Part shown: in pieces, positions 1 through 64,000 of the stretch
Numbering within the stretch: the first letter of the stretch is position 1
Layout of the letters: each line of letters opens with the position of its first letter
Assembly (NCBI GenBank): GCA_001897355.1
Contig: MKST01000011.1
Location: 629,960 to 693,959, forward strand
Direction: 5' to 3'
Source of the DNA: Solirubrobacterales bacterium 67-14
Lineage (GTDB): Bacteria; Actinomycetota; Thermoleophilia; Solirubrobacterales; 70-9
DNA: 64,000 nucleotides
The notes under the pieces: generated by a model
What the model saw: the letters and a program-made list of their open reading frames with translations, nothing else
The model's database searches: none
Told to the model about the DNA's origin: nothing
Program-made: the position numbers and the translations under genes

Positions 1-1
1 G

Positions 2-466
2 CGGGGACTCCAGATTGTGGTTGACAGTCTCGCCAAGGTCCCTTCCGATGACTACTCGGATGCCACAAACGAAGAACTGGCCGACACGTGGAACCAGTGC
101 GCCTATTTGCAGGCGATCAAGTGTTCTCCGGGAAGTCCCAGCTCCCAACCCTCGGCTGACATGAAACTCAACTGCCCGAGCTTCTTGCTGCTTCGTGAGC
201 TGGAAATACTCAAGCCCCGGGTCGTGCTTCTCTACGGAAGATCAGGCCTCAGAGACGTGGTTCGTCCGATGTTGAATCGTGGAAATGACGCCGGACTCGA
301 CTGGGCACATCGAATGGAAAGGGATGATTTGGCTACGCCCTTCGGAAGCTGCACAGTCTTCTCGCTGAACCATCCGTCATCGGTCCACCCCTACTTTGAC
401 GAGTCACTCGAAGAACTCCAGCGGTCACTGGTTGATTCTCCGCTGACGCCGTTGTCAGAAAAGTAG
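2..466 (+). CDS. Uracil-DNA glycosylase-superfamily protein, 5' truncated by window edge
   Basis: The frame is open from base 2, so the true start lies upstream of the window; the first possible in-window start is GTG at 17. The visible part has a Cys-containing stretch (KCSPGSPSSQP..NCPSF), a hydrophobic strand preceded by ELEILKP (RVVLLYG), and a late NHPSS motif. This order resembles the second half of family 4/5-type uracil-DNA glycosylases: Cys ligand, EL..L.P..V..LG, then HPS. Known family role: removal of uracil from DNA. The N-terminal catalytic motif is not visible, so neither activity nor subfamily can be judged. The gene ends 60 nt before the next start on the same strand. Confidence 0.5.
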   Translation, partial: RGLQIVVDSLAKVPSDDYSDATNEELADTWNQCAYLQAIKCSPGSPSSQPSADMKLNCPSFLLLRELEILKPRVVLLYGRSGLRDVVRPMLNRGNDAGLDWAHRMERDDLATPFGSCTVFSLNHPSSVHPYFDESLEELQRSLVDSPLTPLSEK

Positions 467-525
467 GTCTGTTCGGACCCTCTCACATCCGGCCCGGTTT
501 GGGAATCGATTTGGATGGAGTTGAG

Positions 526-1317
526 ATGTTTGATAGGAAGCTTTCGGAGGGGAGCGGTCGCAGGTTCGTTCTGGTTCGGAACGACATGAATCCTCGACTG
601 ATCTACCGCGGAACGGCGGGCGAGATCCTCAAGGCTCTTGAAGAACGACGCCCGTGTCCAGGACATCCACGAGGCACCCGGCTGCCCCGCAACTGGGGTC
701 CCTCTTCGGCGCGCCGATTCGATTTCACCGACCCCTACAAGGAAACATCCAGGCACGAAGCGGCCTGTGAAACGGTCGCCGAGTTTGAGCAAGCTGGAGG
801 TTTGGAGATCCGTGACGAGGACGACTACCTCCGGGCGATGTCCGTAGCGCGTGGGAACGATTTCGAGCTCTATCTCGAGCCAGCCACGTGGCTCCTTCCC
901 GACGAGTCGAGCTGGTTGATCGAAGGTGTCCTCCTTACGGGTCCACGGCTCGTGCTGACGGATGATCCATCGGTGAAAGGGCTCACCCCCGAGACACTGG
1001 GTCGAGCCGGGGTGACATGCACCTACGGGCTCGGCGAGGTTCCCGACCGAGCCGCATTCCTGCCTTCAGCCCGGCCGGGGGAACACCCGGAAGTCGAAAC
1101 CGAGTGGCGACGACAAGACGAAAGCATCGGCGGAACCGTCGTCATGATCACCGAGCGACTCCGGGGTGGAGAGGTTGTGTATCTCTACCCTGGGCACGAG
1201 ATCGGGGCATATCTGAATCTCGTTTTCGAGTTTCTCGAGAAAGCGGGCTTGGACCGCGAGGAGATCCTGCGCTTGATTCACGACCGGGCACCTCGTCCCG
1301 GTCAGCTAGCCGGGTGA
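526..1317 (+). CDS. Hypothetical protein, no recognised domain
   Basis: 263 aa, soluble, acidic, no signal peptide or membrane segment. I do not recognise a family. The ATG at 526 is preferred because GGAG lies 5 nt upstream at 517-520; an in-frame TTG at 499 would add nine residues with no better ribosome site. The C-terminal half (VVMITERLRGGEVVYLYPGHEIGAYL) looks like ordinary alpha/beta protein. It follows the glycosylase-like gene on the same strand, and its last 12 nt overlap the 3' end of the convergent nuclease gene. Codon use is slightly less GC-biased in this first kilobase than further on, which would fit an accessory gene. Confidence 0.6.
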   Translation: MFDRKLSEGSGRRFVLVRNDMNPRLIYRGTAGEILKALEERRPCPGHPRGTRLPRNWGPSSARRFDFTDPYKETSRHEAACETVAEFEQAGGLEIRDEDDYLRAMSVARGNDFELYLEPATWLLPDESSWLIEGVLLTGPRLVLTDDPSVKGLTPETLGRAGVTCTYGLGEVPDRAAFLPSARPGEHPEVETEWRRQDESIGGTVVMITERLRGGEVVYLYPGHEIGAYLNLVFEFLEKAGLDREEILRLIHDRAPRPGQLAG

Positions 1318-2265
1318 GATGTCGCAGTGGGACCAGCTGCCGGTGCCGTTGTTGCGGGCTTGGCGATCGGCCTTTGCGTAGCGCGGATAGCGTTGGAAGG
1401 GGCCGTCGTAGGGGTAGGCCGAGGCGAGGCCGCGCTTGACCATCGTGAAGCCGAGGTCCTGGCTGCCCTTGTCGATGTAGGCGAGCAGGCGGCCGTAATG
1501 GTCGCGGCGGTCCTGGGTCGGGTCGGAGGTGACCGTGACCCGCTGGCCCATCGCGATGCGCTTCATCACGGCGGAGGCAGCCGGGCCGCCGCACTCCTTG
1601 CCGCCGTATACCTCGGGGGTGTCGATGCCGATGATCCGCACCGTCTCGACCGAGCCGGAAGGGGTGGTCACGTCGACGGTGTCTCCGTCGGCGACATGCG
1701 TCACCGTGCCCTTGAAGCGGCGGGGTGGCTCGGCCGCCGCCTCTCCCCCGTCGGCGTTCCCCGAGTCCGCGTCGGCACCGCCGCCGGCGGCGGTTGAACA
1801 GGGACAGGGCAGGTCGGCGCAGGCGACGCCGTCACCGTCGGCGTCGAGACGGAAGGGGTCACCCGGCAGCAAGTAGAGCTGCGCTCGGGCCTGGCTGGCG
1901 AAGTCACCACAGTCGACGTCGCCACCGCTCCGGGCCAGAGCCCGGGCGCGGATCGTGATCCGGCGGTCGACCGCCCTGGCCTTGCGGGCGGCACGTCTTG
2001 CCCTGGCGCGAGCCTGCCTGGCCTTGCGCCCCGCGGCGGCCCTCGCCTGACGGGCTCGACGCTCCGCTTTGCGCCGCACCGCGATGCGTCTCGCTCGCGC
2101 TTCGGCCCGGTTCTGCGCGGTACTCGCCGAGTGGGTCGTCTGCGGCCCAGAGCCACTTTGACTTCCGTCGGTCGCCGAACCGCAGCCGGCGGCCAGGAAC
2201 ATCGCCAGCCCGGCGAGGGCTGCGGCCGTGAGGCCGCGAGAAAACCCTCGCCGGGCGGAGATCAC
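1306..2265 (-). CDS. Secreted thermonuclease-like lipoprotein with excalibur domain
   Basis: 319 aa. N-terminal signal with lipobox ending at Cys28 (FLAAGC) predicts an exported lipoprotein. Residues about 45-110 form an extreme Ala/Arg/Lys-rich stretch. About 116-156 holds a Cys-rich excalibur calcium-binding motif (DADGDGVACADLPC). From about 184 to the end is a staphylococcal nuclease-like domain: GDTVDV, RIIGIDTPE and YGRLLAY match the metal- and phosphate-binding core with its Arg and Asp residues. Family role: Ca-dependent cleavage of DNA/RNA outside the cell. The GTG start overlaps the stop of the upstream PhoX-like gene by 4 nt, so the two are likely co-translated. Together they suggest scavenging of phosphate from extracellular nucleic acid and organophosphates (inference). 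Confidence 0.85.
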   Translation of the reverse strand: MISARRGFSRGLTAAALAGLAMFLAAGCGSATDGSQSGSGPQTTHSASTAQNRAEARARRIAVRRKAERRARQARAAAGRKARQARARARRAARKARAVDRRITIRARALARSGGDVDCGDFASQARAQLYLLPGDPFRLDADGDGVACADLPCPCSTAAGGGADADSGNADGGEAAAEPPRRFKGTVTHVADGDTVDVTTPSGSVETVRIIGIDTPEVYGGKECGGPAASAVMKRIAMGQRVTVTSDPTQDRRDHYGRLLAYIDKGSQDLGFTMVKRGLASAYPYDGPFQRYPRYAKADRQARNNGTGSWSHCDISPG

Positions 2266-3899
2266 CTGAAACTGACCGGTTTGACCACGCGGCGACGATT
2301 GCCGGCCGCGTCCTTGGCGACCACGACCAGCCGGGCCCGGGAGACCTGACGTTGCCGGAGACGCTGTCGGTACCCCTTCTTGACCTTCATCAGGACCTTC
2401 TTCTTACCGGCCTTGCCGACCTTCAGTTTCCGGTTGGAGACGGTCACGTTTCGCGATCCGCGACCACGCGCACGGCGCAGCGGGGCGACCAGCTTCACCT
2501 CGATCTCGACCGGGTAGCTTTCGTCGCTCACCTCGATCATGAAGGGCTGGCCGTGCTTGACCAGGCCCGCGAGGCTGGGCCGCCCGAGAGTGCGGACCTT
2601 CAGCTTGGGCTTCTTGCGGTCTACCCGGGTGGGATCCTTTCGGGTCTTGCGGAAGGGGCCGCTGATCTCGTAGATGATCCCCGCCGCGGCCGTCTCGCCC
2701 GGGAACCTGGCCCGTTGCGAGGTGAAGTAGAGGCGGCTCCCGGTCGGGTCGAATGCCGGCCCGGTCAGTTCGGAGCCCGAATGCCCCTCGACCGAGACCT
2801 CGCAGAAAGCAGCGGCCTCTCCTTCGGTCGAGATCAGGCAGACCTGCATGCCTTCGTCGGTCGCCCCGCCCGGGTCCTCACAGACGTAGAGGTCCCCCGA
2901 GATCGGTGAGACGGTCACGTTGTCGGTGTCATGGAGCGGCGCTTCGTCACCCAGCGCCACGCCGTCGTAGAGCACCTCGAGATGAGTCGATTCGGGGTGG
3001 TAGGCGTAGACGCGGTCGTCCTGGGTGGTCGCGAAATAGACGTTGCCCGCGTCGTACCACATGCCTTCGCCACGCCGGAACCGGGTCGCTTCCGCAACCT
3101 GGTTGCGGGTGGGCGTGTTGCCCTTGTACTGCGGGTCCGGAACTTCGATCCAGATCACCTGGCCGGTCTCGTCATCGACCGACGCGACATCGAGGCGGCC
3201 GGCCGAGAGGTCCGGGTACTTGTCCGGCGTGAACCGGTAGAAACAACCGTCGCCCAGGTCTTCGGTCAGGTATGCCTGTTTGCCGATCGGGTCGATACAG
3301 CAGGCCTCGTGCTTGAAGACGCCCATCTCCGGCCGCTCGATCCAGTTCTTGCCACCGAAGGGCTTGCGGTCGAAGGGGTCACATTCGAAGACCTTGCCCC
3401 GGTCGATCTCCTCGCAGGAAAGCCAGGTTCCCCAGGGGGTCACGCCACCGGAGCAGTTGACCCAGGTGTCCTCGAGGATCGGGTAGGCGTCGATGACCTG
3501 GAAGTCCTTGTCGAACCGGATCGCCGCGGTCCCGATCTCGGCGAGGCCGGCCAGATATGGCATCTCGCTGTTGGAGGTCAGGATGAAGCCGCCATCCTTC
3601 GTCTTGAAAGTCCCCATGCCGTCGGGCAGCATGTGGAACTTGTAGGGGCGGGGGCCGATGTCCACCCCCGTGCGGGCGATCTTCCGCGAGCTGAACCCGG
3701 CCGGCAACCGCAGGCCGTTCGCGTCCGGCGCGCCGAGCGGACCGTAGGGGCCGGCGCCGATCACCGCCGGAGCACCCATCGCGTCGATCGCCCGGCCCAG
3801 CAGCCCTCCGGCCAAGGCAAGTCCCCCGGCCGCACCGGCGCCAGCCCGCAGGGCATCACGCCGCGTCAATCCAGATCGGTCAGTCAATTCGTCCGACAT
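2262..3899 (-). CDS. PhoX/DUF839-family Tat-exported protein
   Basis: 545 aa from the ATG at 3899, chosen because GGGAG lies about 7 nt upstream; GTG at 3905 is the alternative. A twin-arginine signal is visible (LTRRDALRAG followed by a Gly/Ala/Leu-rich stretch). The core carries features typical of PhoX-like DUF839 proteins: GGFILTSNSE, TPWGTWLSCEE, HEACCIDP and DNVTVSP, in a beta-propeller-like layout. Known members are Ca/Fe-dependent alkaline phosphatases or proteins of unknown role. The last ~110 residues are a basic beta-rich tail (LKVRTLGRPSL..KKVLMKVKKG) resembling tails on other secreted proteins in this window. The SNase lipoprotein follows with a 4-nt overlap. Enzymatic activity is inferred from the family. 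Confidence 0.8.
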   Translation of the reverse strand: MSDELTDRSGLTRRDALRAGAGAAGGLALAGGLLGRAIDAMGAPAVIGAGPYGPLGAPDANGLRLPAGFSSRKIARTGVDIGPRPYKFHMLPDGMGTFKTKDGGFILTSNSEMPYLAGLAEIGTAAIRFDKDFQVIDAYPILEDTWVNCSGGVTPWGTWLSCEEIDRGKVFECDPFDRKPFGGKNWIERPEMGVFKHEACCIDPIGKQAYLTEDLGDGCFYRFTPDKYPDLSAGRLDVASVDDETGQVIWIEVPDPQYKGNTPTRNQVAEATRFRRGEGMWYDAGNVYFATTQDDRVYAYHPESTHLEVLYDGVALGDEAPLHDTDNVTVSPISGDLYVCEDPGGATDEGMQVCLISTEGEAAAFCEVSVEGHSGSELTGPAFDPTGSRLYFTSQRARFPGETAAAGIIYEISGPFRKTRKDPTRVDRKKPKLKVRTLGRPSLAGLVKHGQPFMIEVSDESYPVEIEVKLVAPLRRARGRGSRNVTVSNRKLKVGKAGKKKVLMKVKKGYRQRLRQRQVSRARLVVVAKDAAGNRRRVVKPVSFR

Positions 3900-4001
3900 T
3901 CCCACTCCCTAGAAATCGTTGACAGTCTCCCTGCCAGGAGGGTACCGATCGAAAACGCGGGAGATGTAAACGCGGCAAGGGCCCGAGACGGACCGCCCGG
4001 G

Positions 4002-4457
4002 CTACCGGGGCAACCAGGCGTCTTTGTCGTCAGCCAACTCGCGGACGTTGTCCGGGAGGTTGCCGGTCACGAGGTCTTCGAGGCTGGTCGATTCGAGGAC
4101 GTCGCGGAGGCTGGCGCGGACGGCGATCCAGACGTTCTGGAGTTCCTGGGCGCTGCCGGTGTAGGTGATCGATTCCGGCGGAGCGGACTGGACGTGGGCG
4201 ATCGGCCCTTCGACCGCGCGGATCACGTCGGCGATCGAGACTTCGTCCGCGGGCTTGGCCAGCCAGTAGCCGCCCTTCGCGCCGCGACGAGCCCGCACGA
4301 TCCCCGAGTGCTTGAGGTCGAGCAGGATGTGCTCGAGGAACTGCAGCGGGATGTCCTGGGAGTCGGCCAGCCGCTCACCCTTGACCGGCCCGTCCGGGGA
4401 CGCGGCTAGTTCGGCTGCCGCGCGAACGGCGTAATCGGCCTTGGCGGAGACACGCAT
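4002..4457 (-). CDS. Rrf2-family transcriptional regulator
   Basis: 151 aa. The N-terminus (MRVSAKADYAVRAAAELA) and winged-helix recognition region (IPLQFLEHILLDLKHSGIVRARRGAKGGYWLA) are the classic Rrf2 signature. There is no Cys anywhere, so it cannot bind an Fe-S cluster like IscR or NsrR; it resembles the cluster-free CymR-type members linked to cysteine and sulfur metabolism. The neighbouring upstream gene on the same strand encodes a TauE/SafE-type exporter, which supports a sulfur-related role (inference). The 123-nt gap to that gene contains an inverted repeat GTGACC/GGTCAC but no clear terminator. Confidence 0.88.
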   Translation of the reverse strand: MRVSAKADYAVRAAAELAASPDGPVKGERLADSQDIPLQFLEHILLDLKHSGIVRARRGAKGGYWLAKPADEVSIADVIRAVEGPIAHVQSAPPESITYTGSAQELQNVWIAVRASLRDVLESTSLEDLVTGNLPDNVRELADDKDAWLPR

Positions 4458-4580
4458 GGACCTAGTAAATCAGCCTGTCCCGGCGAAAGCGGTGACCCCG
4501 AACTGCCCGGTCACGGGATTTCGCGATCAAATCGGTCAGCAGAATCGGGAAAAGCGGTCGCAACCACGTGGGCGGGGCCG

Positions 4581-5519
4581 TTATTCGCTTTCAGCAAGGG
4601 GTTTCTGAGCCGCAGCCTTTTCTGCTTCTATCGCTGACTGCGGCCGGAACTTCTGGTACCAGCGGGGTGCCATGAGGATCAGGACGAAGCCGAGCCCGGC
4701 CACGATCGCGGCGATCGGCCAGACGATCGGATCGCCTTTCTGGACGGTGAAGAAACCGGAGAGGATCAGCACGACGCCGAGGGCGACCCGGATCGCGTCC
4801 TGGTTTACCCGGTTCATCAGAGCGGCGCCGACGACCACGCCCGGCACCGAGCCGAGCAGGATGTTGCCGACCAGGCCGAGGTCGACGTTGCCGTGGCCAA
4901 AATGGGCGATGCCCGCCGCCCAGAGCACGATCGCGGCGTGGAAGACGTCGGTGCCGACCACATGCTTCGGGGTCAGCCGGAAGACCGCGATCAGCAGCAC
5001 GGCGATCACGGTGCCGGAGCCGGCCGAGGTGACTCCGATCACGAACCCGCAGGTGAGTCCGATCGTGACCGCGGCGACCTTGTGGCGGAGTTCGATCTTG
5101 AAATCGTCCCGTTCGCTGATCGTGCGGGCGAGGATCAGGGCCCGGGCCAGGGTGATGATGCCGACCATCAGCAGGGTTCCGCCGAGCACCGCGTAGACCA
5201 GCGAGTCGAGCTTCTCCTCCCCGAGCCGCCCCTGCAACCAGGAGACCAGCTGCACGCCGAACACGGCGGCCGGCACCGAACCGATCGAGAGCCAGAAGAC
5301 GAGGCTCAGGTTGACCGTCTTCATCTTGAAGTGGCGCCAACCGCCGACCGTCTTGGTGATCGCCGCGTAGAGGATGTCGGTGCCGATCGCCGTGGTCGGC
5401 TGAACGCCGAACAGCAGGATCAGGAGCGGGGTCATCAGGGCGCCACCGCCCATCCCGGTCATGCCGACCAGGACTCCGATGCCGAAGCCGAAAAACAGGA
5501 TTGCGATCGAAAAATCCAA
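4581..5519 (-). CDS. TauE/SafE-family sulfite/organosulfur exporter-like membrane protein
   Basis: 312 aa with about eight hydrophobic segments. The N-terminal GxGxLVGMTGMGGGALMTPLL and the internal repeat near residue 160 (GFVIGVTSAGSGTVIAVLL) are the duplicated signature of the TauE/SafE (DUF81) family. Known members export sulfite, sulfoacetate or related anions, or are uncharacterised. The cytoplasmic C-terminus is short and charged. Placement between an Rrf2 regulator and a divergent ThiXYZ/SsuABC-like importer suggests involvement with sulfur compounds, but the substrate cannot be read from sequence. A large inverted repeat 50-85 nt upstream (5568-5603) may be its operator. Confidence 0.85.
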   Translation of the reverse strand: MDFSIAILFFGFGIGVLVGMTGMGGGALMTPLLILLFGVQPTTAIGTDILYAAITKTVGGWRHFKMKTVNLSLVFWLSIGSVPAAVFGVQLVSWLQGRLGEEKLDSLVYAVLGGTLLMVGIITLARALILARTISERDDFKIELRHKVAAVTIGLTCGFVIGVTSAGSGTVIAVLLIAVFRLTPKHVVGTDVFHAAIVLWAAGIAHFGHGNVDLGLVGNILLGSVPGVVVGAALMNRVNQDAIRVALGVVLILSGFFTVQKGDPIVWPIAAIVAGLGFVLILMAPRWYQKFRPQSAIEAEKAAAQKPLAESE

Positions 5520-5567
5520 GGGGAAAGGTGCAGTGGGCTAGGGGTGGCACGCCGGGCTAGAGGCGCT

Positions 5568-5603
5568 CCTGACTCTCCTTACTTCTTTAGTAAGGAGTTC
5601 AGG
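5568..5603. promoter_or_regulatory. Inverted repeat in divergent tauE / importer promoter region
   Basis: Nine-bp perfect arms CTCCTTACT (5575-5583) and AGTAAGGAG (5589-5597) surround a 5-nt centre. The symmetry extends outward with CCTGA (5568-5572) against TCAGG (5599-5603) after a small bulge. It lies 49 nt upstream of the TauE-like start and 86 nt upstream of the ABC ATPase start, overlapping the expected -35 region of a candidate plus-strand promoter whose -10 would be CATACT near 5614-5619. An operator for the neighbouring Rrf2 protein is one reading; a hairpin is another. Confidence 0.5.
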
Positions 5604-5688
5604 AATGTCGGCATACTAGCTGTTCGGGCCGTCCTCGGCCGGAACACGCGGGTTCGTGACCCGAGCCTCGCTACCTACAATCCACGGG

Positions 5689-6456
5689 ATGACAGCGACC
5701 GTCTCCGCCCGCGGGCTCAACCACCGGTACGGATCGCTGAAAGCCCTCGAAGGGATTGACCTGGAAATCGCCGCGGGCGAGGTCCTGGCCATCGCCGGGC
5801 CGTCCGGCTGTGGCAAGTCCACCCTGCTCGAACTGGTCGGTGGCCTGGCCGGGCAATCCGAGGGGCAGATCGAAGTGGCCGGGCAGAAGGATCTGGCCGG
5901 CCGGCTGCGCGGCTGCGCCTGGATGCCCCAGCGGGACTGCCTGCTGCCGTGGTACTCGGCCCTCGACAATGCGGCCCTCGCCCTGCTCAACCAGGGACGT
6001 TCGAAGCGCGAGGCGAGGGCGGACGCGGCCGGGCGCTTCGAGCATTTCGGGTTGGCCGGGTTCGAAGGGGCCCGCCCCGACGAGCTTTCCGGGGGCATGC
6101 GCCAGCGGGTCGCCTTCATCCGCACCCTGGTCTCCGGCAAGCCGGTGCTGCTGCTCGACGAGCCGCTCGCCGCACTCGACGCGATCACCCGGGCGGAACT
6201 CCAGGAATGGCTGGCCCCGGTCCTGGCCGAGAGCGGCAGCACCGTCCTGATGGTCACCCATGACGTCGAGGAGGCGATCTACCTGGCCGACCGGGTCGCC
6301 GTCCTCTCCCCCCGGCCGGGCCGACTCGTCGCCACGATCGAGGGCGCGAGGGACGCCGACGGCGGCCGGGACGAGGTGGTGAGCTCGCCGGACTTCAACC
6401 GGCGGCGCGAAGAGCTGCTCCACCTGCTGCGCTCGGCTGGGGGTCCGGCCGCATGA
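5689..6456 (+). CDS. ABC transporter ATP-binding protein (ThiZ/SsuB/TauB type)
   Basis: 255 aa from ATG 5689. Walker A GPSGCGKST at 37-45, a Q-loop region with MPQRDCLLPW, signature LSGGMRQR, Walker B VLLLDEP and the switch His in VTHDVEEA are all intact. The MPQ.D.LLPW..  pattern is typical of importers for nitrate, sulfonate, taurine and pyrimidine thiamine precursors. The stop overlaps the permease start by 4 nt, and the binding-protein gene follows. It energises uptake of a small organic substrate at the inner face of the membrane. The leader of about 80 nt can form two short hairpins but I see no TPP-riboswitch core. Confidence 0.88.
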   Translation: MTATVSARGLNHRYGSLKALEGIDLEIAAGEVLAIAGPSGCGKSTLLELVGGLAGQSEGQIEVAGQKDLAGRLRGCAWMPQRDCLLPWYSALDNAALALLNQGRSKREARADAAGRFEHFGLAGFEGARPDELSGGMRQRVAFIRTLVSGKPVLLLDEPLAALDAITRAELQEWLAPVLAESGSTVLMVTHDVEEAIYLADRVAVLSPRPGRLVATIEGARDADGGRDEVVSSPDFNRRREELLHLLRSAGGPAA

Positions 6457-7211
6457 AGCTGACGAACTGGCTGCCCCCGCTGCTGGTCGTACTGACCCTG
6501 GTCGGCCTCTGGCAAATCGCCGCATCGAGCGGTTTCATGGCCGACACGCTCGGCCTCGAGGAGTTCCTGGTGCCTTCGCCGTCGGAGATCGCGGACGTCC
6601 TCTGGCAGGACCGCAGCCTGATCCTCGACAACGCCGGCACCACCCTGGTCGAGATCGTGGCCGGCTTCGGCCTGGCGCTGCTCTGCGGGCTGGCAGTCGG
6701 GGTGGCACTCCGCAGCTCGGATCTGATCCGGCGGGCCGGCTACCCGCTGGTCGTGGCTTCGCAGACGATCCCGGTGATCGTGATCGCCCCGGTGCTGGTG
6801 GTCTGGTTCGGGTACGGGATCTGGCCGAAGCTCCTGGTCATCGCCCTGATCTGCTTCTTCCCGATCGCGGTCAACACGCTCGACGGGTTGCGCCAGACCG
6901 ACCCCGAGGCGGTGAAGATGATGCGTTCGCTGGACGGATCCCGGCTCGGGACGTTCCGGCGGGTCGAGGTGCCGACCGCCCTGCCTTCGATCTTCACCGG
7001 GGCCAGGATCGCCGCCGCCGTGGCGGTGATCGGGGCGGTCTTCGGCGAGTGGGCCGGATCGGACAAGGGATTGGGCCACCTGATCCTCCAGGACAACGCC
7101 CAGTTGATGACCGCGCGCATGTTCGCTTCGGTCTTCGTGCTGTCGCTGATCGCGATCGCCCTCTACGCCCTGATCGGCCTGTTGGAACGGGTTGTCGTGC
7201 GTTGGCGGTAA
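6453..7211 (+). CDS. ABC transporter permease (ThiX/SsuC/TauC type)
   Basis: 252 aa with about six membrane segments. The EAA-type loop is visible as DPEAVKMMRSLDGSRLGTFRRVEVPTALPSIFTGARIA, which contacts the ATPase. The segment PVIVIAPVLVVWFGYGIWPKLLVIAL is characteristic of permeases for nitrate, sulfonates, taurine and HMP-type thiamine precursors. ATG overlaps the ATPase stop (ATGA). The substrate-binding lipoprotein starts 47 nt downstream, so the three genes form one operon. Confidence 0.88.
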   Translation: MKLTNWLPPLLVVLTLVGLWQIAASSGFMADTLGLEEFLVPSPSEIADVLWQDRSLILDNAGTTLVEIVAGFGLALLCGLAVGVALRSSDLIRRAGYPLVVASQTIPVIVIAPVLVVWFGYGIWPKLLVIALICFFPIAVNTLDGLRQTDPEAVKMMRSLDGSRLGTFRRVEVPTALPSIFTGARIAAAVAVIGAVFGEWAGSDKGLGHLILQDNAQLMTARMFASVFVLSLIAIALYALIGLLERVVVRWR

Positions 7212-7257
7212 TAACCTCTAGGCTCCGCCCGAACCTGTTCACGTCCCCGGAGATGAC

Positions 7258-8286
7258 TTGAAACGTTTCACGCTGCTCCCCCTCGCACTTTTCGTCGCCC
7301 TGGCGGTCACTGCCTGCGGCACCAAGTCCGAGGATGTGAACCCGGTCCGCGACCCGCTGAGCGTGGCGATGGACTGGTACCCGAACCCGGATCACGCCGG
7401 CTTCCTGGTCGCCCAGGACCAGGGTTACTTCGAGGATGCCGGGCTCGACGTCTCGCTCGATTCCCCGTCTGATCCTTCGCTGCCGATCAAGCTCGTCGCT
7501 GCCGGCAAGGCGGACCTGGCGCTCTCCTACGAGCCCGAGGTCCTGCTGGCCCGCGAGCAGGGACTCGACGTGGTCTCGGTCGCCACCGTGGTCGGGCAGC
7601 CGCTCACCTCGATGATCTGGCTGAAGAAATCGAAGATCAAGCGGGTCAAGAACCTGAAGGGCAAGACGATCTCCACCGCCGGCATCTCGTACCAGGACGC
7701 CTACCTGAAGACGATCCTCGCGCGGGCGGGGCTGAGCGAGGACGACGTGAAGAAGGTCGGGGTCGGCCAGGGACTGTTGCCCTCGATCATCAGCGGCCGG
7801 GCTCAGGCGACCCTAGGCCCGTTCTGGAACATCGAGGGTGTCGAACTGAAGCAGGAGGGCCTGAGGCCGACGATCAACCCGGTCGACAAGCTCGGGGTGC
7901 CGACCTACAGCGAGATGGTGCTGGTCGCCAAGGGCAGCCGGATCCAGGACGACCCGGACCCGATCCGGCTCTTCATCACCGCGCTGGCCCGTGGCACCCG
8001 CTTCGCGGTCTCGCACCCGAACCAGGCGACCCAGTCGGTGCTCAAGGCCAACGACGCGCTCAAGCCGAAGGTCACGGCCGCCCAGATGAAGGCGACCCTG
8101 CCGTTGCTGAACCAAGACGGCAACCAGAACGGCGCCTCGCTCCCGTTCGGCCATCAGGACCGGGCCAGTTGGCAGACCTTCATCAACTGGATGGTCGATC
8201 AGGGCGTGCTCGCCAACTCCCAGCGTGCGGTCGACGCGCTGACCAACGCCTTGCTGCCGACCAGCCAGGTCAACGTCTCGGGTTGA
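7258..8286 (+). CDS. NMT1/THI5-like substrate-binding lipoprotein of the importer
   Basis: 342 aa starting at TTG 7258, with GGAG about 6 nt upstream. Signal peptide with lipobox Cys20 (ALAVTAC). The mature N-terminus (VAMDWYPNPDHAGFLVAQDQGYFEDAGLDV) matches the NMT1/THI5 domain found in ThiY-like proteins that bind formylaminopyrimidine (HMP precursors), and is also close to sulfonate-binding proteins. With the ATPase and permease it forms a complete importer, reaching the membrane as an anchored receptor. A pyrimidine thiamine precursor is my first guess for substrate because of the D.YPN..H.G pattern; sulfonate is the alternative given the TauE/Rrf2 neighbours. Confidence 0.85.
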   Translation: MKRFTLLPLALFVALAVTACGTKSEDVNPVRDPLSVAMDWYPNPDHAGFLVAQDQGYFEDAGLDVSLDSPSDPSLPIKLVAAGKADLALSYEPEVLLAREQGLDVVSVATVVGQPLTSMIWLKKSKIKRVKNLKGKTISTAGISYQDAYLKTILARAGLSEDDVKKVGVGQGLLPSIISGRAQATLGPFWNIEGVELKQEGLRPTINPVDKLGVPTYSEMVLVAKGSRIQDDPDPIRLFITALARGTRFAVSHPNQATQSVLKANDALKPKVTAAQMKATLPLLNQDGNQNGASLPFGHQDRASWQTFINWMVDQGVLANSQRAVDALTNALLPTSQVNVSG

Positions 8287-8308
8287 AAGCCGGCTCTGTT
8301 GATGCGTA

Positions 8309-8329
8309 TCTCAGGCTGCGTGCCTGAGA
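8309..8329. terminator. Hairpin between convergent binding-protein and alkA-like genes
   Basis: Perfect 8-bp arms TCTCAGGC/GCCTGAGA with a TGCGT loop. It starts 22 nt after the binding-protein stop and covers the stop codon of the convergent glycosylase gene. No T tract follows on either strand, so intrinsic termination is only suggested by position. Confidence 0.5.
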
Positions 8330-9330
8330 GCTGCCTGGCGGATCCGGGTCCGGTTCCCCGGCCCGTGGACAGCTGAGCCAAGGGCCATCGCCAGGTACTC
8401 GCCGGCCAGGCCGCGCCAGGGTGCGAACGGGGCGTAGAACTCTTCGACCTCTTCGACTTCGGCCAGCCGACCGAGGCCTTTCAGGTAGCCGACCAGCTTG
8501 ACCTGGCCGAGATCGCCGGCCAGCAGTGCATCGGGTTCGCCGCGGCCGCGCAGGGCCAGGCAGGCGATCGTCCAGGGTCCGATCTCGGGGATCGCCAAGA
8601 GGCGGCTGTCGCCGGCTGGATCGGCCGGGTCGACCCGACCTGAAGCCACCTCGCGGGCGACCTTGACCATAGCCACCGACCGTCGGGCGCTGAGACCGCA
8701 GGCCTCGAGTTCGGCCGGTGCGGCGTCAGCGATCGCGCCGGGCGCGGGTACGGTGGCGAGGCCCGATTCCTGCCGGCCGCGCGGCGAGTGCGGAAGCTGC
8801 CTTCCCCCATCGGACGGGCTGACCGTGACCCCGGGGGCGAGACGGACGCCGAAGCGGCGGATCATCTGACGTTGGATCCGAGCGGCACGGCGATACTCGA
8901 TCAGCTGTTCGGTGATCGCCCAGAGCAGTGCCTCCCAGGCGACCGGCCGGCGCAGCGGCCGGTGCCCGAGGCGCCCGCCGAGGGCGCGACCGAGCAGGGG
9001 ATCCTCGCGAAAGGCGCGGTAGAACTCGCTCAGGTCGTCGTCGACGCCGAGGCTGAAGCGCAGGGTGGCGATGCCTTCCTCGAGCGCCGTCTCGCCAGCC
9101 TCCCGCAGGGCACCGGAACCTGGGCCTTCCAACAGGGCCGGGTCGACCGGTTCGGCCGCGAAGACGAACTCGCCCCGGCCGCCTTCGCGGACCCGGACGA
9201 TCATCGCCTCGTCATCGAGCACCAACAGACGCTCGAGCCAAGCACCCCGGAGCCGGAACACGCGGTCGCCGCCGACCAGCCGCGGCATCCGCAGCGGCGC
9301 GACGGGTCGGACCGCGATCTCAGCGGTCAA
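8311..9330 (-). CDS. AlkA-like DNA-3-methyladenine glycosylase (HhH-GPD)
   Basis: 339 aa. The TTG at 9330 is chosen because the frame upstream encodes an unlikely Arg/Ser-rich leader that would run through the next gene. The C-terminal half holds the helix-hairpin-helix (LLAIPEIGPWTIACLALR) followed by the catalytic Asp at about 273 in LLAGDLGQVK, matching AlkA-type enzymes that excise alkylated purines. The N-terminal half is the AlkA-like substrate domain with many acidic residues. The Lys of the OGG-type glycosylase/lyase motif is absent, so it should be monofunctional. A second, unrelated 3-methyladenine glycosylase (Tag) is present at 57478. Confidence 0.85.
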   Translation of the reverse strand: MTAEIAVRPVAPLRMPRLVGGDRVFRLRGAWLERLLVLDDEAMIVRVREGGRGEFVFAAEPVDPALLEGPGSGALREAGETALEEGIATLRFSLGVDDDLSEFYRAFREDPLLGRALGGRLGHRPLRRPVAWEALLWAITEQLIEYRRAARIQRQMIRRFGVRLAPGVTVSPSDGGRQLPHSPRGRQESGLATVPAPGAIADAAPAELEACGLSARRSVAMVKVAREVASGRVDPADPAGDSRLLAIPEIGPWTIACLALRGRGEPDALLAGDLGQVKLVGYLKGLGRLAEVEEVEEFYAPFAPWRGLAGEYLAMALGSAVHGPGNRTRIRQAALRHAA

Positions 9331-9358
9331 GCCTCTGCCCCCGGGTCGGCCACGCCTT

Positions 9359-9628
9359 CTAACGCCCGAGGACGTGGACGTCGACCAGGAAGGAGCGGCT
9401 GGCCACGACGTTGTTCGGTCGGGCCCGACGGCCCAGGCGACGGGACTTGCGCTTCGAACCGCCACTGACCGCACGCACGGCGGCAACCGTCGCGACTCCG
9501 GCGATCGCCCCGCCGGCCACGGCGATCGCCGCCGTGGTCACTTCGCTCTTGAGCACCGGCAGCGCCCCACCGGATTCATATTCACGAGGGAGAGCCCGGA
9601 CTTCACCACCCGGCTGGGACGCCGTCAC
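9359..9628 (-). CDS. Small hypothetical protein with one membrane-like segment
   Basis: 89 aa from GTG 9628, preferred because GGAGGAGG immediately precedes it; a GTG at 9670 would add 14 residues but has a hairpin instead of a ribosome site before it. The centre is a Gly/Ala/Val-rich hydrophobic stretch (AAIAVAGGAIAGVATVAAV), followed by a basic segment (GGSKRKSRRLGRRARP) and a conserved-looking tail (SRSFLVDVHVLGR). No function can be assigned. It lies 28 nt upstream of the alkA-like gene on the same strand. Confidence 0.6.
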   Translation of the reverse strand: MTASQPGGEVRALPREYESGGALPVLKSEVTTAAIAVAGGAIAGVATVAAVRAVSGGSKRKSRRLGRRARPNNVVASRSFLVDVHVLGR

Positions 9629-9671
9629 GTCCTCCTCCGAAATCAGTTCACCATCAACCTCTTCAGCCACA

Positions 9672-9693
9672 ACTGCGACTTTACAGTCGCAGT
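9672..9693. promoter_or_regulatory. Perfect inverted repeat upstream of the small gene
   Basis: Nine-bp arms ACTGCGACT/AGTCGCAGT with a 4-nt centre TTAC, lying 44 nt upstream of the preferred GTG 9628 and directly before the alternative GTG 9670. It could be an operator or a 5'-leader hairpin. It is adjacent to, but separate from, the two-hairpin element beginning at 9699. Confidence 0.45.
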
Positions 9694-9698
9694 CGGCG

Positions 9699-9788
9699 GC
9701 TTAACTGCAAGTCGGGCGGGGTCCGACCCGCCCTCCACGTAAAACCCGTCCGATCACAGAAATAGCTGACGGATGATCGGACTCCGCA
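9699..9788 (+). repeat. Two-hairpin repeat element, copy A
   Basis: Begins with GCTTAACTGCA (9699-9709), then hairpin one (GGGCGGG 9714-9720 with CCCGCCC 9727-9733), linker ending AAACCCG (9742-9748), and hairpin two (GTCCGATCA 9748-9756 with TGATCGGAC 9774-9782, 17-nt loop) followed by TCCGC. The same order of motifs is found in three further copies (21682, 21800 and 33057). It occupies the gap between the GNAT-like gene and the small gene, both on the minus strand. Read on the minus strand, hairpin two is followed by GGGTTTT, so it could also terminate the GNAT transcript. Confidence 0.65.
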
Positions 9789-9926
9789 AAGTGGTGCCGC
9801 GAACCAGCGACCAGTCGGTGTAGGCGTGGGGTCGGGTAGGCGTCTCCGGGACGCTCAAGGGGGAGGGCGGCTGAATGCCGCCCGCGACCGTCCCGGGGAT
9901 GCCTGCCCGGCACCGCGGCGTATCTA

Positions 9927-11045
9927 CTACCTAAGCGCCTTCTCGTAGATCCGGAACTTCTTGCTGACCTGCCCGCCCATCCCTTCGAGCGCCCGGTTCA
10001 TCGGCTCGTTGGTCTCGAGGATCCAGCCCGCCTCGCCCTTCATCACGCCGTCCGGATCGGTGTTCTGGATGTGCTTGACGTAGAGCGCCGCGGCGACGCC
10101 GGTGTGCTGGTAGGCCTTCTTTACGCCGAGGGCGAGGATCCGGACCGAGTTGATCTTGCGTTTGCCGGTCAGGAAGATGGTCCCGCCCATCTTGGCCAGC
10201 ACCTGGTTGAAGTCGGGCAGGGTCAGGGCGGCGCCGACCGTCTCGCCGTCGGCGGTCTCGGCGATCATCGCCCACGACTCGTCGATCACCAGCTTCAGGG
10301 TCTTGGCGTGGAACTCGACTTCTTCCCTGGTGATCGGGACGAAGCCCCAGTTGTCGCCCCAGGCCTCGTTGTAGACCTCATGGAAGCGCTCCATCTCGTT
10401 CGCCAGGTCGGATTTGCGCATGTTGCGGATCGTGATCCCGTGCTCGTCGAGGCTCTTCTGGGCCGACTCCATGATCGCCGGGTGGAACTCCAGCCCCTTG
10501 GCCAGCTTGCCCATCTCGAGGTGCCACATGAGCAGGTCCATCGCCTTGGTGAAGCCGGCCGCCTCGACCCGCTCCTGAAAGTAGGGCTGATGGCAGTTCT
10601 CGAGGATCGAAGGGCGTACGTCGAAGCCGGAGATCTGGATCCCGATCTCGTCGTTGGTGGTGAAATCCATCGGCCCGTAGACCTTTTCGCGACCCTTGCC
10701 GGCAAGCCACTCGCAGCCGGCGTCGAGCAGCCCGGAGGCGACGTCCTGGTCATCGATCGTCTCGAAGAAGCCGAACTGGCCGTCGTTGCCACCCCGGTAC
10801 TCGTCCCAGTTCTGGTCGATCTGGGCACTGACCCGGCCGACCGGCTCACCGTCCTTCTCGGCGATCCAGAGTTCGACTTCGGCGTGGTCGAAGTACGGGT
10901 TCTTGTCCCGGTTGAGGAACTCCATCCGGTCCATGATCAGCGGCGGCACCCATTCCGGGTGGTCGCGGTGTACGAGGAACGGAACCTTGACGAACTTCTT
11001 CAGGTCCCGCTTGCTTTCAACCCTGCGGATCACGAGATCAGACAT
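9927..11045 (-). CDS. GNAT-like conserved protein
   Basis: 372 aa from ATG 11045 (MSDLVIRRVESKRD); a longer frame to 11093 lacks support. The protein has two acetyltransferase-like regions: about 5-140 (F...P...Y..D..WVPPL..D...F.........A..WIAE.DG.PVGRVSA) and a C-terminal region with ILALGVKKAYQHTGVAAALYVK. This pattern belongs to a family of 370-390 aa proteins annotated as N-acetyltransferase-like, substrate unknown. The clear CoA-binding loop is degenerate, so activity is uncertain. It is cytoplasmic and appears monocistronic. Confidence 0.7.
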   Translation of the reverse strand: MSDLVIRRVESKRDLKKFVKVPFLVHRDHPEWVPPLIMDRMEFLNRDKNPYFDHAEVELWIAEKDGEPVGRVSAQIDQNWDEYRGGNDGQFGFFETIDDQDVASGLLDAGCEWLAGKGREKVYGPMDFTTNDEIGIQISGFDVRPSILENCHQPYFQERVEAAGFTKAMDLLMWHLEMGKLAKGLEFHPAIMESAQKSLDEHGITIRNMRKSDLANEMERFHEVYNEAWGDNWGFVPITREEVEFHAKTLKLVIDESWAMIAETADGETVGAALTLPDFNQVLAKMGGTIFLTGKRKINSVRILALGVKKAYQHTGVAAALYVKHIQNTDPDGVMKGEAGWILETNEPMNRALEGMGGQVSKKFRIYEKALR

Positions 11046-11112
11046 GGCGGCAAAACCTAGCAGCGGCCGAAAACACTTCGCCGGAACCCCCACCCGGAAG
11101 GCGGGGTCACGA

Positions 11113-11131
11113 CGCCCCGAAAGACCGGGGC
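11113..11131 (-). terminator. GC-rich hairpin after ABC-2 exporter operon
   Basis: GCCCC/GGGGC arms (11113-11117 and 11127-11131) around a loop GAAAGACC lie just beyond the stop of the last exporter gene. There is no T run, so this is a candidate only. Confidence 0.35.
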
Positions 11132-11914
11132 TCAGCCGGCCATCTCCGCCTTTCGCAAACCGCGCAGCGCCCAGATCCCGAGCAGGGCGATCATGCCGGC
11201 CGCGACCCCGTAGGCCAGCAGGATGCCGGTCGGCTCACCGGCCATCAGGCTGCGGGCGCCGTTGAGCAGGGCGGTCACCGGGTTGACCCGGGCGACCGGC
11301 TCGATCCATCCGGTCAGCAGGTCCTGTGGCACATAGACCGGTGCGAGGAAGAGGGCGATGAAGACCGGCATCTGCATCAGCGGCCCGGCCTGGAGTGAGC
11401 GGAAGCGGAAGGCGATCCCGGCCGAGAAGAGCAGGGCGACGACGTTCGAGAGCAGGCCCAGCATGTACATGCCGGCCAGGTCGTAGCCGTTGCCGCGGAC
11501 CTCCATTCCGGCCAGCAGCGAGACGCCGGTGATGATGACCCAGACCACGATCAGCCGGAGCGCCGCCCCGGCCGCGTAGCCGAGCAGGATCGCGGACCGC
11601 CGGGAGGTCGCCAGCATCAGCCGCCGGCCCATCCCCTGCTCGAAGTCCGCGGCGATCGAGAAGCCGACGAAGACCCCGGCCAGGGATGAGGCCTGGATCA
11701 GGATGAAGCCGAACTGGAAGGCGGTGAAGTCGTAGTAATCGAAGCGGGGCGTGTCCCCCACCGCCGAGAGCCCACCGGCGAAGGCGGCCAGGAAGAAGAG
11801 CGGAAAGACCAGCCCGGGTATGAAGACGGCCGGCTTCGAGTAGAGGTTGTGCAGGTACCGCCAGGCGACCGCCCGGGCAGCCGAGAAGTACATGTTCTGC
11901 CCTGAGTCGTTCAT
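11132..11914 (-). CDS. ABC-2 type transporter permease (second)
   Basis: 260 aa with about six hydrophobic segments in the ABC-2/DrrB arrangement: N-terminal amphipathic segment (AVAWRYLHNLYSKPAVFIPGLVFPLFFL), then a block near residue 170-215 (GPLMQMPVFIALFLAPVYVPQDLLTGWIEPVARVNPVTALLNGARSL) that is typical of the family. The start overlaps the upstream permease stop by 4 nt (ATGA). With the paired permease and ATPase it should form a heteromeric drug- or lipid-type exporter under a divergent MarR regulator. Confidence 0.85.
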   Translation of the reverse strand: MNDSGQNMYFSAARAVAWRYLHNLYSKPAVFIPGLVFPLFFLAAFAGGLSAVGDTPRFDYYDFTAFQFGFILIQASSLAGVFVGFSIAADFEQGMGRRLMLATSRRSAILLGYAAGAALRLIVVWVIITGVSLLAGMEVRGNGYDLAGMYMLGLLSNVVALLFSAGIAFRFRSLQAGPLMQMPVFIALFLAPVYVPQDLLTGWIEPVARVNPVTALLNGARSLMAGEPTGILLAYGVAAGMIALLGIWALRGLRKAEMAG

Positions 11915-12747
11915 TTCAGCATCCTTCCCTTGAGTGAACGGGCCGCCAAGGCGATCGAGAGCACCGCGACCACCCCGGCGATCCCGAAGCCGAGGGCCAG
12001 GGCCTCGCCGTCCCAGCCGGTGATGAACAGGCTGCGGATCGCCTCGATCAGATAGCTGACCGGATTGATCGTGGCCAGGAATCGGTACCAGTCCTGCTCG
12101 ATCAGGTTGCGTGGCAGGGTCATCGAACTGAAGAAGAGCAGCACGAACATCAGCGGGAACATGCCCTGCACCGCCTCACCGGAGCCGGTCCGGATCGCCA
12201 TGATCAAGCCGATCCCGCCGAAGCCGATCGAGATCACCGAGACCAGCGCCGCCAGCACGAAGTAGCCGCCGACGCCGGCCGCGAAGTCGGCCCCCGCGAC
12301 CAGCCCGACCGCGAGATAGAGCAGAGCCTGGAACTGCCCCATCAGGATCAGCCCGGCCAGTTGGCCGGCCATCAGCGCAGAGGGACGCATCGGGGTCAGG
12401 ACGAGGCGGCTGAAGAAGCCGTTCTCGATGTCCTGGGCCAGGCTCTGGCCGGCGCCCATGGTGGAGAAGATGGCCGCCTGGATGAAGGTGAAGCCGATCG
12501 CGAAGGTCAGGTAGGAATCGGTCGGGAAGCCGGGGATGTTGGTCGCCGCGTTGAGCCCGCCGGCATTCACGCCGAGCAGGAAGAGCGGGAAGATCACGCT
12601 GGGGACGACCAGGGCCGGCTGGCGGATCAGCCGGATGACCGAGCGGCCGGCCATCGCCCAGACCTGGATCGGCAGCGGCGACCTGTCGGTGCCGCCCGCC
12701 TGCGGTGCGGCGGCACCGGGCCCGGCCGAGATGACGGCGCCGCTCAT
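11911..12747 (-). CDS. ABC-2 type transporter permease (first)
   Basis: 278 aa with a polar N-terminal tail of about 30 residues and about six membrane segments. The late block FSSMTLPRNLIEQDWYRFLATINPVSYLIEAIRSL is the ABC-2 hallmark near the last helices. It overlaps the ATPase stop and the next permease start by 4 nt each. The two permeases are homologous to each other but divergent, as in DrrB/DrrC-type exporters. Confidence 0.85.
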   Translation of the reverse strand: MSGAVISAGPGAAAPQAGGTDRSPLPIQVWAMAGRSVIRLIRQPALVVPSVIFPLFLLGVNAGGLNAATNIPGFPTDSYLTFAIGFTFIQAAIFSTMGAGQSLAQDIENGFFSRLVLTPMRPSALMAGQLAGLILMGQFQALLYLAVGLVAGADFAAGVGGYFVLAALVSVISIGFGGIGLIMAIRTGSGEAVQGMFPLMFVLLFFSSMTLPRNLIEQDWYRFLATINPVSYLIEAIRSLFITGWDGEALALGFGIAGVVAVLSIALAARSLKGRMLK

Positions 12748-13784
12748 GCGGCCCCCGCCGGCTCGGCCTCCGGCAAGGGCATCTCGCCGCTGTCGGCCTC
12801 GCCGGCGCCTTCGAGATGGCGGCCGGTCTTGGCCAGGAAGACGTCATCGAGGGTCGGCTCGTTGAGCCCGAGGCTGGCCAGTTCGATCCCGGCCGAGTCG
12901 AAGGAACGCACGATCGCGGCCAGCACCTCGATCCCGTCGTTGAGCCGGACGCTGAGCGCCTCGCCCGAGGCGGGCACCGCGGTGCCGAAGCGGAGCAGGA
13001 TCTCCTCGGCCTCGGGGCGCCGGGCCGGGTCGACCGGCAGCACCTCGACGCTGGGTCGGCCGATCTCGGCTTTGAGCGCGGCGGGCGTGCCTTCGGCCGC
13101 GATCCGGCCGGCGTCGATGATGCCGACCCGGTTGGCCAGCTGGTCGGCCTCTTCGAGGTACTGGGTGGTGAGGAAGACGGTGACCCCGTCCTCGACCGAG
13201 AGCCTGGTCACCTCGGCCCAGAGCGAGGCGCGGCTCTGGGGGTCGAGCCCGGTGGTCGGCTCGTCGAGGAAGAGCACCCGCGGCCCGTGGACCAGGGCGA
13301 GGGCCAGGTCGAGGCGGCGTTTCATGCCGCCGGAATAGCCGCCGACCCGGCGGTCGGCCGCGTCGGAGAGCCCGACCCGCTCGATCAGCTCGTCGCCTCG
13401 GCGGGCCCGCTGCGCCTTTGGCAGGCCATGCAGCGCGGTCTGGAGCTTCATGTGCTCGCGGCCGGTGAGGTTCGGGTCGAGTGCCGCTTCCTGCAGTGCG
13501 GCGCCGATCATCTTGCGCACCTCCGCCCCCTGGGTCGCCACGTCGAGCCCGGCCACGCGGGCGCTGCCCGCGGTCGGCGGCAGCAGCGTGGTCAGCATGT
13601 GGACGGTGGTCGACTTCCCGGCCCCGTTCGGGCCGAGGAAGCCGTAGATCTCCCCGGGCTCGACGGTCAGGTCGATCCCGTCGACCGCGCGTGGGCCGTT
13701 CTTGAATTCCCGGACCAGGCCTTCGACCTCGATCCCGTTCGGCTGGGCTTTGCGGGCACCTTGGCCCATCTCTCGCTCCGACAT
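12744..13784 (-). CDS. ABC exporter ATP-binding protein (DrrA type)
   Basis: 346 aa from ATG 13784; the in-frame ATG at 13769 is a real alternative because GGAG lies 6 nt before it. Walker A GPNGAGKST, signature YSGGMKRR, Walker B VLFLDEPTTGLD and LTTQYLEEADQL are typical of DrrA/daunorubicin-type exporter ATPases, as is the C-terminal extension of about 100 residues (VEVLPVDPARR..LNEPTLDDVFLAKTGRHLE). It should power efflux of a hydrophobic compound via the two following permeases. The divergent MarR gene starts 67 nt away, sharing the promoter region. Confidence 0.9.
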   Translation of the reverse strand: MSEREMGQGARKAQPNGIEVEGLVREFKNGPRAVDGIDLTVEPGEIYGFLGPNGAGKSTTVHMLTTLLPPTAGSARVAGLDVATQGAEVRKMIGAALQEAALDPNLTGREHMKLQTALHGLPKAQRARRGDELIERVGLSDAADRRVGGYSGGMKRRLDLALALVHGPRVLFLDEPTTGLDPQSRASLWAEVTRLSVEDGVTVFLTTQYLEEADQLANRVGIIDAGRIAAEGTPAALKAEIGRPSVEVLPVDPARRPEAEEILLRFGTAVPASGEALSVRLNDGIEVLAAIVRSFDSAGIELASLGLNEPTLDDVFLAKTGRHLEGAGEADSGEMPLPEAEPAGAA

Positions 13785-13805
13785 AATCGTTATGTATAGC
13801 AAATA

Positions 13806-13850
13806 TTCAAAACTTGAACTATTCAATACTCGAATGGTATACTTGTGCAA
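13806..13850 (+). promoter_or_regulatory. Leaderless promoter and likely operator of the MarR gene
   Basis: The -35 TTGAAC (13814-13819), 18-bp spacer and -10 TATACT (13838-13843) place the start of transcription at or next to the ATG at 13851; no ribosome site is present. TTCAA-AAC-TTGAA (13806-13818) is a perfect short palindrome overlapping the -35, and TTCAATACTCGAA (13822-13834) is a related imperfect one between the boxes. This AT-rich spot between divergent MarR and exporter genes is where a MarR dimer would be expected to bind and repress both. Confidence 0.65.
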
Positions 13851-14297
13851 ATGACGATCAGCGAACCCCTCGAAACCAGGAGCGAGCTCGAGGGCGACGT
13901 GTGGGAGGCGATGGCCCGGCTCTGGTTCTCCCGCAAGCCGGTCTTTCTGGAGCTGGCCCGGGAACTCGATCTCGTCCCCCCGCAGATCATGGTCATCCAG
14001 AACCTCGACCGGCCGAAGCCGATGCGCGACGTCGCCGAGCACCTCTCCTGCAACAACTCGAACCTGACCGCGATCACCGACCGGCTGGAGGAACGCGGCC
14101 TGGTCCAACGCACGCTCGACCCCGACGACCGCCGGGTTCGCCTGCTGGTCTTGACCGACGAAGGTCGCGAGGTCCAGCGCCAGGTGATGGAGTTCCTCCG
14201 TCGGCCCCCGATCTCGATGGACTCGCTGAGCGAGGAAGAACTGGAGACGCTGATCCACCTGTTGGCCAAGATGGCTCCGAGCGCCGACGAGGACTGA
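13851..14297 (+). CDS. MarR-family transcriptional regulator
   Basis: 148 aa winged-helix protein. The DNA-binding part is LVPPQIMVIQNL..MRDVAEHLSCNNSNLTAITDRLEERGLV, and the wing DPDDRRVRLLVLTDEGRE is the strongest MarR signature. ATG 13851 fits a leaderless start; GTG 13845 would add two residues. It is divergent from the ABC-2 exporter operon and is most likely its ligand-responsive repressor and its own (context and family knowledge). Confidence 0.9.
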   Translation: MTISEPLETRSELEGDVWEAMARLWFSRKPVFLELARELDLVPPQIMVIQNLDRPKPMRDVAEHLSCNNSNLTAITDRLEERGLVQRTLDPDDRRVRLLVLTDEGREVQRQVMEFLRRPPISMDSLSEEELETLIHLLAKMAPSADED

Positions 14298-14354
14298 ACC
14301 GGCCACCACGGTCATTCGACCCGGGCAGGTCGTCCGGTCTGCGAAACTTCCCGC

Positions 14355-15608
14355 ATGTCCGAGAGCACCACAGCACCGACCGACCTGTTCGAGAAGGTCA
14401 AGAACCATGAGCGCCGCGAGCAGCTCGAGGCCGCCAACGAGGGTGGCCTGAACCCCTACTTCCGGCTGCTCACCTCCCAGGCCGGCCCGGTGGTCGAGAT
14501 GGAGGGTCGGGAGACGATCATGCTCGGCTCTAACAACTACCTCGGGCTGACCGGCGACGACCGGGTCAAGAACGCGGCCCGCGAGGCGCTAGACCAGTAC
14601 GGAACCGGGGTCACCGGCTCCCGCCTGCTGAACGGCACCACGCCGATCCACGTCGAGCTGGAAGAGCAGCTCGCCGGCTGGATGGAGACCGAGGACGCGA
14701 TCGTCTTCTCGACCGGCTACCAGGCCAACGTCGGCTGCCTGCAGGCGATCCTCGGGCCCGGCGACACGGTGATCTGCGACTCCGGCGACCACGCTTCCCT
14801 GCTCGACGGCTGCAAGCTCTCCGGCGCCAAGCTCCGCCCCTTCCGCCACAACCAGATGGACAAGCTGGAGAAGATGCTCCAGCGGGCGGCCGCCGACGGC
14901 GGTGGCATCCTCGTGGTGGTCGATGGTGTCTACTCGATGGAGGGCGACCTGCCCGACCTGCCGCGCGTGGTCGAGCTCTCGAAGCAGTACGGCGCCCGGC
15001 TGATGGTCGACGAGGCCCACGGCGTCGGCGTGCTCGGTGCCCGCGGCGCCGGGGCGAGCGAGCTCTTCGGCCTCGAAGACGAGGTCGACCTGCGCATGGG
15101 CACCTTCTCGAAGAGCCTCGCCTCCTGCGGCGGCTTCATCGCCGGCGACCACGACGTGATCGACTTCATGCGGATCTCGGCCCGCTCCTTCATCTTCAGC
15201 GCCTCCGGCGTCCCGGCCGCGGTCGGCGCCGCCCTCGAAGCGACCAAGATCTGCCGGACCGAGGGTCCGCCGCTCTTCGCCCGGCTGCTGGAGAACGCCC
15301 GCTACCTACGGCACGGCCTCGAAGAGCTCGGCCTCGAGGTGGTCCAGCCGGGCACGATGCCGGACGGCAGCACCGCCGACACCCCGGTGGTGCCGGTCGT
15401 GGTCGGCGAGGACTGGACCGCGGTCCTGCTCTGGAAGGCGCTCTTCGACGCCGGCGTCTACTGCAACGTGGCGATCCACCCCGCCGTGCCGCCGAGCGGC
15501 GCCCTGCTCCGCACCAGCCTGATGGCCACCCACGAGAAGGAACAGCTCGACAAGGCCCTCGGCATCATCGCCGAGGTGATCAAGGACTTCCCCACCCTGA
15601 CCGAGTAG
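14355..15608 (+). CDS. Alpha-oxoamine synthase (BioF/Kbl family, PLP-dependent)
   Basis: 417 aa, the usual length for the family. The PLP Lys is at about 253 in GTFSKSLASCGG; the Asp/His pair in VDEAHGVGVLG and the N-terminal MLGSNNYLGL substrate motif are intact. Members condense an acyl-CoA with an amino acid and lose CO2: 8-amino-7-oxononanoate synthase (BioF), 2-amino-3-ketobutyrate ligase (Kbl) or serine palmitoyl-type enzymes. No biotin genes and no threonine dehydrogenase are adjacent, so the substrate is open. The long N-terminal helix (LFEKVKNHERREQL) and the TADTPVVPVVVG pattern recall the Kbl/sphingolipid-type branch as much as BioF. Confidence 0.87.
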   Translation: MSESTTAPTDLFEKVKNHERREQLEAANEGGLNPYFRLLTSQAGPVVEMEGRETIMLGSNNYLGLTGDDRVKNAAREALDQYGTGVTGSRLLNGTTPIHVELEEQLAGWMETEDAIVFSTGYQANVGCLQAILGPGDTVICDSGDHASLLDGCKLSGAKLRPFRHNQMDKLEKMLQRAAADGGGILVVVDGVYSMEGDLPDLPRVVELSKQYGARLMVDEAHGVGVLGARGAGASELFGLEDEVDLRMGTFSKSLASCGGFIAGDHDVIDFMRISARSFIFSASGVPAAVGAALEATKICRTEGPPLFARLLENARYLRHGLEELGLEVVQPGTMPDGSTADTPVVPVVVGEDWTAVLLWKALFDAGVYCNVAIHPAVPPSGALLRTSLMATHEKEQLDKALGIIAEVIKDFPTLTE

Positions 15609-15617
15609 CCATCGAAA

Positions 15618-15652
15618 GTGGAAAAGTTGGCAATAATTGCCAACTTTTCCTA
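15618..15652. terminator. Bidirectional terminator hairpin
   Basis: Perfect 14-bp arms GGAAAAGTTGGCAA (15620-15633) and TTGCCAACTTTTCC (15637-15650) with a 3-nt loop, between the convergent oxoamine synthase and small membrane protein genes. The A and T runs inside the arms give a T-rich 3' side on both strands, as expected for a bidirectional intrinsic terminator. Confidence 0.8.
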
Positions 15653-15654
15653 CT

Positions 15655-15912
15655 TCACCGCGCCTTGGGGTGTCGGCTCCGGCGCTTGGGGATCGCTCCC
15701 TCGCGCTTCCAGGCCGATTCTTTCTTCGCGGGGACGACCAGCCAGACCACGACGCCGAGCGCGCTGAGCAGGAGGCCGGCGGCGAGGCCGGGCCGCTCGC
15801 CGTAGCCTTTGCGGCGGGAGAGCCAGGAGGCGACGATCGCCGAGCCCAGCCAAAGGTAGGTGAGCCAGAGGGCGGTGATGCCGAGGGCGGCTGTCGGGAT
15901 CATCGGGCTCAT
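15655..15912 (-). CDS. Small two-helix membrane protein
   Basis: 85 aa. Two hydrophobic segments (about 5-28 and 43-60) are separated by a basic loop (SRRKGYGERPG), with a strongly basic tail (KKESAWKREGAIPKRRSRHPKAR). It overlaps the LivF stop by 4 nt, so it is probably co-translated as the last gene of the liv operon. The GYGERPGLAAGLLLSALGVVVWL pattern is common in short actinobacterial membrane proteins of unknown role. No function is assigned. Confidence 0.65.
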   Translation of the reverse strand: MSPMIPTAALGITALWLTYLWLGSAIVASWLSRRKGYGERPGLAAGLLLSALGVVVWLVVPAKKESAWKREGAIPKRRSRHPKAR

Positions 15913-16613
15913 GCGCCGAGGTAGGCCTCCTTGACCTTGGGATCGTCGCCGAGGGTGTCGGCGGGGCCGGAAAGGACGATGTGGCCGGTCTCGATCACGT
16001 AGCCGCGACCGGCTGCCGCCAGTCCCTGGAGGGCGTTCTGCTCGACCAGGAGGATGGTCGTCCCCTCGCGGCTGATCTCGCCGATCGTCTCGTAGATCCG
16101 CTCGACCAGGATCGGGGCGATCCCCATCGAGGGCTCGTCCATCAGGAGCAGCCGGGGCCTGGCCATCATCGCCCGGCCGATCGCCAGCATCTGTTGCTCG
16201 CCGCCCGACATCGTCCCGGCGGCCTGGCCTTCGCGTTCGGCCAGGCGCGGGAAGAGCTCGAAGACGTGGTCCATGTCCTCGGCCAGGTCGTCGCGGCGCA
16301 GGTAGGCGCCGAGCTCGAGGTTTTCGCGCACGGTCATGCGCGGGAAGCAGCGCCGGCCTTCCGGCACATGGGAGATGCCGCGGGCGACGATCTCGACCGG
16401 GCTGAGATGGGTGATCTCCTCGCCGTCGAAGCGGATCGCGCCGGCGTGGGCCGGCGTCAGCCCGGAGATCGACCGCAGCACGGTCGACTTGCCCGCCCCG
16501 TTCGAGCCGATCATGGTCACGACCTCGCCCGCCTCGACCTCGAGCGAGACGCCGTGGAGCGCCTCGATCATGCCGTAGGAGGCGCGGATGTCCTCGACCT
16601 CGAGCAGCGCCAT
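15909..16613 (-). CDS. livF: Branched-chain amino acid ABC transporter ATPase LivF
   Basis: 234 aa, the standard LivF length. N-terminus LLEVEDIRASYGMIEALHGVSLEV, Walker A GSNGAGKST, signature MSGGEQQML and Walker B RLLLMDEPSMGIAP match LivF rather than LivG. The C-terminus GPADTLGDDPKVKEAYLGA is characteristic. It starts one nucleotide after or at the LivG stop (shared position 16613) and works with LivG as the ATPase pair for the LivHM membrane channel. Confidence 0.92.
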   Translation of the reverse strand: MALLEVEDIRASYGMIEALHGVSLEVEAGEVVTMIGSNGAGKSTVLRSISGLTPAHAGAIRFDGEEITHLSPVEIVARGISHVPEGRRCFPRMTVRENLELGAYLRRDDLAEDMDHVFELFPRLAEREGQAAGTMSGGEQQMLAIGRAMMARPRLLLMDEPSMGIAPILVERIYETIGEISREGTTILLVEQNALQGLAAAGRGYVIETGHIVLSGPADTLGDDPKVKEAYLGA

Positions 16614-17431
16614 CAGGCGGTCGCCCCCCGGCCCAGGTAGGCCTCGATCACCTTGGGATCCTCGCGCACCGCTGCCGGGTCGCCCTCGGCGATCAGCTCG
16701 CCATGGTCGAGCACCGTCACCCGGTCGGAGATCCCCATCACGACCTTCATGTCGTGCTCGATCAGCAGGATGCTGAGCTTCCGCTCCTCCCGGATCCTGA
16801 GCACGAAGTCAGCCAGTTCACCGGATTCGCGCGGGTCCATCCCGGCGGTCGGCTCATCCAGCAGCAGGATCTCGGGGTCGGAAGCCAGGGCCCGGGCGAT
16901 CTCGACCCGGCGCTGGTCACCGTAGGAAAGCGCGGTCGAGGGGCGATCGAGCAGCTCTGGCTTCAGCCCGACGAAGCGCAGTTCCTCCGCCGCCCGCTCC
17001 CACACCTCGCGCTCCTCGTTTCGCACCCAGGGCGGCCGGAAGATCGACCCGAAGATCCCCGCTCGCATCCGTGAGTGACGGCCGATCATCACGTTCTGCC
17101 GCGCGGTCATGGTCGGGAAGAGGCGGATGTTCTGGAAGGTGCGGGCCACGCCGAGCGCGGTGATCTGGTCGGGCCGGGCCCGGGTGATGTCGCGCTGACC
17201 CCGCCTGATCCGGCCAGAGGTCGGCCGGTAGAGCCCGGTCAGCATGTTGAAGAAGGTCGTCTTGCCGGCCCCGTTCGGGCCGATGATCGCCGCGATCTCC
17301 CCGGCCCGGAGTTCGAGGTCGACGTCGCTTACCGCGGTCAGGCCACCGAACTTCTTGGTCAGCCCCTCGGCCCGGATCGGGACCTCCGGGGCGGGCTTCG
17401 GAGCAGCAGCTTTTTCCGGGCCGGCGCTCAT
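16613..17431 (-). CDS. livG: Branched-chain amino acid ABC transporter ATPase LivG
   Basis: 272 aa from ATG 17431. Walker [47 protein letters not shown] and the Walker [13 protein letters not shown] are diagnostic for LivG, as is the closing [10 protein letters not shown] and VIEAYLG. ATG overlaps the LivM stop by 4 nt. A longer open frame reaches 17914 but is out-of-frame sequence of LivM and is not used. Confidence 0.92.
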
Positions 17432-18648
17432 CCGGCCTCCCCCAGTTCGACGTCGGTGCCGGCCCCGGCCGTGTCGCCGGCCCCGATCCCGTGCATTTCC
17501 TGCTTGCGCGACCTTTCCGGGATCAGCCCCTCGGGCCGGAGGATCATCACGATCACCAGGATGAACCCGAAGATCGCGAAGCTGACCTGGGTCAGGTCGA
17601 AGTCGAGGCCGAGCTGCCCGGGCAGGCCGTTCAACACGTCGGGGATCAGCCAGCTGTTGACGTACGAGAGCAGGATCGCTCCGATCACCACCCCCCAGAC
17701 CGAGCCGAGGCCGCCGAGGATCACCATGGCCAGGATGAAGATCGAGAAGAGGAACTCGAACTGCGAGGCGTTGACGGTGTTGAGGAAGGAGCCGAGGAAG
17801 GCGCCCGACATGCCGCCCAGTGCGGCCCCGGTGCCGTAGGCCATCAACTTGGTCTTGACCGTCGGGATGCCCATGCTGATCGCCGCCACCTCGTCCTCCC
17901 GCAAGGCCAGCCAAGCCCGGCCCAGGCGCGAGTCGCGCAACCGCACGTTGACGAAGAGGACGAGCAGGACCAGGCCCAGCGCGACGAAGTACCAGGGCCT
18001 CGAGTTGAGCGAGGTGAACGGGTCCATGAACGGCAGGTCGATCTTGTCGACCGGTGAGATCCCTAGCTTGCCGCGAGTCAGGGTCGCCGAAGACCCGAGA
18101 TCCGGGATCAGCGGGAGCTTGCCGAGGGTCGCGTCCCAGATCGGCCCGATCTTGATCTGGTCGCCGTTGGCCGCGACCTGGCCGATGATCTCGCCGAAGG
18201 CGAGAGTGACGATCGCTATGTAGTCGCCCCGCAACCGCAGGGTCGGCAGGCCGATGATCACCCCGGCGATCGTCGTGAAGACGACCGCGGCGACCAGGAC
18301 GAGCAGGAAGTTGATGTGAATGCCGGGCAGGTTCGAGGCCGCCCCGGTGACCAGGATGTGGATGCCGTCGCCACCGTTCGATTCCGAGTAGAAGGTCGAT
18401 CCCAGCCAGCCCATGGTGAAGGCGCCGATCGCGAAGAAGGCCACATACCCGAGGTCGAGCAGCCCGGCGAACCCGACGATCACGTTGAGCCCGAGCGCCA
18501 TCACCACGTAGGCCAGGGCGAGCACGGCGTCGTCCATGAACGGCGAACCGCTGTCGAAGAAAAAGGGCAGGAGGACCGCGAAGAGGATCGCCGCGGCGAC
18601 CAGGAACCGCTGGTCGATCCGCCTGGCCCTTTCCAGCACCGAGCTCAT
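17428..18648 (-). CDS. livM: Branched-chain amino acid ABC transporter permease LivM
   Basis: 406 aa from ATG 18648, coupled to the LivH stop by an ATGA overlap. About nine to ten membrane segments, with the family motifs [26 protein letters not shown] near the N-terminus, [17 protein letters not shown] in the middle and the ATPase-contact loop [19 protein letters not shown] followed by [17 protein letters not shown]. The periplasmic loop between residues about 150 and 210 is longer than in E. coli LivM. The C-terminus ends in a hydrophilic tail. Confidence 0.92.
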
Positions 18649-19622
18649 CCGGCCTGTCTCGTTTCCTCGCCGAGCAGCCCCCGCGGCCGCACGAGCATGA
18701 CCAGGACGAGGAAGGCGAAGACGATCACCGGCGTCCATTCGGGCCCGATCCGGTTGTCGGAGATCTGCTGGATGCAGCCGATGATCAGGCCACCGACCAC
18801 CGCCCCGCGCAGGTTGCCGATGCCTCCCATCACCGCCGCGGTGAAGGCGATCAGCCCGGCCTCGAAACCCTGGTGAAACCAGATCGTGGTCTGGTAGAGC
18901 GCGTAGATCAGGCCGGCCGCACCGGCCATGACACCGCCGATCAGGAAGGTGGCGGAGATCGTCTTGTCGACGTCGATGCCCATCAGCCGGGCAGCGTCGG
19001 GATCCTGGGCGGTGGCGCGCATCGCCTTGCCCATGCGGGCCCGGTCGATGAAGAGCGTCAGTCCGAGGACCAGCGGGATGGTGGTCAGGATCGAGAGTGC
19101 GTCCCCGTTGGTGATGTCGATGCCGCCGACCTCGAAAAGCAGGTTCTGGGAGCCGATCAGATCGGGAACGCTGACCTGTGAGCCACCGAGCCAGAGCACC
19201 CCGACGTTCTGCAGGATGAAGGAAAACCCGACCGCGGTGATCAACGGCGCCAGCTTCGGCGCGTCCCGGAGCGGCCGGTAGCCCACCTTCTCGATCATCC
19301 CGTTCAGGGCACCGCTGGCGATCGCGCTGATCAGCAGGGTGAGGGCCAGGCCGAGGATCAGCAGCGGGATCGCGGTCGTCAGGTCGAGCCCGAGCCAGCC
19401 GAAGGCGGCGAAGGCGATGAAGGAACCGATCATGAAGACCTCGCCGTGGGCGAAGTTGATCAGTTCGACGATGCCGTAGACCATCGTGTATCCGAGGGCT
19501 ACCAGGGCCCAGATGGCCCCGTTGGAGATGCCGTCCTTGAGGTTGTTGCCGATCCGGACGAGGCTGCCGTCAGCGCTCAGGTCATGGATCGCGAAGGCCA
19601 CCGGCATGGCGGCCAGGAGCAC
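18645..19622 (-). CDS. livH: Branched-chain amino acid ABC transporter permease LivH
   Basis: 325 aa from GTG 19622. Motifs NGAIWALVALGYTMVYGIVELINFAHGEVFMIG, AVGFSFILQNVG, and the EAA-like loop GKAMRATAQDPDAARLMGID are typical of LivH. No ribosome site precedes the GTG, and the frame stays open upstream (with CTG codons) through the intergenic hairpin as far as the livK end, so the true start may be further 5'. It forms the channel heterodimer with LivM. Confidence 0.9.
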   Translation of the reverse strand: MLLAAMPVAFAIHDLSADGSLVRIGNNLKDGISNGAIWALVALGYTMVYGIVELINFAHGEVFMIGSFIAFAAFGWLGLDLTTAIPLLILGLALTLLISAIASGALNGMIEKVGYRPLRDAPKLAPLITAVGFSFILQNVGVLWLGGSQVSVPDLIGSQNLLFEVGGIDITNGDALSILTTIPLVLGLTLFIDRARMGKAMRATAQDPDAARLMGIDVDKTISATFLIGGVMAGAAGLIYALYQTTIWFHQGFEAGLIAFTAAVMGGIGNLRGAVVGGLIIGCIQQISDNRIGPEWTPVIVFAFLVLVMLVRPRGLLGEETRQAG

Positions 19623-19647
19623 GATCAGGGCGATCGTGCCGACCCGC

Positions 19648-19680
19648 GAGCCTGCGAGCGGGAACTTCGCTCGCAGGCTC
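19648..19680 (-). promoter_or_regulatory. Intercistronic hairpin between livK and livH
   Basis: Perfect 13-bp arms GAGCCTGCGAGCG (19648-19660) and CGCTCGCAGGCTC (19668-19680) with a 7-nt loop, 37 nt after the livK stop. No T tract follows. Such a stem can protect the upstream binding-protein mRNA or attenuate read-through, giving more LivK than membrane subunits; this is family-level knowledge applied by position. Confidence 0.65.
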
Positions 19681-19717
19681 GCCAGCCGTGCTTCTGCGCT
19701 TTCAGGAAGCAGCGGAC

Positions 19718-20992
19718 TCAGGTGCTCGGCTTGGCCGAGATCTTCTCGTCGAAGGTGAGGTCGCCGTTCTTGATGTCGAAGACGCCGTAATCGGTCAGGG
19801 TGGTGTCTCCGTTCTCATCGATCGAGTACTTGCCGAGGATCGAGTTGCGGTCCTTGGTGTCGAACATCGCCTTCACCACGTCGGCCCGGTTGGTCGGGTC
19901 CTCGGCCCGGTCGAGCACGTCGAGGATCAGCTTGCCGGCCTCGTATCCGTAGATGGCGAACGGGCCGATCTTGTTCTCGTCCTCGCCGAACTTGGCAGCG
20001 TAATCCTTGAAGAACTTGGCGCCTTCCTTGCCGTATGCCTCCTGCGACAGGGTCGGGACCGTCACCTTGGTGCGGGACGCGACATCGGCCGGCAGGCCGC
20101 CGGCGAAGTCGGAATCCCCGACGCCGTCCGGGCCGTAGAGCTTCGCGTCAGGCATCGCGGCGCCCATGTCCTTGTAGAGCTGGACCGCGTTCGAGGCGGT
20201 GATCCCGCCGAAGACGAAGCAGTCGACGCCCTGGCTCGCGAAGTCCTTCGCGGTGGACCGGAAGTTAGCCGCCTGGGTGTCGATCGCGCCACCGTCGGCG
20301 AACTCGTAGTCGAACTTCGAGCCGGCGTCGATCACGTTCGCGGCCAGACCCTTGCCGTAGACCTCGTTGTCGTTGAGGACACCGACCTTGGTGCAGCCGT
20401 CCTCGTCCATGAGGCCGGCCAGCGCCGCACCCTGGACCGTGTCCTTGGGGACGATGCGGGCGTAGTTACGCTCGCCGGTCGGGTAGTAGATGTCCGGCTC
20501 GCCGATCCCGGTGTCGGCACCCGGTGCGTCCGAGGTTAGGCCGACCGCGGTGTTGCCGGGCGAGAGCATCGCCAGGCCCGCCTCGTTGAGGATCGGGATC
20601 GAGATCGCCGCCGCACCCGAGTTGTAGGTGCCGATGTAGGCGACCGCCGAATCGTCCTGAACGGCCTTCTTCGCGTTGGCCGATTCAGCCTCGGGGGTCC
20701 ACTCGCCCGCCTGTGCGGTCGAGTCATCCAGGGGGACGAAGTTGATGTCCACCCCACCGGCCTTGTTGCCGGCCTGTTCGAGGGCCAGCTGGACGCCGTT
20801 CTGCAGCGAGATGCCGGTCGGGCGGGAAGCGCCCTGCAGGGGGAAGCTCGAGTAGATCGAAACCTCGTTGGCGCCAGTGCCGGAGCCCGACCCTCCGCCA
20901 TCGTCGTCGGAGCCACCACAGGCGGCCAATCCGAAAGACAGGGCAACAACGGCAACACCGGCGGCCAGCAAGCCGCTTCTTCTCTGGGACAA
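19718..20992 (-). CDS. livK: Branched-chain amino acid ABC transporter substrate-binding lipoprotein
   Basis: 424 aa from TTG 20992, with GGAG about 8 nt upstream. Lipoprotein signal with Cys25 (FGLAACGG) followed by a Gly/Ser/Asp linker. The periplasmic-binding fold type I motifs are present: SIYSSFPLQGASRPTG, VAYIGTYNSGAAAISIPILNEAGLAMLSPGNT, and the KVGVLNDNEVYGKGLA strand. It captures the amino acid (or a related amide) outside the membrane and delivers it to LivHM. First gene of the operon; a palindrome at 21083-21100 lies about 90 nt upstream of the start. Confidence 0.9.
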   Translation of the reverse strand: MSQRRSGLLAAGVAVVALSFGLAACGGSDDDGGGSGSGTGANEVSIYSSFPLQGASRPTGISLQNGVQLALEQAGNKAGGVDINFVPLDDSTAQAGEWTPEAESANAKKAVQDDSAVAYIGTYNSGAAAISIPILNEAGLAMLSPGNTAVGLTSDAPGADTGIGEPDIYYPTGERNYARIVPKDTVQGAALAGLMDEDGCTKVGVLNDNEVYGKGLAANVIDAGSKFDYEFADGGAIDTQAANFRSTAKDFASQGVDCFVFGGITASNAVQLYKDMGAAMPDAKLYGPDGVGDSDFAGGLPADVASRTKVTVPTLSQEAYGKEGAKFFKDYAAKFGEDENKIGPFAIYGYEAGKLILDVLDRAEDPTNRADVVKAMFDTKDRNSILGKYSIDENGDTTLTDYGVFDIKNGDLTFDEKISAKPST

Positions 20993-21082
20993 GACAGCTC
21001 CTTCGGTCGTTTTTCTCCCCGCCCTACACGGCCCGAGCGGCCGTGGACGGGACAGTAGCGCAGCGGGGACCGTAGCAGGGAG

Positions 21083-21100
21083 ACATGACGCGTGTCATGT
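21083..21100. promoter_or_regulatory. Palindrome upstream of livK
   Basis: Seven-bp arms ACATGAC/GTCATGT around GCGT, 91 nt upstream of the livK start and about 80 nt upstream of the mIHF -35. The size and symmetry fit a dimeric regulator site controlling the liv operon. No regulator gene for it is adjacent. Confidence 0.45.
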
Positions 21101-21176
21101 TCTGGGCGTCTTCGTTAGCGCCCGAGTGGCCCAAAAGAAAAAACCTGCTCTTAGCGAAAGTTCGGCTGTTTGGCTA

Positions 21177-21205
21177 TTGCCCGTTCGAGCCAACTTGTCT
21201 ATGTT
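21177..21205 (+). promoter_or_regulatory. Candidate mihF promoter
   Basis: TTGCCC (21177-21182), a 17-bp spacer and TATGTT (21200-21205) give a plausible sigma-70-type promoter whose transcript would begin near 21212, leaving a leader of about 128 nt before the GTG at 21340. The 20993-21339 interval is otherwise gene-free. Confidence 0.5.
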
Positions 21206-21211
21206 GCCTTT

Positions 21212-21339
21212 ATCGCCTGAGCCGGACGGAAACACCGGCGCCAGGCGGGGGAGAAGAGCCTCCCGGGAAAGAGGATCCCGGGCCAGCTGCCCCACCCCAT
21301 CCAGTCAAAACGAACCATCCCCCGAAGGGAGGACCGCCC
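21212..21339 (+). promoter_or_regulatory. Structured 5' leader of mihF with anti-SD segment
   Basis: From the predicted transcript start the RNA can fold CGCCTG (21214-21219) with CAGGCG (21242-21247), enclosing GCCGG (21221-21225) with CCGGC (21235-21239). A second hairpin uses CCCGGG (21262-21267) and CCCGGG (21277-21282). The segment CCTCCC (21259-21264) is exactly complementary to the ribosome site GGGAGG (21327-21332), so the second hairpin and an RBS-masking helix are mutually exclusive. This is the layout of a translational switch. It does not match any riboswitch consensus I know. Confidence 0.45.
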
Positions 21340-21678
21340 GTGGAAGTTGCCGCCACCGCCGATTCGCACTCGATCACCAGCAGGCCGATGCCCCAGCACC
21401 TGCAGGCCCTCGAACGTGCGAACCGGGTTCGTCTCGCCCGCGCCGCCCTCAAGCGGTCGATCGCCAGCGGCGAGGTTTCGGTCACCAAGGTGATCACCGA
21501 ATGTCCCTGGCAGACCGAGACGATGACCCTCTCGGAACTGCTCCGCGCCCAGTCCCGCTGGGGCCGGACCCGGACCCGCAAACTCCTGTCCTCGGTCGGC
21601 CTGAGCGAGAACAAACGACTTGAAACCCTGACCGAGCGCCAACGAATGCTCCTGGTCAGTCACCTGCGCCCTCATTGA
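21340..21678 (+). CDS. mihF: Actinobacterial integration host factor mIHF
   Basis: 112 aa from GTG 21340 with GGGAGG 7 nt upstream; a longer open frame from 21085 encodes leader sequence that is Pro/Gly-rich and unrelated to the family. The helical block LERANRVRLARAALKRSIASGEVSVTKVI and the helix-two-turns-helix-like GRTRTRKLLSSVGLSENKRLETLTERQRMLL are the mIHF/sIHF core that binds DNA and compacts the nucleoid. In many actinobacteria this gene precedes gmk; here a pair of repeat elements and a convergent membrane protein gene follow instead. Confidence 0.88.
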   Translation: MEVAATADSHSITSRPMPQHLQALERANRVRLARAALKRSIASGEVSVTKVITECPWQTETMTLSELLRAQSRWGRTRTRKLLSSVGLSENKRLETLTERQRMLLVSHLRPH

Positions 21679-21681
21679 GGC

Positions 21682-21780
21682 GAGGTGGCACGGATGGAGC
21701 CGGCCCAACCATCCTTGAATCTCGTGGGCCGGCGGGTTTCTGTTGTCGCCCGGCGTAGACCGGGCGACATGCAGTTAAGC
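21682..21780 (-). repeat. Two-hairpin repeat element, copy B
   Basis: Read on the minus strand: GCTTAACTGCA, hairpin one with 10-bp arms TGTCGCCCGG/CCGGGCGACA and loop TCTACG, then AAACCCG, then hairpin two GCCGGCCCA/TGGGCCGGC with a 17-nt loop, then CTCC. On the plus strand it begins 3 nt after the mIHF stop. It forms a tandem pair with the unit at 21800, 118 nt away. Confidence 0.75.
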
Positions 21781-21799
21781 CCTGGGAGGGGCTCTGTCC

Positions 21800-21899
21800 G
21801 AGGCGGCACGGGCGGAGCCGGCCCATCCATTCTTGAATCTCGTGGGCCGGCGGGTTTCCGTTGCGTCCCGGCGTAGACCGGGACGCTTCTTATTTAAGC
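21800..21899 (-). repeat. Two-hairpin repeat element, copy C
   Basis: Tandem partner of the unit at 21682, about 80% identical. On the minus strand it starts GCTTAAATAA, which contains the last codons and TAA stop of the membrane protein gene. Hairpin one is GCGTCCCGG/CCGGGACGC: three base pairs differ from copy B on both sides so that pairing is kept, while the loop TCTACG is unchanged. The linker AAACCCG, hairpin two (GCCGGCCCA/TGGGCCGGC, loop containing CGAGATTCAAG) and CTCC are shared. Confidence 0.75.
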
Positions 21900-22393
21900 T
21901 TGTAGGTGAGTCCGCCGGAGGCTCGCTTGAACTTTTCCCTCAGCTGCCAGAAGGCGAGGGCGGCGAGGGCGACTCCGATCACCATGCATTGCCAGAGCAC
22001 GAGCTTCGCCACGAAGAAGGTGAGGCCGAGGGCGATCACGTAGACCATCCCGGCCATCAGGGTGGTGTGCGAGCGGTAACCGGCGAAGTGTTCGCGGATC
22101 GCGAGTTCCAGGCCGCCGAGTGAACCCAGCCCGAGGCCGATCACGAGCTGGACCGCGTTCTTGTTGATCGCCCCGAGGACGATCAGGACCAGGCTGGCCA
22201 GGACGGAGATCTGAACCAAGGGGAAGTTCCCCCAGGGCGCCGGCGGACGTTCATCGGCTGCCTTCGCTCTGCCCTTCGAGGCGACCGGACGGCCGGACGG
22301 CTCGGCGTCAGATGTCTGCTCAGCCGCCGGCGCCTGCGGGGCCGGTCGTCTGGCCTTGCGGCGCTTCCTGCTTCGCTTCTTCTGACTCGCCAT
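21890..22393 (-). CDS. Four-helix membrane protein with basic N-terminal tail
   Basis: 167 aa. Residues 1-55 are basic and Ala/Pro-rich (ASQKKRSRKRRKARR), followed by four hydrophobic segments and a short basic tail (LREKFKRASGG). Its start lies inside the redoxin gene, overlapping its last 74 nt, which implies tight translational coupling at the end of the YrbE operon. No known domain is recognised. The stop codon falls within repeat element copy C. Confidence 0.7.
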   Translation of the reverse strand: MASQKKRSRKRRKARRPAPQAPAAEQTSDAEPSGRPVASKGRAKAADERPPAPWGNFPLVQISVLASLVLIVLGAINKNAVQLVIGLGLGSLGGLELAIREHFAGYRSHTTLMAGMVYVIALGLTFFVAKLVLWQCMVIGVALAALAFWQLREKFKRASGGLTYKLK

Positions 22394-22994
22394 CGATCAG
22401 GGAGCGTACCTGTGCCCCCAGCTTCTCGGTGTCCGTGCTGCCGATCTCAGCCGACTCGAGCACCCCACCCGGGCGGATGAAAAGGAAGGTGGGGCAGCCG
22501 CCGACCCGGTACTCGTTCGAAACGGCCCCGTCGCGGTCATAGCCGACCGGCACCTTCCAGCCGTGCTCCCGGATCAGGTCACGCACCCGGTCGCGGTCGT
22601 CGCGCACGTTGATCGAGACGAATCCGGCCCGCCGGCGGTATTGACGGGCGACCTGGTCGAATACGTCCTGCTGGTCGATGCAGCTCGACGCTCCTTTGGT
22701 GAACCAGAACGACATGACCAGCGGACGCCGGAAGTAGTCGCAGATCCTCAGCACGTCGTCACCTTCGACCGAGCAAGCCTGGTCGGGGTCGACGTTGGCG
22801 TCCCCGTCGAGGCCGGACAGGGCGAGCGGGACCGCGAACGGGGCGACCTTCTCGCCCAGCCCGACATCCCCGATCCCGACCGTCCCCGACTCCGAGGTCC
22901 GCAGCATGTTGACGAAGGCGATCAGGATCACCACGGCCATCGCGACCCCCACCACCAGCATGTAGTTGAAGGGCTTCTTCGCGCGGTCCTTCAC
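22320..22994 (-). CDS. Membrane-anchored redoxin/thioredoxin-fold protein lacking CxxC
   Basis: 224 aa. An N-terminal uncleaved helix (about 10-30) anchors an extracellular thioredoxin-like domain: LVMSFWFTKGASSCIDQQDVFDQ sits where TlpA/AhpC-type proteins have WxxxCxxC, with only the second Cys kept, and GGCPTFLFI provides the cis-Pro loop with an extra Cys before it. A resolving pair between these two Cys is conceivable. The C-terminus is Glu/Gln/Pro-rich. GTG start overlaps the MMPL stop by 4 nt. Its role in the YrbE/MMPL operon is unknown; folding or reduction of an exported partner is an inference. Confidence 0.7.
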   Translation of the reverse strand: MKDRAKKPFNYMLVVGVAMAVVILIAFVNMLRTSESGTVGIGDVGLGEKVAPFAVPLALSGLDGDANVDPDQACSVEGDDVLRICDYFRRPLVMSFWFTKGASSCIDQQDVFDQVARQYRRRAGFVSINVRDDRDRVRDLIREHGWKVPVGYDRDGAVSNEYRVGGCPTFLFIRPGGVLESAEIGSTDTEKLGAQVRSLIDGESEEAKQEAPQGQTTGPAGAGG

Positions 22995-25450
22995 CGACGC
23001 TCCAGCCAGACCAGCATCGCCGGCAGCACCAGCGCGACGCCGGCCAGGGCTACGGCCAAGTCGACCACGGCGATCAGGCCGAAGTCACGCAGCATCGCGA
23101 CGTCGGAGGAGCCGAGCGCCGCGAACCCGGCGATCGCGGTCAGGCCGGAAGTCGCCACGGCGAGGCCGGTGCGGCCGTAGGTCTTCCGCAGGGCGCCGGC
23201 CAGGCTGGCCCCGGCCTCTCGCTCCTGGAAGTAGCGACCGGAGATGATCACGCCGAACTCGGTGGCGATCGCGGTGACCAGCACGGCGAGCACGGTCGAG
23301 AGCGGGTTGAGCGAAAGGTCGAGGGCGGCGACGATCAGGGCCGACCAGCCGCCGGCCACGACGATCGGGACCAGCGGGACCAGCACCCGGCGGGGCGAGC
23401 GGTAGGCCAGCAACAGGACCAGGGCGATCGCGACGATCCCGGCCGCGACCAGCAGGTAACGCGAATCGGCCAGTTCCTCGGCCGAGGAAGCGACCACGAC
23501 CGGGAGGCCGGTCACCTCGGCGCTCACGCCCGGGGGCGGTCCTTGGCCGCCGCGAGATTCGGCGACCGCCCTTTCCATGCGTTCGATCACGTCCTGTTGC
23601 CGGTCGACCGAACCGGCCCGGAGGGCGAAGGCGAGCTTCGCCTCGGTCGGGTCGCCCTCGCCGGTGAGACCGCCGGCGACCATCGCCTTGCGTTCGCTGG
23701 CCGGCAGGGACTCGAGCACGCCACGCACGTCCTTCGCGGTCAGCCCGCGGGCGGAAGGGTCGACGAAATCGGGGATCGCCGGGCCCGGGCAGAGCTCGGC
23801 CCCGACGCAGCTCGGGTTCTCTCCCCCGTACCCGGACTGTCGCAGGATCCGGTTCCGGACCCGCTCGGTCCAGGCGATCACGGCCGGCTCGGTCACATCA
23901 GGCGCCCGGACGATCAGGTCGATCTCGCCCGAGGTGCCGGTCGTGTCCTCGACCTCGAGCAGATCCTGGACCACCGGTGCCCGCGAAGGCAGGAGCTGGC
24001 CGATCTCGGTCCGGACCTGGGCCTGGGTGCTGACCGCCCAGCCGATCGCACCGAGCAGGATCGCCAACAGCAGCACCCGGCCCGGCGCGGCGATCGCGGT
24101 GGCCAGCATCGGCTTGACCAGCCGCTTCAGCCAGTTGATTGCCCGGCCCCGGCCCGGCCCCGGCCGTTCGCGCCCACGCAGCGCCAGCAGCGCGAATCCG
24201 GCCAGGAAGGTGAAAAGGAAGCAGACCAGCACCCCGCCGCCGAGCAGCAGCCCGAACTGGGAGACCAGCGGCAGGGAGGAAAACGCCAAGGCTCCGAAAC
24301 CGACCGCGGTGGCGATGCAGGCGGTGGCGATCATCGGCACTCCGAGGCTCGCCGCCTCACCGGCCGCCTCGGCGGCCGGCAGCTTCTCGGTCTCGTCGAA
24401 GCGGGCTTGGAGCTGGACCGCGTAGTCGACGGTGAGGCCGATCAGGATCGGCGCCGCCCCGAGCGAGGCGAGCGAGAACTCGCCGCCGCTGAGGCGCAGC
24501 AGGCCGGCCGCCACGGCAACCCCGCCGAGCGCGAGCCCGAGCGGCAGCAGCCGCCAGATCGAGCCGAAGGTGAGCATCAGCGCCAGGCTCATCAGGACGA
24601 CCGCGACCACGGCCAGGATCAGTACCCGGATCGGCAGCTCGTCGTTGAGGCCGTCGAAGACGACCGGGGAGCCGGAGACGACCATCTCCGACCCGCGCAG
24701 CTTGACCGAGGGGTCGGCGGTGGCGTCCTTGATCAGCGAGATCGCTTCCGACCGCTGGGCATCGGTCAGGTCGCTGCGCAGGCGGATCACGATCTGCGCG
24801 GCGTCAGGTGACGGGAAGAGGTAGTTGAGCTTCGGTTTCGGCCCGGCCTTGACCCCGCCCTCGCCGAAGACGACCCTCCGCACGAAGGCCCGGTCTTCGA
24901 GGCTGGGCGCTTCGGTGATGCCGTACTGCGAGATGATCTGGGCGGCTCGCGCGATCAGCCGGTTGCGCGCAGCCTGGCCGGCCGGCGTGTCGGGAAACGA
25001 TTGGAGCCGCTTGATCTGCCGGTTGTAGACCTCGGTGATCCCGGCCACGGCGCGGCCGAGGAAGGTGGCCGGGCCGGCGATCACCTCGGCCGGCTTCAGG
25101 TCGGTGATCTGGCGGCAGGTGCGGAACAGCTCCCCTCTCCCCCGCCTGATCCTTCCGGCCACGCAGGTCTCGAGCGTGGCCAGCCGGTTGAGGTTGTAGG
25201 CGCTGAGCGTATCTTCCAGTGGGCCCTTGACCAGGATCACGACCGGGTCGCTGCCGAATGACTGATCGGCCCGTGCGGTCTGTTTGTAGGCGGTCGAATC
25301 CCGGTCGAAGAAGGCGTCGGTGACCTTCTGGCTGCCCATGCCGCTGGCCGCCCAGATCGAGACCGCGGCCAGCAGCGCGGCGAGGACCAGCACCGGCCAG
25401 GGCCGGCGGGCCAGGGCCGAGGCGACACGACCGAACAACCGGCCGGACAT
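22991..25450 (-). CDS. MMPL/RND-family transporter
   Basis: 819 aa from ATG 25450. Classic two-half RND architecture: helix near residues 17-37, a large extracellular domain, a six-helix bundle (LPIRVLILAVVAVVLMSL onward) with GLTVDYAVQLQARFDE, then a second single helix, second extracellular domain and second bundle with ATEFGVIISGRYFQERE. The Asp and Glu residues in the G.TVDY and ATEFG helices are the expected proton-relay sites. Family members export lipids or hydrophobic small molecules (MmpL, HpnN). TGATG overlap with the ATPase gene. Placement directly after a YrbE/ATPase set links it to envelope lipid traffic. Confidence 0.85.
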   Translation of the reverse strand: MSGRLFGRVASALARRPWPVLVLAALLAAVSIWAASGMGSQKVTDAFFDRDSTAYKQTARADQSFGSDPVVILVKGPLEDTLSAYNLNRLATLETCVAGRIRRGRGELFRTCRQITDLKPAEVIAGPATFLGRAVAGITEVYNRQIKRLQSFPDTPAGQAARNRLIARAAQIISQYGITEAPSLEDRAFVRRVVFGEGGVKAGPKPKLNYLFPSPDAAQIVIRLRSDLTDAQRSEAISLIKDATADPSVKLRGSEMVVSGSPVVFDGLNDELPIRVLILAVVAVVLMSLALMLTFGSIWRLLPLGLALGGVAVAAGLLRLSGGEFSLASLGAAPILIGLTVDYAVQLQARFDETEKLPAAEAAGEAASLGVPMIATACIATAVGFGALAFSSLPLVSQFGLLLGGGVLVCFLFTFLAGFALLALRGRERPGPGRGRAINWLKRLVKPMLATAIAAPGRVLLLAILLGAIGWAVSTQAQVRTEIGQLLPSRAPVVQDLLEVEDTTGTSGEIDLIVRAPDVTEPAVIAWTERVRNRILRQSGYGGENPSCVGAELCPGPAIPDFVDPSARGLTAKDVRGVLESLPASERKAMVAGGLTGEGDPTEAKLAFALRAGSVDRQQDVIERMERAVAESRGGQGPPPGVSAEVTGLPVVVASSAEELADSRYLLVAAGIVAIALVLLLAYRSPRRVLVPLVPIVVAGGWSALIVAALDLSLNPLSTVLAVLVTAIATEFGVIISGRYFQEREAGASLAGALRKTYGRTGLAVATSGLTAIAGFAALGSSDVAMLRDFGLIAVVDLAVALAGVALVLPAMLVWLERR

Positions 25451-26568
25451 CAATCCATCGCGAGCGGGCCGACTACGTCAGCCTGCAGGAACTGGTGGAC
25501 GAACTCGTTGTCTGACTCGAAGAGTTCTTCCTTCGGGCCGCTTTCGACGATCCGTCCTTTCCAGAGCACGGCGATGAAGTCGGCGATCCGTCGGGCGGTC
25601 CCGAGGTCGTGGCTGATCACCATGTAACAGCCGCCGTTTTCGGCGTGGACTTCCTTGATCAGCTCGCAGAGCAGTGCCGTCCGAACCGGATCGAGGCCGG
25701 AATCCGGTTCGTCGAACATGACGATCTCCGGGTCGAGCACCAGCGCCCGGGCGAACCCGGCCCGTTTGCGCATGCCGCCCGAAAGCTCGTTCGGCATCTT
25801 GAAGTGCGCCTCGCCGAGGCCGACCTCGCGCAGACGGCGCGTACAGATCTCCTCGATCTCGTCCTCGCCCTTGTCGGTGTGCTGACGGAGCGGGAAGGCG
25901 ACGTTGTCATAGATGTTCATCGAGCCGAACAGGGCGCCGTCCTGGAACAGCAGGCCGAACTTCTTGCGCATCTCGAAGAGCTCGTCGTCGCTCAGCTCGG
26001 GGACCGAGTCCCCCTTGACGATGACGTCACCATGGTCCGGGTAGAGCAGGCCGACGATGTGCTTGATCAGCACGCTCTTGCCGGTGCCGGAGGGGCCGAG
26101 GACCATCGAGATCTGGTCGTCGGGCAGGCCGAGGTTGAGCCCGTTGAGGATGCGGGTGCGGCCGAACTGCTTGACCACGTCGACGATCTCGATCGCGTTG
26201 TTCTCGGTCTTCTGCTTGGGGCCGGTGTGCCACTTATAGGGGTCGTGGTCACCAGGGCCGACACCGGGGATGATGAAGTCCCGGCCCAGCACCGCGCCGT
26301 CGGAGGCGACGAAGCCGATGTCCTGCTCGGGTTCGTTGGTCACCGACGCCGAGACCGATTCGGCGACCTCGTCAGCAGCCTCCTCGTCGGCCAGCTCGGC
26401 TTCGCCTTCGCCGATCGCGTCGTCGGCGGCGGCCGCCTCGTCAGCGGCTTCCATCTCACCGGCGATCTCGGGCTCGCCGCTCTGCTCAACCGCGGCTTCG
26501 ACCTCGGGTGAGTTGATCGGGGTTTCGTCCGATCCCGGCGCGTCCGGGGTTTCTTCTGTATCGCTCAA
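25450..26568 (-). CDS. Mce/Mla-type ABC ATPase (MlaF-like) with acidic N-terminal extension
   Basis: 372 aa from TTG 26568, preferred because GGAGG lies about 8 nt upstream; an upstream start would overlap the permease. Residues 1-110 are very acidic (many Glu/Ala/Asp) and low complexity. The ATPase core follows: IEIVDVVKQFGRTRILNGL, Walker A GPSGTGKS, LLFQDGALFGSMNIYDNVAFPLRQHT, LSGGMRKRAGFARAL, Walker B IVMFDEPDSGLDPV. The FQDGALFGSM..YDNVAFPL signature is diagnostic for MlaF/Mkl ATPases of phospholipid/steroid transport. The acidic extension is not part of the usual family and may be a regulatory or docking segment. Confidence 0.88.
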   Translation of the reverse strand: MSDTEETPDAPGSDETPINSPEVEAAVEQSGEPEIAGEMEAADEAAAADDAIGEGEAELADEEAADEVAESVSASVTNEPEQDIGFVASDGAVLGRDFIIPGVGPGDHDPYKWHTGPKQKTENNAIEIVDVVKQFGRTRILNGLNLGLPDDQISMVLGPSGTGKSVLIKHIVGLLYPDHGDVIVKGDSVPELSDDELFEMRKKFGLLFQDGALFGSMNIYDNVAFPLRQHTDKGEDEIEEICTRRLREVGLGEAHFKMPNELSGGMRKRAGFARALVLDPEIVMFDEPDSGLDPVRTALLCELIKEVHAENGGCYMVISHDLGTARRIADFIAVLWKGRIVESGPKEELFESDNEFVHQFLQADVVGPLAMD

Positions 26569-26572
26569 GCTC

Positions 26573-27373
26573 TCACCCTCCAATTGGTGCTCTCGGGTTC
26601 GCACCCCAGAAAACCAGTGTTCCCAACATACCGATGATGTGCACCAGCACGATGTTCAGGACCATCGATTTCGCGGTCGCGGTCCCCACCCCGACCGGCC
26701 CGCCCGAAGCGGTGTAGCCGTAATAGCAGCCGACTAGGACGATGACCGTGGCCATCGTCATCGCCTTGATGATGCTGAATAAGACGTCAGGCGGGTTCTG
26801 GAACATCCAGAAGATCAGCTGATAGCCGCCCGAGGAAACGTCGCCGATCTGCTCGACCACCGCGATGTAGGAAGCGAGGAAGCCGACGCCGATCGCCGCC
26901 ATGTACATGAACGGCAGCGTGATCCAGGCGCCGAGCAGACGGGTCGCGGCGAGGAAGGTGACCGGCGGCACGCCCATCACCTCGAGCGCGTCGATCTCGT
27001 CCGAGATCCGCATCGCGCCGAGCTCGGCCACGATGCCGGTGCCGACCTTGGCCGACATCATGTAGCCGAAGGCATACGGGACGGCCTCGCGCAGGTCGCA
27101 CCAGGCGGCGAAGACGCCGGCGTAGGCGGGAGCGCCGACCGAGCGGTTGAAGTACGCGCCCTCGATGCCACAGGTCAGGCCGATCGTGAAGACCAGGCCG
27201 AAGATGACCGTGGTCGAACCGAGGATCAGGATGCCCGACTGGTTGAGCACCTCGCCGAAGTACTTGATCACCCGCCCGGAGAAGACCTGGCCGATGACGA
27301 CTCCGCAGAAGCGGACGATCTCGCCCATCGACTCGAGCCATGCACGGGGGACCTGTAGCCAGCCGCCGGCCAT
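26573..27373 (-). CDS. MlaE/YrbE-family permease (YrbE1B-like)
   Basis: 266 aa from ATG 27373, overlapping the upstream permease stop by one nucleotide (TGATG). About five to six membrane segments. GIEGAYFNRSVGAPAYAGVFAAWCDLREAVPYAFGYMMSAKVGTGIVAELGAMRISDEIDALEVMG contains the family core including the E.G..R.S.E.DAL coupling loop. The C-terminal GCYYGYTASGGPVGVGTATAKSMVLNIV is also diagnostic. It should pair with the neighbouring permease as a heterodimer, as in actinobacterial mce loci. Confidence 0.88.
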   Translation of the reverse strand: MAGGWLQVPRAWLESMGEIVRFCGVVIGQVFSGRVIKYFGEVLNQSGILILGSTTVIFGLVFTIGLTCGIEGAYFNRSVGAPAYAGVFAAWCDLREAVPYAFGYMMSAKVGTGIVAELGAMRISDEIDALEVMGVPPVTFLAATRLLGAWITLPFMYMAAIGVGFLASYIAVVEQIGDVSSGGYQLIFWMFQNPPDVLFSIIKAMTMATVIVLVGCYYGYTASGGPVGVGTATAKSMVLNIVLVHIIGMLGTLVFWGANPRAPIGG

Positions 27374-28179
27374 CACTTGATCGTCTGGATGTCGGGGTTG
27401 GTCGCGAGCATGGTCTGCGTGAACAGGTAGTTGAAGACGAAGACGCCGAGCAGGGCGATGACCACGGCCTCGTTGACGGCCCGGCCGACGCCGGCCGCGC
27501 CGCCGGTCGCGGTCATCCCCTTGTAGCAGCAGACGATCGCGATGATCGCGCCGAACAGGGTGCACTTGATGACCGAGGCGGCGAGCTCGGTGGTCGATGC
27601 GTTGGAGAAGAGCGAGGCGAAGAACCCGCCGAGCGGCTGCGAGTAGAGCAGCTCGGCCCCGATGCCGCCGGCGATGCCGAAGAGCAGCGCGTAGATGTCG
27701 AGCATGCCGGTGACCAGCATGAGGGCGAGGAAGCGGGGCACGACGAGGTTCTTGATCGGGTCGACGCCGAGCACCTGGAGGGCGTCGAGCTCCTCACGGA
27801 TCTTCCGGGCGCCGAGGTCGGCCGTGATCGCGGTGCCGGCCACGCCGGCGACGACGACGGCGGTCACGAAGGGGGCGAACTCGCGGATCGAGGCCAGCAC
27901 GAAGAAACCGCCGAGGCGGTCGAGCGCGCCGAAGAGCGAAAGGAAGTTCGCGGCCTGCAGGCCGGGGGCGCCGAAGCCGAAGGCGACGGTCGAGATCAGC
28001 ATCGGGAACCAGCAGAGCTGTAGGGCGAAGAGGAACTGCCCGATGAACTCGTTTCCGTACGGATAAGGGGGCTTGACCGCGGACAGGACAGTACGTCCGG
28101 TCAGGATCATCATTTCACCGGTTTCGGTGAAGAATTCCTTCGCGGGCTCGATCGCCTTTTGTGCGGTGTCTTTGACCAT
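27373..28179 (-). CDS. MlaE/YrbE-family permease (YrbE1A-like)
   Basis: 268 aa. Same fold as the following permease: AANFLSLFGALDRLGGFFVLASIREFAPFVTAVVVAGVAGTAITADLGARKIREELDALQVLG and CCYKGMTATGGAAGVGRAVNEAVV. It opens a six-gene operon (YrbE pair, ATPase, MMPL, redoxin, membrane protein), all with overlaps or near-contact. No Mce/MlaD substrate-binding genes accompany it. Divergent lipoprotein gene 136 nt upstream. Confidence 0.88.
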   Translation of the reverse strand: MVKDTAQKAIEPAKEFFTETGEMMILTGRTVLSAVKPPYPYGNEFIGQFLFALQLCWFPMLISTVAFGFGAPGLQAANFLSLFGALDRLGGFFVLASIREFAPFVTAVVVAGVAGTAITADLGARKIREELDALQVLGVDPIKNLVVPRFLALMLVTGMLDIYALLFGIAGGIGAELLYSQPLGGFFASLFSNASTTELAASVIKCTLFGAIIAIVCCYKGMTATGGAAGVGRAVNEAVVIALLGVFVFNYLFTQTMLATNPDIQTIK

Positions 28180-28314
28180 CTCTCCCGGGCACCGGCCTCG
28201 TCAACGATCCGCGGCCCGCCGTGGCGCGCAGTCTATGCGATACCTCGGCGTGTGTGACCGTCGCCACATGCGTGGTATGTTGCGGCCGACTTGAGGGGGA
28301 CCAGCCTGAGAACC

Positions 28315-29010
28315 ATGCCGCGAACCATCCTCACCGTCGGATTGCTCATCGCCGCGCTCTACGCCGTCGTTTTTGCCTACGGCTGCGGCGGCGACGATGA
28401 CGGTGGCCAGTTCGCGAACCAGCCCGCCGGAGACTTCCCCGTCGAGGTCACCAGCGCTTCGCTCAAACCCCGGCAGACGGTCGCCGACACCTACGAGATG
28501 ACGGTCGCCGTGAAGAACACCGGCGACGAGACGATCCCGCAGATCAACAGCGTGATCGACCTCCCCGACATGGATTCGACCCTCGCTTTCGCCTACGGCG
28601 ACAAGCAGCAGGGGCTGGCCATGAACCAGCGCCCGGTCTGGGTGGTCGAGGAAGGCTGGCCGAAGCTGGCCGGCACGGTCGGCCGCGGCGGCGCCACCAC
28701 CCCGGACAAGCGCACCTTCGCCTTCGGCAAGCTGAAGCCGGGCGCCACGGCCACCATGACCTGGAAGCTGGTCGCGGTGCGGCCCGGGCGTTACCTGCTC
28801 CGGTACACGATCGGGGCCGGTCTCGGGCCGGATACCAGGGCCGTGGACGCCAGCGGCGACGTCCCCTCCGGGGTGCTGCCGGTGCGGATCAGCAACTTCG
28901 CCCGGCTGACCGAGGTCAACGAGAAGGGCCAGGTCGTGCCGCTCAGCCGGGACAAGCAGGCCCAGGTCGAGGCCCAGCAGGAATCGGCCGACTCCGAGCT
29001 TTACCCCTGA
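28315..29010 (+). CDS. Secreted lipoprotein, beta-sandwich-like, unknown function
   Basis: 231 aa from ATG 28315. A signal helix ends in AYGCGG, a plausible lipobox. The mature part reads like an immunoglobulin-like domain with CARDB character: YEMTVAVKNTGDETIPQINSVIDLP and LKPGATATMTWKLVAVRPGRYLLRYTIGAGL. No enzymatic motif is seen. A possible promoter lies at about 28252-28281 (TGTGAC and TATGTT separated by 17 bp). It is divergent from the YrbE operon and 43 nt upstream of the sugar dehydrogenase pair. Confidence 0.6.
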   Translation: MPRTILTVGLLIAALYAVVFAYGCGGDDDGGQFANQPAGDFPVEVTSASLKPRQTVADTYEMTVAVKNTGDETIPQINSVIDLPDMDSTLAFAYGDKQQGLAMNQRPVWVVEEGWPKLAGTVGRGGATTPDKRTFAFGKLKPGATATMTWKLVAVRPGRYLLRYTIGAGLGPDTRAVDASGDVPSGVLPVRISNFARLTEVNEKGQVVPLSRDKQAQVEAQQESADSELYP

Positions 29011-29053
29011 GCCACTACGCAACTTGCCTGACCCGGCCGGTTTTCGGGTACCA

Positions 29054-30274
29054 ATGGGAATCATGGGCCGCCTTCTTCCAGCCACCGCGGCTGTTCTCGC
29101 CACCTTCGTCATGGCCTCGTCCTCGCTTGCCTGCGCCGACGGTGGTGGGCCGTCGTCTGACCGCGAGGTGACGACGGGACAGACCGGCGCCACCGCGGCG
29201 ACCGATGCGACCGCCAGCGCCAAGCGGCTCCGGGCGGTGCGGATCGCCCGGTTCGACCACCCGGTCGAGATCAAGCATGCCCCCGGCTATCCGCACCTGA
29301 TGTTCGTGGTCGAGCAGCCGGGCCGGATCATGGTCCTGCGTCGCGGCAGGAAGCTCGCCCGCCCCTTCCTCAACCTCAAGCCGCGCGTCGATTACGACGG
29401 GGCCGAACGCGGTCTGCTCTCGGTCGCCTTCCCGCCCGACTACCGCAAGAGCAAACGCTTCTACGTCTATTACGTCGACAACGCGGGCAACATCAGGGTG
29501 GTCGAGTACCGGCGGCGGACCGCGGTCCGGGCCCGGCCGAACTCGGCCCGGCCGGTGATCCGGATCGCCCACCCGACCAACGCGAACCACAACGGCGGCC
29601 GGCTCGGCTTCCTCGGCCATGACCTCTACTTCGGCACCGGAGACGGCGGCGGCGCGGGCGATGAGCCCGGCAACGCCCAGAACCTGAACTCGCTGCTCGG
29701 CAAGCTGATCCGGATCGACCCGCGCCGCAGCGGCGGCCATCCCTACAGCGTCCCGGCCGACAACCCGTTCGTCGGCCGGGCCGGCCGCGACGAGATCTTC
29801 GCCTACGGCCTGCGCAACCCCTTCCGCTGGTCCTTCGACCGGACCAGTTCGAAGAAGCAGGTGCGGCTCGCGATCGGCGACGTGGGCCAGGATTCCTTCG
29901 AGGAAATCGACTACCTGAACCTGAGCCGGGCCCGGGGCGGCAACTTCGGCTGGAACCGCTGGGAGGGCTTCACTCCCTACAAAGGTGGCGGCGAGGGCAC
30001 GATCAAGCCTTCGCTGGTCCTCCCCCATCCCCCGAACTGCTCGGTGATCGGCGGCCTGGTGGTCCGCGACCGCAGCCTGCCCGCCCTGCGTGGCCGCTAC
30101 GTGTTCACCGATTTCTGCAACGGGAAGATCCTCAGCTTCAAGCCGCACCTCGGACGGGCCGCCGGCCGACCGACGGGTCTCAGCATCCCCAGCGTCACTT
30201 CCTTCGGCGAGAGCCTGAAGGGCGCCCTCTTCGTGACCTCGCTGGACGGCGGCGTCTACCGGATCCGGCAATGA
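29054..30274 (+). CDS. PQQ-dependent sugar dehydrogenase-like protein (first of pair)
   Basis: 406 aa from ATG 29054 (ATG 29063 is possible). Signal peptide then a Thr/Ala-rich linker. The six-bladed propeller of the soluble glucose/aldose sugar dehydrogenase family is clear: FDHPVEIKHAPGYPHLMFVVEQPGRIMVL, ERGLLSVAFPPDY, the NANHNGGRLGF loop with the expected active-site His, GTGDGGGAGDEPGNAQNLNSLLGKLIRIDP, and GLRNPFRWSFD. Members oxidise sugars with PQQ outside the cytoplasm, though many actinobacterial ones are untested. Its stop overlaps the next paralogue by 4 nt. Confidence 0.85.
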   Translation: MGIMGRLLPATAAVLATFVMASSSLACADGGGPSSDREVTTGQTGATAATDATASAKRLRAVRIARFDHPVEIKHAPGYPHLMFVVEQPGRIMVLRRGRKLARPFLNLKPRVDYDGAERGLLSVAFPPDYRKSKRFYVYYVDNAGNIRVVEYRRRTAVRARPNSARPVIRIAHPTNANHNGGRLGFLGHDLYFGTGDGGGAGDEPGNAQNLNSLLGKLIRIDPRRSGGHPYSVPADNPFVGRAGRDEIFAYGLRNPFRWSFDRTSSKKQVRLAIGDVGQDSFEEIDYLNLSRARGGNFGWNRWEGFTPYKGGGEGTIKPSLVLPHPPNCSVIGGLVVRDRSLPALRGRYVFTDFCNGKILSFKPHLGRAAGRPTGLSIPSVTSFGESLKGALFVTSLDGGVYRIRQ

Positions 30275-31488
30275 GGAAGCCACACCTGGCGATTCTGCTC
30301 GGCTTCGCTCTGCTCGCTTCCGCTTTCGCCCCGGTCGCGGCCCCGGCGGCCCCGACCGCGAGCGCGGCGCCGAAGCTGGGCTACTTCAAGTTCGCGACGG
30401 CGAAGCAGCCGACCTCGCTCTCCTCGCCACCCGGCTACCCGCGGCTGCTCTTCGTGACCGAAAGGGCCGGCAAGGTCCGGGTCATGGCCCGCGGCAAGTG
30501 GAAGCGGCGGCCCTTGCTGAACCTGACCCGGAAAATCGATCCGCTGAAGATCGAGCGGGGCCTGCTCGGGCTCGCCTTTGCCCCTGACTTCCGCAAGACC
30601 GGGCGCTTCTACGTCGACTACACCGCCCGCAGCGGCAACTCGATCGTCGCCGAGTACCGGACCGTGCCCGGCAAGCCGACCGTCCTCAAGCGGAAGAGCC
30701 GCCGGCTGATCATGGAGATCCCCCGGGTCAACGACAACGGCAACCACAACGGCGGCCATCTCGCCTTTCACGGCAAGTTCCTCTACATCGCGGTCGGTGA
30801 CGGCTTCGACCCCGGCGATGCCGCGGACAATGCGCAGAGCCTGGAGAGCCTGCGGGGCAAGATCCTCCGGATCGACCCGCGGAAAGACAAGGCGACCGGG
30901 AAGCCCTACCGGATCCCCGCCGACAATCCCTTCGTCGGCCTGCCAGGCCGGGATGAGATCTTCGCCTACGGGCTCCGCAACCCGTTCACCTTCAGCTTCT
31001 TCGACTCCGGCGGCGAGGCGATGATGTCGATCGCCGACGTCGGCCAGTTCCGTTACGAAGAGCTCGACGTGCTGCCCTTCGACGAGGCCCGAGGCGCAAA
31101 CTTCGGGTGGAAGGGGTTCGAAGGCTTCGAGCCCTACAACTGCGGCGAGCTCTGCCCGAACGGCGCCGACCCGGTCGCGACGACCGGCCTGAAGTGGCCG
31201 CAGCTGGTCTATTCGCATGACGAAGGCTGCGCGATCCTCGGCGGCCTCAAGGTCACCGACCCGAAGCTGACCACGATCCGGGGGCGGCTCGTCTACGGCG
31301 ACTTCTGCAGCGGCCGGATTCGCACCGCCGCCCCGCACAGCCCGACGATGGCCGACGACCGGCCCGCCGGCTTCAAGCTCCCCGTCAAGAACGGGGTCAC
31401 GTTGCTGAACGGTTTCGGGACGGACGGCCGCGGCCGTCTCTTCGCCTTCAGCCACTACGGCGGCATCTACCGGATCATCCAGCGCTAG
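30271..31488 (+). CDS. PQQ-dependent sugar dehydrogenase-like protein (second of pair)
   Basis: 405 aa with an N-terminal signal rich in Ala/Pro. Same propeller family: ERGLLGLAFAPDFRKTGRFYV, NDNGNHNGGHLAFHGKFLYIAVGDG, DNAQSLESLRGKILRIDPRKD, GLRNPFTFSF. Compared with its neighbour it has an extra Cys-containing insertion (YNCGELCPNGADP), probably a disulfide loop. The pair arose by tandem duplication and is translationally coupled through ATGA. No PQQ biosynthesis genes are present in the window. Confidence 0.85.
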   Translation: MRKPHLAILLGFALLASAFAPVAAPAAPTASAAPKLGYFKFATAKQPTSLSSPPGYPRLLFVTERAGKVRVMARGKWKRRPLLNLTRKIDPLKIERGLLGLAFAPDFRKTGRFYVDYTARSGNSIVAEYRTVPGKPTVLKRKSRRLIMEIPRVNDNGNHNGGHLAFHGKFLYIAVGDGFDPGDAADNAQSLESLRGKILRIDPRKDKATGKPYRIPADNPFVGLPGRDEIFAYGLRNPFTFSFFDSGGEAMMSIADVGQFRYEELDVLPFDEARGANFGWKGFEGFEPYNCGELCPNGADPVATTGLKWPQLVYSHDEGCAILGGLKVTDPKLTTIRGRLVYGDFCSGRIRTAAPHSPTMADDRPAGFKLPVKNGVTLLNGFGTDGRGRLFAFSHYGGIYRIIQR

Positions 31489-31510
31489 ATCGGATCGTCC
31501 AGCGCTAACC
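31471..31510 (+). repeat. Tandem 20-bp duplication at the end of the second dehydrogenase gene
   Basis: CGGATCATCCAGCGCTAGAT (31471-31490) is followed immediately by CGGATCGTCCAGCGCTAACC (31491-31510). The first 17 bases match at 16 positions. The first unit encodes the last codons and TAG stop; the second lies after the stop, so it looks like a recent slippage or segmental duplication. Confidence 0.7.
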
Positions 31511-31547
31511 TCTAGCGAGAGGGCAAACGAGAGAACCGGAGCAGCGA

Positions 31548-33062
31548 ATGGAACCGACGGCAGCAACCGAGTCAATTTCCGTGATGAACCCGGCGACGGG
31601 CGAGCAGGTCGGGTCGGTCCCGGTCGATTCCGCCGGTGATGTCGCGGCCGCCGTTGCCCGGATCCGCGGCAACCAGCCCGCCTGGGAGGCGCTCGGCTTC
31701 AAGGGCCGCCGCAAGTGGCTGAACGAGCTGCGCGATTGGCTGCTCGACAACTCCGACCGGGTCGCCGACACGCTCAAGGCGGAGAGCGGCAAGGTCCGGG
31801 CCGAAGCGACGATCGAGACTCCGTACCTGGCCGACCAGATCAACTTCTACGGGTCCAAGGCGGAGAAGTTCATCGGCGAGCAGAAGGTCCGGCCCAACTC
31901 GATGCTGGCCGCCACCCGCAAGCTGCGGCTCCAGTACCGGCCCTACCCGGTGGTCGGCCTGATCAGCCCCTGGAACTTCCCGCTCGTCCTTTCGCTGGGT
32001 GACGCGATCCCAGCCCTGATGGCCGGCGCGGCCGTGGTGATGAAGCCCTCCGAGATCACCCCGCTCGGCCTGAACGAGATCGTCGACGCCTGGCGCAACG
32101 AAATCGGCGCCCCGGACGTGATGACCGTGGTCAACGGCGGGGCCGAGACCGCCACCGCCCTGATCGACCACTCCGACTTCGTCGGCTTCACCGGCTCCGA
32201 CGTGACCGGCAAGAAGGTCATGGCCCGCGCCGCGGAAACCCTCACCCCGGTCAGCCTGGAGCTGGGCGGCAAGGATCCGCTGATCGTGCTCGAGGGCGCG
32301 AACCTGGAGCGGGCGGCCAACGCCGCCACCTGGGGTGGCATGCTCAACTCCGGCCAGATGTGCATCTCGGTCGAGCGGATCTACGTCGAGGACGCCGTCT
32401 ACGACGAGTTCGTCGACCGTCTCACCACCAACGTCGAAAAGCTCGAACAGGGCGTCGACGGGGAAACCGCCACCTGCGACGTCGGTGCGATGACCATGAT
32501 GTCGCAGCTCGAAAAGGTCGAGAAGCAGGTCGATGACGCGGTCGCCGCCGGCGCCAAGGTGCTGACCGGCGGCAAGCGCGGCGAAGGCCCCGGCCAGTGG
32601 TACGAGCCGACCGTGCTGGTCAATGTCACCCCGGAGATGAGCGTGGTCGAGGACGAGACCTTCGGCCCCGTCGTGACCGTGACCCGGGTCGCCGACCAGG
32701 AGGAGGCGATCCGCCTCGCCAACGACAGCCGCTACGGCCTCTGCGCTTCGGTCTTCGGTCCCCGTGGCCGGGCCGAGAAGGTGGCCCGCCGGGTCGAGGC
32801 CGGGGCGGTCAACGTCAACGACATGATCTTCAACATGCTCGCCCCCAGCCTGCCGATGGGCGGCTGGAAGGAATCGGGCATCGGCTACCGCAACGGCGAG
32901 TACGGGATCCGCAAGTACTGCCGCTCCGAGGCGATCGTCAGCGCCCGCACCCTGCTCGGCTCCGAACCGCTCTGGTACCCGTACAACAAGAGCCGCCACG
33001 CCCTGGTCAACAAGATGACCCGCTTCATCGGCGCCCGCGGGCTTCGCCGCTTCCGCGGCTAA
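31548..33062 (+). CDS. NAD(P)-dependent aldehyde dehydrogenase
   Basis: 504 aa. The catalytic Cys at about 272 (NSGQMCISVER) and general-base Glu at about 238 (SLELGGKDP) are present, along with ISPWNFPLVLSLGDAIPALMAGAAVVMKPSE for cofactor binding and the late ETFGPVVTV. The Lys/Ser of the P-S-E loop is compatible with NADP use. The C-terminal extension (LLGSEPLWYPYNKSRHALVNKMTRFIGARGL) is typical of succinate-semialdehyde/aldehyde dehydrogenases in actinobacteria. It may oxidise aldehydes from the preceding dehydrogenases, but that link is only positional. Its stop codon lies in the first bases of repeat copy D. Confidence 0.87.
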   Translation: MEPTAATESISVMNPATGEQVGSVPVDSAGDVAAAVARIRGNQPAWEALGFKGRRKWLNELRDWLLDNSDRVADTLKAESGKVRAEATIETPYLADQINFYGSKAEKFIGEQKVRPNSMLAATRKLRLQYRPYPVVGLISPWNFPLVLSLGDAIPALMAGAAVVMKPSEITPLGLNEIVDAWRNEIGAPDVMTVVNGGAETATALIDHSDFVGFTGSDVTGKKVMARAAETLTPVSLELGGKDPLIVLEGANLERAANAATWGGMLNSGQMCISVERIYVEDAVYDEFVDRLTTNVEKLEQGVDGETATCDVGAMTMMSQLEKVEKQVDDAVAAGAKVLTGGKRGEGPGQWYEPTVLVNVTPEMSVVEDETFGPVVTVTRVADQEEAIRLANDSRYGLCASVFGPRGRAEKVARRVEAGAVNVNDMIFNMLAPSLPMGGWKESGIGYRNGEYGIRKYCRSEAIVSARTLLGSEPLWYPYNKSRHALVNKMTRFIGARGLRRFRG

Positions 33063-33152
33063 CTGCAGTCGGTCCGGTCTTCGCCGGACCTCCCAATTCA
33101 ACCCGCCCCTCCCACTTCCAACCACAAATGGTTGGGAGGGGCTCTATCTACG
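33057..33152 (+). repeat. Two-hairpin repeat element, copy D
   Basis: GCTAACTGCA (33058-33067) includes the TAA stop of the aldehyde dehydrogenase. Hairpin one GGTCCGG (33071-33077) with CCGGACC (33084-33090), loop TCTTCG; linker ending AACCCG (33100-33105); hairpin two GCCCCTCCCA (33105-33114) with TGGGAGGGGC (33133-33142), 18-nt loop ending ATGGT; then TCTATC. Architecture and short conserved motifs match copies A-C although both stems have different sequences. It fills the space between convergent genes. Confidence 0.65.
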
Positions 33153-33534
33153 GGGTTACCGACGCACCTGTTACGCCGGTGGATCCGGTGGGGCCCGTGG
33201 TGCCGGGCTTGACCAGGATCGTGCGGCCGTCGTCCAGCTGGTAGACGGTGCCGAGCGGTTCGCCCTGGCCGACCACGGTCTGGCCGGGTTGGATCTGGAT
33301 CTGCTCGGTGGTCTCGTCCGGGTTGGTCACGACCGAATCCTTCGGGGCCGTGTTCGCCTGCGAGGTGTCGTTCTGCGACAGGGCGTCGGTGGTCAGGTTG
33401 AGCGAGGAAAGGGCCGCCAGCAGGAAGCCGACCGAGAGGATGATCCCGATGTCGAAGAGGTTGACCAGGCCGTCGAGCGGGTCGCCCGCGCGATCTTCTC
33501 TGCTCCGTGCCTTGGCTGTGACCTTGGCCGCCAT
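33148..33534 (-). CDS. DUF2149-family membrane protein
   Basis: 128 aa. A basic N-terminus, then DPLDGLVNLFDIGIILSVGFLLAALSSL, the DUF2149 hallmark: a Asp-bearing single helix like those in ExbD/MotB-type partners. The remaining residues are extracellular and Thr/Gln-rich, with a beta stretch (GEPLGTVYQLDDGRTILVKPG). The TolQ/MotA-like gene lies 6 nt upstream, so they likely form an ion-driven two-subunit complex. What it energises is unknown. Confidence 0.8.
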   Translation of the reverse strand: MAAKVTAKARSREDRAGDPLDGLVNLFDIGIILSVGFLLAALSSLNLTTDALSQNDTSQANTAPKDSVVTNPDETTEQIQIQPGQTVVGQGEPLGTVYQLDDGRTILVKPGTTGPTGSTGVTGASVTP

Positions 33535-33540
33535 CGCGGA

Positions 33541-34230
33541 TCAGGGGTTCCCCATCGAGACCTGGGTGCTGTGGCCATGCTCCATGGTCGCGGGCGCGTA
33601 CTGGGCGGCCAGGTGCTTGTCCGGGGCGAGGTTGGCCGCCGCGAACTCGACGTCGGAGAAGTCCTGGGCGTAGATCCGGTCGCGGATCAGGGAGACGCCG
33701 AAGGCGATCGCGCCGGTCAAGAGGCCGGCCACGGTCACGCCGAAGGCGACCCGCAGGTTGTCGGTCAGCTCGGTCACGTTGCCGTCGGCCAGCCCGGCCA
33801 GGGCCGGCGAGAGCGGGATCAGGGTGCCCATCAGGCCGAGGGCCGGGCCCATCCGGACCAGGATCCGGGTCCTTTCGAGGCGGCGCAGGGAGTTGTAGTC
33901 GTAATCGGCGAGCCGTTTGGCGATCCGGTTCTCCGCGTCGGGCGAGGGCCGGAGCACGACGATCGCCTCCATCGTCTCGCGCATCGGGCGGCTCCAGGCA
34001 ACCGAGGCCAGGGCCGAGATCGCGCCGATCTGGTCACCGTGGGCGAGGTCGGCCTCAGCCTGGTCGACCGCATTTTCGAGCGAGCCGATCGACCGCCAGC
34101 GGCGACGCCAGATTTCCGCGACGAGAATCCCTACCTCGATCACCGACCAGCCCAAGGCCACGAGGGCCAGCACCAGCACGGGCCAGCGCAGGGCGTCGGA
34201 AACGGAAAAGAGGAATTCTTCGATCTGCAT
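33541..34230 (-). CDS. MotA/TolQ/ExbB proton-channel family protein
   Basis: 229 aa. One N-terminal helix (ALRWPVLVLALVALGWSVIEVGIL), a cytoplasmic segment with many charges, then two helices containing the family core RLERTRILVRMGPALGLMGTLIPLSPALAGL and LRVAFGVTVAGLLTGAIAFGVSLIRDR. This matches TolQ/ExbB, and it is paired with DUF2149 instead of a canonical ExbD/TolR. No TonB, TolA or flagellar gene is near. Proton or sodium flow coupling to an envelope process is the family-level expectation. Confidence 0.85.
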   Translation of the reverse strand: MQIEEFLFSVSDALRWPVLVLALVALGWSVIEVGILVAEIWRRRWRSIGSLENAVDQAEADLAHGDQIGAISALASVAWSRPMRETMEAIVVLRPSPDAENRIAKRLADYDYNSLRRLERTRILVRMGPALGLMGTLIPLSPALAGLADGNVTELTDNLRVAFGVTVAGLLTGAIAFGVSLIRDRIYAQDFSDVEFAAANLAPDKHLAAQYAPATMEHGHSTQVSMGNP

Positions 34231-34339
34231 GCTTGGGGCGCCTAGTTTCTTAGGGCAGCCGAAGAGCCAAGATACCGGAGCAGGGCCGAAAGGCCGCGCA
34301 ACTGCCGGCCTTCGAACGTGTCAGTACGCTGACCCGCCA

Positions 34340-35266
34340 ATGTCCCACCGCCTGAAAATGGTCGTCGGCATGGCCCTGGCATTCGCTGTCTTGGCTACGC
34401 CGCAACCGGCCTTCGCCTTCGACGCCGGCGTGAAACCACCGGTGCTCGCCGACCCGTTGCCGGGTGCGGTCAGCCGGCCTTTCGAGATCCCGGTGACGCA
34501 ATCGGAGGCGGAGCCCCAGCCGCTCCACTTCGAGATCGCCGTGGCGGGTTTCAACCTCGATCCGGACCCGGTGGCGGGCCGGCGGATCGGCTCGCTGGAC
34601 ATGACCACCGACTCGGGCACGTTCGGTGACCGGGCGATCTACTCGAACGGCCCCGGGTTCGAAGGGATCCGCTACTGGACCCTGGACTGGCGCCTCAGCA
34701 GCAACCCGATCCTGGCCACCGTCGAGAACGGAGCCGGACTCGACGCGGACGGCTTGAAGATCACCGACCCCGGCTCGACCTTGATCGGCTTCACCGTCCC
34801 CGGCAACTACCACGGCTTTCGCCTGATGGGCCTCGACCTTCGCTTCAACCAGCAAGAGAAAGGCCGGTCGACCCCAGGAGTCGGGGCCGTCAACCCGGCC
34901 CTGGCCGGCGACTATCTGATCCGCAGCCGGATCGAGTCGGTTGCCCCACCAAGCGCGGTGGCAGTGGCTTCGACCTCGGTCCGGGTCGGCCCTCCGGCCC
35001 CGAAGACGAAGCTCATGGTCGGTGTGAACCGGTCCCGGGTCCGCCCGGTTGGGCGCATCAGAATCTCGCTCCGGACGGTCAACCAGACCCGGGACACAGC
35101 CTCGGTCTGGCTGCGCGGCCACCGGCTGAGGCGACTCACGGTCGGCCCCGGGCCTCGGTATCTCTACTGGCGGGTCAAGCCCAGATTCAGGGGCCAACGC
35201 CTGCGGTTCCGGATCAAGCCATCGAACGGCCCGGCCCGTCAGCTCGTGATCCGGGTGACAGACTGA
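34340..35266 (+). CDS. Secreted protein with basic beta-rich C-terminal module
   Basis: 308 aa from ATG 34340. Cleavable signal (LKMVVGMALAFAVLATPQPAFA). The mature protein has no known catalytic motif; residues about 50-200 look like a beta-sandwich (WTLDWRLSSNPILATVENGAG, GFTVPGNYHGFRLMGLDLRF). The last 85 residues are Arg-rich (KTKLMVGVNRSRVRPVGRIRISLRTV..RGQRLRFRIKPSNGP) and resemble the tails of other exported proteins here. Five nt upstream of the FhuF-like gene. Function unknown. Confidence 0.6.
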   Translation: MSHRLKMVVGMALAFAVLATPQPAFAFDAGVKPPVLADPLPGAVSRPFEIPVTQSEAEPQPLHFEIAVAGFNLDPDPVAGRRIGSLDMTTDSGTFGDRAIYSNGPGFEGIRYWTLDWRLSSNPILATVENGAGLDADGLKITDPGSTLIGFTVPGNYHGFRLMGLDLRFNQQEKGRSTPGVGAVNPALAGDYLIRSRIESVAPPSAVAVASTSVRVGPPAPKTKLMVGVNRSRVRPVGRIRISLRTVNQTRDTASVWLRGHRLRRLTVGPGPRYLYWRVKPRFRGQRLRFRIKPSNGPARQLVIRVTD

Positions 35267-35270
35267 GCCA

Positions 35271-36053
35271 ATGGATGAAGCTGGCCAGATCGAGCGGCTC
35301 GACGGTACCCTCGGCCGGATCTCCGCCGCGCGAGCCGATGGCTATGGGATCATCGTCCAGCGCCGCGACGGCCCCGGCGACGGCTGGTTTTCGGCCGCCG
35401 AACTCGACCGGAGCGGCCGCGTCCAGGCACTGTTGCTTTCCCGGATCAACGGCATGGCCGGGCCGCCGGAGGATCACATACGGGCCGAGTGGCTGCTGGA
35501 GAGCCTGGCCCGGGCGGTCGCCGACCTCGGCGGCTCGTTCCTGCTGGCCGCCGGCCAGCTGCCGGAACTGACCGGGGAAAACGTGCTGCTGGCCGCGGAG
35601 GGAGGCCTGTTTCGGGCAACCGCGGTCACCTCGGATCGCGGGATCCAGGTCGCCGACCCCTCCGGCATCTCGAACAGCACCGTTCCGGACGACCTGGCCA
35701 CCCTGGCCGACGGTTTCCGGGCCGGCTTCGCCGACCTGATCGAGCCGACGATCGAGTGGCTGGACGAGCAGGGACTGAGGCCGGCCAAGACCCTGTGGCA
35801 CGCAGCCGCCGATCGGCTCGCCCAGTCCCTGGTCTGGTCCGGCAAGGCCTTCGACCGGCCGGACCTCGCGCTGGAGTTGACCCGGCTGACGGTCGGCCCG
35901 GAAAGCCCGGATCCCCGCCTAGAGATCAGGGTCGAGCGGGCGGAGGACGACTGGGGCGAGGAGTACCACCTCCGCAACACCTGCTGCCTCGCCTACCGCA
36001 CCGAAGGCGGCGAACTCTGCCAGTCCTGCCCCCTGGTCAAGGACCGGACCTGA
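35271..36053 (+). CDS. FhuF-like [2Fe-2S] protein
   Basis: 260 aa, no signal. The C-terminus carries RNTCCLAYRTEGGELCQSCPL, the CC..Y....C..CP cluster motif of FhuF-type ferric-siderophore reductases. The N-terminal two thirds match the loosely conserved FhuF helical domain (AEWLLESLARAVADLGGSFL). Known role: reducing iron in siderophores in the cytoplasm. No siderophore transporter is adjacent, so another electron-transfer role is possible. It follows the secreted protein gene by 4 nt. Confidence 0.75.
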   Translation: MDEAGQIERLDGTLGRISAARADGYGIIVQRRDGPGDGWFSAAELDRSGRVQALLLSRINGMAGPPEDHIRAEWLLESLARAVADLGGSFLLAAGQLPELTGENVLLAAEGGLFRATAVTSDRGIQVADPSGISNSTVPDDLATLADGFRAGFADLIEPTIEWLDEQGLRPAKTLWHAAADRLAQSLVWSGKAFDRPDLALELTRLTVGPESPDPRLEIRVERAEDDWGEEYHLRNTCCLAYRTEGGELCQSCPLVKDRT

Positions 36054-36062
36054 CCGTCCGGC

Positions 36063-36578
36063 TCAGCCGCGGGCCATCTCGGCCAGTTTCGTGACCGTGT
36101 TCATGTTGCGGGCCGTGCCGACCAGTTCCTTGCCGAACTTCAGCTTCGAGACACCCATTCCCTCCGGATAGTGGATGAAGATCTCCCGCGCGGCCGGCTC
36201 GAATCGCTCGTCCTGGACTCCGGTGACGATCGAGTCCAGGTCTTTCGGTGGCTTTCGGTCCAGGAACAGGGCCGCGACGCGGTTGCCCGGCTCGTCGGGA
36301 TAGGGGTTTATCTCGACCAGATCCCTCATCTCGCGGGCAGTGCGAACGAACACGTCCATCTTCTTGTTCGCGTACTCGGTCAACCTCAGCTCTAGGATCT
36401 CCTTCACCTTCTCCGGCCCGTCGTCCGAACGGAGAACCACGTTTCCGCTTGCGATGTAGGTGGCCACGTCTTCGAACCCGGCCTCCTCGCACATGGCCTT
36501 GAGCTCTTTCATCGGCAGCTTGCCGGTCCCGCCTACGTTGACCGCGCGCAGCAGCGCCACATATGGGGTCGCACTCAT
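36063..36578 (-). CDS. DUF1697-family protein
   Basis: 171 aa. YVALLRAVNVGGTGKLPMKELKAMCEEAGFEDVATYIASGNVVLRS is the unmistakable DUF1697 opening, and the late KFGKELVGTARNMNTVTKLAEMA is equally conserved. The structure of the family is known but its biochemical role is not. Soluble and cytoplasmic. It is convergent with the FhuF-like gene and divergent from metH with 71 nt between starts. Confidence 0.88.
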   Translation of the reverse strand: MSATPYVALLRAVNVGGTGKLPMKELKAMCEEAGFEDVATYIASGNVVLRSDDGPEKVKEILELRLTEYANKKMDVFVRTAREMRDLVEINPYPDEPGNRVAALFLDRKPPKDLDSIVTGVQDERFEPAAREIFIHYPEGMGVSKLKFGKELVGTARNMNTVTKLAEMARG

Positions 36579-36637
36579 AGCCCAAACCTAATCGACGATA
36601 GGCAAATCCCGAATCCCGATCGGGTTCACAGCATCGG

Positions 36638-36643
36638 TATCCT
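36638..36643 (+). promoter_or_regulatory. Possible -10 box for a leaderless metH transcript
   Basis: TATCCT ends 6 nt before the metH ATG and no ribosome site lies between, which fits a leaderless start. The -35 region (CCCGAT near 36616) is weak. The 71-nt gap is too short for a cobalamin riboswitch and shows none of its conserved boxes. Confidence 0.4.
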
Positions 36644-36649
36644 CGTCTG

Positions 36650-39600
36650 ATGGCCGAACGCGACTATCTCAAGGCAATCCAGGACCACATCGTCGTCTTT
36701 GACGGCGGGATGGGCGCCACCTTGGAGATGTTCGACCTGACCCAGGAGGACTACGGCGGCCTGGCCGGCAAGTGCCACGAGGCGCTGGTCCTGAACCGTC
36801 CCGACGTGATCGAGGGCGTTCACACGTCGATGCTCGAAGCCGGGGCCGAAGTGGTCGAGACCGACACCTTCCAGGCCTCACGGATCAAGCTCGACGAGTG
36901 GGGCCTGGCCGACCACACCGAGGAGATCAACGTCAAGGCGGCCGAGATCGCCCGCAAGGCAGCCGGCCCGGACCGCTTCGTGGCCGGCTCGATCGGCCCG
37001 ACCGGGCACCTGCCCGCCTCCGACGACCCGACCCTCGGCCAGATCCGCTTCCCCGAACTGGTCACCGTCTTCACCGAACAGGCCAGCGGCCTGGTCCGGG
37101 GCGGCGCCGACCTGATCATCATCGAGACCGCCCAGGACATCCTCGAGGTGAAAGCCGCGATCTTCGGCGCGCGGGCCGCTTTCGAAGAGGTCGGCCGCGA
37201 CGTTCCGATCCAGATTTCGGTTTCGCTCCTGCCGAACGGCGGCAAGATGCTGCTCGGGACCGACATCCAAGCGGTCCTCACGACTCTCGAAGCGCTGAAG
37301 GTCGACGTGATCGGCCTCAACTGCTCGACCGGCCCCGAGGATATGCGGGACGCGATCCGCTACCTGGGAGAGAACTCGACCCGGCCGGTCCATTGCATCC
37401 CCAACGCCGGCCTGCCGCTGCAGGGTCCGGATGGCGAGACGATCTTCCCCGAGAAGCCGGAACCGCTGGCCGCGACCCTGGGCGAGTTCGTCGAGAAGTA
37501 CGGGGTCAGCGTGGTCGGTGGCTGCTGCGGCACCACCCCAGACCACATCAAGGCGATCGCCGAGCGGGTCAAGGGCCTGAAGCCGGACCCGCGCCCCGAG
37601 CCGGGCGAGATCCGGATCTCCTCGATGATGACCTCTACGCCGCTGGTCCAGGAGCCCCGCCCGACCATGGTCGGCGAGCGGGTCAACTCACAGGGCTCGC
37701 GCCGGGCCAAGGAACTGCTGCTGGCCGACGACTACGAGACGATCACTCAGGTCGCCGAGGACCAGGTCGAGGGCGGCGCCCATGTGCTCGACGTCTGCGT
37801 CGCGCTGACCGAGCGCCAGGACGAAGACGAGCAGATGCGCGAGGTCGTCAAGCGGATCTCGCTGACCCAGCCCGCCCCGATCCAGGTCGACTCGACCGAG
37901 CCGGAAGTGATCAAGATGGCCCTGGAGCAGATTCCCGGCCGAGCGATCGTCAACTCGGTCAACCTCGAGGCCGGCCGCGACAAGCTCGACAAGGTCGTGC
38001 CACTGGCCAAGGCCCACGGCGCCTGCCTGATCGCCCTGACCATCGATGAAGTCGGGATGGGCAAGACGGCCGACCGCAAGGTCGAGATCGCCAAGCGGAT
38101 CACCGAGATGGTCGTGGACGAGCACGGCATGGACCCCGAGTCGCTGATCTTCGACGACCTCACCTTCACCCTGACCACGGGTGACGAGGAGTGGCGACCC
38201 AGCGCGATCGAGACGATCGAGGGCATCCGCCGGATCAAGCAGGAGATCCCCGGGGTGAAGACCTCGCTCGGCGTCTCCAACGTGTCCTTCGGCGTCAGCC
38301 AGCCCGCCCGCGCGGTGCTGAACTCGATCTTCCTGCATCACTGTGTCGAGGCCGGCCTCGACCTGGCGATGGTCAACCCGAACCACATCAAGCCCTACGG
38401 CGAGATCTCGGCCGAGGAGGTCGAGCTGACCGAGGACCTGGTCTTCAACCGGCGCGAGGACGCGCTGGAGCGGTTCATCCAGCATTTCGAATCGAAGGGC
38501 GACGAGGCCGAAGAGGAAGCTGAGGACGCGACCGCGGGCATGGAGCCGGAGGAAGCGCTCCACTTCATGATCCTGCGCCGCAAGAAGGAAGGCGTCGAGG
38601 ACTGGATCGATAAATCAGTCGAGAAGATCGGCGCGGTCCCGACCCTGAACGACGTGTTGCTCCCGGCCATGAAAGAGGTCGGCGACAAGTTCGGCGCCGG
38701 CGAGCTGATCCTGCCTTTCGTGCTGCAGTCGGCCGAGGTAATGAAGAAGGCCGTCGCCCAACTCGAGAACTACCTCGACCGGATCGAGGGCCACACCAAG
38801 GGCAAGGTCGTTATCGCGACCGTCTTCGGTGACGTCCATGACATCGGCAAGTCGCTGGTCAACACGATCCTGACCAACAACGGATACACGGTGATCGACC
38901 TCGGCAAACAGGTTCCGGTCGACACGATCATCGACGCTGCGATCGAGCACGATGCCGATGCGATCGGCCTCTCGGCTCTGCTCGTCTCGACCTCCAAGCA
39001 GATGCCGATCGCGGTCCAGGAACTCCATTCGCGCGGGCTCGATTACCCGGTGCTGATCGGCGGCGCCGCGATCAACCGTGACTTCGGCCGCCGCACCCTC
39101 TACCCGCACGGCAAGGAATCAGACGAGGTCTACGAACCCGGCGTCATCTACTGCAAGGACGCCTTCCAGGGCCTCGACACGATGGACGCCCTGATCGACG
39201 GCGAGGCCCGCGAGGCACTGATCGCCCGCCTGCGCCAAGAGGCCGAGGACTACCGCAACAAGCCGGTGATCGAGGAGAACCTGCCGCCGCTGACCGACGA
39301 TTCGGTTCGCTCGACCGCCTCGACCGACGCGCCGATCCCGGAGCCGCCGTTTTGGGGCGTGCGGGAGATCCCGGTCGACTTCGACGATGTCTTCAACCAC
39401 CTCGACCTGCATGTGCTCTTCAAGCTCCACTGGGGCGGCAAGGGAGTCAAGGGCGAAGAGTGGGAGAGGCTCGTCAGCGAGGACTTCCGGCCCCGGCTGG
39501 AGCGGATGTGGCGCGAACAGGACTACCTCCACCCCCGCGCCCGGCTCGGCTACTTCCCTTGCAACGCGGACGGCAACGAGCTGGTCATCTTCGACCCGGA

Positions 39601-40210
39601 GGATCACGACAAGGAGATCAACCGCCTGGTCTTTCCCCGCCAGCCGAAGCACGACCGGATCTGCCTGACCGACTTCTACCGGCCCCTGAACGAAGAGGGC
39701 GTCCGCGACGTGGTCGCCCTGCAGGGCGTCACGGTCGGACCCGAGGCGACCGAGCTTATGGACCGCCTCCACGAGGAGGGCGAGTTCGCCGAGCAGCTCT
39801 TCACCCACGGCCTCAGCGTCCAGTCGGCCGAGGGCCTGGCCGAGTGGCTCCACCAGAAGGTCCGGGCCGACCTCGAGATCGGCTCCGCCCAGGGTCGCCG
39901 TTATTCCTGGGGCTACCCGGCCTGCCCGGACCAGTCCGAGCACGAGAAGGTCTGGCAACTGCTCGACCTCGACCAGATCGGCATGTACCTCTCGGGCGGT
40001 TACGCCGTGATGCCAGAGCAGTCCACGGTCGCGATCATCAGTCACCACCCCCAGGCGGTCTACTTCGGCATGAAGTCCGGCTTCATCCCCAAGGGCGAAG
40101 CCCCGGACGAGGTGATCGCCGAATCGGACCGCTCTGCCAACCCGCCCGAAGCGGACCCCGCCGAGGGGCCGACCGAGGCGGAAGGCGAAGCTGCAGCCGC
40201 CAGCGCCTGA
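36650..40210 (+). CDS. metH: Cobalamin-dependent methionine synthase
   Basis: 1186 aa, close to the 1200-1250 aa of characterised MetH. Domains in order: homocysteine methyltransferase with zinc ligands at about Cys225 (GLNCSTGP) and Cys292/Cys293 (GGCCGTTP); methyl-folate/pterin-binding TIM barrel from about 340 (GERVNSQGSRRAKELL, TLTTGDEEW); cap and B12-binding domain with cobalt-ligand His730 in GDVHDIGKS; and the SAM-dependent reactivation domain (RYSWGYPACPDQSEHEKVWQLL). It transfers methyl from methyl-THF to homocysteine in the cytoplasm. The C-terminus has an acidic Glu/Ala tail. Monocistronic, ended by a strong hairpin. Confidence 0.95.
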   Translation: MAERDYLKAIQDHIVVFDGGMGATLEMFDLTQEDYGGLAGKCHEALVLNRPDVIEGVHTSMLEAGAEVVETDTFQASRIKLDEWGLADHTEEINVKAAEIARKAAGPDRFVAGSIGPTGHLPASDDPTLGQIRFPELVTVFTEQASGLVRGGADLIIIETAQDILEVKAAIFGARAAFEEVGRDVPIQISVSLLPNGGKMLLGTDIQAVLTTLEALKVDVIGLNCSTGPEDMRDAIRYLGENSTRPVHCIPNAGLPLQGPDGETIFPEKPEPLAATLGEFVEKYGVSVVGGCCGTTPDHIKAIAERVKGLKPDPRPEPGEIRISSMMTSTPLVQEPRPTMVGERVNSQGSRRAKELLLADDYETITQVAEDQVEGGAHVLDVCVALTERQDEDEQMREVVKRISLTQPAPIQVDSTEPEVIKMALEQIPGRAIVNSVNLEAGRDKLDKVVPLAKAHGACLIALTIDEVGMGKTADRKVEIAKRITEMVVDEHGMDPESLIFDDLTFTLTTGDEEWRPSAIETIEGIRRIKQEIPGVKTSLGVSNVSFGVSQPARAVLNSIFLHHCVEAGLDLAMVNPNHIKPYGEISAEEVELTEDLVFNRREDALERFIQHFESKGDEAEEEAEDATAGMEPEEALHFMILRRKKEGVEDWIDKSVEKIGAVPTLNDVLLPAMKEVGDKFGAGELILPFVLQSAEVMKKAVAQLENYLDRIEGHTKGKVVIATVFGDVHDIGKSLVNTILTNNGYTVIDLGKQVPVDTIIDAAIEHDADAIGLSALLVSTSKQMPIAVQELHSRGLDYPVLIGGAAINRDFGRRTLYPHGKESDEVYEPGVIYCKDAFQGLDTMDALIDGEAREALIARLRQEAEDYRNKPVIEENLPPLTDDSVRSTASTDAPIPEPPFWGVREIPVDFDDVFNHLDLHVLFKLHWGGKGVKGEEWERLVSEDFRPRLERMWREQDYLHPRARLGYFPCNADGNELVIFDPEDHDKEINRLVFPRQPKHDRICLTDFYRPLNEEGVRDVVALQGVTVGPEATELMDRLHEEGEFAEQLFTHGLSVQSAEGLAEWLHQKVRADLEIGSAQGRRYSWGYPACPDQSEHEKVWQLLDLDQIGMYLSGGYAVMPEQSTVAIISHHPQAVYFGMKSGFIPKGEAPDEVIAESDRSANPPEADPAEGPTEAEGEAAAASA

Positions 40211-40222
40211 CCGGCATTCACC

Positions 40223-40265
40223 GAGAACGGAGTTTTCAGACCTATTTGCTGAAAACTCCGTTCTC
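40223..40265 (+). terminator. metH terminator hairpin
   Basis: Perfect 17-bp arms GAGAACGGAGTTTTCAG (40223-40239) and CTGAAAACTCCGTTCTC (40249-40265) with a 9-nt loop, 12 nt after the metH stop. No T run follows, but length and position support termination or 3'-end protection. Confidence 0.75.
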
Positions 40266-40288
40266 GCGTACCGTGTCTCGAGCGCAGC

Positions 40289-40317
40289 TTGGGTTTTTGA
40301 ACGGTGTTAGGTAGGTT
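40289..40317 (+). promoter_or_regulatory. Candidate promoter of the secreted repeat protein gene
   Basis: TTGGGT (40289-40294), 17-bp spacer, TAGGTT (40312-40317). The predicted start is about 27 nt before the TTG start codon at 40351, which has AGGGGG as ribosome site. Confidence 0.45.
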
Positions 40318-40350
40318 GCACCTGTCAATTCGAGCCGCCAGGGGGTCAAG

Positions 40351-43300
40351 TTGTTCAAGGGAATCGTCGCTTTCGCCGTAGCCGCAGTGCTGCTCGTCGC
40401 GCCATCCGGTGCTTTGGCCCTCAAGTTCACGGAGGCCTCAGGGAGCCCGATCACCGACAGCGGCAACGCGATCAGCATGAGCGCAGCCGGTGACTTCAAT
40501 GGCGACGGCCGGGACGACATCGCCTTCGGAGTCGACGGCCAGAACGGCTTCAAGGTCAAACTCTCGCAGGCGAACGGCACTTTCACCGACGCAGATCCCG
40601 GCGGGCTCAGCTTCGGTACCGGACCGAATATCGGTTCGGTCGACGGCATCAGGGTCGCGGATGTCAATGACGACGGCGATCTCGACATCCTCGTTGTCAT
40701 AGCGAATCGCAACTGGCAGGTCTACTTGGGCGACGGCACCGGGCGATTTGGCGTCGACCCCGACTCCTCCCTCACGATTCCCTACACCGAAGCAGACCAC
40801 TACATGCAGCCCTATGGCCCCTACGCCAACGCAGTTGGTGATGTCGACGACGACGGCGACCCGGACCTCGTGGTGGGCATGCTTGACTCCGCCTTTGACG
40901 TGGTTCTCAATGATGGCGAAGGCAACTTCACCCCGCAGCCGATCACCTACCTGATCCCGGACGTGGCGGACCGAGGCAAATTCGATGCATTCAGCTCGGT
41001 CGCGATCGGCGACTTCACCGGTGACGGTGACATGGACCTGGCCCTCGGCCTTGAGAGGATCACGGGTGATCCGGTAGCCACAGTCGGCGTCTACCTAGCC
41101 GGCGGTAACGGTGACGGGACCTTCGCCTTCAGCGGAGACGCGCCGCTGCTCAGCGAGCAGCCATACCGACCGTCTTCGATCGCCGCCGTCAACCTCAATG
41201 GGGATTCATACGACGATCTGGCCGTGGTGCTGTACAACAACCAGGGCGGCCCCGAGGATGACCTCTTCACCCTGCTCGGCAGTTCTTCGGGCCTGACCGA
41301 AAACGACGCACCGGGCAGTTCGCTCAATTCGGGGTACGGCCCCCTACAGATGAGTACGGCCGATCTGGACGGCAATGGCCTTGACGACCTTGTGGTCGGG
41401 ATCCGCGGCGACCACGAGCTCGCCCTGATCAGGAACAGCGGCGACGGGACCATCTCCCCCTTCGCCGGCTCGCCGGTGGCCCTGGACCCGGTCGATGGCA
41501 ATTCTTTCGCCGTCAACACGGTCTTCAGCGGAGATTTCAACGGTGACGACGCGGCCGACCTCGGCGCCGACGCCAGCCACCCGACCGACACGAATCAAGC
41601 CCGCGGCATCGCGGCACTGATCAGCCAGCCCGAGGCCGCACCCGACCCAGCCAGCCTCAGCTTCGGCCTGGTAGTTCCCGGGCTGGCCTCCGACCCGCAG
41701 ACCGTGACGATCACCAACTCCGGTGCGGCCCCGGCCTTCCCGGCGGCAGGCGTCACCATCACCGGAGCCGATGCCGACCAGTTCGCCCTCGGCACCAGCA
41801 ACTGCGCGGGCGGCGGTCAGATACCTGGCGGCGGCAGTTGCTCCATAGGGGTGATCTTCCAGCCAAATTCCACCGGCAGCAAGAGCGCCACCCTGCACTA
41901 CGCGATGTCCAATCAGAGCGACATCGATGTCCCGCTGAACGGAATCGGCGGCGAACCGAAACTGACCGTACCTTCGACCTTCCTTCACCTCGACCCGGCA
42001 TACCTCGACGACACCTCGTCGGAGACGGTCACCCTTGAGTCAACCGGGACCGCGCCGGTGACGGTCGGCACCCCCTATGTCGGCAGCAACCCGGGCAGCT
42101 CCGAATTCTTTTCGATCGCCAACGACGAATGCGCAGGCGAGACCCTCGCCCCGGGAGACACATGCGACCTTGACGTTCGCTTCACGCCCACCAGCGGCGG
42201 TTACAAGACCGCCACGATCCGCATCCCTAGCAGCGACAGCGCCGGCGGAGGCACCCAGTTCTTCGAGGTGTCCGGAACCGGCGTCGACCCCGGCATCTCG
42301 GTCGCTCCGACCACCTATGACTTCGGCCCGGTGGAGATGGGGCTCTTCGGTATCCCGCAGACCAAGACGTTCACGATCACCTCGACCGGGACGACCAACC
42401 TGCAGGCTTTCCCGATTGGGATCGAAGGCGACGACAGCGACGACTTCAGCTTCGTCGGCGGTCCGTCCTGTGGGGTCGTCACGCCTGGGAACACCTGCCC
42501 GGTAGAAGTGCGATTCGCCCCTGAGGATGGCGCCCCGGGATCACGGACAGCGGAGTTGGTCATCGGGAACGACACCAGAGACGACGATCCGGTCACCATC
42601 CCGCTCACCGGAACCGCGACCGCGGCGCATGTGACTCCGGCTCCGACCAGCGTCGCTTTCGGTGACGTCGATCCCTACGAGGGAGCGACCGCCACCCGGA
42701 CTCTTGAACTGCGATCCGACGGCACCGCAGACCTGATGGCGGGAGCGTTCTTCGGCGATCTCGACGGAGGAACGCCAGTCTTCGAATCGGGACCATTCTC
42801 GGTCGACGGCGATGCCTGCGCCGGCTCTTTGGAGGATCCGGTCACGATCCCGCCGGGCGAAAGTTGCGACCTGACGGTCGCCTTCGATACCTCGAAGGCG
42901 ACTGCCAGCCCCAACACCGAGACGCTCCATGTTTGGTCCAACGGGAACACGGTCGACGTGCCGCTCAGCGCCAAGCTCGTCCACGGAGATGCCACGGTTA
43001 GCCCCGACGCCCTCGACCTCGGTGATGTCGAAGTCGGCCAGAGCGGATCCGCCACCGTGACACTGACCTCGACTGGCACCGCCCAGCTGAAAACGGCGGA
43101 GCCGGTGATCAGCGGCCCCGACGCGGACCTGTTCTCGGTCGAGCAGCCTTCGAGCTGCACCGGCTTGACCGCCGCCCAAACCTGCGAAGTGAAGGTCCAC
43201 TTCGCACCCGATTCGGCCGGAGGCAAGCACGCAGAACTGACGCTGGCAGGCAACTTCGAGAGGGTCGGCGTCGCCCTCTCCGGAACCGGGACCAAGACCG

Positions 43301-43632
43301 AGGTGTCACCGGCCAAGGTGAGCCTGAAGCTGTCCGGCCCACGCAAGGTCAAGCGCGGCAAGAAACTCGTCCTGACCGCCAAGGTGAAGAAGAGCGGTGA
43401 GCGGGCGACTGGTCCGCTGACTCTCAGGGTGAAGGTACCGAAGAGGCTGGCCAAGGCGGTCAAGCCGATCAAGATCTCCTCGATCGGCGCCGGCACCAAG
43501 ACCATGACCAGGAAGATCAAGGTCAAGGTGAAGAAGTCGGCCAGGAAGGGCGCGAAGCTGAAAGTGAAAGTGAAGCTTTCCGGCCCCGGCATCAAGGGAG
43601 CCGAAGGCAAGCGGGTGGCGAAGCTCCGGTAG
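40351..43632 (+). CDS. Large secreted FG-GAP/choice-of-anchor D protein
   Basis: 1093 aa from TTG 40351 with AGGGGG 4 nt upstream. Signal peptide ends near ALA (residue 24). Residues about 40-430 hold FG-GAP/VCBS-type propeller repeats with Ca-binding DxNGDGxxD motifs (DFNGDGRDD, DVNDDGDLD, DVDDDGDPD, DFTGDGDMD, DLDGNGLDD, DFNGDDAAD). From about 440 to 980 are five or so choice-of-anchor D/ASPM-type beta-sandwiches (LSFGLVVPGLASDPQTVTITNSG; YDFGPVEMG; VAFGDVDPYEG; LDLGDVEVGQSG) each with a paired-Cys C.G..L.....C pattern. The last 100 residues are a Lys-rich CARDB-like module. A surface adhesion or matrix role is likely; no enzyme motif is present. Confidence 0.85.
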   Translation: MFKGIVAFAVAAVLLVAPSGALALKFTEASGSPITDSGNAISMSAAGDFNGDGRDDIAFGVDGQNGFKVKLSQANGTFTDADPGGLSFGTGPNIGSVDGIRVADVNDDGDLDILVVIANRNWQVYLGDGTGRFGVDPDSSLTIPYTEADHYMQPYGPYANAVGDVDDDGDPDLVVGMLDSAFDVVLNDGEGNFTPQPITYLIPDVADRGKFDAFSSVAIGDFTGDGDMDLALGLERITGDPVATVGVYLAGGNGDGTFAFSGDAPLLSEQPYRPSSIAAVNLNGDSYDDLAVVLYNNQGGPEDDLFTLLGSSSGLTENDAPGSSLNSGYGPLQMSTADLDGNGLDDLVVGIRGDHELALIRNSGDGTISPFAGSPVALDPVDGNSFAVNTVFSGDFNGDDAADLGADASHPTDTNQARGIAALISQPEAAPDPASLSFGLVVPGLASDPQTVTITNSGAAPAFPAAGVTITGADADQFALGTSNCAGGGQIPGGGSCSIGVIFQPNSTGSKSATLHYAMSNQSDIDVPLNGIGGEPKLTVPSTFLHLDPAYLDDTSSETVTLESTGTAPVTVGTPYVGSNPGSSEFFSIANDECAGETLAPGDTCDLDVRFTPTSGGYKTATIRIPSSDSAGGGTQFFEVSGTGVDPGISVAPTTYDFGPVEMGLFGIPQTKTFTITSTGTTNLQAFPIGIEGDDSDDFSFVGGPSCGVVTPGNTCPVEVRFAPEDGAPGSRTAELVIGNDTRDDDPVTIPLTGTATAAHVTPAPTSVAFGDVDPYEGATATRTLELRSDGTADLMAGAFFGDLDGGTPVFESGPFSVDGDACAGSLEDPVTIPPGESCDLTVAFDTSKATASPNTETLHVWSNGNTVDVPLSAKLVHGDATVSPDALDLGDVEVGQSGSATVTLTSTGTAQLKTAEPVISGPDADLFSVEQPSSCTGLTAAQTCEVKVHFAPDSAGGKHAELTLAGNFERVGVALSGTGTKTEVSPAKVSLKLSGPRKVKRGKKLVLTAKVKKSGERATGPLTLRVKVPKRLAKAVKPIKISSIGAGTKTMTRKIKVKVKKSARKGAKLKVKVKLSGPGIKGAEGKRVAKLR

Positions 43633-43645
43633 CGCCCCGGGGCGG

Positions 43646-44047
43646 TCAGTCCCCTTCCAGCACCGAGCGGATCTGCTCCGGGATCGGCTGAGCGGTGTGC
43701 TGTTCGGAGTCGACGCAGACGTAGGAGATCTCGATCTCTGCGATCTGCTCGCCGGCCCGGGTGAAGTCGAATTCCAGGGTCAGCGAGCGGGCGGTCACGG
43801 CGCTGACGCTGGCCCGCACTTCGAACTCATCGTCGAACTCGAGCGGCCGACGGAACCTGATGTTCGCTTCGGCCAGCACCACGTCGAGGCCAAGGCCGTT
43901 GAACTCCGAATAGCCGCCGAGGTGCTCACGCCAAAACTCGGTCGCCACCACATCCGTATAGACGAGGTAGTTCGAGTTGAAGACGATCCCGACCCGGTCA
44001 CATTCGTTGTAACGGACCCGCAGGCTGTGAGTGGTTTCAGCTGGCAT
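43646..44047 (-). CDS. Acyl-CoA thioesterase (4HBT/YbgC-FadM family)
   Basis: 133 aa hotdog protein. RVRYNECDRVGIVFNSNYLVYTDVVATEFWREHLG is the 4HBT active-site block with the catalytic Asp of YxExDxxGxVFxxxY. The length is standard and there is no signal peptide. It should hydrolyse an acyl-CoA or hydroxybenzoyl-CoA-type thioester in the cytoplasm. It sits between the 1093-aa protein gene and an orphan fragment that resembles that protein's C-terminus, separated from the former only by the palindrome CGCCCCGGGGCG. Confidence 0.88.
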   Translation of the reverse strand: MPAETTHSLRVRYNECDRVGIVFNSNYLVYTDVVATEFWREHLGGYSEFNGLGLDVVLAEANIRFRRPLEFDDEFEVRASVSAVTARSLTLEFDFTRAGEQIAEIEISYVCVDSEQHTAQPIPEQIRSVLEGD

Positions 44048-44429
44048 TGCTGTAGGCGAGAGTATCCGTTTGATTCAGACCCATTTCTCTTCGGATTACT
44101 GGCCACCCGGCAAACCGAAGCTGACCCTGAAGTTGAGGTCAGCCGGCAAGGTCAAGCGAGGCAAGATCCTGGTCGTCAAGGCAACGGTGAAGAACATCGG
44201 CACCGCCGCCGTCAAGTCGGTGAAGATCAAGGCCAAGGTCCCGAAGAAGCTCGCCAAGACCCCGAAGGTGACCAAGGTGAACAGCCTCGCCCCCGGCAAG
44301 TCGGTAACCCGCAAGCTGAAGATCAAGGTCAAGCGGTCCGCCAAGAAGGGCAAGAAGCTGAAGGTCAAGGTCGCCGCAACCTCAGGCAGCGTCAAGCGCA
44401 CCGCGGTCCGAACCGTGAAGGTCCGGTAG
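44031..44429 (+). CDS. Orphan Lys-rich CARDB-like module, probable gene remnant
   Basis: 132 aa. From about residue 28 (PKLTLKLRSAGKVKRGKILVVKATVKNIG) it is homologous to the C-terminal module of the 1093-aa secreted protein ending 400 nt upstream on the same strand (SLKLSGPRKVKRGKKLVLTAKVKKSG). There is no signal peptide, no convincing ribosome site, and the first 17 nt overlap the divergent thioesterase start; the 3' end overlaps the convergent hydrolase by 48 nt. A decayed duplicate of a secreted protein's tail is the simplest reading. Expression as a small basic protein cannot be excluded. Confidence 0.5.
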   Translation: MVSAGIAVGESIRLIQTHFSSDYWPPGKPKLTLKLRSAGKVKRGKILVVKATVKNIGTAAVKSVKIKAKVPKKLAKTPKVTKVNSLAPGKSVTRKLKIKVKRSAKKGKKLKVKVAATSGSVKRTAVRTVKVR

Positions 44430-45272
44430 GGCTCCGGCTACTTCGTCGTTGACGAACCCGGCGACCAGGCCGGCGACCTCTTCCGACTGATCGAGGGCGA
44501 TGAAGGTCCTGCCGTTATCGACCGGGACGACCTTCGCGTTCGGGATCATCGCGGCCAGCCGCTCGGCCAGGTCGAGTTTGAAGAACCGGTCTTTCGTTCC
44601 CCAAGGCATCAGCACGGGCTTCTCGAAACTCCGCAGGGTCTCCGCCGCATCCAGGGCCTGGCTCGTCTCCAACCCGGCGAGCAGCTTGTTGATGTCCCGC
44701 CGGATTCCAGGGTTGCGACCCGACGGTTCCAGCCACCGCTTGAGTGTCCGGTCGGAAATCGGGTCGGCGGTCAGCAGCCGATAGGTCGCCCATCGAACTG
44801 GCTTCAGTCGCGTCGCGAGGCCGAGTGGCGCGATCCCTCCTGGCATCTTCGCCATGAGGGGAAGGGCCGTGAAGGGAAACGGCGGATAGACCTCTAGCGC
44901 GTCGCAGTTGGTCAGGACGAGCGCGGCGACCACCTCGGGATGCTGGGCGGCCAGCATCTGGGCGACCGCCCCACCGGAATCACTGCCGACCACGGTGACG
45001 GGACCAGTGTCCAGCGCCTCGATGAAGTCCGCGATCAGGTCGGCCACCAGCGGTGGCGAAAGCTCGGTCTCTGGGCTGAGGGGAATGCGATGGCAGCCCA
45101 TCGGGGTCTCGGGCCTGATGCAGCGGAAGCCGGCCGGGACGAGGTGCTCGACCATCCCGTCCCAGAGCGAGGAGTCGACAAATATCCCGTGGGAGAAGAG
45201 GATCGGTGGTCCTTCGCCTTCGTCCCGGTAGGCGACTGTTCCCTGCGGCAGTTCAACGGTCAGCTCGGTCAT
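44382..45272 (-). CDS. Alpha/beta hydrolase with Asp nucleophile motif
   Basis: 296 aa. FSHGIFVDSSLWDGMVEHL gives the oxyanion region and VVGSDSGGAVAQML the nucleophile elbow. In the G-x-Nu-x-G pattern the central residue is Asp98, as in haloalkane dehalogenases and epoxide hydrolases. The C-terminal position where the catalytic His is usual reads DNGRTFIALDQ, with Thr instead of His. Divergent from a TetR gene with two perfect operator repeats in the shared region, so its expression is likely induced by that regulator's ligand. Substrate unknown. Confidence 0.8.
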   Translation of the reverse strand: MTELTVELPQGTVAYRDEGEGPPILFSHGIFVDSSLWDGMVEHLVPAGFRCIRPETPMGCHRIPLSPETELSPPLVADLIADFIEALDTGPVTVVGSDSGGAVAQMLAAQHPEVVAALVLTNCDALEVYPPFPFTALPLMAKMPGGIAPLGLATRLKPVRWATYRLLTADPISDRTLKRWLEPSGRNPGIRRDINKLLAGLETSQALDAAETLRSFEKPVLMPWGTKDRFFKLDLAERLAAMIPNAKVVPVDNGRTFIALDQSEEVAGLVAGFVNDEVAGALPDLHGSDRGALDAA

Positions 45273-45292
45273 CGTGATCCCTTCGAAGTTTC

Positions 45293-45309
45293 ACATACCA
45301 ACGGTATGT
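45293..45309. promoter_or_regulatory. TetR operator 1
   Basis: Perfect palindrome ACATACC-AAC-GGTATGT, 20 nt upstream of the hydrolase start. Its sequence matches the second repeat 32 bp away, about three helical turns. Confidence 0.75.
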
Positions 45310-45325
45310 ATTTGTCGCAGAGTAA

Positions 45326-45340
45326 CATACCGTCGGTATG
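45326..45340. promoter_or_regulatory. TetR operator 2, overlapping the tetR start codon
   Basis: CATACC-GTC-GGTATG; the last three bases are the ATG of the TetR gene. Binding here would block initiation of the regulator's own transcript. Confidence 0.75.
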
Positions 45341-45946
45341 GAAGCGGGAGAAACCCGATCGGATAGGTCCGATGCGACCCGAGCCGAGCTGATCGCGTCA
45401 GCCCGCAGGTTGTTCGGCGCGAACGGCTACGCAGCCGTTTCCCTGAGCCAGATCGTCGAAGCGGCAGGCGTCACCAAAGGCGCCCTCTACCACCACTTCC
45501 CCGGCGGGAAGAAGGACCTGATGGAGGCCGTCTACGAACAGGTCGAAGCGGAGTTCACCGCATCGATCGCGGACCAGGTACTGCCCGACCTGACCGATGG
45601 CGCCGACCCCCTCGCGGTGATGGAAGCGGCGATCCGAGCCACCCTGGAGGCCAGCCTGGATCCGGAGCTCCAGCAGATCGTCCTGATCGACTCCTTGTCG
45701 GTGCTCGTCTGGACCCGCTGGCGGAAGATTGCCGACGATCACAGTCTCTCGGTGGTCAAGGCCCTCCTGGCTGCCGCGGTGGAATCAGGCTCGATGAAGG
45801 AACTCCCCACCGACCCCCTCTCCCACCTGCTGATGGCCTCCCTCTCCGAAGCGATCCTGATGATCGCCCGCTCGGAAGACCAGGAGAAGGCGAAGGCCGA
45901 AGCCGCCGAATCCCTCGGCGCCCTCGTCGACGGGCTCCGACGCTGA
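45338..45946 (+). CDS. TetR-family transcriptional regulator
   Basis: 202 aa. N-terminal helix-turn-helix: RAELIASARRLFGANGYAAVSLSQIVEAAGVTKGALYHHFPGGKKDLMEAVYEQV, a textbook TetR domain. The ligand domain (about 60-202) is helical with no family tag; its ASLDPELQQIVLIDSLSVL stretch recalls the AcrR-type C-terminal domain of similar regulators. No ribosome site precedes the ATG, and the operator covers the start, which fits a leaderless transcript. Likely represses itself and the divergent hydrolase. Confidence 0.9.
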   Translation: MEAGETRSDRSDATRAELIASARRLFGANGYAAVSLSQIVEAAGVTKGALYHHFPGGKKDLMEAVYEQVEAEFTASIADQVLPDLTDGADPLAVMEAAIRATLEASLDPELQQIVLIDSLSVLVWTRWRKIADDHSLSVVKALLAAAVESGSMKELPTDPLSHLLMASLSEAILMIARSEDQEKAKAEAAESLGALVDGLRR

Positions 45947-45995
45947 CATCCCGACAGGCTGCGGTTGACCTAGGCGCACCATTCTCGCCCTCGCC

Positions 45996-46499
45996 TTAGG
46001 TTCCGAGGTCGATCAACTCGAAGCTGAGCTTCGAGCCGTCAATCTTCGCTACGCCCATCGACTTGAAAGGTGACCGGCGTCGCTCGGTCGGGCTGCCGGG
46101 GTTGAAGATCTGAAACCCACCTGCTTCTTCGTGGAGGGGCATGTGTGAGTGGCCGAAGATGACCGCGTCACGGTCCGGGAAGAGGTCCAGCATCCTCTCG
46201 AGCCTGCCCTTGCTCGGTCCGGAGTCGTGGATGACCCCGATCCGCACCTCTTCGACTTCGACCGTGGTGACCGAAGGCAGCCAGTTTTGGAGATCCTCCG
46301 AATCTACGTTGCCGTGGACCGCGACGACCGGCGGGCCGAAGCTCCTGAACTCCTCGAGAACCGACGTCTCCACGAAGTCTCCGGCGTGGATGATCAGGTC
46401 TGATTCGCGGCAGACCCGGACGCACTGGTCGGGCAGTTCCCTTCGCCCCTTCGGCATGTGGGTGTCGGAGACGATCGCGATCGTGGTCGTGGTCGGCAC
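45996..46499 (-). CDS. YfcE/MJ0936-type metallophosphoesterase
   Basis: 167 aa from GTG 46499. The metal-binding series is complete: IAIVSDTHMP, HAGDFVE, VHGNVDSED, IGVIHDSG, IFGHSHMPLHE. This is the short phosphodiesterase family of YfcE/MJ0936, active on model phosphodiesters with Mn/Ni, physiological substrate unknown. Cytoplasmic. It is divergent from the alpha/beta hydrolase at 46541. Confidence 0.88.
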   Translation of the reverse strand: MPTTTTIAIVSDTHMPKGRRELPDQCVRVCRESDLIIHAGDFVETSVLEEFRSFGPPVVAVHGNVDSEDLQNWLPSVTTVEVEEVRIGVIHDSGPSKGRLERMLDLFPDRDAVIFGHSHMPLHEEAGGFQIFNPGSPTERRRSPFKSMGVAKIDGSKLSFELIDLGT

Positions 46500-46540
46500 C
46501 TGGCGATCTTACGATCCGGTCGAACCGGGAAACTTCCGAC

Positions 46541-47335
46541 ATGAGCGAATTCACGCCTTTTCATCGTGGTGGTAGCGGTGAGCCGCTGGTTCTGATCCAT
46601 GGCTTCACCGGTACCTGGGAGATCTGGGATCCGATCATCGCTCCGCTGGAGGAGCGGTATGAAGTTTTCATTCCGACGCTGCCGATGCATGCGGGTGGGC
46701 CGGAGATCGACGGTGAGCCGAGCGTCGATCTGATGCTAGAGCGTGCGGAGGCGCTGCTCGACGAGGCCGGGATCGAGCGAGCCCACATCGTCGGCAATTC
46801 GCTCGGAGGCTATGTGGCGCTTCGTCTTGCGGCCAACGGACGCGCGAAGACGGTGAACGCCTTCGCCCCGGCCGGCGGCTGGGCGGAAGGCGACCCGGTG
46901 GTCGGCGAGACCATGGATTTCTTCCAGCAGTTGCAGCCGATGATCGTGGCGGCGGCCGAGAACGTCGATGACGTGGTCGCCACTCCGGAAGGACGCGCGA
47001 TCGCGGTCCAGTTCCTGACCGAGAGCCCCGAAGTGGTATCGGCCGACCTCACCAAGAAGATCATGCTCGGCGCCGCCGGCTGCACCGAGGCGATCGCCCT
47101 GGCGGAGATGGGCCGCACCGCCGACTGGGGCTTCGACCTGGACGCGATCGAGTGCCCGACCCGGTTCGTCTGGGGCACCGAGGACAAGATCCTCGCCTGG
47201 CCCGGCGCTGCTGCCCGCTACCGCGCGGGCCTGCCGGACGCCGACTGGGTGATCCTCGATGGCGTGGGGCACTGCCCGATGCTCGACGTCCCGGAGAAGA
47301 CGGTCGAGCTGATCGCCGAGTTCGCACAAGGCTGA
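46541..47335 (+). CDS. Alpha/beta hydrolase (Ser nucleophile), paralogue of the 60762 gene
   Basis: 264 aa. HGFTGTWEIWDPIIAPLE, nucleophile Ser87 in GNSLGGYVAL, late Asp in WGTEDKIL and His in GVGHCPMLDVPEK form a complete triad. It is clearly paralogous to the 266-aa protein at 60762 (shared FTPxHRGGSG, MPxHAGGP, GNSLGG, APAGGW, RFVWGTxDK). Cytoplasmic, substrate unknown. A long imperfect hairpin follows its stop. Confidence 0.85.
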   Translation: MSEFTPFHRGGSGEPLVLIHGFTGTWEIWDPIIAPLEERYEVFIPTLPMHAGGPEIDGEPSVDLMLERAEALLDEAGIERAHIVGNSLGGYVALRLAANGRAKTVNAFAPAGGWAEGDPVVGETMDFFQQLQPMIVAAAENVDDVVATPEGRAIAVQFLTESPEVVSADLTKKIMLGAAGCTEAIALAEMGRTADWGFDLDAIECPTRFVWGTEDKILAWPGAAARYRAGLPDADWVILDGVGHCPMLDVPEKTVELIAEFAQG

Positions 47336-47341
47336 GCGTCA

Positions 47342-47408
47342 TCTCAGCTAACGAAACTGTCGTTTACCGTGAATATTTCAGGGCAAACGACGGTGATGTT
47401 CGCTGAGA
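47342..47408. terminator. Long imperfect hairpin between convergent genes
   Basis: Outer arms TCTCAGC (47342-47348) and GCTGAGA (47402-47408), a short middle helix, and an inner stem pairing ACTGTCGTTT (47356-47365) with AAACGACGGT (47385-47394) including one G-T pair; the loop is 19 nt and AT-rich. It fills the gap between the hydrolase and the XRE-cupin gene and most likely ends both transcripts. Confidence 0.6.
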
Positions 47409-47413
47409 ACAGC

Positions 47414-47986
47414 TCAGGTCTCGTGGAAGTGAATCCGTTCACCTTCCCGGCCGAGGATGGCGATCACTTCGACCGGGCCGTCGCTGGCCCCGAACCAGTG
47501 GGGAGTCCAGGTGCTGAACTCGACCGCTTCGCCTGGTTTGACGATGAAGTCCTCGTCGCCGAGAAGCAGACGCATGTCTCCCTTGAGCACGTACATCCAG
47601 TGGTGGCCTTCGTGGACCGGCAGCTCCTTCGGCGGTTTGTTGCGGGAGGCGTGGATCTTCATCTTCGAGGCCTCGAGGCCGTTCGAAGCCCCCTGACCCG
47701 ATAGCGGCCACACGGTCAGACCATCGAACTTCCTGGCGACCGGCCGGATCCGGGGATCGACCACCTTGCGGCGGGGCAAGAGGTCGTCGACTCGCACTCC
47801 GAGCGCCTCGGCCAAAGACGGCAGGTGGTCGAGGGCGAGCCGTCGCTTGCCCGATTCCAACCGACTGAGAGTCGAGGTGTCGATGTTGGCCCGGCTGGCC
47901 AGCTCCCCCAGGGTCATGCCCTTGTCGAGCCGGAGTTCGCGGAGGCGACTGCGCACCGTAGCGTCGAAATTCTCGTCCTTTGCCAT
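47414..47986 (-). CDS. XRE-family regulator with C-terminal cupin
   Basis: 190 aa from ATG 47986. HTH domain: RLRELRLDKGMTLGELASRANIDTSTLSRLESGKRRLALDHLPSLAEALGV. Cupin domain from about 110 with HEGHHWMYVLKGDMRLLLGDEDFIVKPGEAVEFSTWTPHWFGA, carrying His residues for a metal or ligand. This architecture senses a small molecule and controls a neighbouring gene. It is divergent from the FAD oxidoreductase with 49 nt between starts, a recurring pairing in actinobacteria. Confidence 0.88.
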   Translation of the reverse strand: MAKDENFDATVRSRLRELRLDKGMTLGELASRANIDTSTLSRLESGKRRLALDHLPSLAEALGVRVDDLLPRRKVVDPRIRPVARKFDGLTVWPLSGQGASNGLEASKMKIHASRNKPPKELPVHEGHHWMYVLKGDMRLLLGDEDFIVKPGEAVEFSTWTPHWFGASDGPVEVIAILGREGERIHFHET

Positions 47987-48000
47987 TTCAGCAAATAACT

Positions 48001-48035
48001 TTGACACATCCCGGTCGACGTGGCAAGCTCGGACC
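48001..48035 (+). promoter_or_regulatory. Promoter region of the FAD oxidoreductase
   Basis: A consensus -35 TTGACA at 48001-48006 is followed after 17 bp by a poor -10 (CAAGCT, 48024-48029), a profile expected for an activator- or regulator-dependent promoter. The XRE-cupin protein encoded next door is the natural candidate. Confidence 0.4.
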
Positions 48036-48950
48036 ATGAGCGAAGAACTGGAATGTGTAGTCATCGGCGGTGGGGCCGCCGGCCTCAGTGCCGCGCTGGT
48101 CCTGGGCCGAGCCCGTCGGGACACTTTGGTGATAGACGCGGGCGAGCAGAGCAACCGGCCCGACCACGGCATCGGCGGCCTGCTCGGTAACAACGGCACC
48201 CCTCCCGCCCACTTCTACGAGGAAGCCGCGTCTGAAGTTGACCAGCATCCGACCGTCGAGCGGATCAGCGGCTCGGTCAACACCGGCACCCTGGAGAACG
48301 GGCGCTTCAGGCTGACAACCGATGACGGCCAGGAGATAACCACGCCGAATCTACTCCTCGCTACCGGCATGAAGTACGAGTACCCGGACCTGCCAGGCAT
48401 CGCAGAGATCTGGGGCAGAGACGCCTTTCACTGCCCGTTCTGCCACGGCTGGGAAGCCCGCGACGGCCACATCGCGGTGATCGTCAAAGACACGCCGGAC
48501 GCAATGCGGGCGAGGCTCATCCAGTTGTGGAGCGACCGGGTGACCGTGCTGACCAATGGCACCGAGTTGGATGACGAGCAGGCTTCAGCGATGGACGCCG
48601 CCGGAATCCCCGTCGTGTCGACTGAGGTCGAGCGACTGGTGACCGAGGACGGCTCGCTGAAGGCGATCGACTTCGCCGACGGGAACGAGGTCGAGTTCGA
48701 CTCCGTGATGGTGCCGATCACCATGCGCCACCGCTCCGACCTGGCCCATCAGCTGGGCGCCGAGGCGGTCGACAAACCGAACCCCTTCATCATCGACCCG
48801 CTCAAGGTCGACTTCCTCCAACAGACCAGTGTGCCCGGCCTCTCGGCCGCCGGCGACATCGCCACTCAGGGCGCCCCGTCAGTCGCCGCGGCGATCGCCG
48901 AAGGCCACCGCGCCGGAGCCGGGATCGTCCACAACATCGCCTTCGCCTGA
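48036..48950 (+). CDS. NAD(P)/FAD-dependent oxidoreductase, thioredoxin reductase-like
   Basis: 304 aa from ATG 48036. FAD motif VVIGGGAAGLSAALVLGRARRDTLVIDAG; redox pair C133-PF-C136 in FHCPFCHGWEARDG; second nucleotide site region HIAVIVKDTPDAMRARLI has lost the usual GxGxxG; C-terminal FAD clamp GLSAAGDIATQGAPSVAAAIAEGHRAGAGI. This matches the small family of thioredoxin-reductase-like proteins in which the NADPH domain is degenerate. It is the likely target of the divergent XRE-cupin regulator. Confidence 0.85.
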   Translation: MSEELECVVIGGGAAGLSAALVLGRARRDTLVIDAGEQSNRPDHGIGGLLGNNGTPPAHFYEEAASEVDQHPTVERISGSVNTGTLENGRFRLTTDDGQEITTPNLLLATGMKYEYPDLPGIAEIWGRDAFHCPFCHGWEARDGHIAVIVKDTPDAMRARLIQLWSDRVTVLTNGTELDDEQASAMDAAGIPVVSTEVERLVTEDGSLKAIDFADGNEVEFDSVMVPITMRHRSDLAHQLGAEAVDKPNPFIIDPLKVDFLQQTSVPGLSAAGDIATQGAPSVAAAIAEGHRAGAGIVHNIAFA

Positions 48951-49149
48951 CAGGGTTCCGACCGTTCCCGCCTGGCGTACGGCAGCGGGGTTGAGAGGTC
49001 GTATTGACCCGCGGATATGAGTTCCGATCGCCTTGCGGACCGCTTCGATGTCGCGGACGGTCGAGGCGGTCGGACGGTAATCCGCGAACTCATCCCGGCG
49101 AATCCTACGGGCGAGTCGAGAACGCAGCTCGCTCCGAGATTGGAGCAAC

Positions 49150-50559
49150 CTAGGAGTTCTTCTTACTGATCCGGATCTTCGTAATTGCCCGGCCCTGTTT
49201 GACCCCAGGCGCCTTGGCGACGAGACGAACGTTCAGCGTGCGTACCGACCCGGCTTTCCGGGTCAACTTGACTCGCAGCTTGATCCGCTTCGAGGCTCCC
49301 GCGCCAAGTTTTCCCTTCGCCTTGCATCCGCGACCCTTCGCCAGGTGCTTCTTGGCCTTTACGCAGAGCTTCAGCTTCTTGATCGAGCGCGTCGAACGGT
49401 TCGTCACGGTCACCAGGAGCTTCGCCCGGGATCCGGGTGCCGCCTTCTTCGGTCGCTTGACCTTGAGCACGAGGCCGGCCGAGCCTGGTCCGGTGGCATC
49501 GGTGGTGCCGGTCTTCACCTGACCCGCCTTCCAGCCCGAGACGTCACCGTCACGGTCGGACACCGACAGACCCACCTCGTATGTCCCGGGGGCTCCGAAG
49601 TCATGCCGGGTAGTCGGTTGCTTGGTCGCCAGGTCGGCTATCCCGTCGGCGTTGAAGTCCCATCGGTACTTGTCCACCCCGGCGGCGACGTGACTGGCAC
49701 TGCCGTCGAGGTTGGCGGCTCCTGGGCCCGCGGGCGTCGAGGTGAAAGCCGGGCGAATCGCGGGCTGGGGCTTCAAGGTGCCGTCGCCCGGGAAGGTGAG
49801 GTTGAACCGGGAGTCGGTCGCGCCCGGCCCGGAGGGGATCGCCACCGCGCCGTTCAGCTCGTCCTCTACCTTGCCGGCGCCGATGTCCGGATGAGTGCAG
49901 TGGAACCCGCCGATCGACATCGAGTTGTTGACCACGGTCGCCGTGCCGGTGGCCGGATCATAGGCCTTGCCCTCGGTCACCGGGGGAACCTCCGGACCGG
50001 GCACCGGCGGCGCCATGTAGTAGGAGGTCATCGGGCTGAACTCGAGCGGCACGGTGCAGTCGATGTTGCCGTAGATCCAGCCGCCGGGCCACGGGATGTC
50101 GACCATGCGGACGTGGTGGGCCTCGATCCGGAGGGTCATCGGCATGTTCATCAGCATCTCCCCGTTCAGCGGGTTCACGGTTCCGGTCCAGTCGGACCGG
50201 GCGCTCAAGGAAACGATCATCGTCTCGGTCTCGCCGTTGATGTCCCGGGGGAACTCGAACGAGGCCGGCTGCGAGATGTTGCCGACCGGAATGTGAACGG
50301 TGCCGTCACCGGAGATCACGCCCTGCCCGCCCCACTGGCCCATGACCGACAGCGGCAGCAGCGGAGCCGGCAACGACCAGCCGCGGATCCGCACGAAAGC
50401 GTTGGTCGGGGTGAGCTGAAGGTTAACTGCGGCGTTTGCCTCGCGACCATCGATCCCGTCGACCTTCTGGGCGTGGGCGGTCGGCGCCACGCCAAGCAGG
50501 CCGATGGCCGCAACGACCAGACCCCACACGAGCGAACGAAGATTGCCTGCCGAAATCAT
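49150..50559 (-). CDS. Secreted PKD-domain protein with basic C-terminal module
   Basis: 469 aa, ribosome site GGAGGAGG 6 nt before the ATG. Signal peptide ends near AHA. Residues about 30-250 are beta-rich with no known family. About 285-370 is a PKD-like domain (RPAFTSTPAGPGAANLDGSASHVAAGVDKYRWDFNADGIADLAT..TRHDFGAPGTYEVGLSVSDRDG). The last 100 residues are a Lys/Arg-rich CARDB-like module (LVLKVKRPKKAAPGSRAKLLVTVTNRSTRSIKKLKLCVKAKK) resembling those at 43400 and 44130. Extracellular, function unknown. The 200-nt stretch downstream (48951-49149) shows nothing convincing. Confidence 0.75.
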   Translation of the reverse strand: MISAGNLRSLVWGLVVAAIGLLGVAPTAHAQKVDGIDGREANAAVNLQLTPTNAFVRIRGWSLPAPLLPLSVMGQWGGQGVISGDGTVHIPVGNISQPASFEFPRDINGETETMIVSLSARSDWTGTVNPLNGEMLMNMPMTLRIEAHHVRMVDIPWPGGWIYGNIDCTVPLEFSPMTSYYMAPPVPGPEVPPVTEGKAYDPATGTATVVNNSMSIGGFHCTHPDIGAGKVEDELNGAVAIPSGPGATDSRFNLTFPGDGTLKPQPAIRPAFTSTPAGPGAANLDGSASHVAAGVDKYRWDFNADGIADLATKQPTTRHDFGAPGTYEVGLSVSDRDGDVSGWKAGQVKTGTTDATGPGSAGLVLKVKRPKKAAPGSRAKLLVTVTNRSTRSIKKLKLCVKAKKHLAKGRGCKAKGKLGAGASKRIKLRVKLTRKAGSVRTLNVRLVAKAPGVKQGRAITKIRISKKNS

Positions 50560-50574
50560 GACCCTCCTCCAGTT

Positions 50575-50590
50575 GTCCTCAGCTGAGGAC
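50575..50590. promoter_or_regulatory. Perfect 16-bp palindrome before the PKD-protein gene
   Basis: GTCCTCAGCTGAGGAC, symmetric without a spacer, 15 nt upstream of the start codon and just 5' of the ribosome site. An operator or a leader hairpin both fit. Confidence 0.45.
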
Positions 50591-50741
50591 TACCCGGAGC
50601 GCATCAGTCGAAACCCGGGGTCTCCCGCGCCCTCGGCGCAGGGCTTCTCCGCTGTAGGGTCTTCACAGACGGCGTTTGCGGTAGCAGGCGAAGTGAAATG
50701 GGAAGAAGCTCAGCGAGAGCGTGTATTTAGCTCGCCGTCAG

Positions 50742-50852
50742 TTAGCGGTTTAGCCTCGCACGTAACATCAGCCCGGCCCCGGTGAGCGCTACCGGGGCCA
50801 GGGCGAGCAGCTCCTCGACCGGTACCGGCCCGATGTGGGCGAAGACGATCAC
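50742..50852 (-). CDS. 36-aa single-helix small protein coupled to the DUF899 gene
   Basis: GTG at 50850-50852 overlaps the TGA of the DUF899 gene by 4 nt, the same coupling seen in the rest of this operon. Product: MIVFAHIGPVPVEELL followed by ALAPVALTGAGLMLRARLNR, a short polar start, one hydrophobic helix and a basic end. Similar tiny membrane proteins with an HIGxxPVEELL opening seem to recur in related genomes (from memory, not checked). Function unknown. Confidence 0.55.
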   Translation of the reverse strand: MIVFAHIGPVPVEELLALAPVALTGAGLMLRARLNR

Positions 50853-51571
50853 GAGGTCGCCCCGACCGAGCCGGCGAGATCCTCCGAGGTGTACTCGTCG
50901 TGGCGGCGCCACCACTGGTACGGCGGGGTCTGGGGGTAGCCTTCGGGCGAGTCCTCCCATTCCTCCTGGCGGCCCAGGGCGGTCAGGTCGAGGTAGGCCC
51001 AGGTGCTGCCCATCGCCTCGTCTCCCCGGGCGTCGATGAAGTAGGTGCGGTAGACGGTGCCTCCGTCGTCGCGGATGAAGGCGTTGGTCCCGTGCCACTC
51101 GCCGACCCCCATGTCCTTGTCGAAGTCGTCGGTCACCGTGTACCAGGGGATCTGCTCCCAGCCCATCTTCTCCTTGAGCCGCGCGATGTTCTCCTGCGAT
51201 CCCCGGGAGGCGTAGGCGAGCGTCGTGTCCCGCGTGTTCAGGTGGCGGAGGTCGGCCACCTGGTCGGCGCCGAACGAGCAACCCGGGCAACCCGCGTCCG
51301 GGTGCCCGTTCACGTCGGGGTCGAAGAAGAACCGGTAGACGATCAGCTGCCGGCGACCCTCGAACAGGTCGAGCAGGCTGACCTTCCCGTCCGGCCCGTC
51401 GAACGCGTAGTCCTTCTCGATCTTCTGCCAGGGCATCCGGCGCCGCTCGGCCGCGAGGGCATCCTTGGCCCGGGTGACTTCCTTCTCCTTGACCAGCAGT
51501 TCTTTGCGGGCGGCATCCCATTCGGCGGCCGACACGACCGCCGGCGTTTCCATGTTCTCGAACATGCTCAT
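50849..51571 (-). CDS. DUF899 thioredoxin-like protein
   Basis: 240 aa, ribosome site AGGAGAGG. The DUF899 core is clear: VSAAEWDAARKELLVKEKEVTRAKDALAAERRRMPW, YAFDGPDG, GCPGCSFGADQVADLRHLN, WYTVTDDFDKDMGVGEWHGTNAFIRD and VYRTYFIDARGDEAMGSTWAYLDLTALGRQEEWEDSPEG. The family has a thioredoxin-like fold with a CxxC (CPGC); activity is unknown. It overlaps the SRPBCC stop by 4 nt and is part of an ArsR-SRPBCC-DUF899 operon seen widely in actinobacteria. Confidence 0.88.
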   Translation of the reverse strand: MSMFENMETPAVVSAAEWDAARKELLVKEKEVTRAKDALAAERRRMPWQKIEKDYAFDGPDGKVSLLDLFEGRRQLIVYRFFFDPDVNGHPDAGCPGCSFGADQVADLRHLNTRDTTLAYASRGSQENIARLKEKMGWEQIPWYTVTDDFDKDMGVGEWHGTNAFIRDDGGTVYRTYFIDARGDEAMGSTWAYLDLTALGRQEEWEDSPEGYPQTPPYQWWRRHDEYTSEDLAGSVGATS

Positions 51572-52035
51572 TCCTCTCCTTCTGTTTCAAAGTGTCGCCC
51601 GAGGCTCTCGAGGGCCTGGGTCCAGCCGGAATCGACCCCGAGGTGGCCACCGGGAGGCGCTTCGCCGAGGCGGTCATGGGTCAAGGTGACTTCGGTCGCC
51701 CCGGGCTCGGATTCGCGCAGTTCTACGGTCAGGCGGGAGCGATGGCCACCGGGATCCTGCCCGTAGCCGCCGAACTGCCAGTCCATGACGAGGCGGCTGT
51801 CCGGCACCAGCTCGGTGTACTCCCAGTTGAACCCGCCGACCTCCTCCCCGTCCATCGCGTGGATCAGCTCGCCGCGGCCGCCGACCCGGGGGTCGTTGGT
51901 CGCCGAGACCCCGGTGAAGTCGTCCGGGTGCATCCACCGGACCAGCTCGTCCGGGTCGATGAAGGCCCGGTAGACCATCTCGATCGGTGCCCGGACCAGC
52001 TTGACGATCCGTACCGAATCGCCGGTGGCGGTCAT
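51568..52035 (-). CDS. SRPBCC/AHSA1-family protein
   Basis: 155 aa from ATG 52035. VRIVKLVRAPIEMVYRAFIDPDELVRWMHPDDF and the late VTLTHDRLGEAPPGGHLGVDSGWTQALESLGRHFE are the AHSA1/Activator of Hsp90-type START-like signature. Members bind hydrophobic ligands; the role is generally unknown. Coupled to the ArsR gene by an ATGA overlap and to DUF899 by another. Confidence 0.88.
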   Translation of the reverse strand: MTATGDSVRIVKLVRAPIEMVYRAFIDPDELVRWMHPDDFTGVSATNDPRVGGRGELIHAMDGEEVGGFNWEYTELVPDSRLVMDWQFGGYGQDPGGHRSRLTVELRESEPGATEVTLTHDRLGEAPPGGHLGVDSGWTQALESLGRHFETEGEE

Positions 52036-52373
52036 TGCTGCTCCTTTGCCATGTCTTCTTCCAGTACCCGGGCGAGCCGGTCGAGGTTGTCGCCCCAGAA
52101 CTTCTCGTAGGAGCTCAGCCACTCGTTGGCTTCCCGAAGTGGCTCGGCCCTGAGCGTGCAGAGGTGCTGCCGGCCGGCCACCCTGCGGTTCACCAGCCCC
52201 GCCTTCTCCAGCACCTGGACGTGCTTGGAGGCCGCCGCGAAGGACATCTCCGCGGGCTGGGCCAGGTCGCCGACGGAGCATTCCCCCCGCGAGAGCTGCC
52301 TGACCATCCCTCTCCTGGTCCGGTTGGAGAGCGCGTGGAAGACGCGGTCGACCTTCTCTGAATCTTCAACCAT
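52032..52373 (-). CDS. ArsR-family transcriptional regulator
   Basis: 113 aa from ATG 52373; a promoter placed to give a leaderless transcript selects this start over the longer frame to 52409. Winged helix: VDRVFHALSNRTRRGMVRQLSRGECSVGDLAQPAEMSFAAASKHVQVLEKAGLVNRRVAGRQHLCTLRAEPLREANEWL. No CxC metal site, so it belongs to the metal-free ArsR group that pairs with SRPBCC genes. Two operators in its promoter suggest strong autorepression of the operon. Confidence 0.9.
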   Translation of the reverse strand: MVEDSEKVDRVFHALSNRTRRGMVRQLSRGECSVGDLAQPAEMSFAAASKHVQVLEKAGLVNRRVAGRQHLCTLRAEPLREANEWLSSYEKFWGDNLDRLARVLEEDMAKEQQ

Positions 52374-52421
52374 GTGGTTGAAGATAGAACGTCGAGCCGG
52401 ATTTGTCAACCGATTGGTTGA
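52362..52421 (-). promoter_or_regulatory. ArsR-operon promoter with two operators, leaderless
   Basis: On the minus strand: -35 TTGACA (52404-52409), 17-bp spacer, -10 TATCTT (52381-52386), then 7 nt to the ATG. Operator 1 is an 11-bp-arm perfect palindrome at 52362-52385 (core TTCAACCA/TGGTTGAA) covering the -10 and start codon. Operator 2, TCAACC-GATT-GGTTGA (52406-52421), overlaps the -35. Centres are 40 bp apart. Confidence 0.8.
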
Positions 52422-52487
52422 ACGATGACGCGAGTCAGGCTGGTCGTTCCCGCCCCCGGCTTCCCGGGAGCGGGCCGACCGTTTTCA

Positions 52488-55232
52488 TCAGGGGGCGGGC
52501 TGGCCGTCCCATCCGTTGTCGTAGCAGGGGATGGTGGCCGTCCCGGACAGGCACGGCTGAACCGTTCCGTTGGCGCTCATGAAGGCCGCCGCCTGGCTGC
52601 GTCCCTGGACGTCATCCCGCGAGTAGCTGTGCGGGTCGCCGCCGTAACCCCACTCTTCGCGGGGCGGGACGTTGTATGGCGGTGCGACCGCCGTACCGTC
52701 GTCAAGCAGCCCGGCCGCGCCGGGAGGGCCGCCGTCCCAGTAGGTGAAGGCCGATCCCGTGTATGGGAAGTCGGTCGAGGGGATCGCCGGGATGCCGAGG
52801 AACGGGTTGACATCCCAGTGCCGGGACAGAGCCGGATCGGTGCTGAGGTTGAGGGTCGGCGCCAGCCGCGGGATCCCGGCCGTCCTCGCCTCGACCTCGG
52901 CGCTGACGTTCGCGACCTGATGGTCGCCCACGTCCACCTGCATCAGGACCTGGTGCGGTGGCGTGTTCGGCAGCGGGTTGTCGGTCATGTACTGGGCGTA
53001 GCCGTCGGGTTCGCCGCGATCCCAGAGCAGCTGCATCATCGAGATCACCAGCTGGCGGTTGGCCTGGTCCGGGTAGTTGACGTAGAGGCCGAGCCCGGGC
53101 AGGTTGGCGTACTCGTCGAAGTCGACACTCCGCTGCAGCAGGGTCGAGTAGTTCATGCCGGGCACGTTCAGCACCGCGCGGGTGAAATCGGGGGAAAGCG
53201 CGGTAAGCGCGCCGCCCATGATCCCACCCTGACTCTTGCCCTCGTAGTAGAGCTGACTCGTGTCGATGATCGGCTCGGCATCCGGCGAATCCAGGTTCTC
53301 CGGATCCGCCGGGTCGACCTTGAAGGCGTCCTGCTGAACGAAGCCTTCCGGATGGATCAGGGCGCGACCCAGCATCAGGAAGTTGACGAACCCCTGCTGC
53401 ATCCGGTCCGCCGCCTTGTTGAAGTTGGAGACGTCGGCCAGGGAGCTGACCACCGTGCCCGTGTCTTCCTTGGCGAACCCGGACCAGTTGGTCGCGCAGA
53501 ACATCATGTCGTGCTCACTGGCGATCGTGTCCTGCGAATCGATCTGATTCAGGTCACCCAGCAGGCCGTGCCCATAGAGGCCGGGGCGCAGCTTGTGGAT
53601 CACGCCGCCGGCCGAGACCGACTTCGGGATCGCGCAGACGAACTGGACATCGGTCGTGAAGTCGGGGTTGATCTTGAGGTTTCCGTCTGCGTCGAAATCG
53701 AAATACGACCCGGGCGGGCAGCCGTCCTTGTTCAGGAAACAGGGCACGTTCCGGATGTAACCGCCGACGTTCCTCAGGATCAGGCTGCGGGGCTGCTCGG
53801 GCCGCACGTCGGCACCCTCGGGCGGGTTCGGCCCGTCTTCACAGCCCGGGCCCGGGGCGGTGCCGTTCTGCTCGGTGCAGATCCACTCGACGTCGACCTG
53901 CGGGCTGTCACCCTCGACCTTGCGGTCGGCGAGCTTCGTGTCGCCGTAGTGGGCGAATGCCTTGTTGCGGATCTCCAGCGCGCGGCCGGTCAGGCTCTGG
54001 GTGCTGGCCACGGTGAAGTCCCAAGCCAGGTAGAGCCCGTTCTTCGAGATGCCGTCCTGGGCCAACTCGGGAAACACGTTCTGCTCGAGTTCGTTACAGC
54101 GGTAGAGCAGCTCGGGGTCGGTGATCTCCTCGCCGTCGCGGCACTTGCGGAAGGGCTCCGGCGCGGCGACCGGGTTGTCGTCCGCGTCCTTGAGATCCCG
54201 CAAGACCACGGTGTAGGTGTCGCCGGGGTTGAAGTTCTTCGACGGGCGGATGATCAAGTTGACCGGCCCGGTGTTGGACGGGTTGATGTTGATTCCGCCG
54301 ACCCCGTCTTCGGCGTCGTCGGGGGCGACCGAAGTCGGATTGGAGTCGAGCTCGACCCAGATCGGCCAGCGCTCACCGGTCCGGTTGTCCAGCACCAGGG
54401 CCGGCGCGTCAGGCCTGGTGTAGGCGTGCATGTTGGTGATCGGCACGAAGCCCGTGTTGTCGAAGGCGGCCGGATTGTCGACGCCCGGCACCTTCAGCGT
54501 GATCAGGTTGCCCGGGCTGAAGCCGTCGGCCCGGTTCATGTCGGTCGGATCGATGTGGGCGCCCTTGATGTTCTCCGGGGTCGCCTCCTTGGGGATGTCC
54601 AGGCGCAGGCCCGTCCTCGTCGAGGGATCCTCCTTGGTGAAGAAGTTGCTCGGCCAGGGCTGCATGCAGACCGTCGGGTCGAGCGGGTCGCAGGTCGACT
54701 TCTTCGGCTCGATCGGGGGCGGCGGCTTGTTGCCGCAAAGGCTCTGGTCCTGGGTCAGCTGGCGGCTCGCCTTGGCCACCACCCGTTTGGCGGTCTTGCG
54801 GCCGTGACGGACGACCTTGCGACGGTACTGGCCCTTCAGGGCCACCCGGATGGCCCGACAGGTGGAGAGCTGGGCCTTGCCCGCTCCGGTCAGCCGGAGC
54901 TTGACCTGCTTGACGTTCCGGTTGCCGAGGCGGACCACCTTCTTCTGGAAGTAATTCCAGTGGTTGCCGACGCGGGTCGAGATCCGCACCTGGGGACCCC
55001 CGCGGCCCTTGACCTTGACGTTGATGCCGGCTTGGCTGAGCAGGGCCTTCTGGGTTCCGGTCGTGATCTTGAGGCTGGCCGTCGTCTTGACCGGCCGTTG
55101 CTTTGCCGCCTGGGCGGACCCGGTGAAAACGATGCCGGCCAGCGCCAGCATGGCCGCCGCGATCAGCAGCGAGATTGCCAGCCCGCCGGGCGTGCCTCGA
55201 CGGACCTGAACGACTCGAGTCGGAACCTGCAT
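52488..55232 (-). CDS. Large secreted alpha/beta-hydrolase (lipase N-terminal-like)
   Basis: 914 aa from ATG 55232. A signal helix (LAISLLIAAAMLALAGIVFTGSAQA) is followed by a basic beta module of about 100 residues. From about 175 the sequence CDPLDPTVCMQPWPSNFFT..TGLRLDIP..HIDPTDMNRADGFSPGNLI matches the N-terminal domain of bacterial virulence-factor lipases. The catalytic core is late, with Ser667 in GKSQGGIMGGAL; DVGDHQVANVSAE offers the Asp/His part. Extra Cys pairs suggest disulfides in an exported enzyme. Divergent from a PucR-type regulator across a 219-nt gap. An esterase/lipase activity is inferred. Confidence 0.78.
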   Translation of the reverse strand: MQVPTRVVQVRRGTPGGLAISLLIAAAMLALAGIVFTGSAQAAKQRPVKTTASLKITTGTQKALLSQAGINVKVKGRGGPQVRISTRVGNHWNYFQKKVVRLGNRNVKQVKLRLTGAGKAQLSTCRAIRVALKGQYRRKVVRHGRKTAKRVVAKASRQLTQDQSLCGNKPPPPIEPKKSTCDPLDPTVCMQPWPSNFFTKEDPSTRTGLRLDIPKEATPENIKGAHIDPTDMNRADGFSPGNLITLKVPGVDNPAAFDNTGFVPITNMHAYTRPDAPALVLDNRTGERWPIWVELDSNPTSVAPDDAEDGVGGININPSNTGPVNLIIRPSKNFNPGDTYTVVLRDLKDADDNPVAAPEPFRKCRDGEEITDPELLYRCNELEQNVFPELAQDGISKNGLYLAWDFTVASTQSLTGRALEIRNKAFAHYGDTKLADRKVEGDSPQVDVEWICTEQNGTAPGPGCEDGPNPPEGADVRPEQPRSLILRNVGGYIRNVPCFLNKDGCPPGSYFDFDADGNLKINPDFTTDVQFVCAIPKSVSAGGVIHKLRPGLYGHGLLGDLNQIDSQDTIASEHDMMFCATNWSGFAKEDTGTVVSSLADVSNFNKAADRMQQGFVNFLMLGRALIHPEGFVQQDAFKVDPADPENLDSPDAEPIIDTSQLYYEGKSQGGIMGGALTALSPDFTRAVLNVPGMNYSTLLQRSVDFDEYANLPGLGLYVNYPDQANRQLVISMMQLLWDRGEPDGYAQYMTDNPLPNTPPHQVLMQVDVGDHQVANVSAEVEARTAGIPRLAPTLNLSTDPALSRHWDVNPFLGIPAIPSTDFPYTGSAFTYWDGGPPGAAGLLDDGTAVAPPYNVPPREEWGYGGDPHSYSRDDVQGRSQAAAFMSANGTVQPCLSGTATIPCYDNGWDGQPAP

Positions 55233-55365
55233 TGAAAACCTCTCCTCGGAATTGGCGATGCCTCGATCCCTCGATCGAGTCCCTGACATCAACTTGGTCG
55301 AAGCAACCTATGAGAGTTCTCGGTCCCTGTCATCGGCTCGGATCACCAACATAAGCCCTCTGATT

Positions 55366-55380
55366 TGTTGATCATCAACA
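55366..55380. promoter_or_regulatory. Palindrome between lipase-like and PucR-type genes
   Basis: TGTTGAT-C-ATCAACA, a perfect 15-bp symmetric site 134 nt upstream of the lipase-like start and 72 nt upstream of the PucR-type start. A plausible binding site for that regulator. Confidence 0.5.
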
Positions 55381-55451
55381 GTTTCTGGGGCCGAGATGCT
55401 TCTGATAGACCGATACTTGTATTGCGTACACCAAGAGCCGATACTGACCTG

Positions 55452-56702
55452 ATGGAGGAGAACCTGTCCGACGCGCCCGCCGCCACGATCGAGATCCTCG
55501 ACCGGCTCGCCTCGCGCCACGATCAGCTCGCCGACCGGGTGTTCGCCGCGGTGACCGCGGAGATCGGCGACTACCGGGGCCCTTCGGGCGAGGGATCCGG
55601 GGATCAGGATCTGAACGAGTTCTGGCGGGATGTCCGATCGTTCGGTGACAGCCACATCCGGGAAGCCCTCAGGAGCGTCCGCACCGGCGGCACGCCGTCG
55701 CCGGAAGCGCTGGAGTACGTGAAGGAGGTGACGATCCGACGGGTCGACCAAGGCGTGCCGCTGGACGCGATCCTCCACGCCTTCCGAGTCGGGCACCGCG
55801 TCGTCTGGGCGGCCGTGCTCGACGAGGCCGATTCACTCCCCGAGGGCAGGTCGGCCGTGGTCGAACTGACCCTTCCCTTCATGCGCTACGTCGATGCGGT
55901 GAGCACCTGCATTGCGTCCACCTACGCCACCCAGCAGCATCGGCTCGAGGCCGCGGCCGACCGTGCCGCCCAGGATCTGCTCAACCTGATGCTCTCGGGT
56001 GGCGATGGCGCGGAGGATGCCGCCCGCGATGCGGGGATCGAGATCGACCGGCCGCATCTCTTTGCGATCGCCACCGCCACCACGGACGGAGATCGGGGCG
56101 CCTTGCGGATGATCGCCGACGAGCTCAGGGAGGCCTTCGGGGGGACGGCGTTGCTGGTCGTGGCGGACGAGAGCGAAGTCACCTGCCTGGTGCCGCTGGG
56201 AGAAGCCGATCCCGGGGCGGTCGCCGACCGCTGCGCGGACGCCCTCGGACCCGCCTTCAGCGGGCGCCCGATTCATCACAGGGTGGGAATCAGCCTCGCC
56301 TTCCGGGGCATCGCCGAGATGGCCATCGCCGAGCAGCAGGCACGCTCTGCCCACGCCCTCGCGGACCCGGCCCGGCCAGTTTTGTACCTCGGCCAGATGA
56401 GCGTCTTGGACTACTTGCTGGCCCGGGAGGACCGGGTCGCGTCCTCGCTGATCCCCGATGCGGTCCGGGACCTCGCCACCAGCGGCAGCGCGATGGACCG
56501 GGCGCTGGTCGAGACGCTCGTGGCCTACGTCGATTCAGACATGAACGTCCAACGGACCGCCGCGGCACTCCCGGCCCACCCGAACACGGTCCACTACCGG
56601 CTCAACCGCCTCGAGGAGAAGACCGGTCACAGCCATCGCGACGTCCGGCAGGTCACCGAACTGGCGATGGCCATACGAATGGTCCGCGCCGACGTCGCCT
56701 GA
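55452..56702 (+). CDS. PucR/CdaR-family transcriptional regulator
   Basis: 416 aa from ATG 55452. The N-terminal half is a helical ligand-type domain (RLASRHDQLADRVFAAVTAEIGDY; VPLDAILHAFRVGHRVVWAAV). The middle resembles the GGDEF-like CdaR domain (FAIATATTDGD..DPGAVADRCADALGP). The C-terminus has the PucR helix-turn-helix: LVETLVAYVDSDMNVQRTAAALPAHPNTVHYRLNRLEEKTG. It probably controls the divergent secreted lipase-like gene, as inferred from position and the shared palindrome. Confidence 0.88.
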   Translation: MEENLSDAPAATIEILDRLASRHDQLADRVFAAVTAEIGDYRGPSGEGSGDQDLNEFWRDVRSFGDSHIREALRSVRTGGTPSPEALEYVKEVTIRRVDQGVPLDAILHAFRVGHRVVWAAVLDEADSLPEGRSAVVELTLPFMRYVDAVSTCIASTYATQQHRLEAAADRAAQDLLNLMLSGGDGAEDAARDAGIEIDRPHLFAIATATTDGDRGALRMIADELREAFGGTALLVVADESEVTCLVPLGEADPGAVADRCADALGPAFSGRPIHHRVGISLAFRGIAEMAIAEQQARSAHALADPARPVLYLGQMSVLDYLLAREDRVASSLIPDAVRDLATSGSAMDRALVETLVAYVDSDMNVQRTAAALPAHPNTVHYRLNRLEEKTGHSHRDVRQVTELAMAIRMVRADVA

Positions 56703-56710
56703 GCATCGAC

Positions 56711-57439
56711 TCATCCCATGCGCTTCGCGAGGCGGATCACCGCCCGGGCGTGACGGGCGATGACCGCGCGACGCTGAACCCCCGGCCCGAGTTCGACCAC
56801 GAAGGCGGTGGTGCCGAGCGTGTGGTGCTGCCAGTTGATCGCGCTGCCCGGGTAGTAGCCACGGTCGCAGCCTCGGTCGCCGCGGAGCCCGGACAGCCGC
56901 GCGTAGAGCAGCGCCCAGGGCCGGTCGCCGTTGCAGGGGAGCAGGGTCCGCCCCCAGGGCTGGTGGAACCAGATCGCGAGGTCGAACCCGACCCGGCGGC
57001 TGAACTTCATCATCGCCCTGGTCTCCGGCTCGGAGGCCGGTCGCGGGCCGGAGTTGTAGCCGCCGTCCAGCCTGCCGTCCCAGCGGTAGGGGAAGTTGCG
57101 GTTGAGGTCGACCCGGCGGGCGTTCCTCCTCGTGTTCGCGGCGGTACCGTCCGGGTTGGCGGTCTTCACGGTCCAGAGGCCGATCCCCTTGGGCCCGCTG
57201 CGACCGGCCATGCCCTGCCGCAGCTTCGCGACGACCCGCATCCCCTGCCGCTCGTCGCCGTGGATCGACCCGACCACCAGCACCTTGAACTCGGCCTTCG
57301 GGTCACCCTGCTGCCAGCTCAGGATCGGCCGCCCGGCCACGGAGCGGCCGACCACCTCCCGGGTCGGCGCGGCGTCGGCCGAACCGACGGCGATCAGGAA
57401 GCCGGCCAGGGCGATCGTGATGAACGGGCTGGTCCGCAC
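56711..57439 (-). CDS. Secreted M14-family zinc carboxypeptidase (MpaA-like)
   Basis: 242 aa with a signal peptide (ITIALAGFLIAVGSADA). Zn ligands: His and Glu in GSIHGDERQGM, third His in AIWFHQPWG; substrate Arg pair region RRVDLNRNFPYRWDG; catalytic Glu in TAFVVELGPG. This is the small M14 type close to gamma-D-glutamyl-meso-diaminopimelate peptidases such as MpaA, so peptidoglycan turnover outside the membrane is likely. 8 nt after the PucR gene stop, convergent. Confidence 0.85.
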   Translation of the reverse strand: MRTSPFITIALAGFLIAVGSADAAPTREVVGRSVAGRPILSWQQGDPKAEFKVLVVGSIHGDERQGMRVVAKLRQGMAGRSGPKGIGLWTVKTANPDGTAANTRRNARRVDLNRNFPYRWDGRLDGGYNSGPRPASEPETRAMMKFSRRVGFDLAIWFHQPWGRTLLPCNGDRPWALLYARLSGLRGDRGCDRGYYPGSAINWQHHTLGTTAFVVELGPGVQRRAVIARHARAVIRLAKRMG

Positions 57440-57477
57440 CCGTCCAACCTATCCCCAGCGGCTGCCAGAATGGGCCG

Positions 57478-58050
57478 GTGGACGAACTCGAAGACGACGG
57501 CATCGTGCGCTGCGGCTGGGCCGACGGCAGCGCGATGATGCGGGAGTACCACGACCAGGAATGGGGATTGCCGGTCGACGGCGAGCAGGCGATGTTCGAG
57601 CGACTCTCGCTCGAGGCCTTCCAGGCCGGGCTGAGCTGGGCGACCACCCTGCGCAAGCGACCGGCCTTCCGCGAGGCCTTTCGCGATTTCGACCTCGATT
57701 ACTGCGCCGGCCTCGGCGACCGTGAGATCGAGGAGTTGATGGGCAACGAAGGGATCATCCGGGCCCGGGCCAAGATCGAGGCCACCCGCAACAACGCCGC
57801 CGCGGCGATCGAGCTAAGGAGCGACGGCGGACTGGTCACGCTGATCGAATCGTTCGCCCCGGCCGACTCGCCGGAGCCGGCGACTCACGCCGAGGTGCCG
57901 ACCAGCTCGGACGAATCGGTGGCCCTGGCGAAGGAGCTGCGTGCCCGGGGATTCAAGTTCGTCGGCCCGACCAACATGTACGCGCTGATGGAGGCGGTCG
58001 GCCTGGTCAACACTCACCTGGTCACCTGCTTCCGCCGAAGCCCGGCCTGA
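57478..58050 (+). CDS. tag: DNA-3-methyladenine glycosylase I
   Basis: 190 aa from GTG 57478. RCGWADGSAMMREYHDQEWGLPV, LSLEAFQAGLSWATTLRKRPAFREAF, GIIRARAKIEATRNNA and GFKFVGPTNMYALMEAVGLVNTHLVTCF are the complete Tag signature with the zinc-binding Cys and His residues. It removes 3-methyladenine from DNA. The TGA stop and the TCA complement of the next gene's stop adjoin at 58050/58051 in the palindrome GGCCTGATCAGGCC. Confidence 0.93.
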   Translation: MDELEDDGIVRCGWADGSAMMREYHDQEWGLPVDGEQAMFERLSLEAFQAGLSWATTLRKRPAFREAFRDFDLDYCAGLGDREIEELMGNEGIIRARAKIEATRNNAAAAIELRSDGGLVTLIESFAPADSPEPATHAEVPTSSDESVALAKELRARGFKFVGPTNMYALMEAVGLVNTHLVTCFRRSPA

Positions 58051-59085
58051 TCAGGCCTGCGCGGGCCGCTTCGGGGCGGCCGGGCGCCAACGCGGTGAGA
58101 CCTCGCCGACCTTGTCGGGCGGAACGAGTTGACGGGCCGAGTGCTTCTGCAGCAGGTACATCAGCAGGATCACGGCGATCGAGACGAGGCTGGTCACCCG
58201 CGCGACCGACCCGTCGACGTGATGGCTGAGCACGATCACGTCATTGGTGCTGTGGGCGGCCATGGCGAGGATCCACGCGCCGATCGCTACCCCGGTGAAG
58301 ATCGACTTGCCGCGCCACGCCGCCTGCCAGGCGACCGCCGCGACGAACCCGGTCAGGAGCGGGTGCATAATCTCGAACAGCGGCCGTATCGGCTGGTACT
58401 CCTTCGGTTGGATCGCGTACTCGGTCCCTTCCATCACCCCGACCGTCGCGGCCGAGATCAGGACCAGCAGGTAGCCCTCCCGCGGAATGCGGAACCTGAG
58501 CTTGATCCAGAGGATCACCGGAACCAGCAGCTTGCCGGTTTCCTCCGCCGGCCCGGCCAAGGCTGCCCAGCCGGGATCGTCCTTGATGCTGTCGCCGAAG
58601 ACCTTCGGCACGAAGACCTCGACCGCGTAGGCGAGGGCAAAGGCGATCACTCCCGACGCGATCCCCCACTTGAGGATCTCCTTGCGGGTGTCGGGAGAGA
58701 TCCGGTCGAAGCCGACCCGGGCGCCGATGAAGCGGAGAAAGGCGACCATGGTCAGGAAGGTGGCGATCGCGGCCAGCGGCACCCCGAGGATCTGGATCCC
58801 GTGGACGACGTCGGCCTTGCGGTCATCGGCCCAGAAGGCCGCCGCTCCGCCGATGGTGATCAGCATGGCCAGGAAGACCTTCCAGCCGCCGTTCCTCAGG
58901 AAGCGGAAGACGTGCTTCTTGTAGCCGGGCAGGGTCGCGCCCTCCGGCGCGGCGCCCACCTCGTCGGTCCAGACTTCTCCGTCCCAGCCCCGCTCGACGA
59001 CCAGTTTCCCGTGGTGGTCGGGAACCGGATATCGGCCAGGCCCCGGCAGCGACACCGAATCCTCCGCAAGGTCGTGCTCGCTCAT
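58051..59085 (-). CDS. PrsW-family intramembrane metalloprotease-like protein
   Basis: 344 aa. N-terminal 30-60 resembles a DUF2510-type module (GRYPVPDHHGKLVVERGWDGEVWTDE). Eight or so membrane segments follow. The PrsW motifs are present: GPAEETGKLLVP (EExxK), GVMEGTEYAI, MHPLLTGFVAAV and AAHSTNDV, giving the Glu and His residues expected of the catalytic centre. Family role: site-1 cleavage of membrane-bound factors, for example anti-sigma factors. No anti-sigma factor gene is adjacent. Confidence 0.85.
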   Translation of the reverse strand: MSEHDLAEDSVSLPGPGRYPVPDHHGKLVVERGWDGEVWTDEVGAAPEGATLPGYKKHVFRFLRNGGWKVFLAMLITIGGAAAFWADDRKADVVHGIQILGVPLAAIATFLTMVAFLRFIGARVGFDRISPDTRKEILKWGIASGVIAFALAYAVEVFVPKVFGDSIKDDPGWAALAGPAEETGKLLVPVILWIKLRFRIPREGYLLVLISAATVGVMEGTEYAIQPKEYQPIRPLFEIMHPLLTGFVAAVAWQAAWRGKSIFTGVAIGAWILAMAAHSTNDVIVLSHHVDGSVARVTSLVSIAVILLMYLLQKHSARQLVPPDKVGEVSPRWRPAAPKRPAQA

Positions 59086-59115
59086 CGGCGAGCAGATACC
59101 CGTCCCGCGGATAGC

Positions 59116-59994
59116 TCAATCAGTAGAAGTCTTGCCGACGGGCTTCCAGCCCGGTCCCTTGAAGGCGTAGCCGAAGCGGTCGCGCCAGCTGTCAGCGGCC
59201 CGGATGTCGCGCCAGATGTTCATGTACTCGCCGTACGCGACCTTGACCGGGTGGAAGGTCTCGATGTTCTTGGTCAGCCCGTAGCGGACCCGTTCCTCCT
59301 CCGGCTCGAAGGTGCCGAACATGCGGTCCCAGATGATCAGGATGCCGGCGTAGTTCTTGTCCAGGTACTGCTCCTGCGAGCCGTGGTGGACCCGGTGGTG
59401 GCTGGGCGTGTTGAAGATGAACTCGATCGGCCGCGGCAGCTTGCGGACCGCCTCGGTGTGGAGCAGGAACTGGTAGAGCAGGCTCCAGGAGAAGGCGAGG
59501 TAGATCATCCACGGCTCGAACAGCAGCGCGCCCGGCATCCAGAAGAAGATCGAGCTGAAGGGCGACCAGTCCTGGCGGAGCGCGGTCGAGAAGTTGTAGT
59601 GCTCGGATGAGTGGTGGACCACATGCATCGCCCAGAAGAGGCGGATGCGGTGGTGGCTGCGGTGGAAGCAGTAGTAGGCGAGGTCGTCGACGAAGAAGAG
59701 CAGGACCCAGGTCCACCAGTCCGAGGGCGAGAGCTGGATCGGGCTGATCGAGTAGATCGCCGCGTAGATGACCAGCACGACCAGCTTCCAGGCGCCGGCG
59801 ATGAAGAGGTGGCCGAGGCCCATGCTGAGGCTGGTCGCCGTGTCCTTCGCCTCGAAGCCGATCGGGGCCTCCGCGGCGTGCTCGTCCGGGCCGCGACCGT
59901 GGTCGTGGTCATGCGCGGCGTGGCGCAGGGTGAGGTATTCCAGCCCCATCGCCAGGAAGAAAAACGGGATCGCATAGAGGATCAGGTCGCCCAT
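59116..59994 (-). CDS. Sterol desaturase/fatty acid hydroxylase family protein
   Basis: 292 aa with four hydrophobic segments. The di-iron histidine boxes are FHRSHHRIR, HVVHHSSEHYN and SHHRVHHGSQ, with additional His upstream, as in the FA_hydroxylase superfamily. An extra His-rich segment (HAAHDHDHGRGPDEH) near the N-terminus might bind metal. It modifies a lipid or sterol-like substrate in the membrane. Its promoter contains a FadR-consensus site just upstream of the start, and a FadR/GntR regulator gene follows 45 nt further. Confidence 0.88.
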   Translation of the reverse strand: MGDLILYAIPFFFLAMGLEYLTLRHAAHDHDHGRGPDEHAAEAPIGFEAKDTATSLSMGLGHLFIAGAWKLVVLVIYAAIYSISPIQLSPSDWWTWVLLFFVDDLAYYCFHRSHHRIRLFWAMHVVHHSSEHYNFSTALRQDWSPFSSIFFWMPGALLFEPWMIYLAFSWSLLYQFLLHTEAVRKLPRPIEFIFNTPSHHRVHHGSQEQYLDKNYAGILIIWDRMFGTFEPEEERVRYGLTKNIETFHPVKVAYGEYMNIWRDIRAADSWRDRFGYAFKGPGWKPVGKTSTD

Positions 59995-59999
59995 CGCTC

Positions 60000-60033
60000 A
60001 ACTGGTTATACCAGTTCCGCGCGAAACTCGCAA
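60000..60033 (-). promoter_or_regulatory. Desaturase promoter with FadR-type operator
   Basis: On the minus strand: -35 TTGCGA (60028-60033), 17-bp spacer, -10 TATAAC (60005-60010). The palindrome AACTGGT-TAT-ACCAGTT (60000-60016) covers the -10 and contains TGGTTATACCA, an exact match to the FadR-subfamily consensus TNGTNNNACNA. It is five nt upstream of the desaturase ATG. Confidence 0.75.
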
Positions 60034-60039
60034 GAAGTT

Positions 60040-60726
60040 TCAGGCGGCGCGTTCGATGTCCGCGCGGAGCATCTGGCCCGCCACTTCCGCCGCCGCATCA
60101 GGGTCACCGGCGGCGATCGCCCGGCCCAGCCGGACGATGATCTCCGCATCCCTGGCCCGTACCCGCTCGGCGACGTCGCCAAAGCTGGTCATCGCCGCCA
60201 GCAACGAGTTCAGGGAGAGGCGGTAGGCGATGTTGCCCGATCCGTCGACGATCGCCAGCCAGAACTCGGCGAAGGCCTGATCGAGCGCCTCGTGCTCCCC
60301 GGTACCGACCAGGCCGGCCGCCCTGTCCCCCAGCCCCTCGATCCCCCGACGCGCGTCTTCGTCCGCGCGGCCGGCGCACAGCCGCGCCGCATCGACCCCG
60401 ATCGAGGCCCGCATCTCCAGCACCGAGCGGACGATCTCGGCCGGCGGGTCGAGCGCGTCGCCGCCGAGGTCGAGCATCACCTCGAGCCCACCGGAATCGC
60501 GCCAGTCGAGGACCCGGGTCGCGCCGCCATGGGTGATCCGGATCAGGCCGGCCTGTTGAAGCCCTTTCAGAGCCTCGCGGACGGCGTGGCGGTTGACCCC
60601 GAACTCCTCGGCCAGCACCCGTTCGGAGGGGATCCGGTCGCCCGGCTCAAGCTCTCCTTCGAGGATCTGCCGTCGCAGCGAATCATGGACTCGTCGCGAA
60701 ACGGTGCCTGTTCCATTGCCGCTCAT
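60040..60726 (-). CDS. FadR-subfamily GntR transcriptional regulator
   Basis: 228 aa from ATG 60726. HTH: RRVHDSLRRQILEGELEPGDRIPSERVLAEEFGVNRHAVREALKGLQQAGLIRITHGGATRV. The C-terminal FCD domain is helical with EMRASIGVDAARLCAGRA and late His-poor sites, so ligand class is unclear; acyl-CoA or a carboxylate are typical. It probably represses the downstream desaturase through the site at 60000 and itself through 60732-60742. Confidence 0.9.
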   Translation of the reverse strand: MSGNGTGTVSRRVHDSLRRQILEGELEPGDRIPSERVLAEEFGVNRHAVREALKGLQQAGLIRITHGGATRVLDWRDSGGLEVMLDLGGDALDPPAEIVRSVLEMRASIGVDAARLCAGRADEDARRGIEGLGDRAAGLVGTGEHEALDQAFAEFWLAIVDGSGNIAYRLSLNSLLAAMTSFGDVAERVRARDAEIIVRLGRAIAAGDPDAAAEVAGQMLRADIERAA

Positions 60727-60731
60727 CAGGG

Positions 60732-60742
60732 AGGTTTTACCA
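60732..60742. promoter_or_regulatory. Near-consensus FadR-type half-palindrome upstream of the regulator
   Basis: On the minus strand TGGTAAAACCT matches TNGTNNNACNA at all but the last base. It lies 5 nt upstream of the regulator start and 19 nt upstream of the divergent hydrolase start, a fit for autoregulation and possibly shared control. Confidence 0.45.
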
Positions 60743-60761
60743 ATACTGGAATAGTTCGGGC

Positions 60762-61562
60762 ATGGCATCCGAGTTCACGCCCCTCCATCGCGGGGGCTCC
60801 GGCCCTCCCCTGGTCCTGATCCACGGGTTCACCGACACCTGGCGAACCTGGGAACTGGTCATTCCGCGACTGGAAGAGGAGTTCGAGGTGCTGGCGATCA
60901 CCATGCCGGGCCACGCCGGTGGCCCTCCGATCCCGGGCGAGGTCACGACCGCCAGCCTGCCCGACGGTGTCGCCGCGGCGATGGACGAGGCGGGCATCGA
61001 GAAAGCCCACCTGGCCGGCAACTCGCTGGGCGGGTTCGTCGCGCTGCAGCTGGCTTCCCGCGACCGGGCGCTCTCGGTCACCGGCCTCGCGCCGGCCGGC
61101 GGCTGGTCGGCCGAATTCCAGGATCATTTCGCGCTCGACTACTTCATCACCCAGCAGGACCTGGTCGGGAAGGCCGCACCCTACGCCGACCAGATCGCCT
61201 CGACGCCCGAGGGACGCCGGCAGGCGACCAGGTTCATCGTCGAGGACGCAAGCCTGATCACGCCCGCGATGGTCGTCCACCAACTGATCGGCGCCGCGAA
61301 CTGCGACGCGGCGTTGCCGATGGTCGCGACCGCGCGCCGCGAAGGATTCGAGCTCGACTCCGACCGGATCGATTGTCCGGTCCGGTTCGTCTGGGGCACC
61401 GCTGACAAGCTGCTGCGCTGGCCCGAGACCGCGGTCCGCTTTCGCGAGGAGTGGTGCCCCCAGGCCGAGTTCGTCGAGCTCGAAGGGGTCGGCCACTGCC
61501 CGCAGCTCGAGGCGCCGCTCGAGGTCAGCGAGCTGATCGCCGGCACGGCCCGACTGGCCTGA
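60762..61562 (+). CDS. Alpha/beta hydrolase (Ser nucleophile), paralogue of the 46541 gene
   Basis: 266 aa. HGFTDTWRTWELVIPRLE, Ser88 in GNSLGGFVAL, Asp in WGTADKLL and His in GVGHCPQLEAPLE give a full triad. Close paralogue of the 264-aa protein at 46541 across the whole length. Divergent from the FadR-type gene with 35 nt between starts, so it may share that control. Substrate unknown. Confidence 0.85.
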   Translation: MASEFTPLHRGGSGPPLVLIHGFTDTWRTWELVIPRLEEEFEVLAITMPGHAGGPPIPGEVTTASLPDGVAAAMDEAGIEKAHLAGNSLGGFVALQLASRDRALSVTGLAPAGGWSAEFQDHFALDYFITQQDLVGKAAPYADQIASTPEGRRQATRFIVEDASLITPAMVVHQLIGAANCDAALPMVATARREGFELDSDRIDCPVRFVWGTADKLLRWPETAVRFREEWCPQAEFVELEGVGHCPQLEAPLEVSELIAGTARLA

Positions 61563-61584
61563 GCGACCGGTGCCGGACCAGGGT

Positions 61585-62265
61585 TCAGGGCCGGCGGCCG
61601 GCGAAGACGGCGAAGCCGTGGTCCTTCAGCAGGCAGTCGACGTCGGTGAAGCCGATCTCGCCCAGCCACCCGAGCTGGACCGAGAGCGGGGTCAGGTGGT
61701 CGTGGTCCATGCGCTCGACCGTGTCGGCCCACTCGGCGTCGGTCAGCCCCTTCTCGTAGGCCTGGCGGCGATGCCACTCGGCGTAGTGGTCGTGTAAGGC
61801 CGGGGTCTCGCCGAGCACGTGCTCGGCATTGACGAAGATGCCGCCCGGCCGGAGTTCGCGGAAGACCGCCTCGTAAACGGACCGTTTGCCGGGATCGGTC
61901 ATGTGGTGGATGGCGAGGGCCGAGATCACCGCATCCCAAGGCCCGGCGGGGATGCCCTCATACATGTCGCCGGCCACCGTCTCGGCCCGGTCGCCCAGGA
62001 TCTCCCCCGCCTGTTCGAGCATGCTGGGTGAGAAGTCGAAGAGCGTGAAGCGGGCCTCCGGAAACGCCTCGGCGACCACGGTGGAGAGCATGCCGGTGCC
62101 GGCCCCGAGGTCGAGGATGCGGAGCGGCTTCCGGTCGGCCACCTGGGCCAAGCCGACCGCTTCGGGGACGAGGCCGTAGAAGCGGTCGATCTGGGGGACC
62201 AGTTTTTCGCGCGGACCGAGGTAGGTCGCCGCCTGCTTTTCGAAGACCGAAGTCGCCTTGCCCAT
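61585..62265 (-). CDS. Class I SAM-dependent methyltransferase
   Basis: 226 aa. SAM site ILDLGAGTGMLSTVVAEAFPEARFTLFDFS, then ETVAGDMYEG, DAVISALAIHHM and LRPGGIFVNAEHVLG in the usual order for a small class I enzyme. The C-terminal ...LDVQLGWLGEIGFTDVDCLLKDHGFAVFAGRRP is typical of UbiE/COQ5-like or TylF-like methyltransferases of unknown substrate. Cytoplasmic. It follows the PIMT-like gene on the same strand with 37 nt between. Confidence 0.85.
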   Translation of the reverse strand: MGKATSVFEKQAATYLGPREKLVPQIDRFYGLVPEAVGLAQVADRKPLRILDLGAGTGMLSTVVAEAFPEARFTLFDFSPSMLEQAGEILGDRAETVAGDMYEGIPAGPWDAVISALAIHHMTDPGKRSVYEAVFRELRPGGIFVNAEHVLGETPALHDHYAEWHRRQAYEKGLTDAEWADTVERMDHDHLTPLSVQLGWLGEIGFTDVDCLLKDHGFAVFAGRRP

Positions 62266-62302
62266 CTGCTGATCCTAGAACCGCCGGGCACCCGGCGCCC
62301 AC

Positions 62303-62932
62303 TCAACGGGGTTCGTCGCCGTCTTCCACCAGCGGCACGAAGGCGACCGGCACGACCTTTTCCCGGGAGAGCGACCCGCCCTGACGGCGCCAAAGCTCCA
62401 GCCACTGGCGCCAGCGGCCGACCGGCACGACCATGCGGCCGCCCTCCGCCAGCTGCTCCTGCAGCGCCGTCGGCACCCGGCCCTTCACGGCGGCGGCCAC
62501 GTTGATCACGTCATACGGGGCTTCTTCGGGCCAGCCGCGCGAGCCGTCGCCACAGACCATTTCCACGTTCGCCGCCCCGGCCGCGGCCAGCGATCGCCGC
62601 GCCGCCTCGACCAGTTCGGGCTGCCGCTCGATCGAAATCACCCGCTTGGCCAGTCGGCCCAGGATCGCGGCGTGATAGCCAGAGCCCCCGCCCACGTCCA
62701 GCGCCAGGTCACCCGGTTCGGGCCGCAGCAGTTCACACATGCTGGCCACCACCAGCGGCTGGGAGATGGTCTGGCCGCAGCCGATCGGGAGCGGACGGTT
62801 TTCCCAGGCGAAGGGCCGCTGGCTCTCCGGCACGAACAGTTCGCGCGGCACCTCGGCGATCGCGTCGAGCACGCGCCGGTCGGCGACCTCGACCGAGAGA
62901 ACCCTGATCAGCTCATCTCGCTCCATGTCCAA
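62303..62932 (-). CDS. Protein-L-isoaspartate O-methyltransferase family protein
   Basis: 209 aa. ENRPLPIGCGQTISQPLVVASMCELLRPEPGDLALDVGGGSGYHAAILGRLAKRV is the PIMT hallmark block; the SAM motif carries DVGGGSGY where DVGTGSGY is more usual. The middle YDVINVAAAVKGRVPTALQEQLAEGGRMVVPVG is also typical. Such enzymes repair isoaspartyl residues. The C-terminus is acidic. It is followed by the small methyltransferase and preceded by a strong hairpin. Confidence 0.85.
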   Translation of the reverse strand: MDMERDELIRVLSVEVADRRVLDAIAEVPRELFVPESQRPFAWENRPLPIGCGQTISQPLVVASMCELLRPEPGDLALDVGGGSGYHAAILGRLAKRVISIERQPELVEAARRSLAAAGAANVEMVCGDGSRGWPEEAPYDVINVAAAVKGRVPTALQEQLAEGGRMVVPVGRWRQWLELWRRQGGSLSREKVVPVAFVPLVEDGDEPR

Positions 62933-62955
62933 TCGCTACCCGGACGGAGCGGCGG

Positions 62956-62998
62956 ATATCGCCCGGGCCCGCGATCGGTCGCGGGCCCGGGCGATCCG
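62956..62998. terminator. Strong GC hairpin between the acylase and the PIMT gene
   Basis: Seventeen-bp perfect arms at 62958-62974 and 62979-62995 (ATCGCCCGGGCCCGCGA with its complement) around TCGG, extended by CGGAT/ATCCG after a 2-nt bulge. It lies just beyond the acylase stop on the minus strand. No T run follows, so rho-independent termination is inferred from stability and position. Confidence 0.65.
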
Positions 62999-62999
62999 T

Positions 63000-64000
63000 T
63001 CAGAACCCCCGGCGCTCGGCCCTGGCGCCACCACCGAACCGCTTCACCTTCAGGCCAGGCGAGCGCCTCTGCTGCTTCGGGCAGAACCGGTCGGTGACCC
63101 AGCCCTTCTTCGAGAAGAGCTTGGTCTGGTCGGCGTAGTGCTTCGACTTCGGGTTCTCCGACTGCGAGTAGGTGAGGATCATGCTCGCCTGCGGGCACTT
63201 CGCCCCGGTCAGGTGCACCGCCTGGATGAAGCTCGAGCCGTCGCTCACCTCGGTGATCCCCTTGCCCGGAACCCACGGGCCCCAGATCGTGTTGAACGAG
63301 CCGTACGGCTCGTAGTCACCGCCGTGGAGCGGGATCTTCACCCCGGCCCGGGTCACCGTCTGGTAGTTGCGACGGGTCGCGTCGAACGGGATCCCCTGGC
63401 TGGAGAACTCGCTCACCGTGTCGGCGAAGGAGATCGGCAGCGCCGGGTTCAGCGTGTTCAGCCCGTTCGGGGTGCCGATCGGGTCCGAGACCTGGAACGC
63501 GTTCGCGTACACCGGGACGGTGCTGCTGCTGAACAGGCGGCCGATGAAGCGCTGGAAGAAGAGGCCGCCCTTCGAGTCCAGGTTGTTGCGGCCGTCCCAG
63601 CCCTTGAGCGCGTTGCAGGCTCCCGAGGCGTCCACCGAACCGCTGGTTCCGAGCATGGTCGGGTTGGCGGCGCAGTAGTCGATCACCGGCTTGAGCAGGA
63701 GCTCGGCGCTCTCGACCCGGTCGTTGAACTCCATCTTCTTGAGCGAGGCGAGCGTGAACTTGCCGCCGCCGGCGAGCTGCTCGTTGACCATCTTGTGGCC
63801 GAGACGGGTGCGCTCGGTCTGGGCGATGTCCTCGTCGCCGATGATCTTGCCGAAGCCATCCAGCGTCTTGTGGACGTTGGCGAACCAGTACGAGTCATTC
63901 GAGTTCTCGACGTAGTCGGAGCGCATCTCGTACGGCATGTCCTTGGCCGGGAGGATGCCCGGCCCCGCCGCCCCGGGAACCTTCTTGCTCATGTCGCAGC
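63000..64000 (-). CDS. Penicillin acylase family protein, N-terminal part beyond window
   Basis: At least 333 codons with the frame open to the window edge (the ATG at 63992 is internal). The visible part is the C-terminal portion of the beta subunit of an Ntn-type penicillin/acyl-homoserine lactone acylase: MPYEMRSDYVENSNDSYWFAN, a linker, and the terminal SENPKSKHYADQTKLFSKKGWV that lines the conserved product-side pocket. The catalytic N-terminal Ser of the beta chain and the signal peptide must lie upstream of the window. Family role: cleaving amide bonds of acyl side chains outside the cytoplasm. The hairpin at 62956 follows its stop. Confidence 0.8.
   Translation of the reverse strand, partial: CDMSKKVPGAAGPGILPAKDMPYEMRSDYVENSNDSYWFANVHKTLDGFGKIIGDEDIAQTERTRLGHKMVNEQLAGGGKFTLASLKKMEFNDRVESAELLLKPVIDYCAANPTMLGTSGSVDASGACNALKGWDGRNNLDSKGGLFFQRFIGRLFSSSTVPVYANAFQVSDPIGTPNGLNTLNPALPISFADTVSEFSSQGIPFDATRRNYQTVTRAGVKIPLHGGDYEPYGSFNTIWGPWVPGKGITEVSDGSSFIQAVHLTGAKCPQASMILTYSQSENPKSKHYADQTKLFSKKGWVTDRFCPKQQRRSPGLKVKRFGGGARAERRGF

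What the first reader, a model, noticed from the sequence alone, without database searches (positions are those of the whole stretch)
21682..21899. Tandem pair of structured elements with compensatory base changes
Two ~100-bp units, about 80% identical and 118 nt apart, each fold into two hairpins in the same order. In hairpin one, three adjacent base pairs differ between units on both strands (TCG/CGA in one, CGT/ACG in the other, read in one arm and its partner) while the stem length and the loop TCTACG are kept. That is the signature of selection on a folded RNA (or a cruciform), not on sequence. The units lie between convergent genes and the stop codon of one gene is embedded in one unit. 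I cannot match the pair to a known riboswitch, REP or terminator family.
Basis: seen in the sequence. Interest (0 to 1): 0.85.

Follow-up and report, generated by a model that had tools for sequence, protein, structure and literature searches.

The report
Two-hairpin repeats inserted at gene ends
The pair belongs to a dispersed two-hairpin DNA repeat, so far seen in one genus of actinobacteria, that inserts at gene ends, can supply the facing gene's stop codon, and looks like a transcription terminator on one strand.

Summary
In detail: two 84-nt units (89% identical, 118 nt apart), two hairpins each, with a three-base-pair double-sided change in one hairpin. They belong to a dispersed family. 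A covariance model finds at least 86 copies of hairpin 1 in the 3.2-Mb genome, four in the window. Pairing is kept in 99.7% of cells, and 8 of 9 pairs change on both sides. A second covarying hairpin and a T-rich tail follow in nearly all copies. With the model, 8 of 18 genomes of the genus (Solirubrobacterales) carry 9-83 copies; the searches of plasmids, phages and viral contigs found none. Some junctions are empty in congeners. At both window junctions compared, the facing gene now ends at a TAA in the element's tail; at a third site up to 13 residues are read from the element. Solitary copies favour convergent junctions (35 of 74; 71 of 365 control junctions). Best reading: a non-autonomous REP-like repeat, without a consistent GTAG/CGTC tag or a RAYT, acting as a gene-end cassette: probable terminator on one strand, stop codon on the other. 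The pairing changes alone do not prove RNA selection; module exchange and replication template switching give the same pattern. New variant of a known kind.

The parts
21681..21779 (+). Unit 1: weak 5' box, hairpin 1, linker, hairpin 2 (type A), tail TGCAGTTAAG
   Evidence: outer edges approximate
21696..21739 (+). Hairpin 1 of unit 1 (model R1 match, 60.6 bits)
21744..21769 (+). Hairpin 2 of unit 1: TGTCGCCCGG-CGTAGA-CCGGGCGACA
21783..21807 (-). Remnant of a third, inverted unit (5' box and 5' arm GAGCCCCTCCC) between the two units, overlapping the 5' flank of unit 2
   Evidence: (match to C11:343953-343977, 25 nt, 96%)
21799..21898 (+). Unit 2: same anatomy; tail TTCTTATTTAAG
21814..21857 (+). 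Hairpin 1 of unit 2 (62.2 bits)
21863..21886 (+). Hairpin 2 of unit 2, followed by TTCTTATTTA: called as an intrinsic-terminator-like site on the + strand
21890..21892 (-). TAA stop of the convergent gene, inside the tail of unit 2
21340..21678 (+). Upstream convergent gene, 112 aa; Pfam H2TH_5 match below its cut-off (24 against 27 bits; resemblance to actinobacterial IHF is recalled)
21890..22393 (-). Downstream convergent gene, 167 aa, no Pfam match
9742..9785 (-). Third window copy, hairpin 1 (GTCCGATCA subfamily); hairpin 2 at 9708-9737(-)
33099..33145 (-). Fourth window copy, hairpin 1 (GCCCCTCCCA subfamily); hairpin 2 at 33065-33094(-); its tail holds TAA 33060-33062, the stop of the aldehyde dehydrogenase gene 31584-33062(+)

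Best explanation
The pair belongs to a genus-specific family of about 100-nt non-autonomous repeats of the REP/BIME kind. Each unit has a weak 5' box, hairpin 1 with a mostly conserved loop start (CCAT), hairpin 2 (7-10 pairs, hexaloop), and a T-rich tail of about 10 nt, usually with TTA. Copies insert at gene ends, mostly with the tail beside a stop codon. Once in place a copy acts as a gene-end cassette: on the strand from the GAGCC end to the tail, the two hairpins plus the T-rich tail work as an intrinsic terminator for RNA coming from the left, while the same tail, read on the other strand, gives the facing gene its TAA. Shown: repeat family, linked hairpins, kept pairing, presence/absence between congeners, stop codons lying in the element. 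Inferred: terminator activity and the means of spread.
For: 86 own copies at E<=0.011; 86 recovered from the fetched loci. 99.7% of 773 cells paired, 113 cells changed on both sides against 24.4 in shuffles, 0 of 500 as high. Hairpin 2 follows hairpin 1: 48 of 51 hairpin-2 matches (types B'/C) are linked, 43 of them at one fixed spacing. Insertions: no unit at window 33099 in 7 of 7 congeners compared, at L027a in 5 of 5, at L093a in 4 of 4. Stops: own LTYKLK-TAA against a last residue R in 6 of 6 congeners at site 1; RRFRG-TAA at site 2; at L093a up to 13 residues and the TAA come from the unit. Terminator: G.U 13 versus A.C 1 in hairpin 1 on the + strand; tails 39.7% T and 21.7% A (about 35% T without the nearly fixed first base), TTA in the first 16 nt of 58 of 81 tails versus 1.4% of 5000 random 16-mers; scan hit at 21863-21886. 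Location: 35 of 74 classified solitary copies convergent versus 71 of 365 junctions. Selection after insertion: the hairpin-1 stem at L090a is identical in own, G012 and G015 (one G.U change in G001) while the loop centre varies.
Against: Among solitary copies between tandem genes the orientation is against a pure + strand terminator: 21 '--' and 11 '++'. The minus strand has the better folding z-scores. Many tails are of the TGCAGTTAAG kind, only moderately T-rich. No expression data. No mobilising gene found: Y1 transposase and RVT_1 have no match in the 8 carrier genomes, though these assemblies are 73-96% complete. No target-site duplication was recognised. Gene context rests on a home-made gene caller and on control stretches that hold no copy outside the window. 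Two of the 13 G.U cells come from L026, a decayed copy, and the model itself favours G.U over A.C.
Confidence: 0.6

Rival explanations
1. A pure selfish REP-like repeat: copies spread by an unknown activity and survive only where insertion does no harm, at gene ends; hairpins are needed for mobility (folded single-stranded DNA), not for host function.
For: The tail sits at a gene 3' end in 56 of 74 solitary copies and often brings a stop codon, which tolerance alone would explain; excess of '--' over '++'; patchy presence within the genus; 4 head-to-head pairs, an arrangement also known for REPs.
Against: Stem kept base for base at L090a in three species while its loop varies; T-rich tail and G.U bias fit RNA; no Y1 transposase match in carriers.
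Confidence: 0.25
2. The paired changes are produced by template switching in replication (palindrome correction) and need no selection on RNA. This can hold together with the other readings.
For: Perfect inverted repeats (arm 8 or more) lie within 60 nt beyond hairpin 2 in 15 of 86 copies, against 8 of 375 gene 3' ends, 8 of 166 gene starts, 7 of 315 random stretches and 5 of 86 on the element's own left side; at L030a the extra arm ATTGCTCAT is absent from G012 and G001. Few intermediate states: 13 G.U and 6 mismatches in 1109 cells. Mechanism published (PMC8794818, abstract and opening).
Against: Does not explain the G.U over A.C bias or the conserved loops; part of the variation is exchange of ready-made modules. 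The excess over gene starts and over the left side is only about three- to fourfold.
Confidence: 0.35
3. A cis-regulatory or small RNA family fixed between convergent genes.
For: Covarying stems, mostly conserved loop start, loci L090a and L090b shared by four species.
Against: Presence/absence between congeners, divergent and tandem sites, no Rfam match. The seven window neighbours given to Pfam are not of one kind.
Confidence: 0.08

Closest known systems
REP / BIME repeats (GTAG and CGTC superfamilies; PMC3733652, 12 passages read)
   Same: Short palindromic repeats, intergenic, favouring convergent and unidirectional junctions, often within 20 bp of ORF 3' ends, dimers in several arrangements, subfamilies with alternative complementary stems, termini that give stop codons (TAG) to flanking ORFs, G.T pairs in stems.
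   Different: No consistent GTAG or CGTC tag; each unit is a linked pair of two different hairpins, about 100 nt long; the stop is TAA from a T-rich tail; no RAYT in carrier genomes (that paper lists CGTC families as lacking transposase genes too).
RAYT-associated REPs (PMC2817692, three passages read)
   Same: Copy number and palindromic units.
   Different: PF01797 has no match in any of the 8 carrier genomes.
Intrinsic (bidirectional) terminators with compensatory evolution (PMC5381666, passages read)
   Same: Hairpin (here followed by a T-rich tail) between convergent genes; compensated stem changes.
   Different: Those terminators were compared locus by locus; here one sequence family is dispersed and appears at new junctions.
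MITEs and other small mobile repeats (PMC2229807, search listing with start of abstract only)
   Same: Small, non-coding, dispersed, present or absent between relatives.
   Different: No terminal inverted repeats or target-site duplications recognised (by eye).

Membership tests
REP (GTAG/CGTC) | GTAG or CGTC tag at one end | tested here: not met
   Left end: GTAG 4, CGTC 0, GACG 8 of 86. Tail region: GTAG 6, CTAC 7, CGTC 3, GACG (CGTC inverted) 17 of 86. The GACG of type-A copies lies at the foot of a variable stem, so it is not a family-wide tag.
REP (GTAG/CGTC) | Palindrome in many extragenic copies | tested here: met
   86 copies; one copy (L021, doubtful call) inside a called gene and a few overlapping gene ends
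REP (GTAG/CGTC) | Location near 3' ends, convergent junctions, dimers, stop codons supplied | tested here: met
   10 of 86 copies are in close pairs, four head-to-head and one tandem
REP with RAYT | Y1 transposase (PF01797) in the genome | tested here: not met
   No match in the 8 carrier genomes (6 of 41 genomes searched had one); carrier assemblies 73-96% complete
Intrinsic terminator | G+C-rich hairpin followed by T-rich stretch on one strand | tested here: inconclusive
   Scan hit on hairpin 2 of unit 2; three further + hits in the units use other pairings; unit 1's hairpin 2 was not called. Tails average 39.7% T.
Intrinsic terminator | Transcripts end there | not testable with these tools
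   no RNA data
MITE / IS-derived element | Terminal inverted repeats and target-site duplication | tested here: inconclusive
   none recognised by eye in the junction comparisons; congeners too distant for exact empty sites
Rfam families | Score at or above gathering threshold | tested here: not met
   0 matches in the window; best near the units 21.5 bits against a threshold of 106

The most novel reading that the evidence does not exclude
A self-spreading 'gene-end cassette' that closes two genes at once (RNA termination for one strand, translation stop for the facing gene) and is copied to new junctions without a transposase, by hairpin-provoked template switching during replication, leaving inverted duplications of the target beside its tail.
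Probability: 0.15. Interest if true: 0.8.

Novelty: new variant of a known kind. Interest (0 to 1): 0.55.

Why it matters
REP-like repeats with a known means of spread use RAYTs (recalled), and the word Actinobacteria does not occur in the REP survey consulted. Here a family without tag or RAYT rewrites gene ends in several species of one actinobacterial genus and changes C-termini. It also gives a natural series (86 own copies, orthologous loci in four species) for separating selection on RNA hairpins from template-switch 'correction', a question raised in PMC8794818.

Tried and rejected
A closing stem between the 5' flank and linker, hairpin 2 or tail: matched flanks pair no better than flanks swapped between copies (z -0.77 to 0.74 in four tests). 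Known RNA family: none. RAYT or reverse transcriptase as mobiliser: PF01797 and PF00078 have no match in the carriers; no other transposase family was sought. Carriage by phage, plasmid or virus: two exact patterns found nothing in viral contigs, and blastn of the pair found nothing in plasmids or phages. Replication-strand bias: copies are roughly split by strand on the large contigs, and GC skew of the window and 20 sampled stretches gave no usable ori/ter signal. In one search MAFFT misaligned long and short stems, so the model was built from 26 short-stem copies. Rows dropped: one search kept 49 of 58 stem candidates (9 rejected by loop, length, 3' motif or by hand, among them L013, a genuine copy that the model later recovered); L026 was left out. 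Hairpin-2 alignments A5 and A6 hold only copies in which my finder saw a clean stem (38 and 19 rows, 24 and 17 distinct), so their percentage paired is partly by construction. My finder gave no clean hairpin 2 in 12 of 86 copies; most of these are type B by eye, and L026, L091 and L117:1060 have none that I recognise. One search scored 150 of 3509 first-look candidates, so 86 is a lower bound; one search used stricter filters that can lose weak copies.

Correction made on re-reading: L030b is not an own-only insertion. G012, G001, G003 and G005 lack the unit there, but G015 keeps a lone type-C hairpin 2.

Literature: searches for such repeats in Solirubrobacterales, Thermoleophilia or Actinobacteria listed nothing relevant (two unrelated papers, none in the others); two searches listed the REP papers. 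This does not prove that nothing is in print.

Full report
Observation. The window holds two direct repeats, 21681-21764 and 21799-21882, 89% identical over 84 nt and 118 nt apart. Each has hairpin 1 (9 bp, 17-nt loop) and hairpin 2 (9-10 bp, hexaloop CGTAGA). Hairpin 2 differs by the quoted double-sided change. The units lie between a + gene ending at 21678 and a - gene whose TAA is at 21890-21892.

Family. BLAST of the region found 37 places in the genome. A covariance model of hairpin 1 (26 short-stem copies) found 89 places at E<=1, 86 of them at E<=0.011, with 150 of 3509 first-look candidates scored. 86 matches were also recovered from 74 fetched sources. Pairing: 99.7% of 773 cells are standard pairs, 8 of 9 pairs have changes on both sides, and 113 cells are double changes; shuffles average 24.4 such cells and 0 of 500 reach the observed value. 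Subfamilies share whole stems (GCCGGCCCA, GCCCCTCCCA, GTCCGATCA and others), so much of this variation is between modules, not between single events.

Hairpin 2 and tail. Hairpin 2 has type A (9-10 pairs, loop CGNAGA) and types B, B' and C (GGA + stem + loop + GAC), in which GA faces GA; that last point is my reading. Among 17 distinct type-A stems 6 of 9 pairs change on both sides (the number of pair types does not exceed shuffles, 201 of 500), and among 24 distinct B'/C stems 4 of 7; rows were chosen for having a stem. A second model finds 51 B'/C hairpins in the genome, 48 linked to hairpin 1 and 3 alone. Conservation fades about 8-11 nt beyond hairpin 2 and roughly 16-19 nt before GGAGCC. 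The tail is T-rich (39.7% T, 21.7% A; about 35% T without its nearly fixed first base) and has TTA, a TAA on the other strand, in its first 16 nt in 58 of 81 tails.

Strand. In hairpin 1, distinct own and congener copies show 13 G.U, 1 A.C and 5 other mismatches among 1109 cells read on the + strand. A cruciform would favour neither; the model's own preference for G.U may add some bias, and two G.U cells come from the decayed copy L026. The T-rich tail and the terminator-like hit of unit 2 point the same way. Against: z-scores are better on the minus strand, and solitary copies at tandem sites show 21 '--' and 11 '++'.

Distribution. An exact-pattern scan of one genome for each of 84,980 species, for the GCCGGCCCA subfamily only, gave eight stretches, all in three Solirubrobacterales MAGs, HKST-UBA63, 66 and 67. 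With the model, 8 of 18 genomes of the genus have 9-83 copies at E<=0.01 and the other 10 none; of 43 genomes outside the genus, four have one or two borderline hits. In one search the carriers compared (G015, G012, G001, G011) match the window stretch at 79-83% in their longest pieces and G003 and G005 at 75-76%, but at another locus G003 and G005 match as well as the carriers do; no tree was made, so a single origin is a guess.

Insertions. At site 1 (the finding) G015 and G012 each have one unit with other stems, G001 has a lone hairpin 1, and G003, G005 and G014 have none. Site 2 (window 33099) shows no unit in the seven congeners compared. L093a is own-only among four compared and L027a among five. 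L030b is absent from G012, G001, G003 and G005, while G015 keeps a lone hairpin 2 there. L090a and L090b are shared by own, G001, G012 and G015 and absent from G003 and G005. At L090b bp 4 and 5 change on both sides between orthologues, with one C.A mismatch at bp 2 in G001; at L090a the stem is identical in three species with one G.U in the fourth, while the loop centre varies. Gene ends were rewritten: site 1 LTYKLK-TAA versus six congeners ending in R; site 2 RRFRG-TAA versus RRFR-stop in four and related ends in three; L093a DVEGVER followed by up to 13 element-coded residues.

Context. Solitary copies: 35 convergent, 21 '--', 11 '++', 7 divergent, 2 unassigned. Control junctions in the window plus twenty 20-kb stretches: 71 convergent, 67 divergent, 227 tandem. 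The stretches were chosen by hand and hold none of the 86 copies; the gene caller is home-made and left parts of some stretches without genes. In 40 of 56 solitary copies with a gene 3' end at the tail, the stop lies 20-49 nt from the end of the hairpin-1 match, that is about at the end of hairpin 2.

Mechanism. Most likely a non-autonomous REP-like insertion that serves as a gene-end cassette: terminator on one strand, TAA on the other. Mobility is inferred from presence/absence between congeners; the agent is unknown. Perfect inverted repeats near the tail (15 of 86 copies; 8 of 375 gene ends, 8 of 166 gene starts, 7 of 315 random stretches, 5 of 86 left sides) suggest template switching at these sites, which could also homogenise stems. 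This is the main caution against reading covariation as RNA selection.

Known or not. It behaves like REP/BIME repeats as described in PMC3733652 (location, dimers, stem subfamilies, stop codons; passages read), but lacks a family-wide tag and a RAYT, so I do not file it as a REP. New variant of a known kind.

Noticed in passing
Within 60 nt beyond hairpin 2 in 15 of 86 copies, e.g. L125, L105, L017, L013, L037, L033; also G012 site 1 (L129) and G015 at L030a (L174): Perfect inverted repeats (8-13 bp arms, short loops) near the element tail, about eight times commoner than at control gene 3' ends but only three to four times commoner than at gene starts or on the element's left side; one arm can be a new inverted copy of the flanking gene's start or end.
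   Followed up: partly
L181/L190/L194/L207 (G011); L187/L200 and L214 (G015, G012); L018 and L027 near 8080 (own), L217 (G001); L090 just left of 1057 (own): Other long palindromic repeats sit at the same kind of gene junctions in this genus (AACTGAAACTCGG.., GGTGGGTATG.., GAGGTTGAAGTT.., GGTGGGTCGGATTTCC..), seen by eye.
   Followed up: no
L023:1013-1179: One unit ends about 8 nt before a tRNA-Lys(TTT) gene read in the same direction.
   Followed up: no
G000 C11:121-337 kb and C7:85-320 kb: Stretches of over 200 kb without a copy, although the large contigs average 2.4-3.9 copies per 100 kb; not tested for significance.
   Followed up: no
L098, L101, L022, L119; G001 at L090b (L235): Partial duplications of the 3' arm of hairpin 2 plus tail, suggesting slippage or repeated insertion at the tail end.
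   Followed up: no
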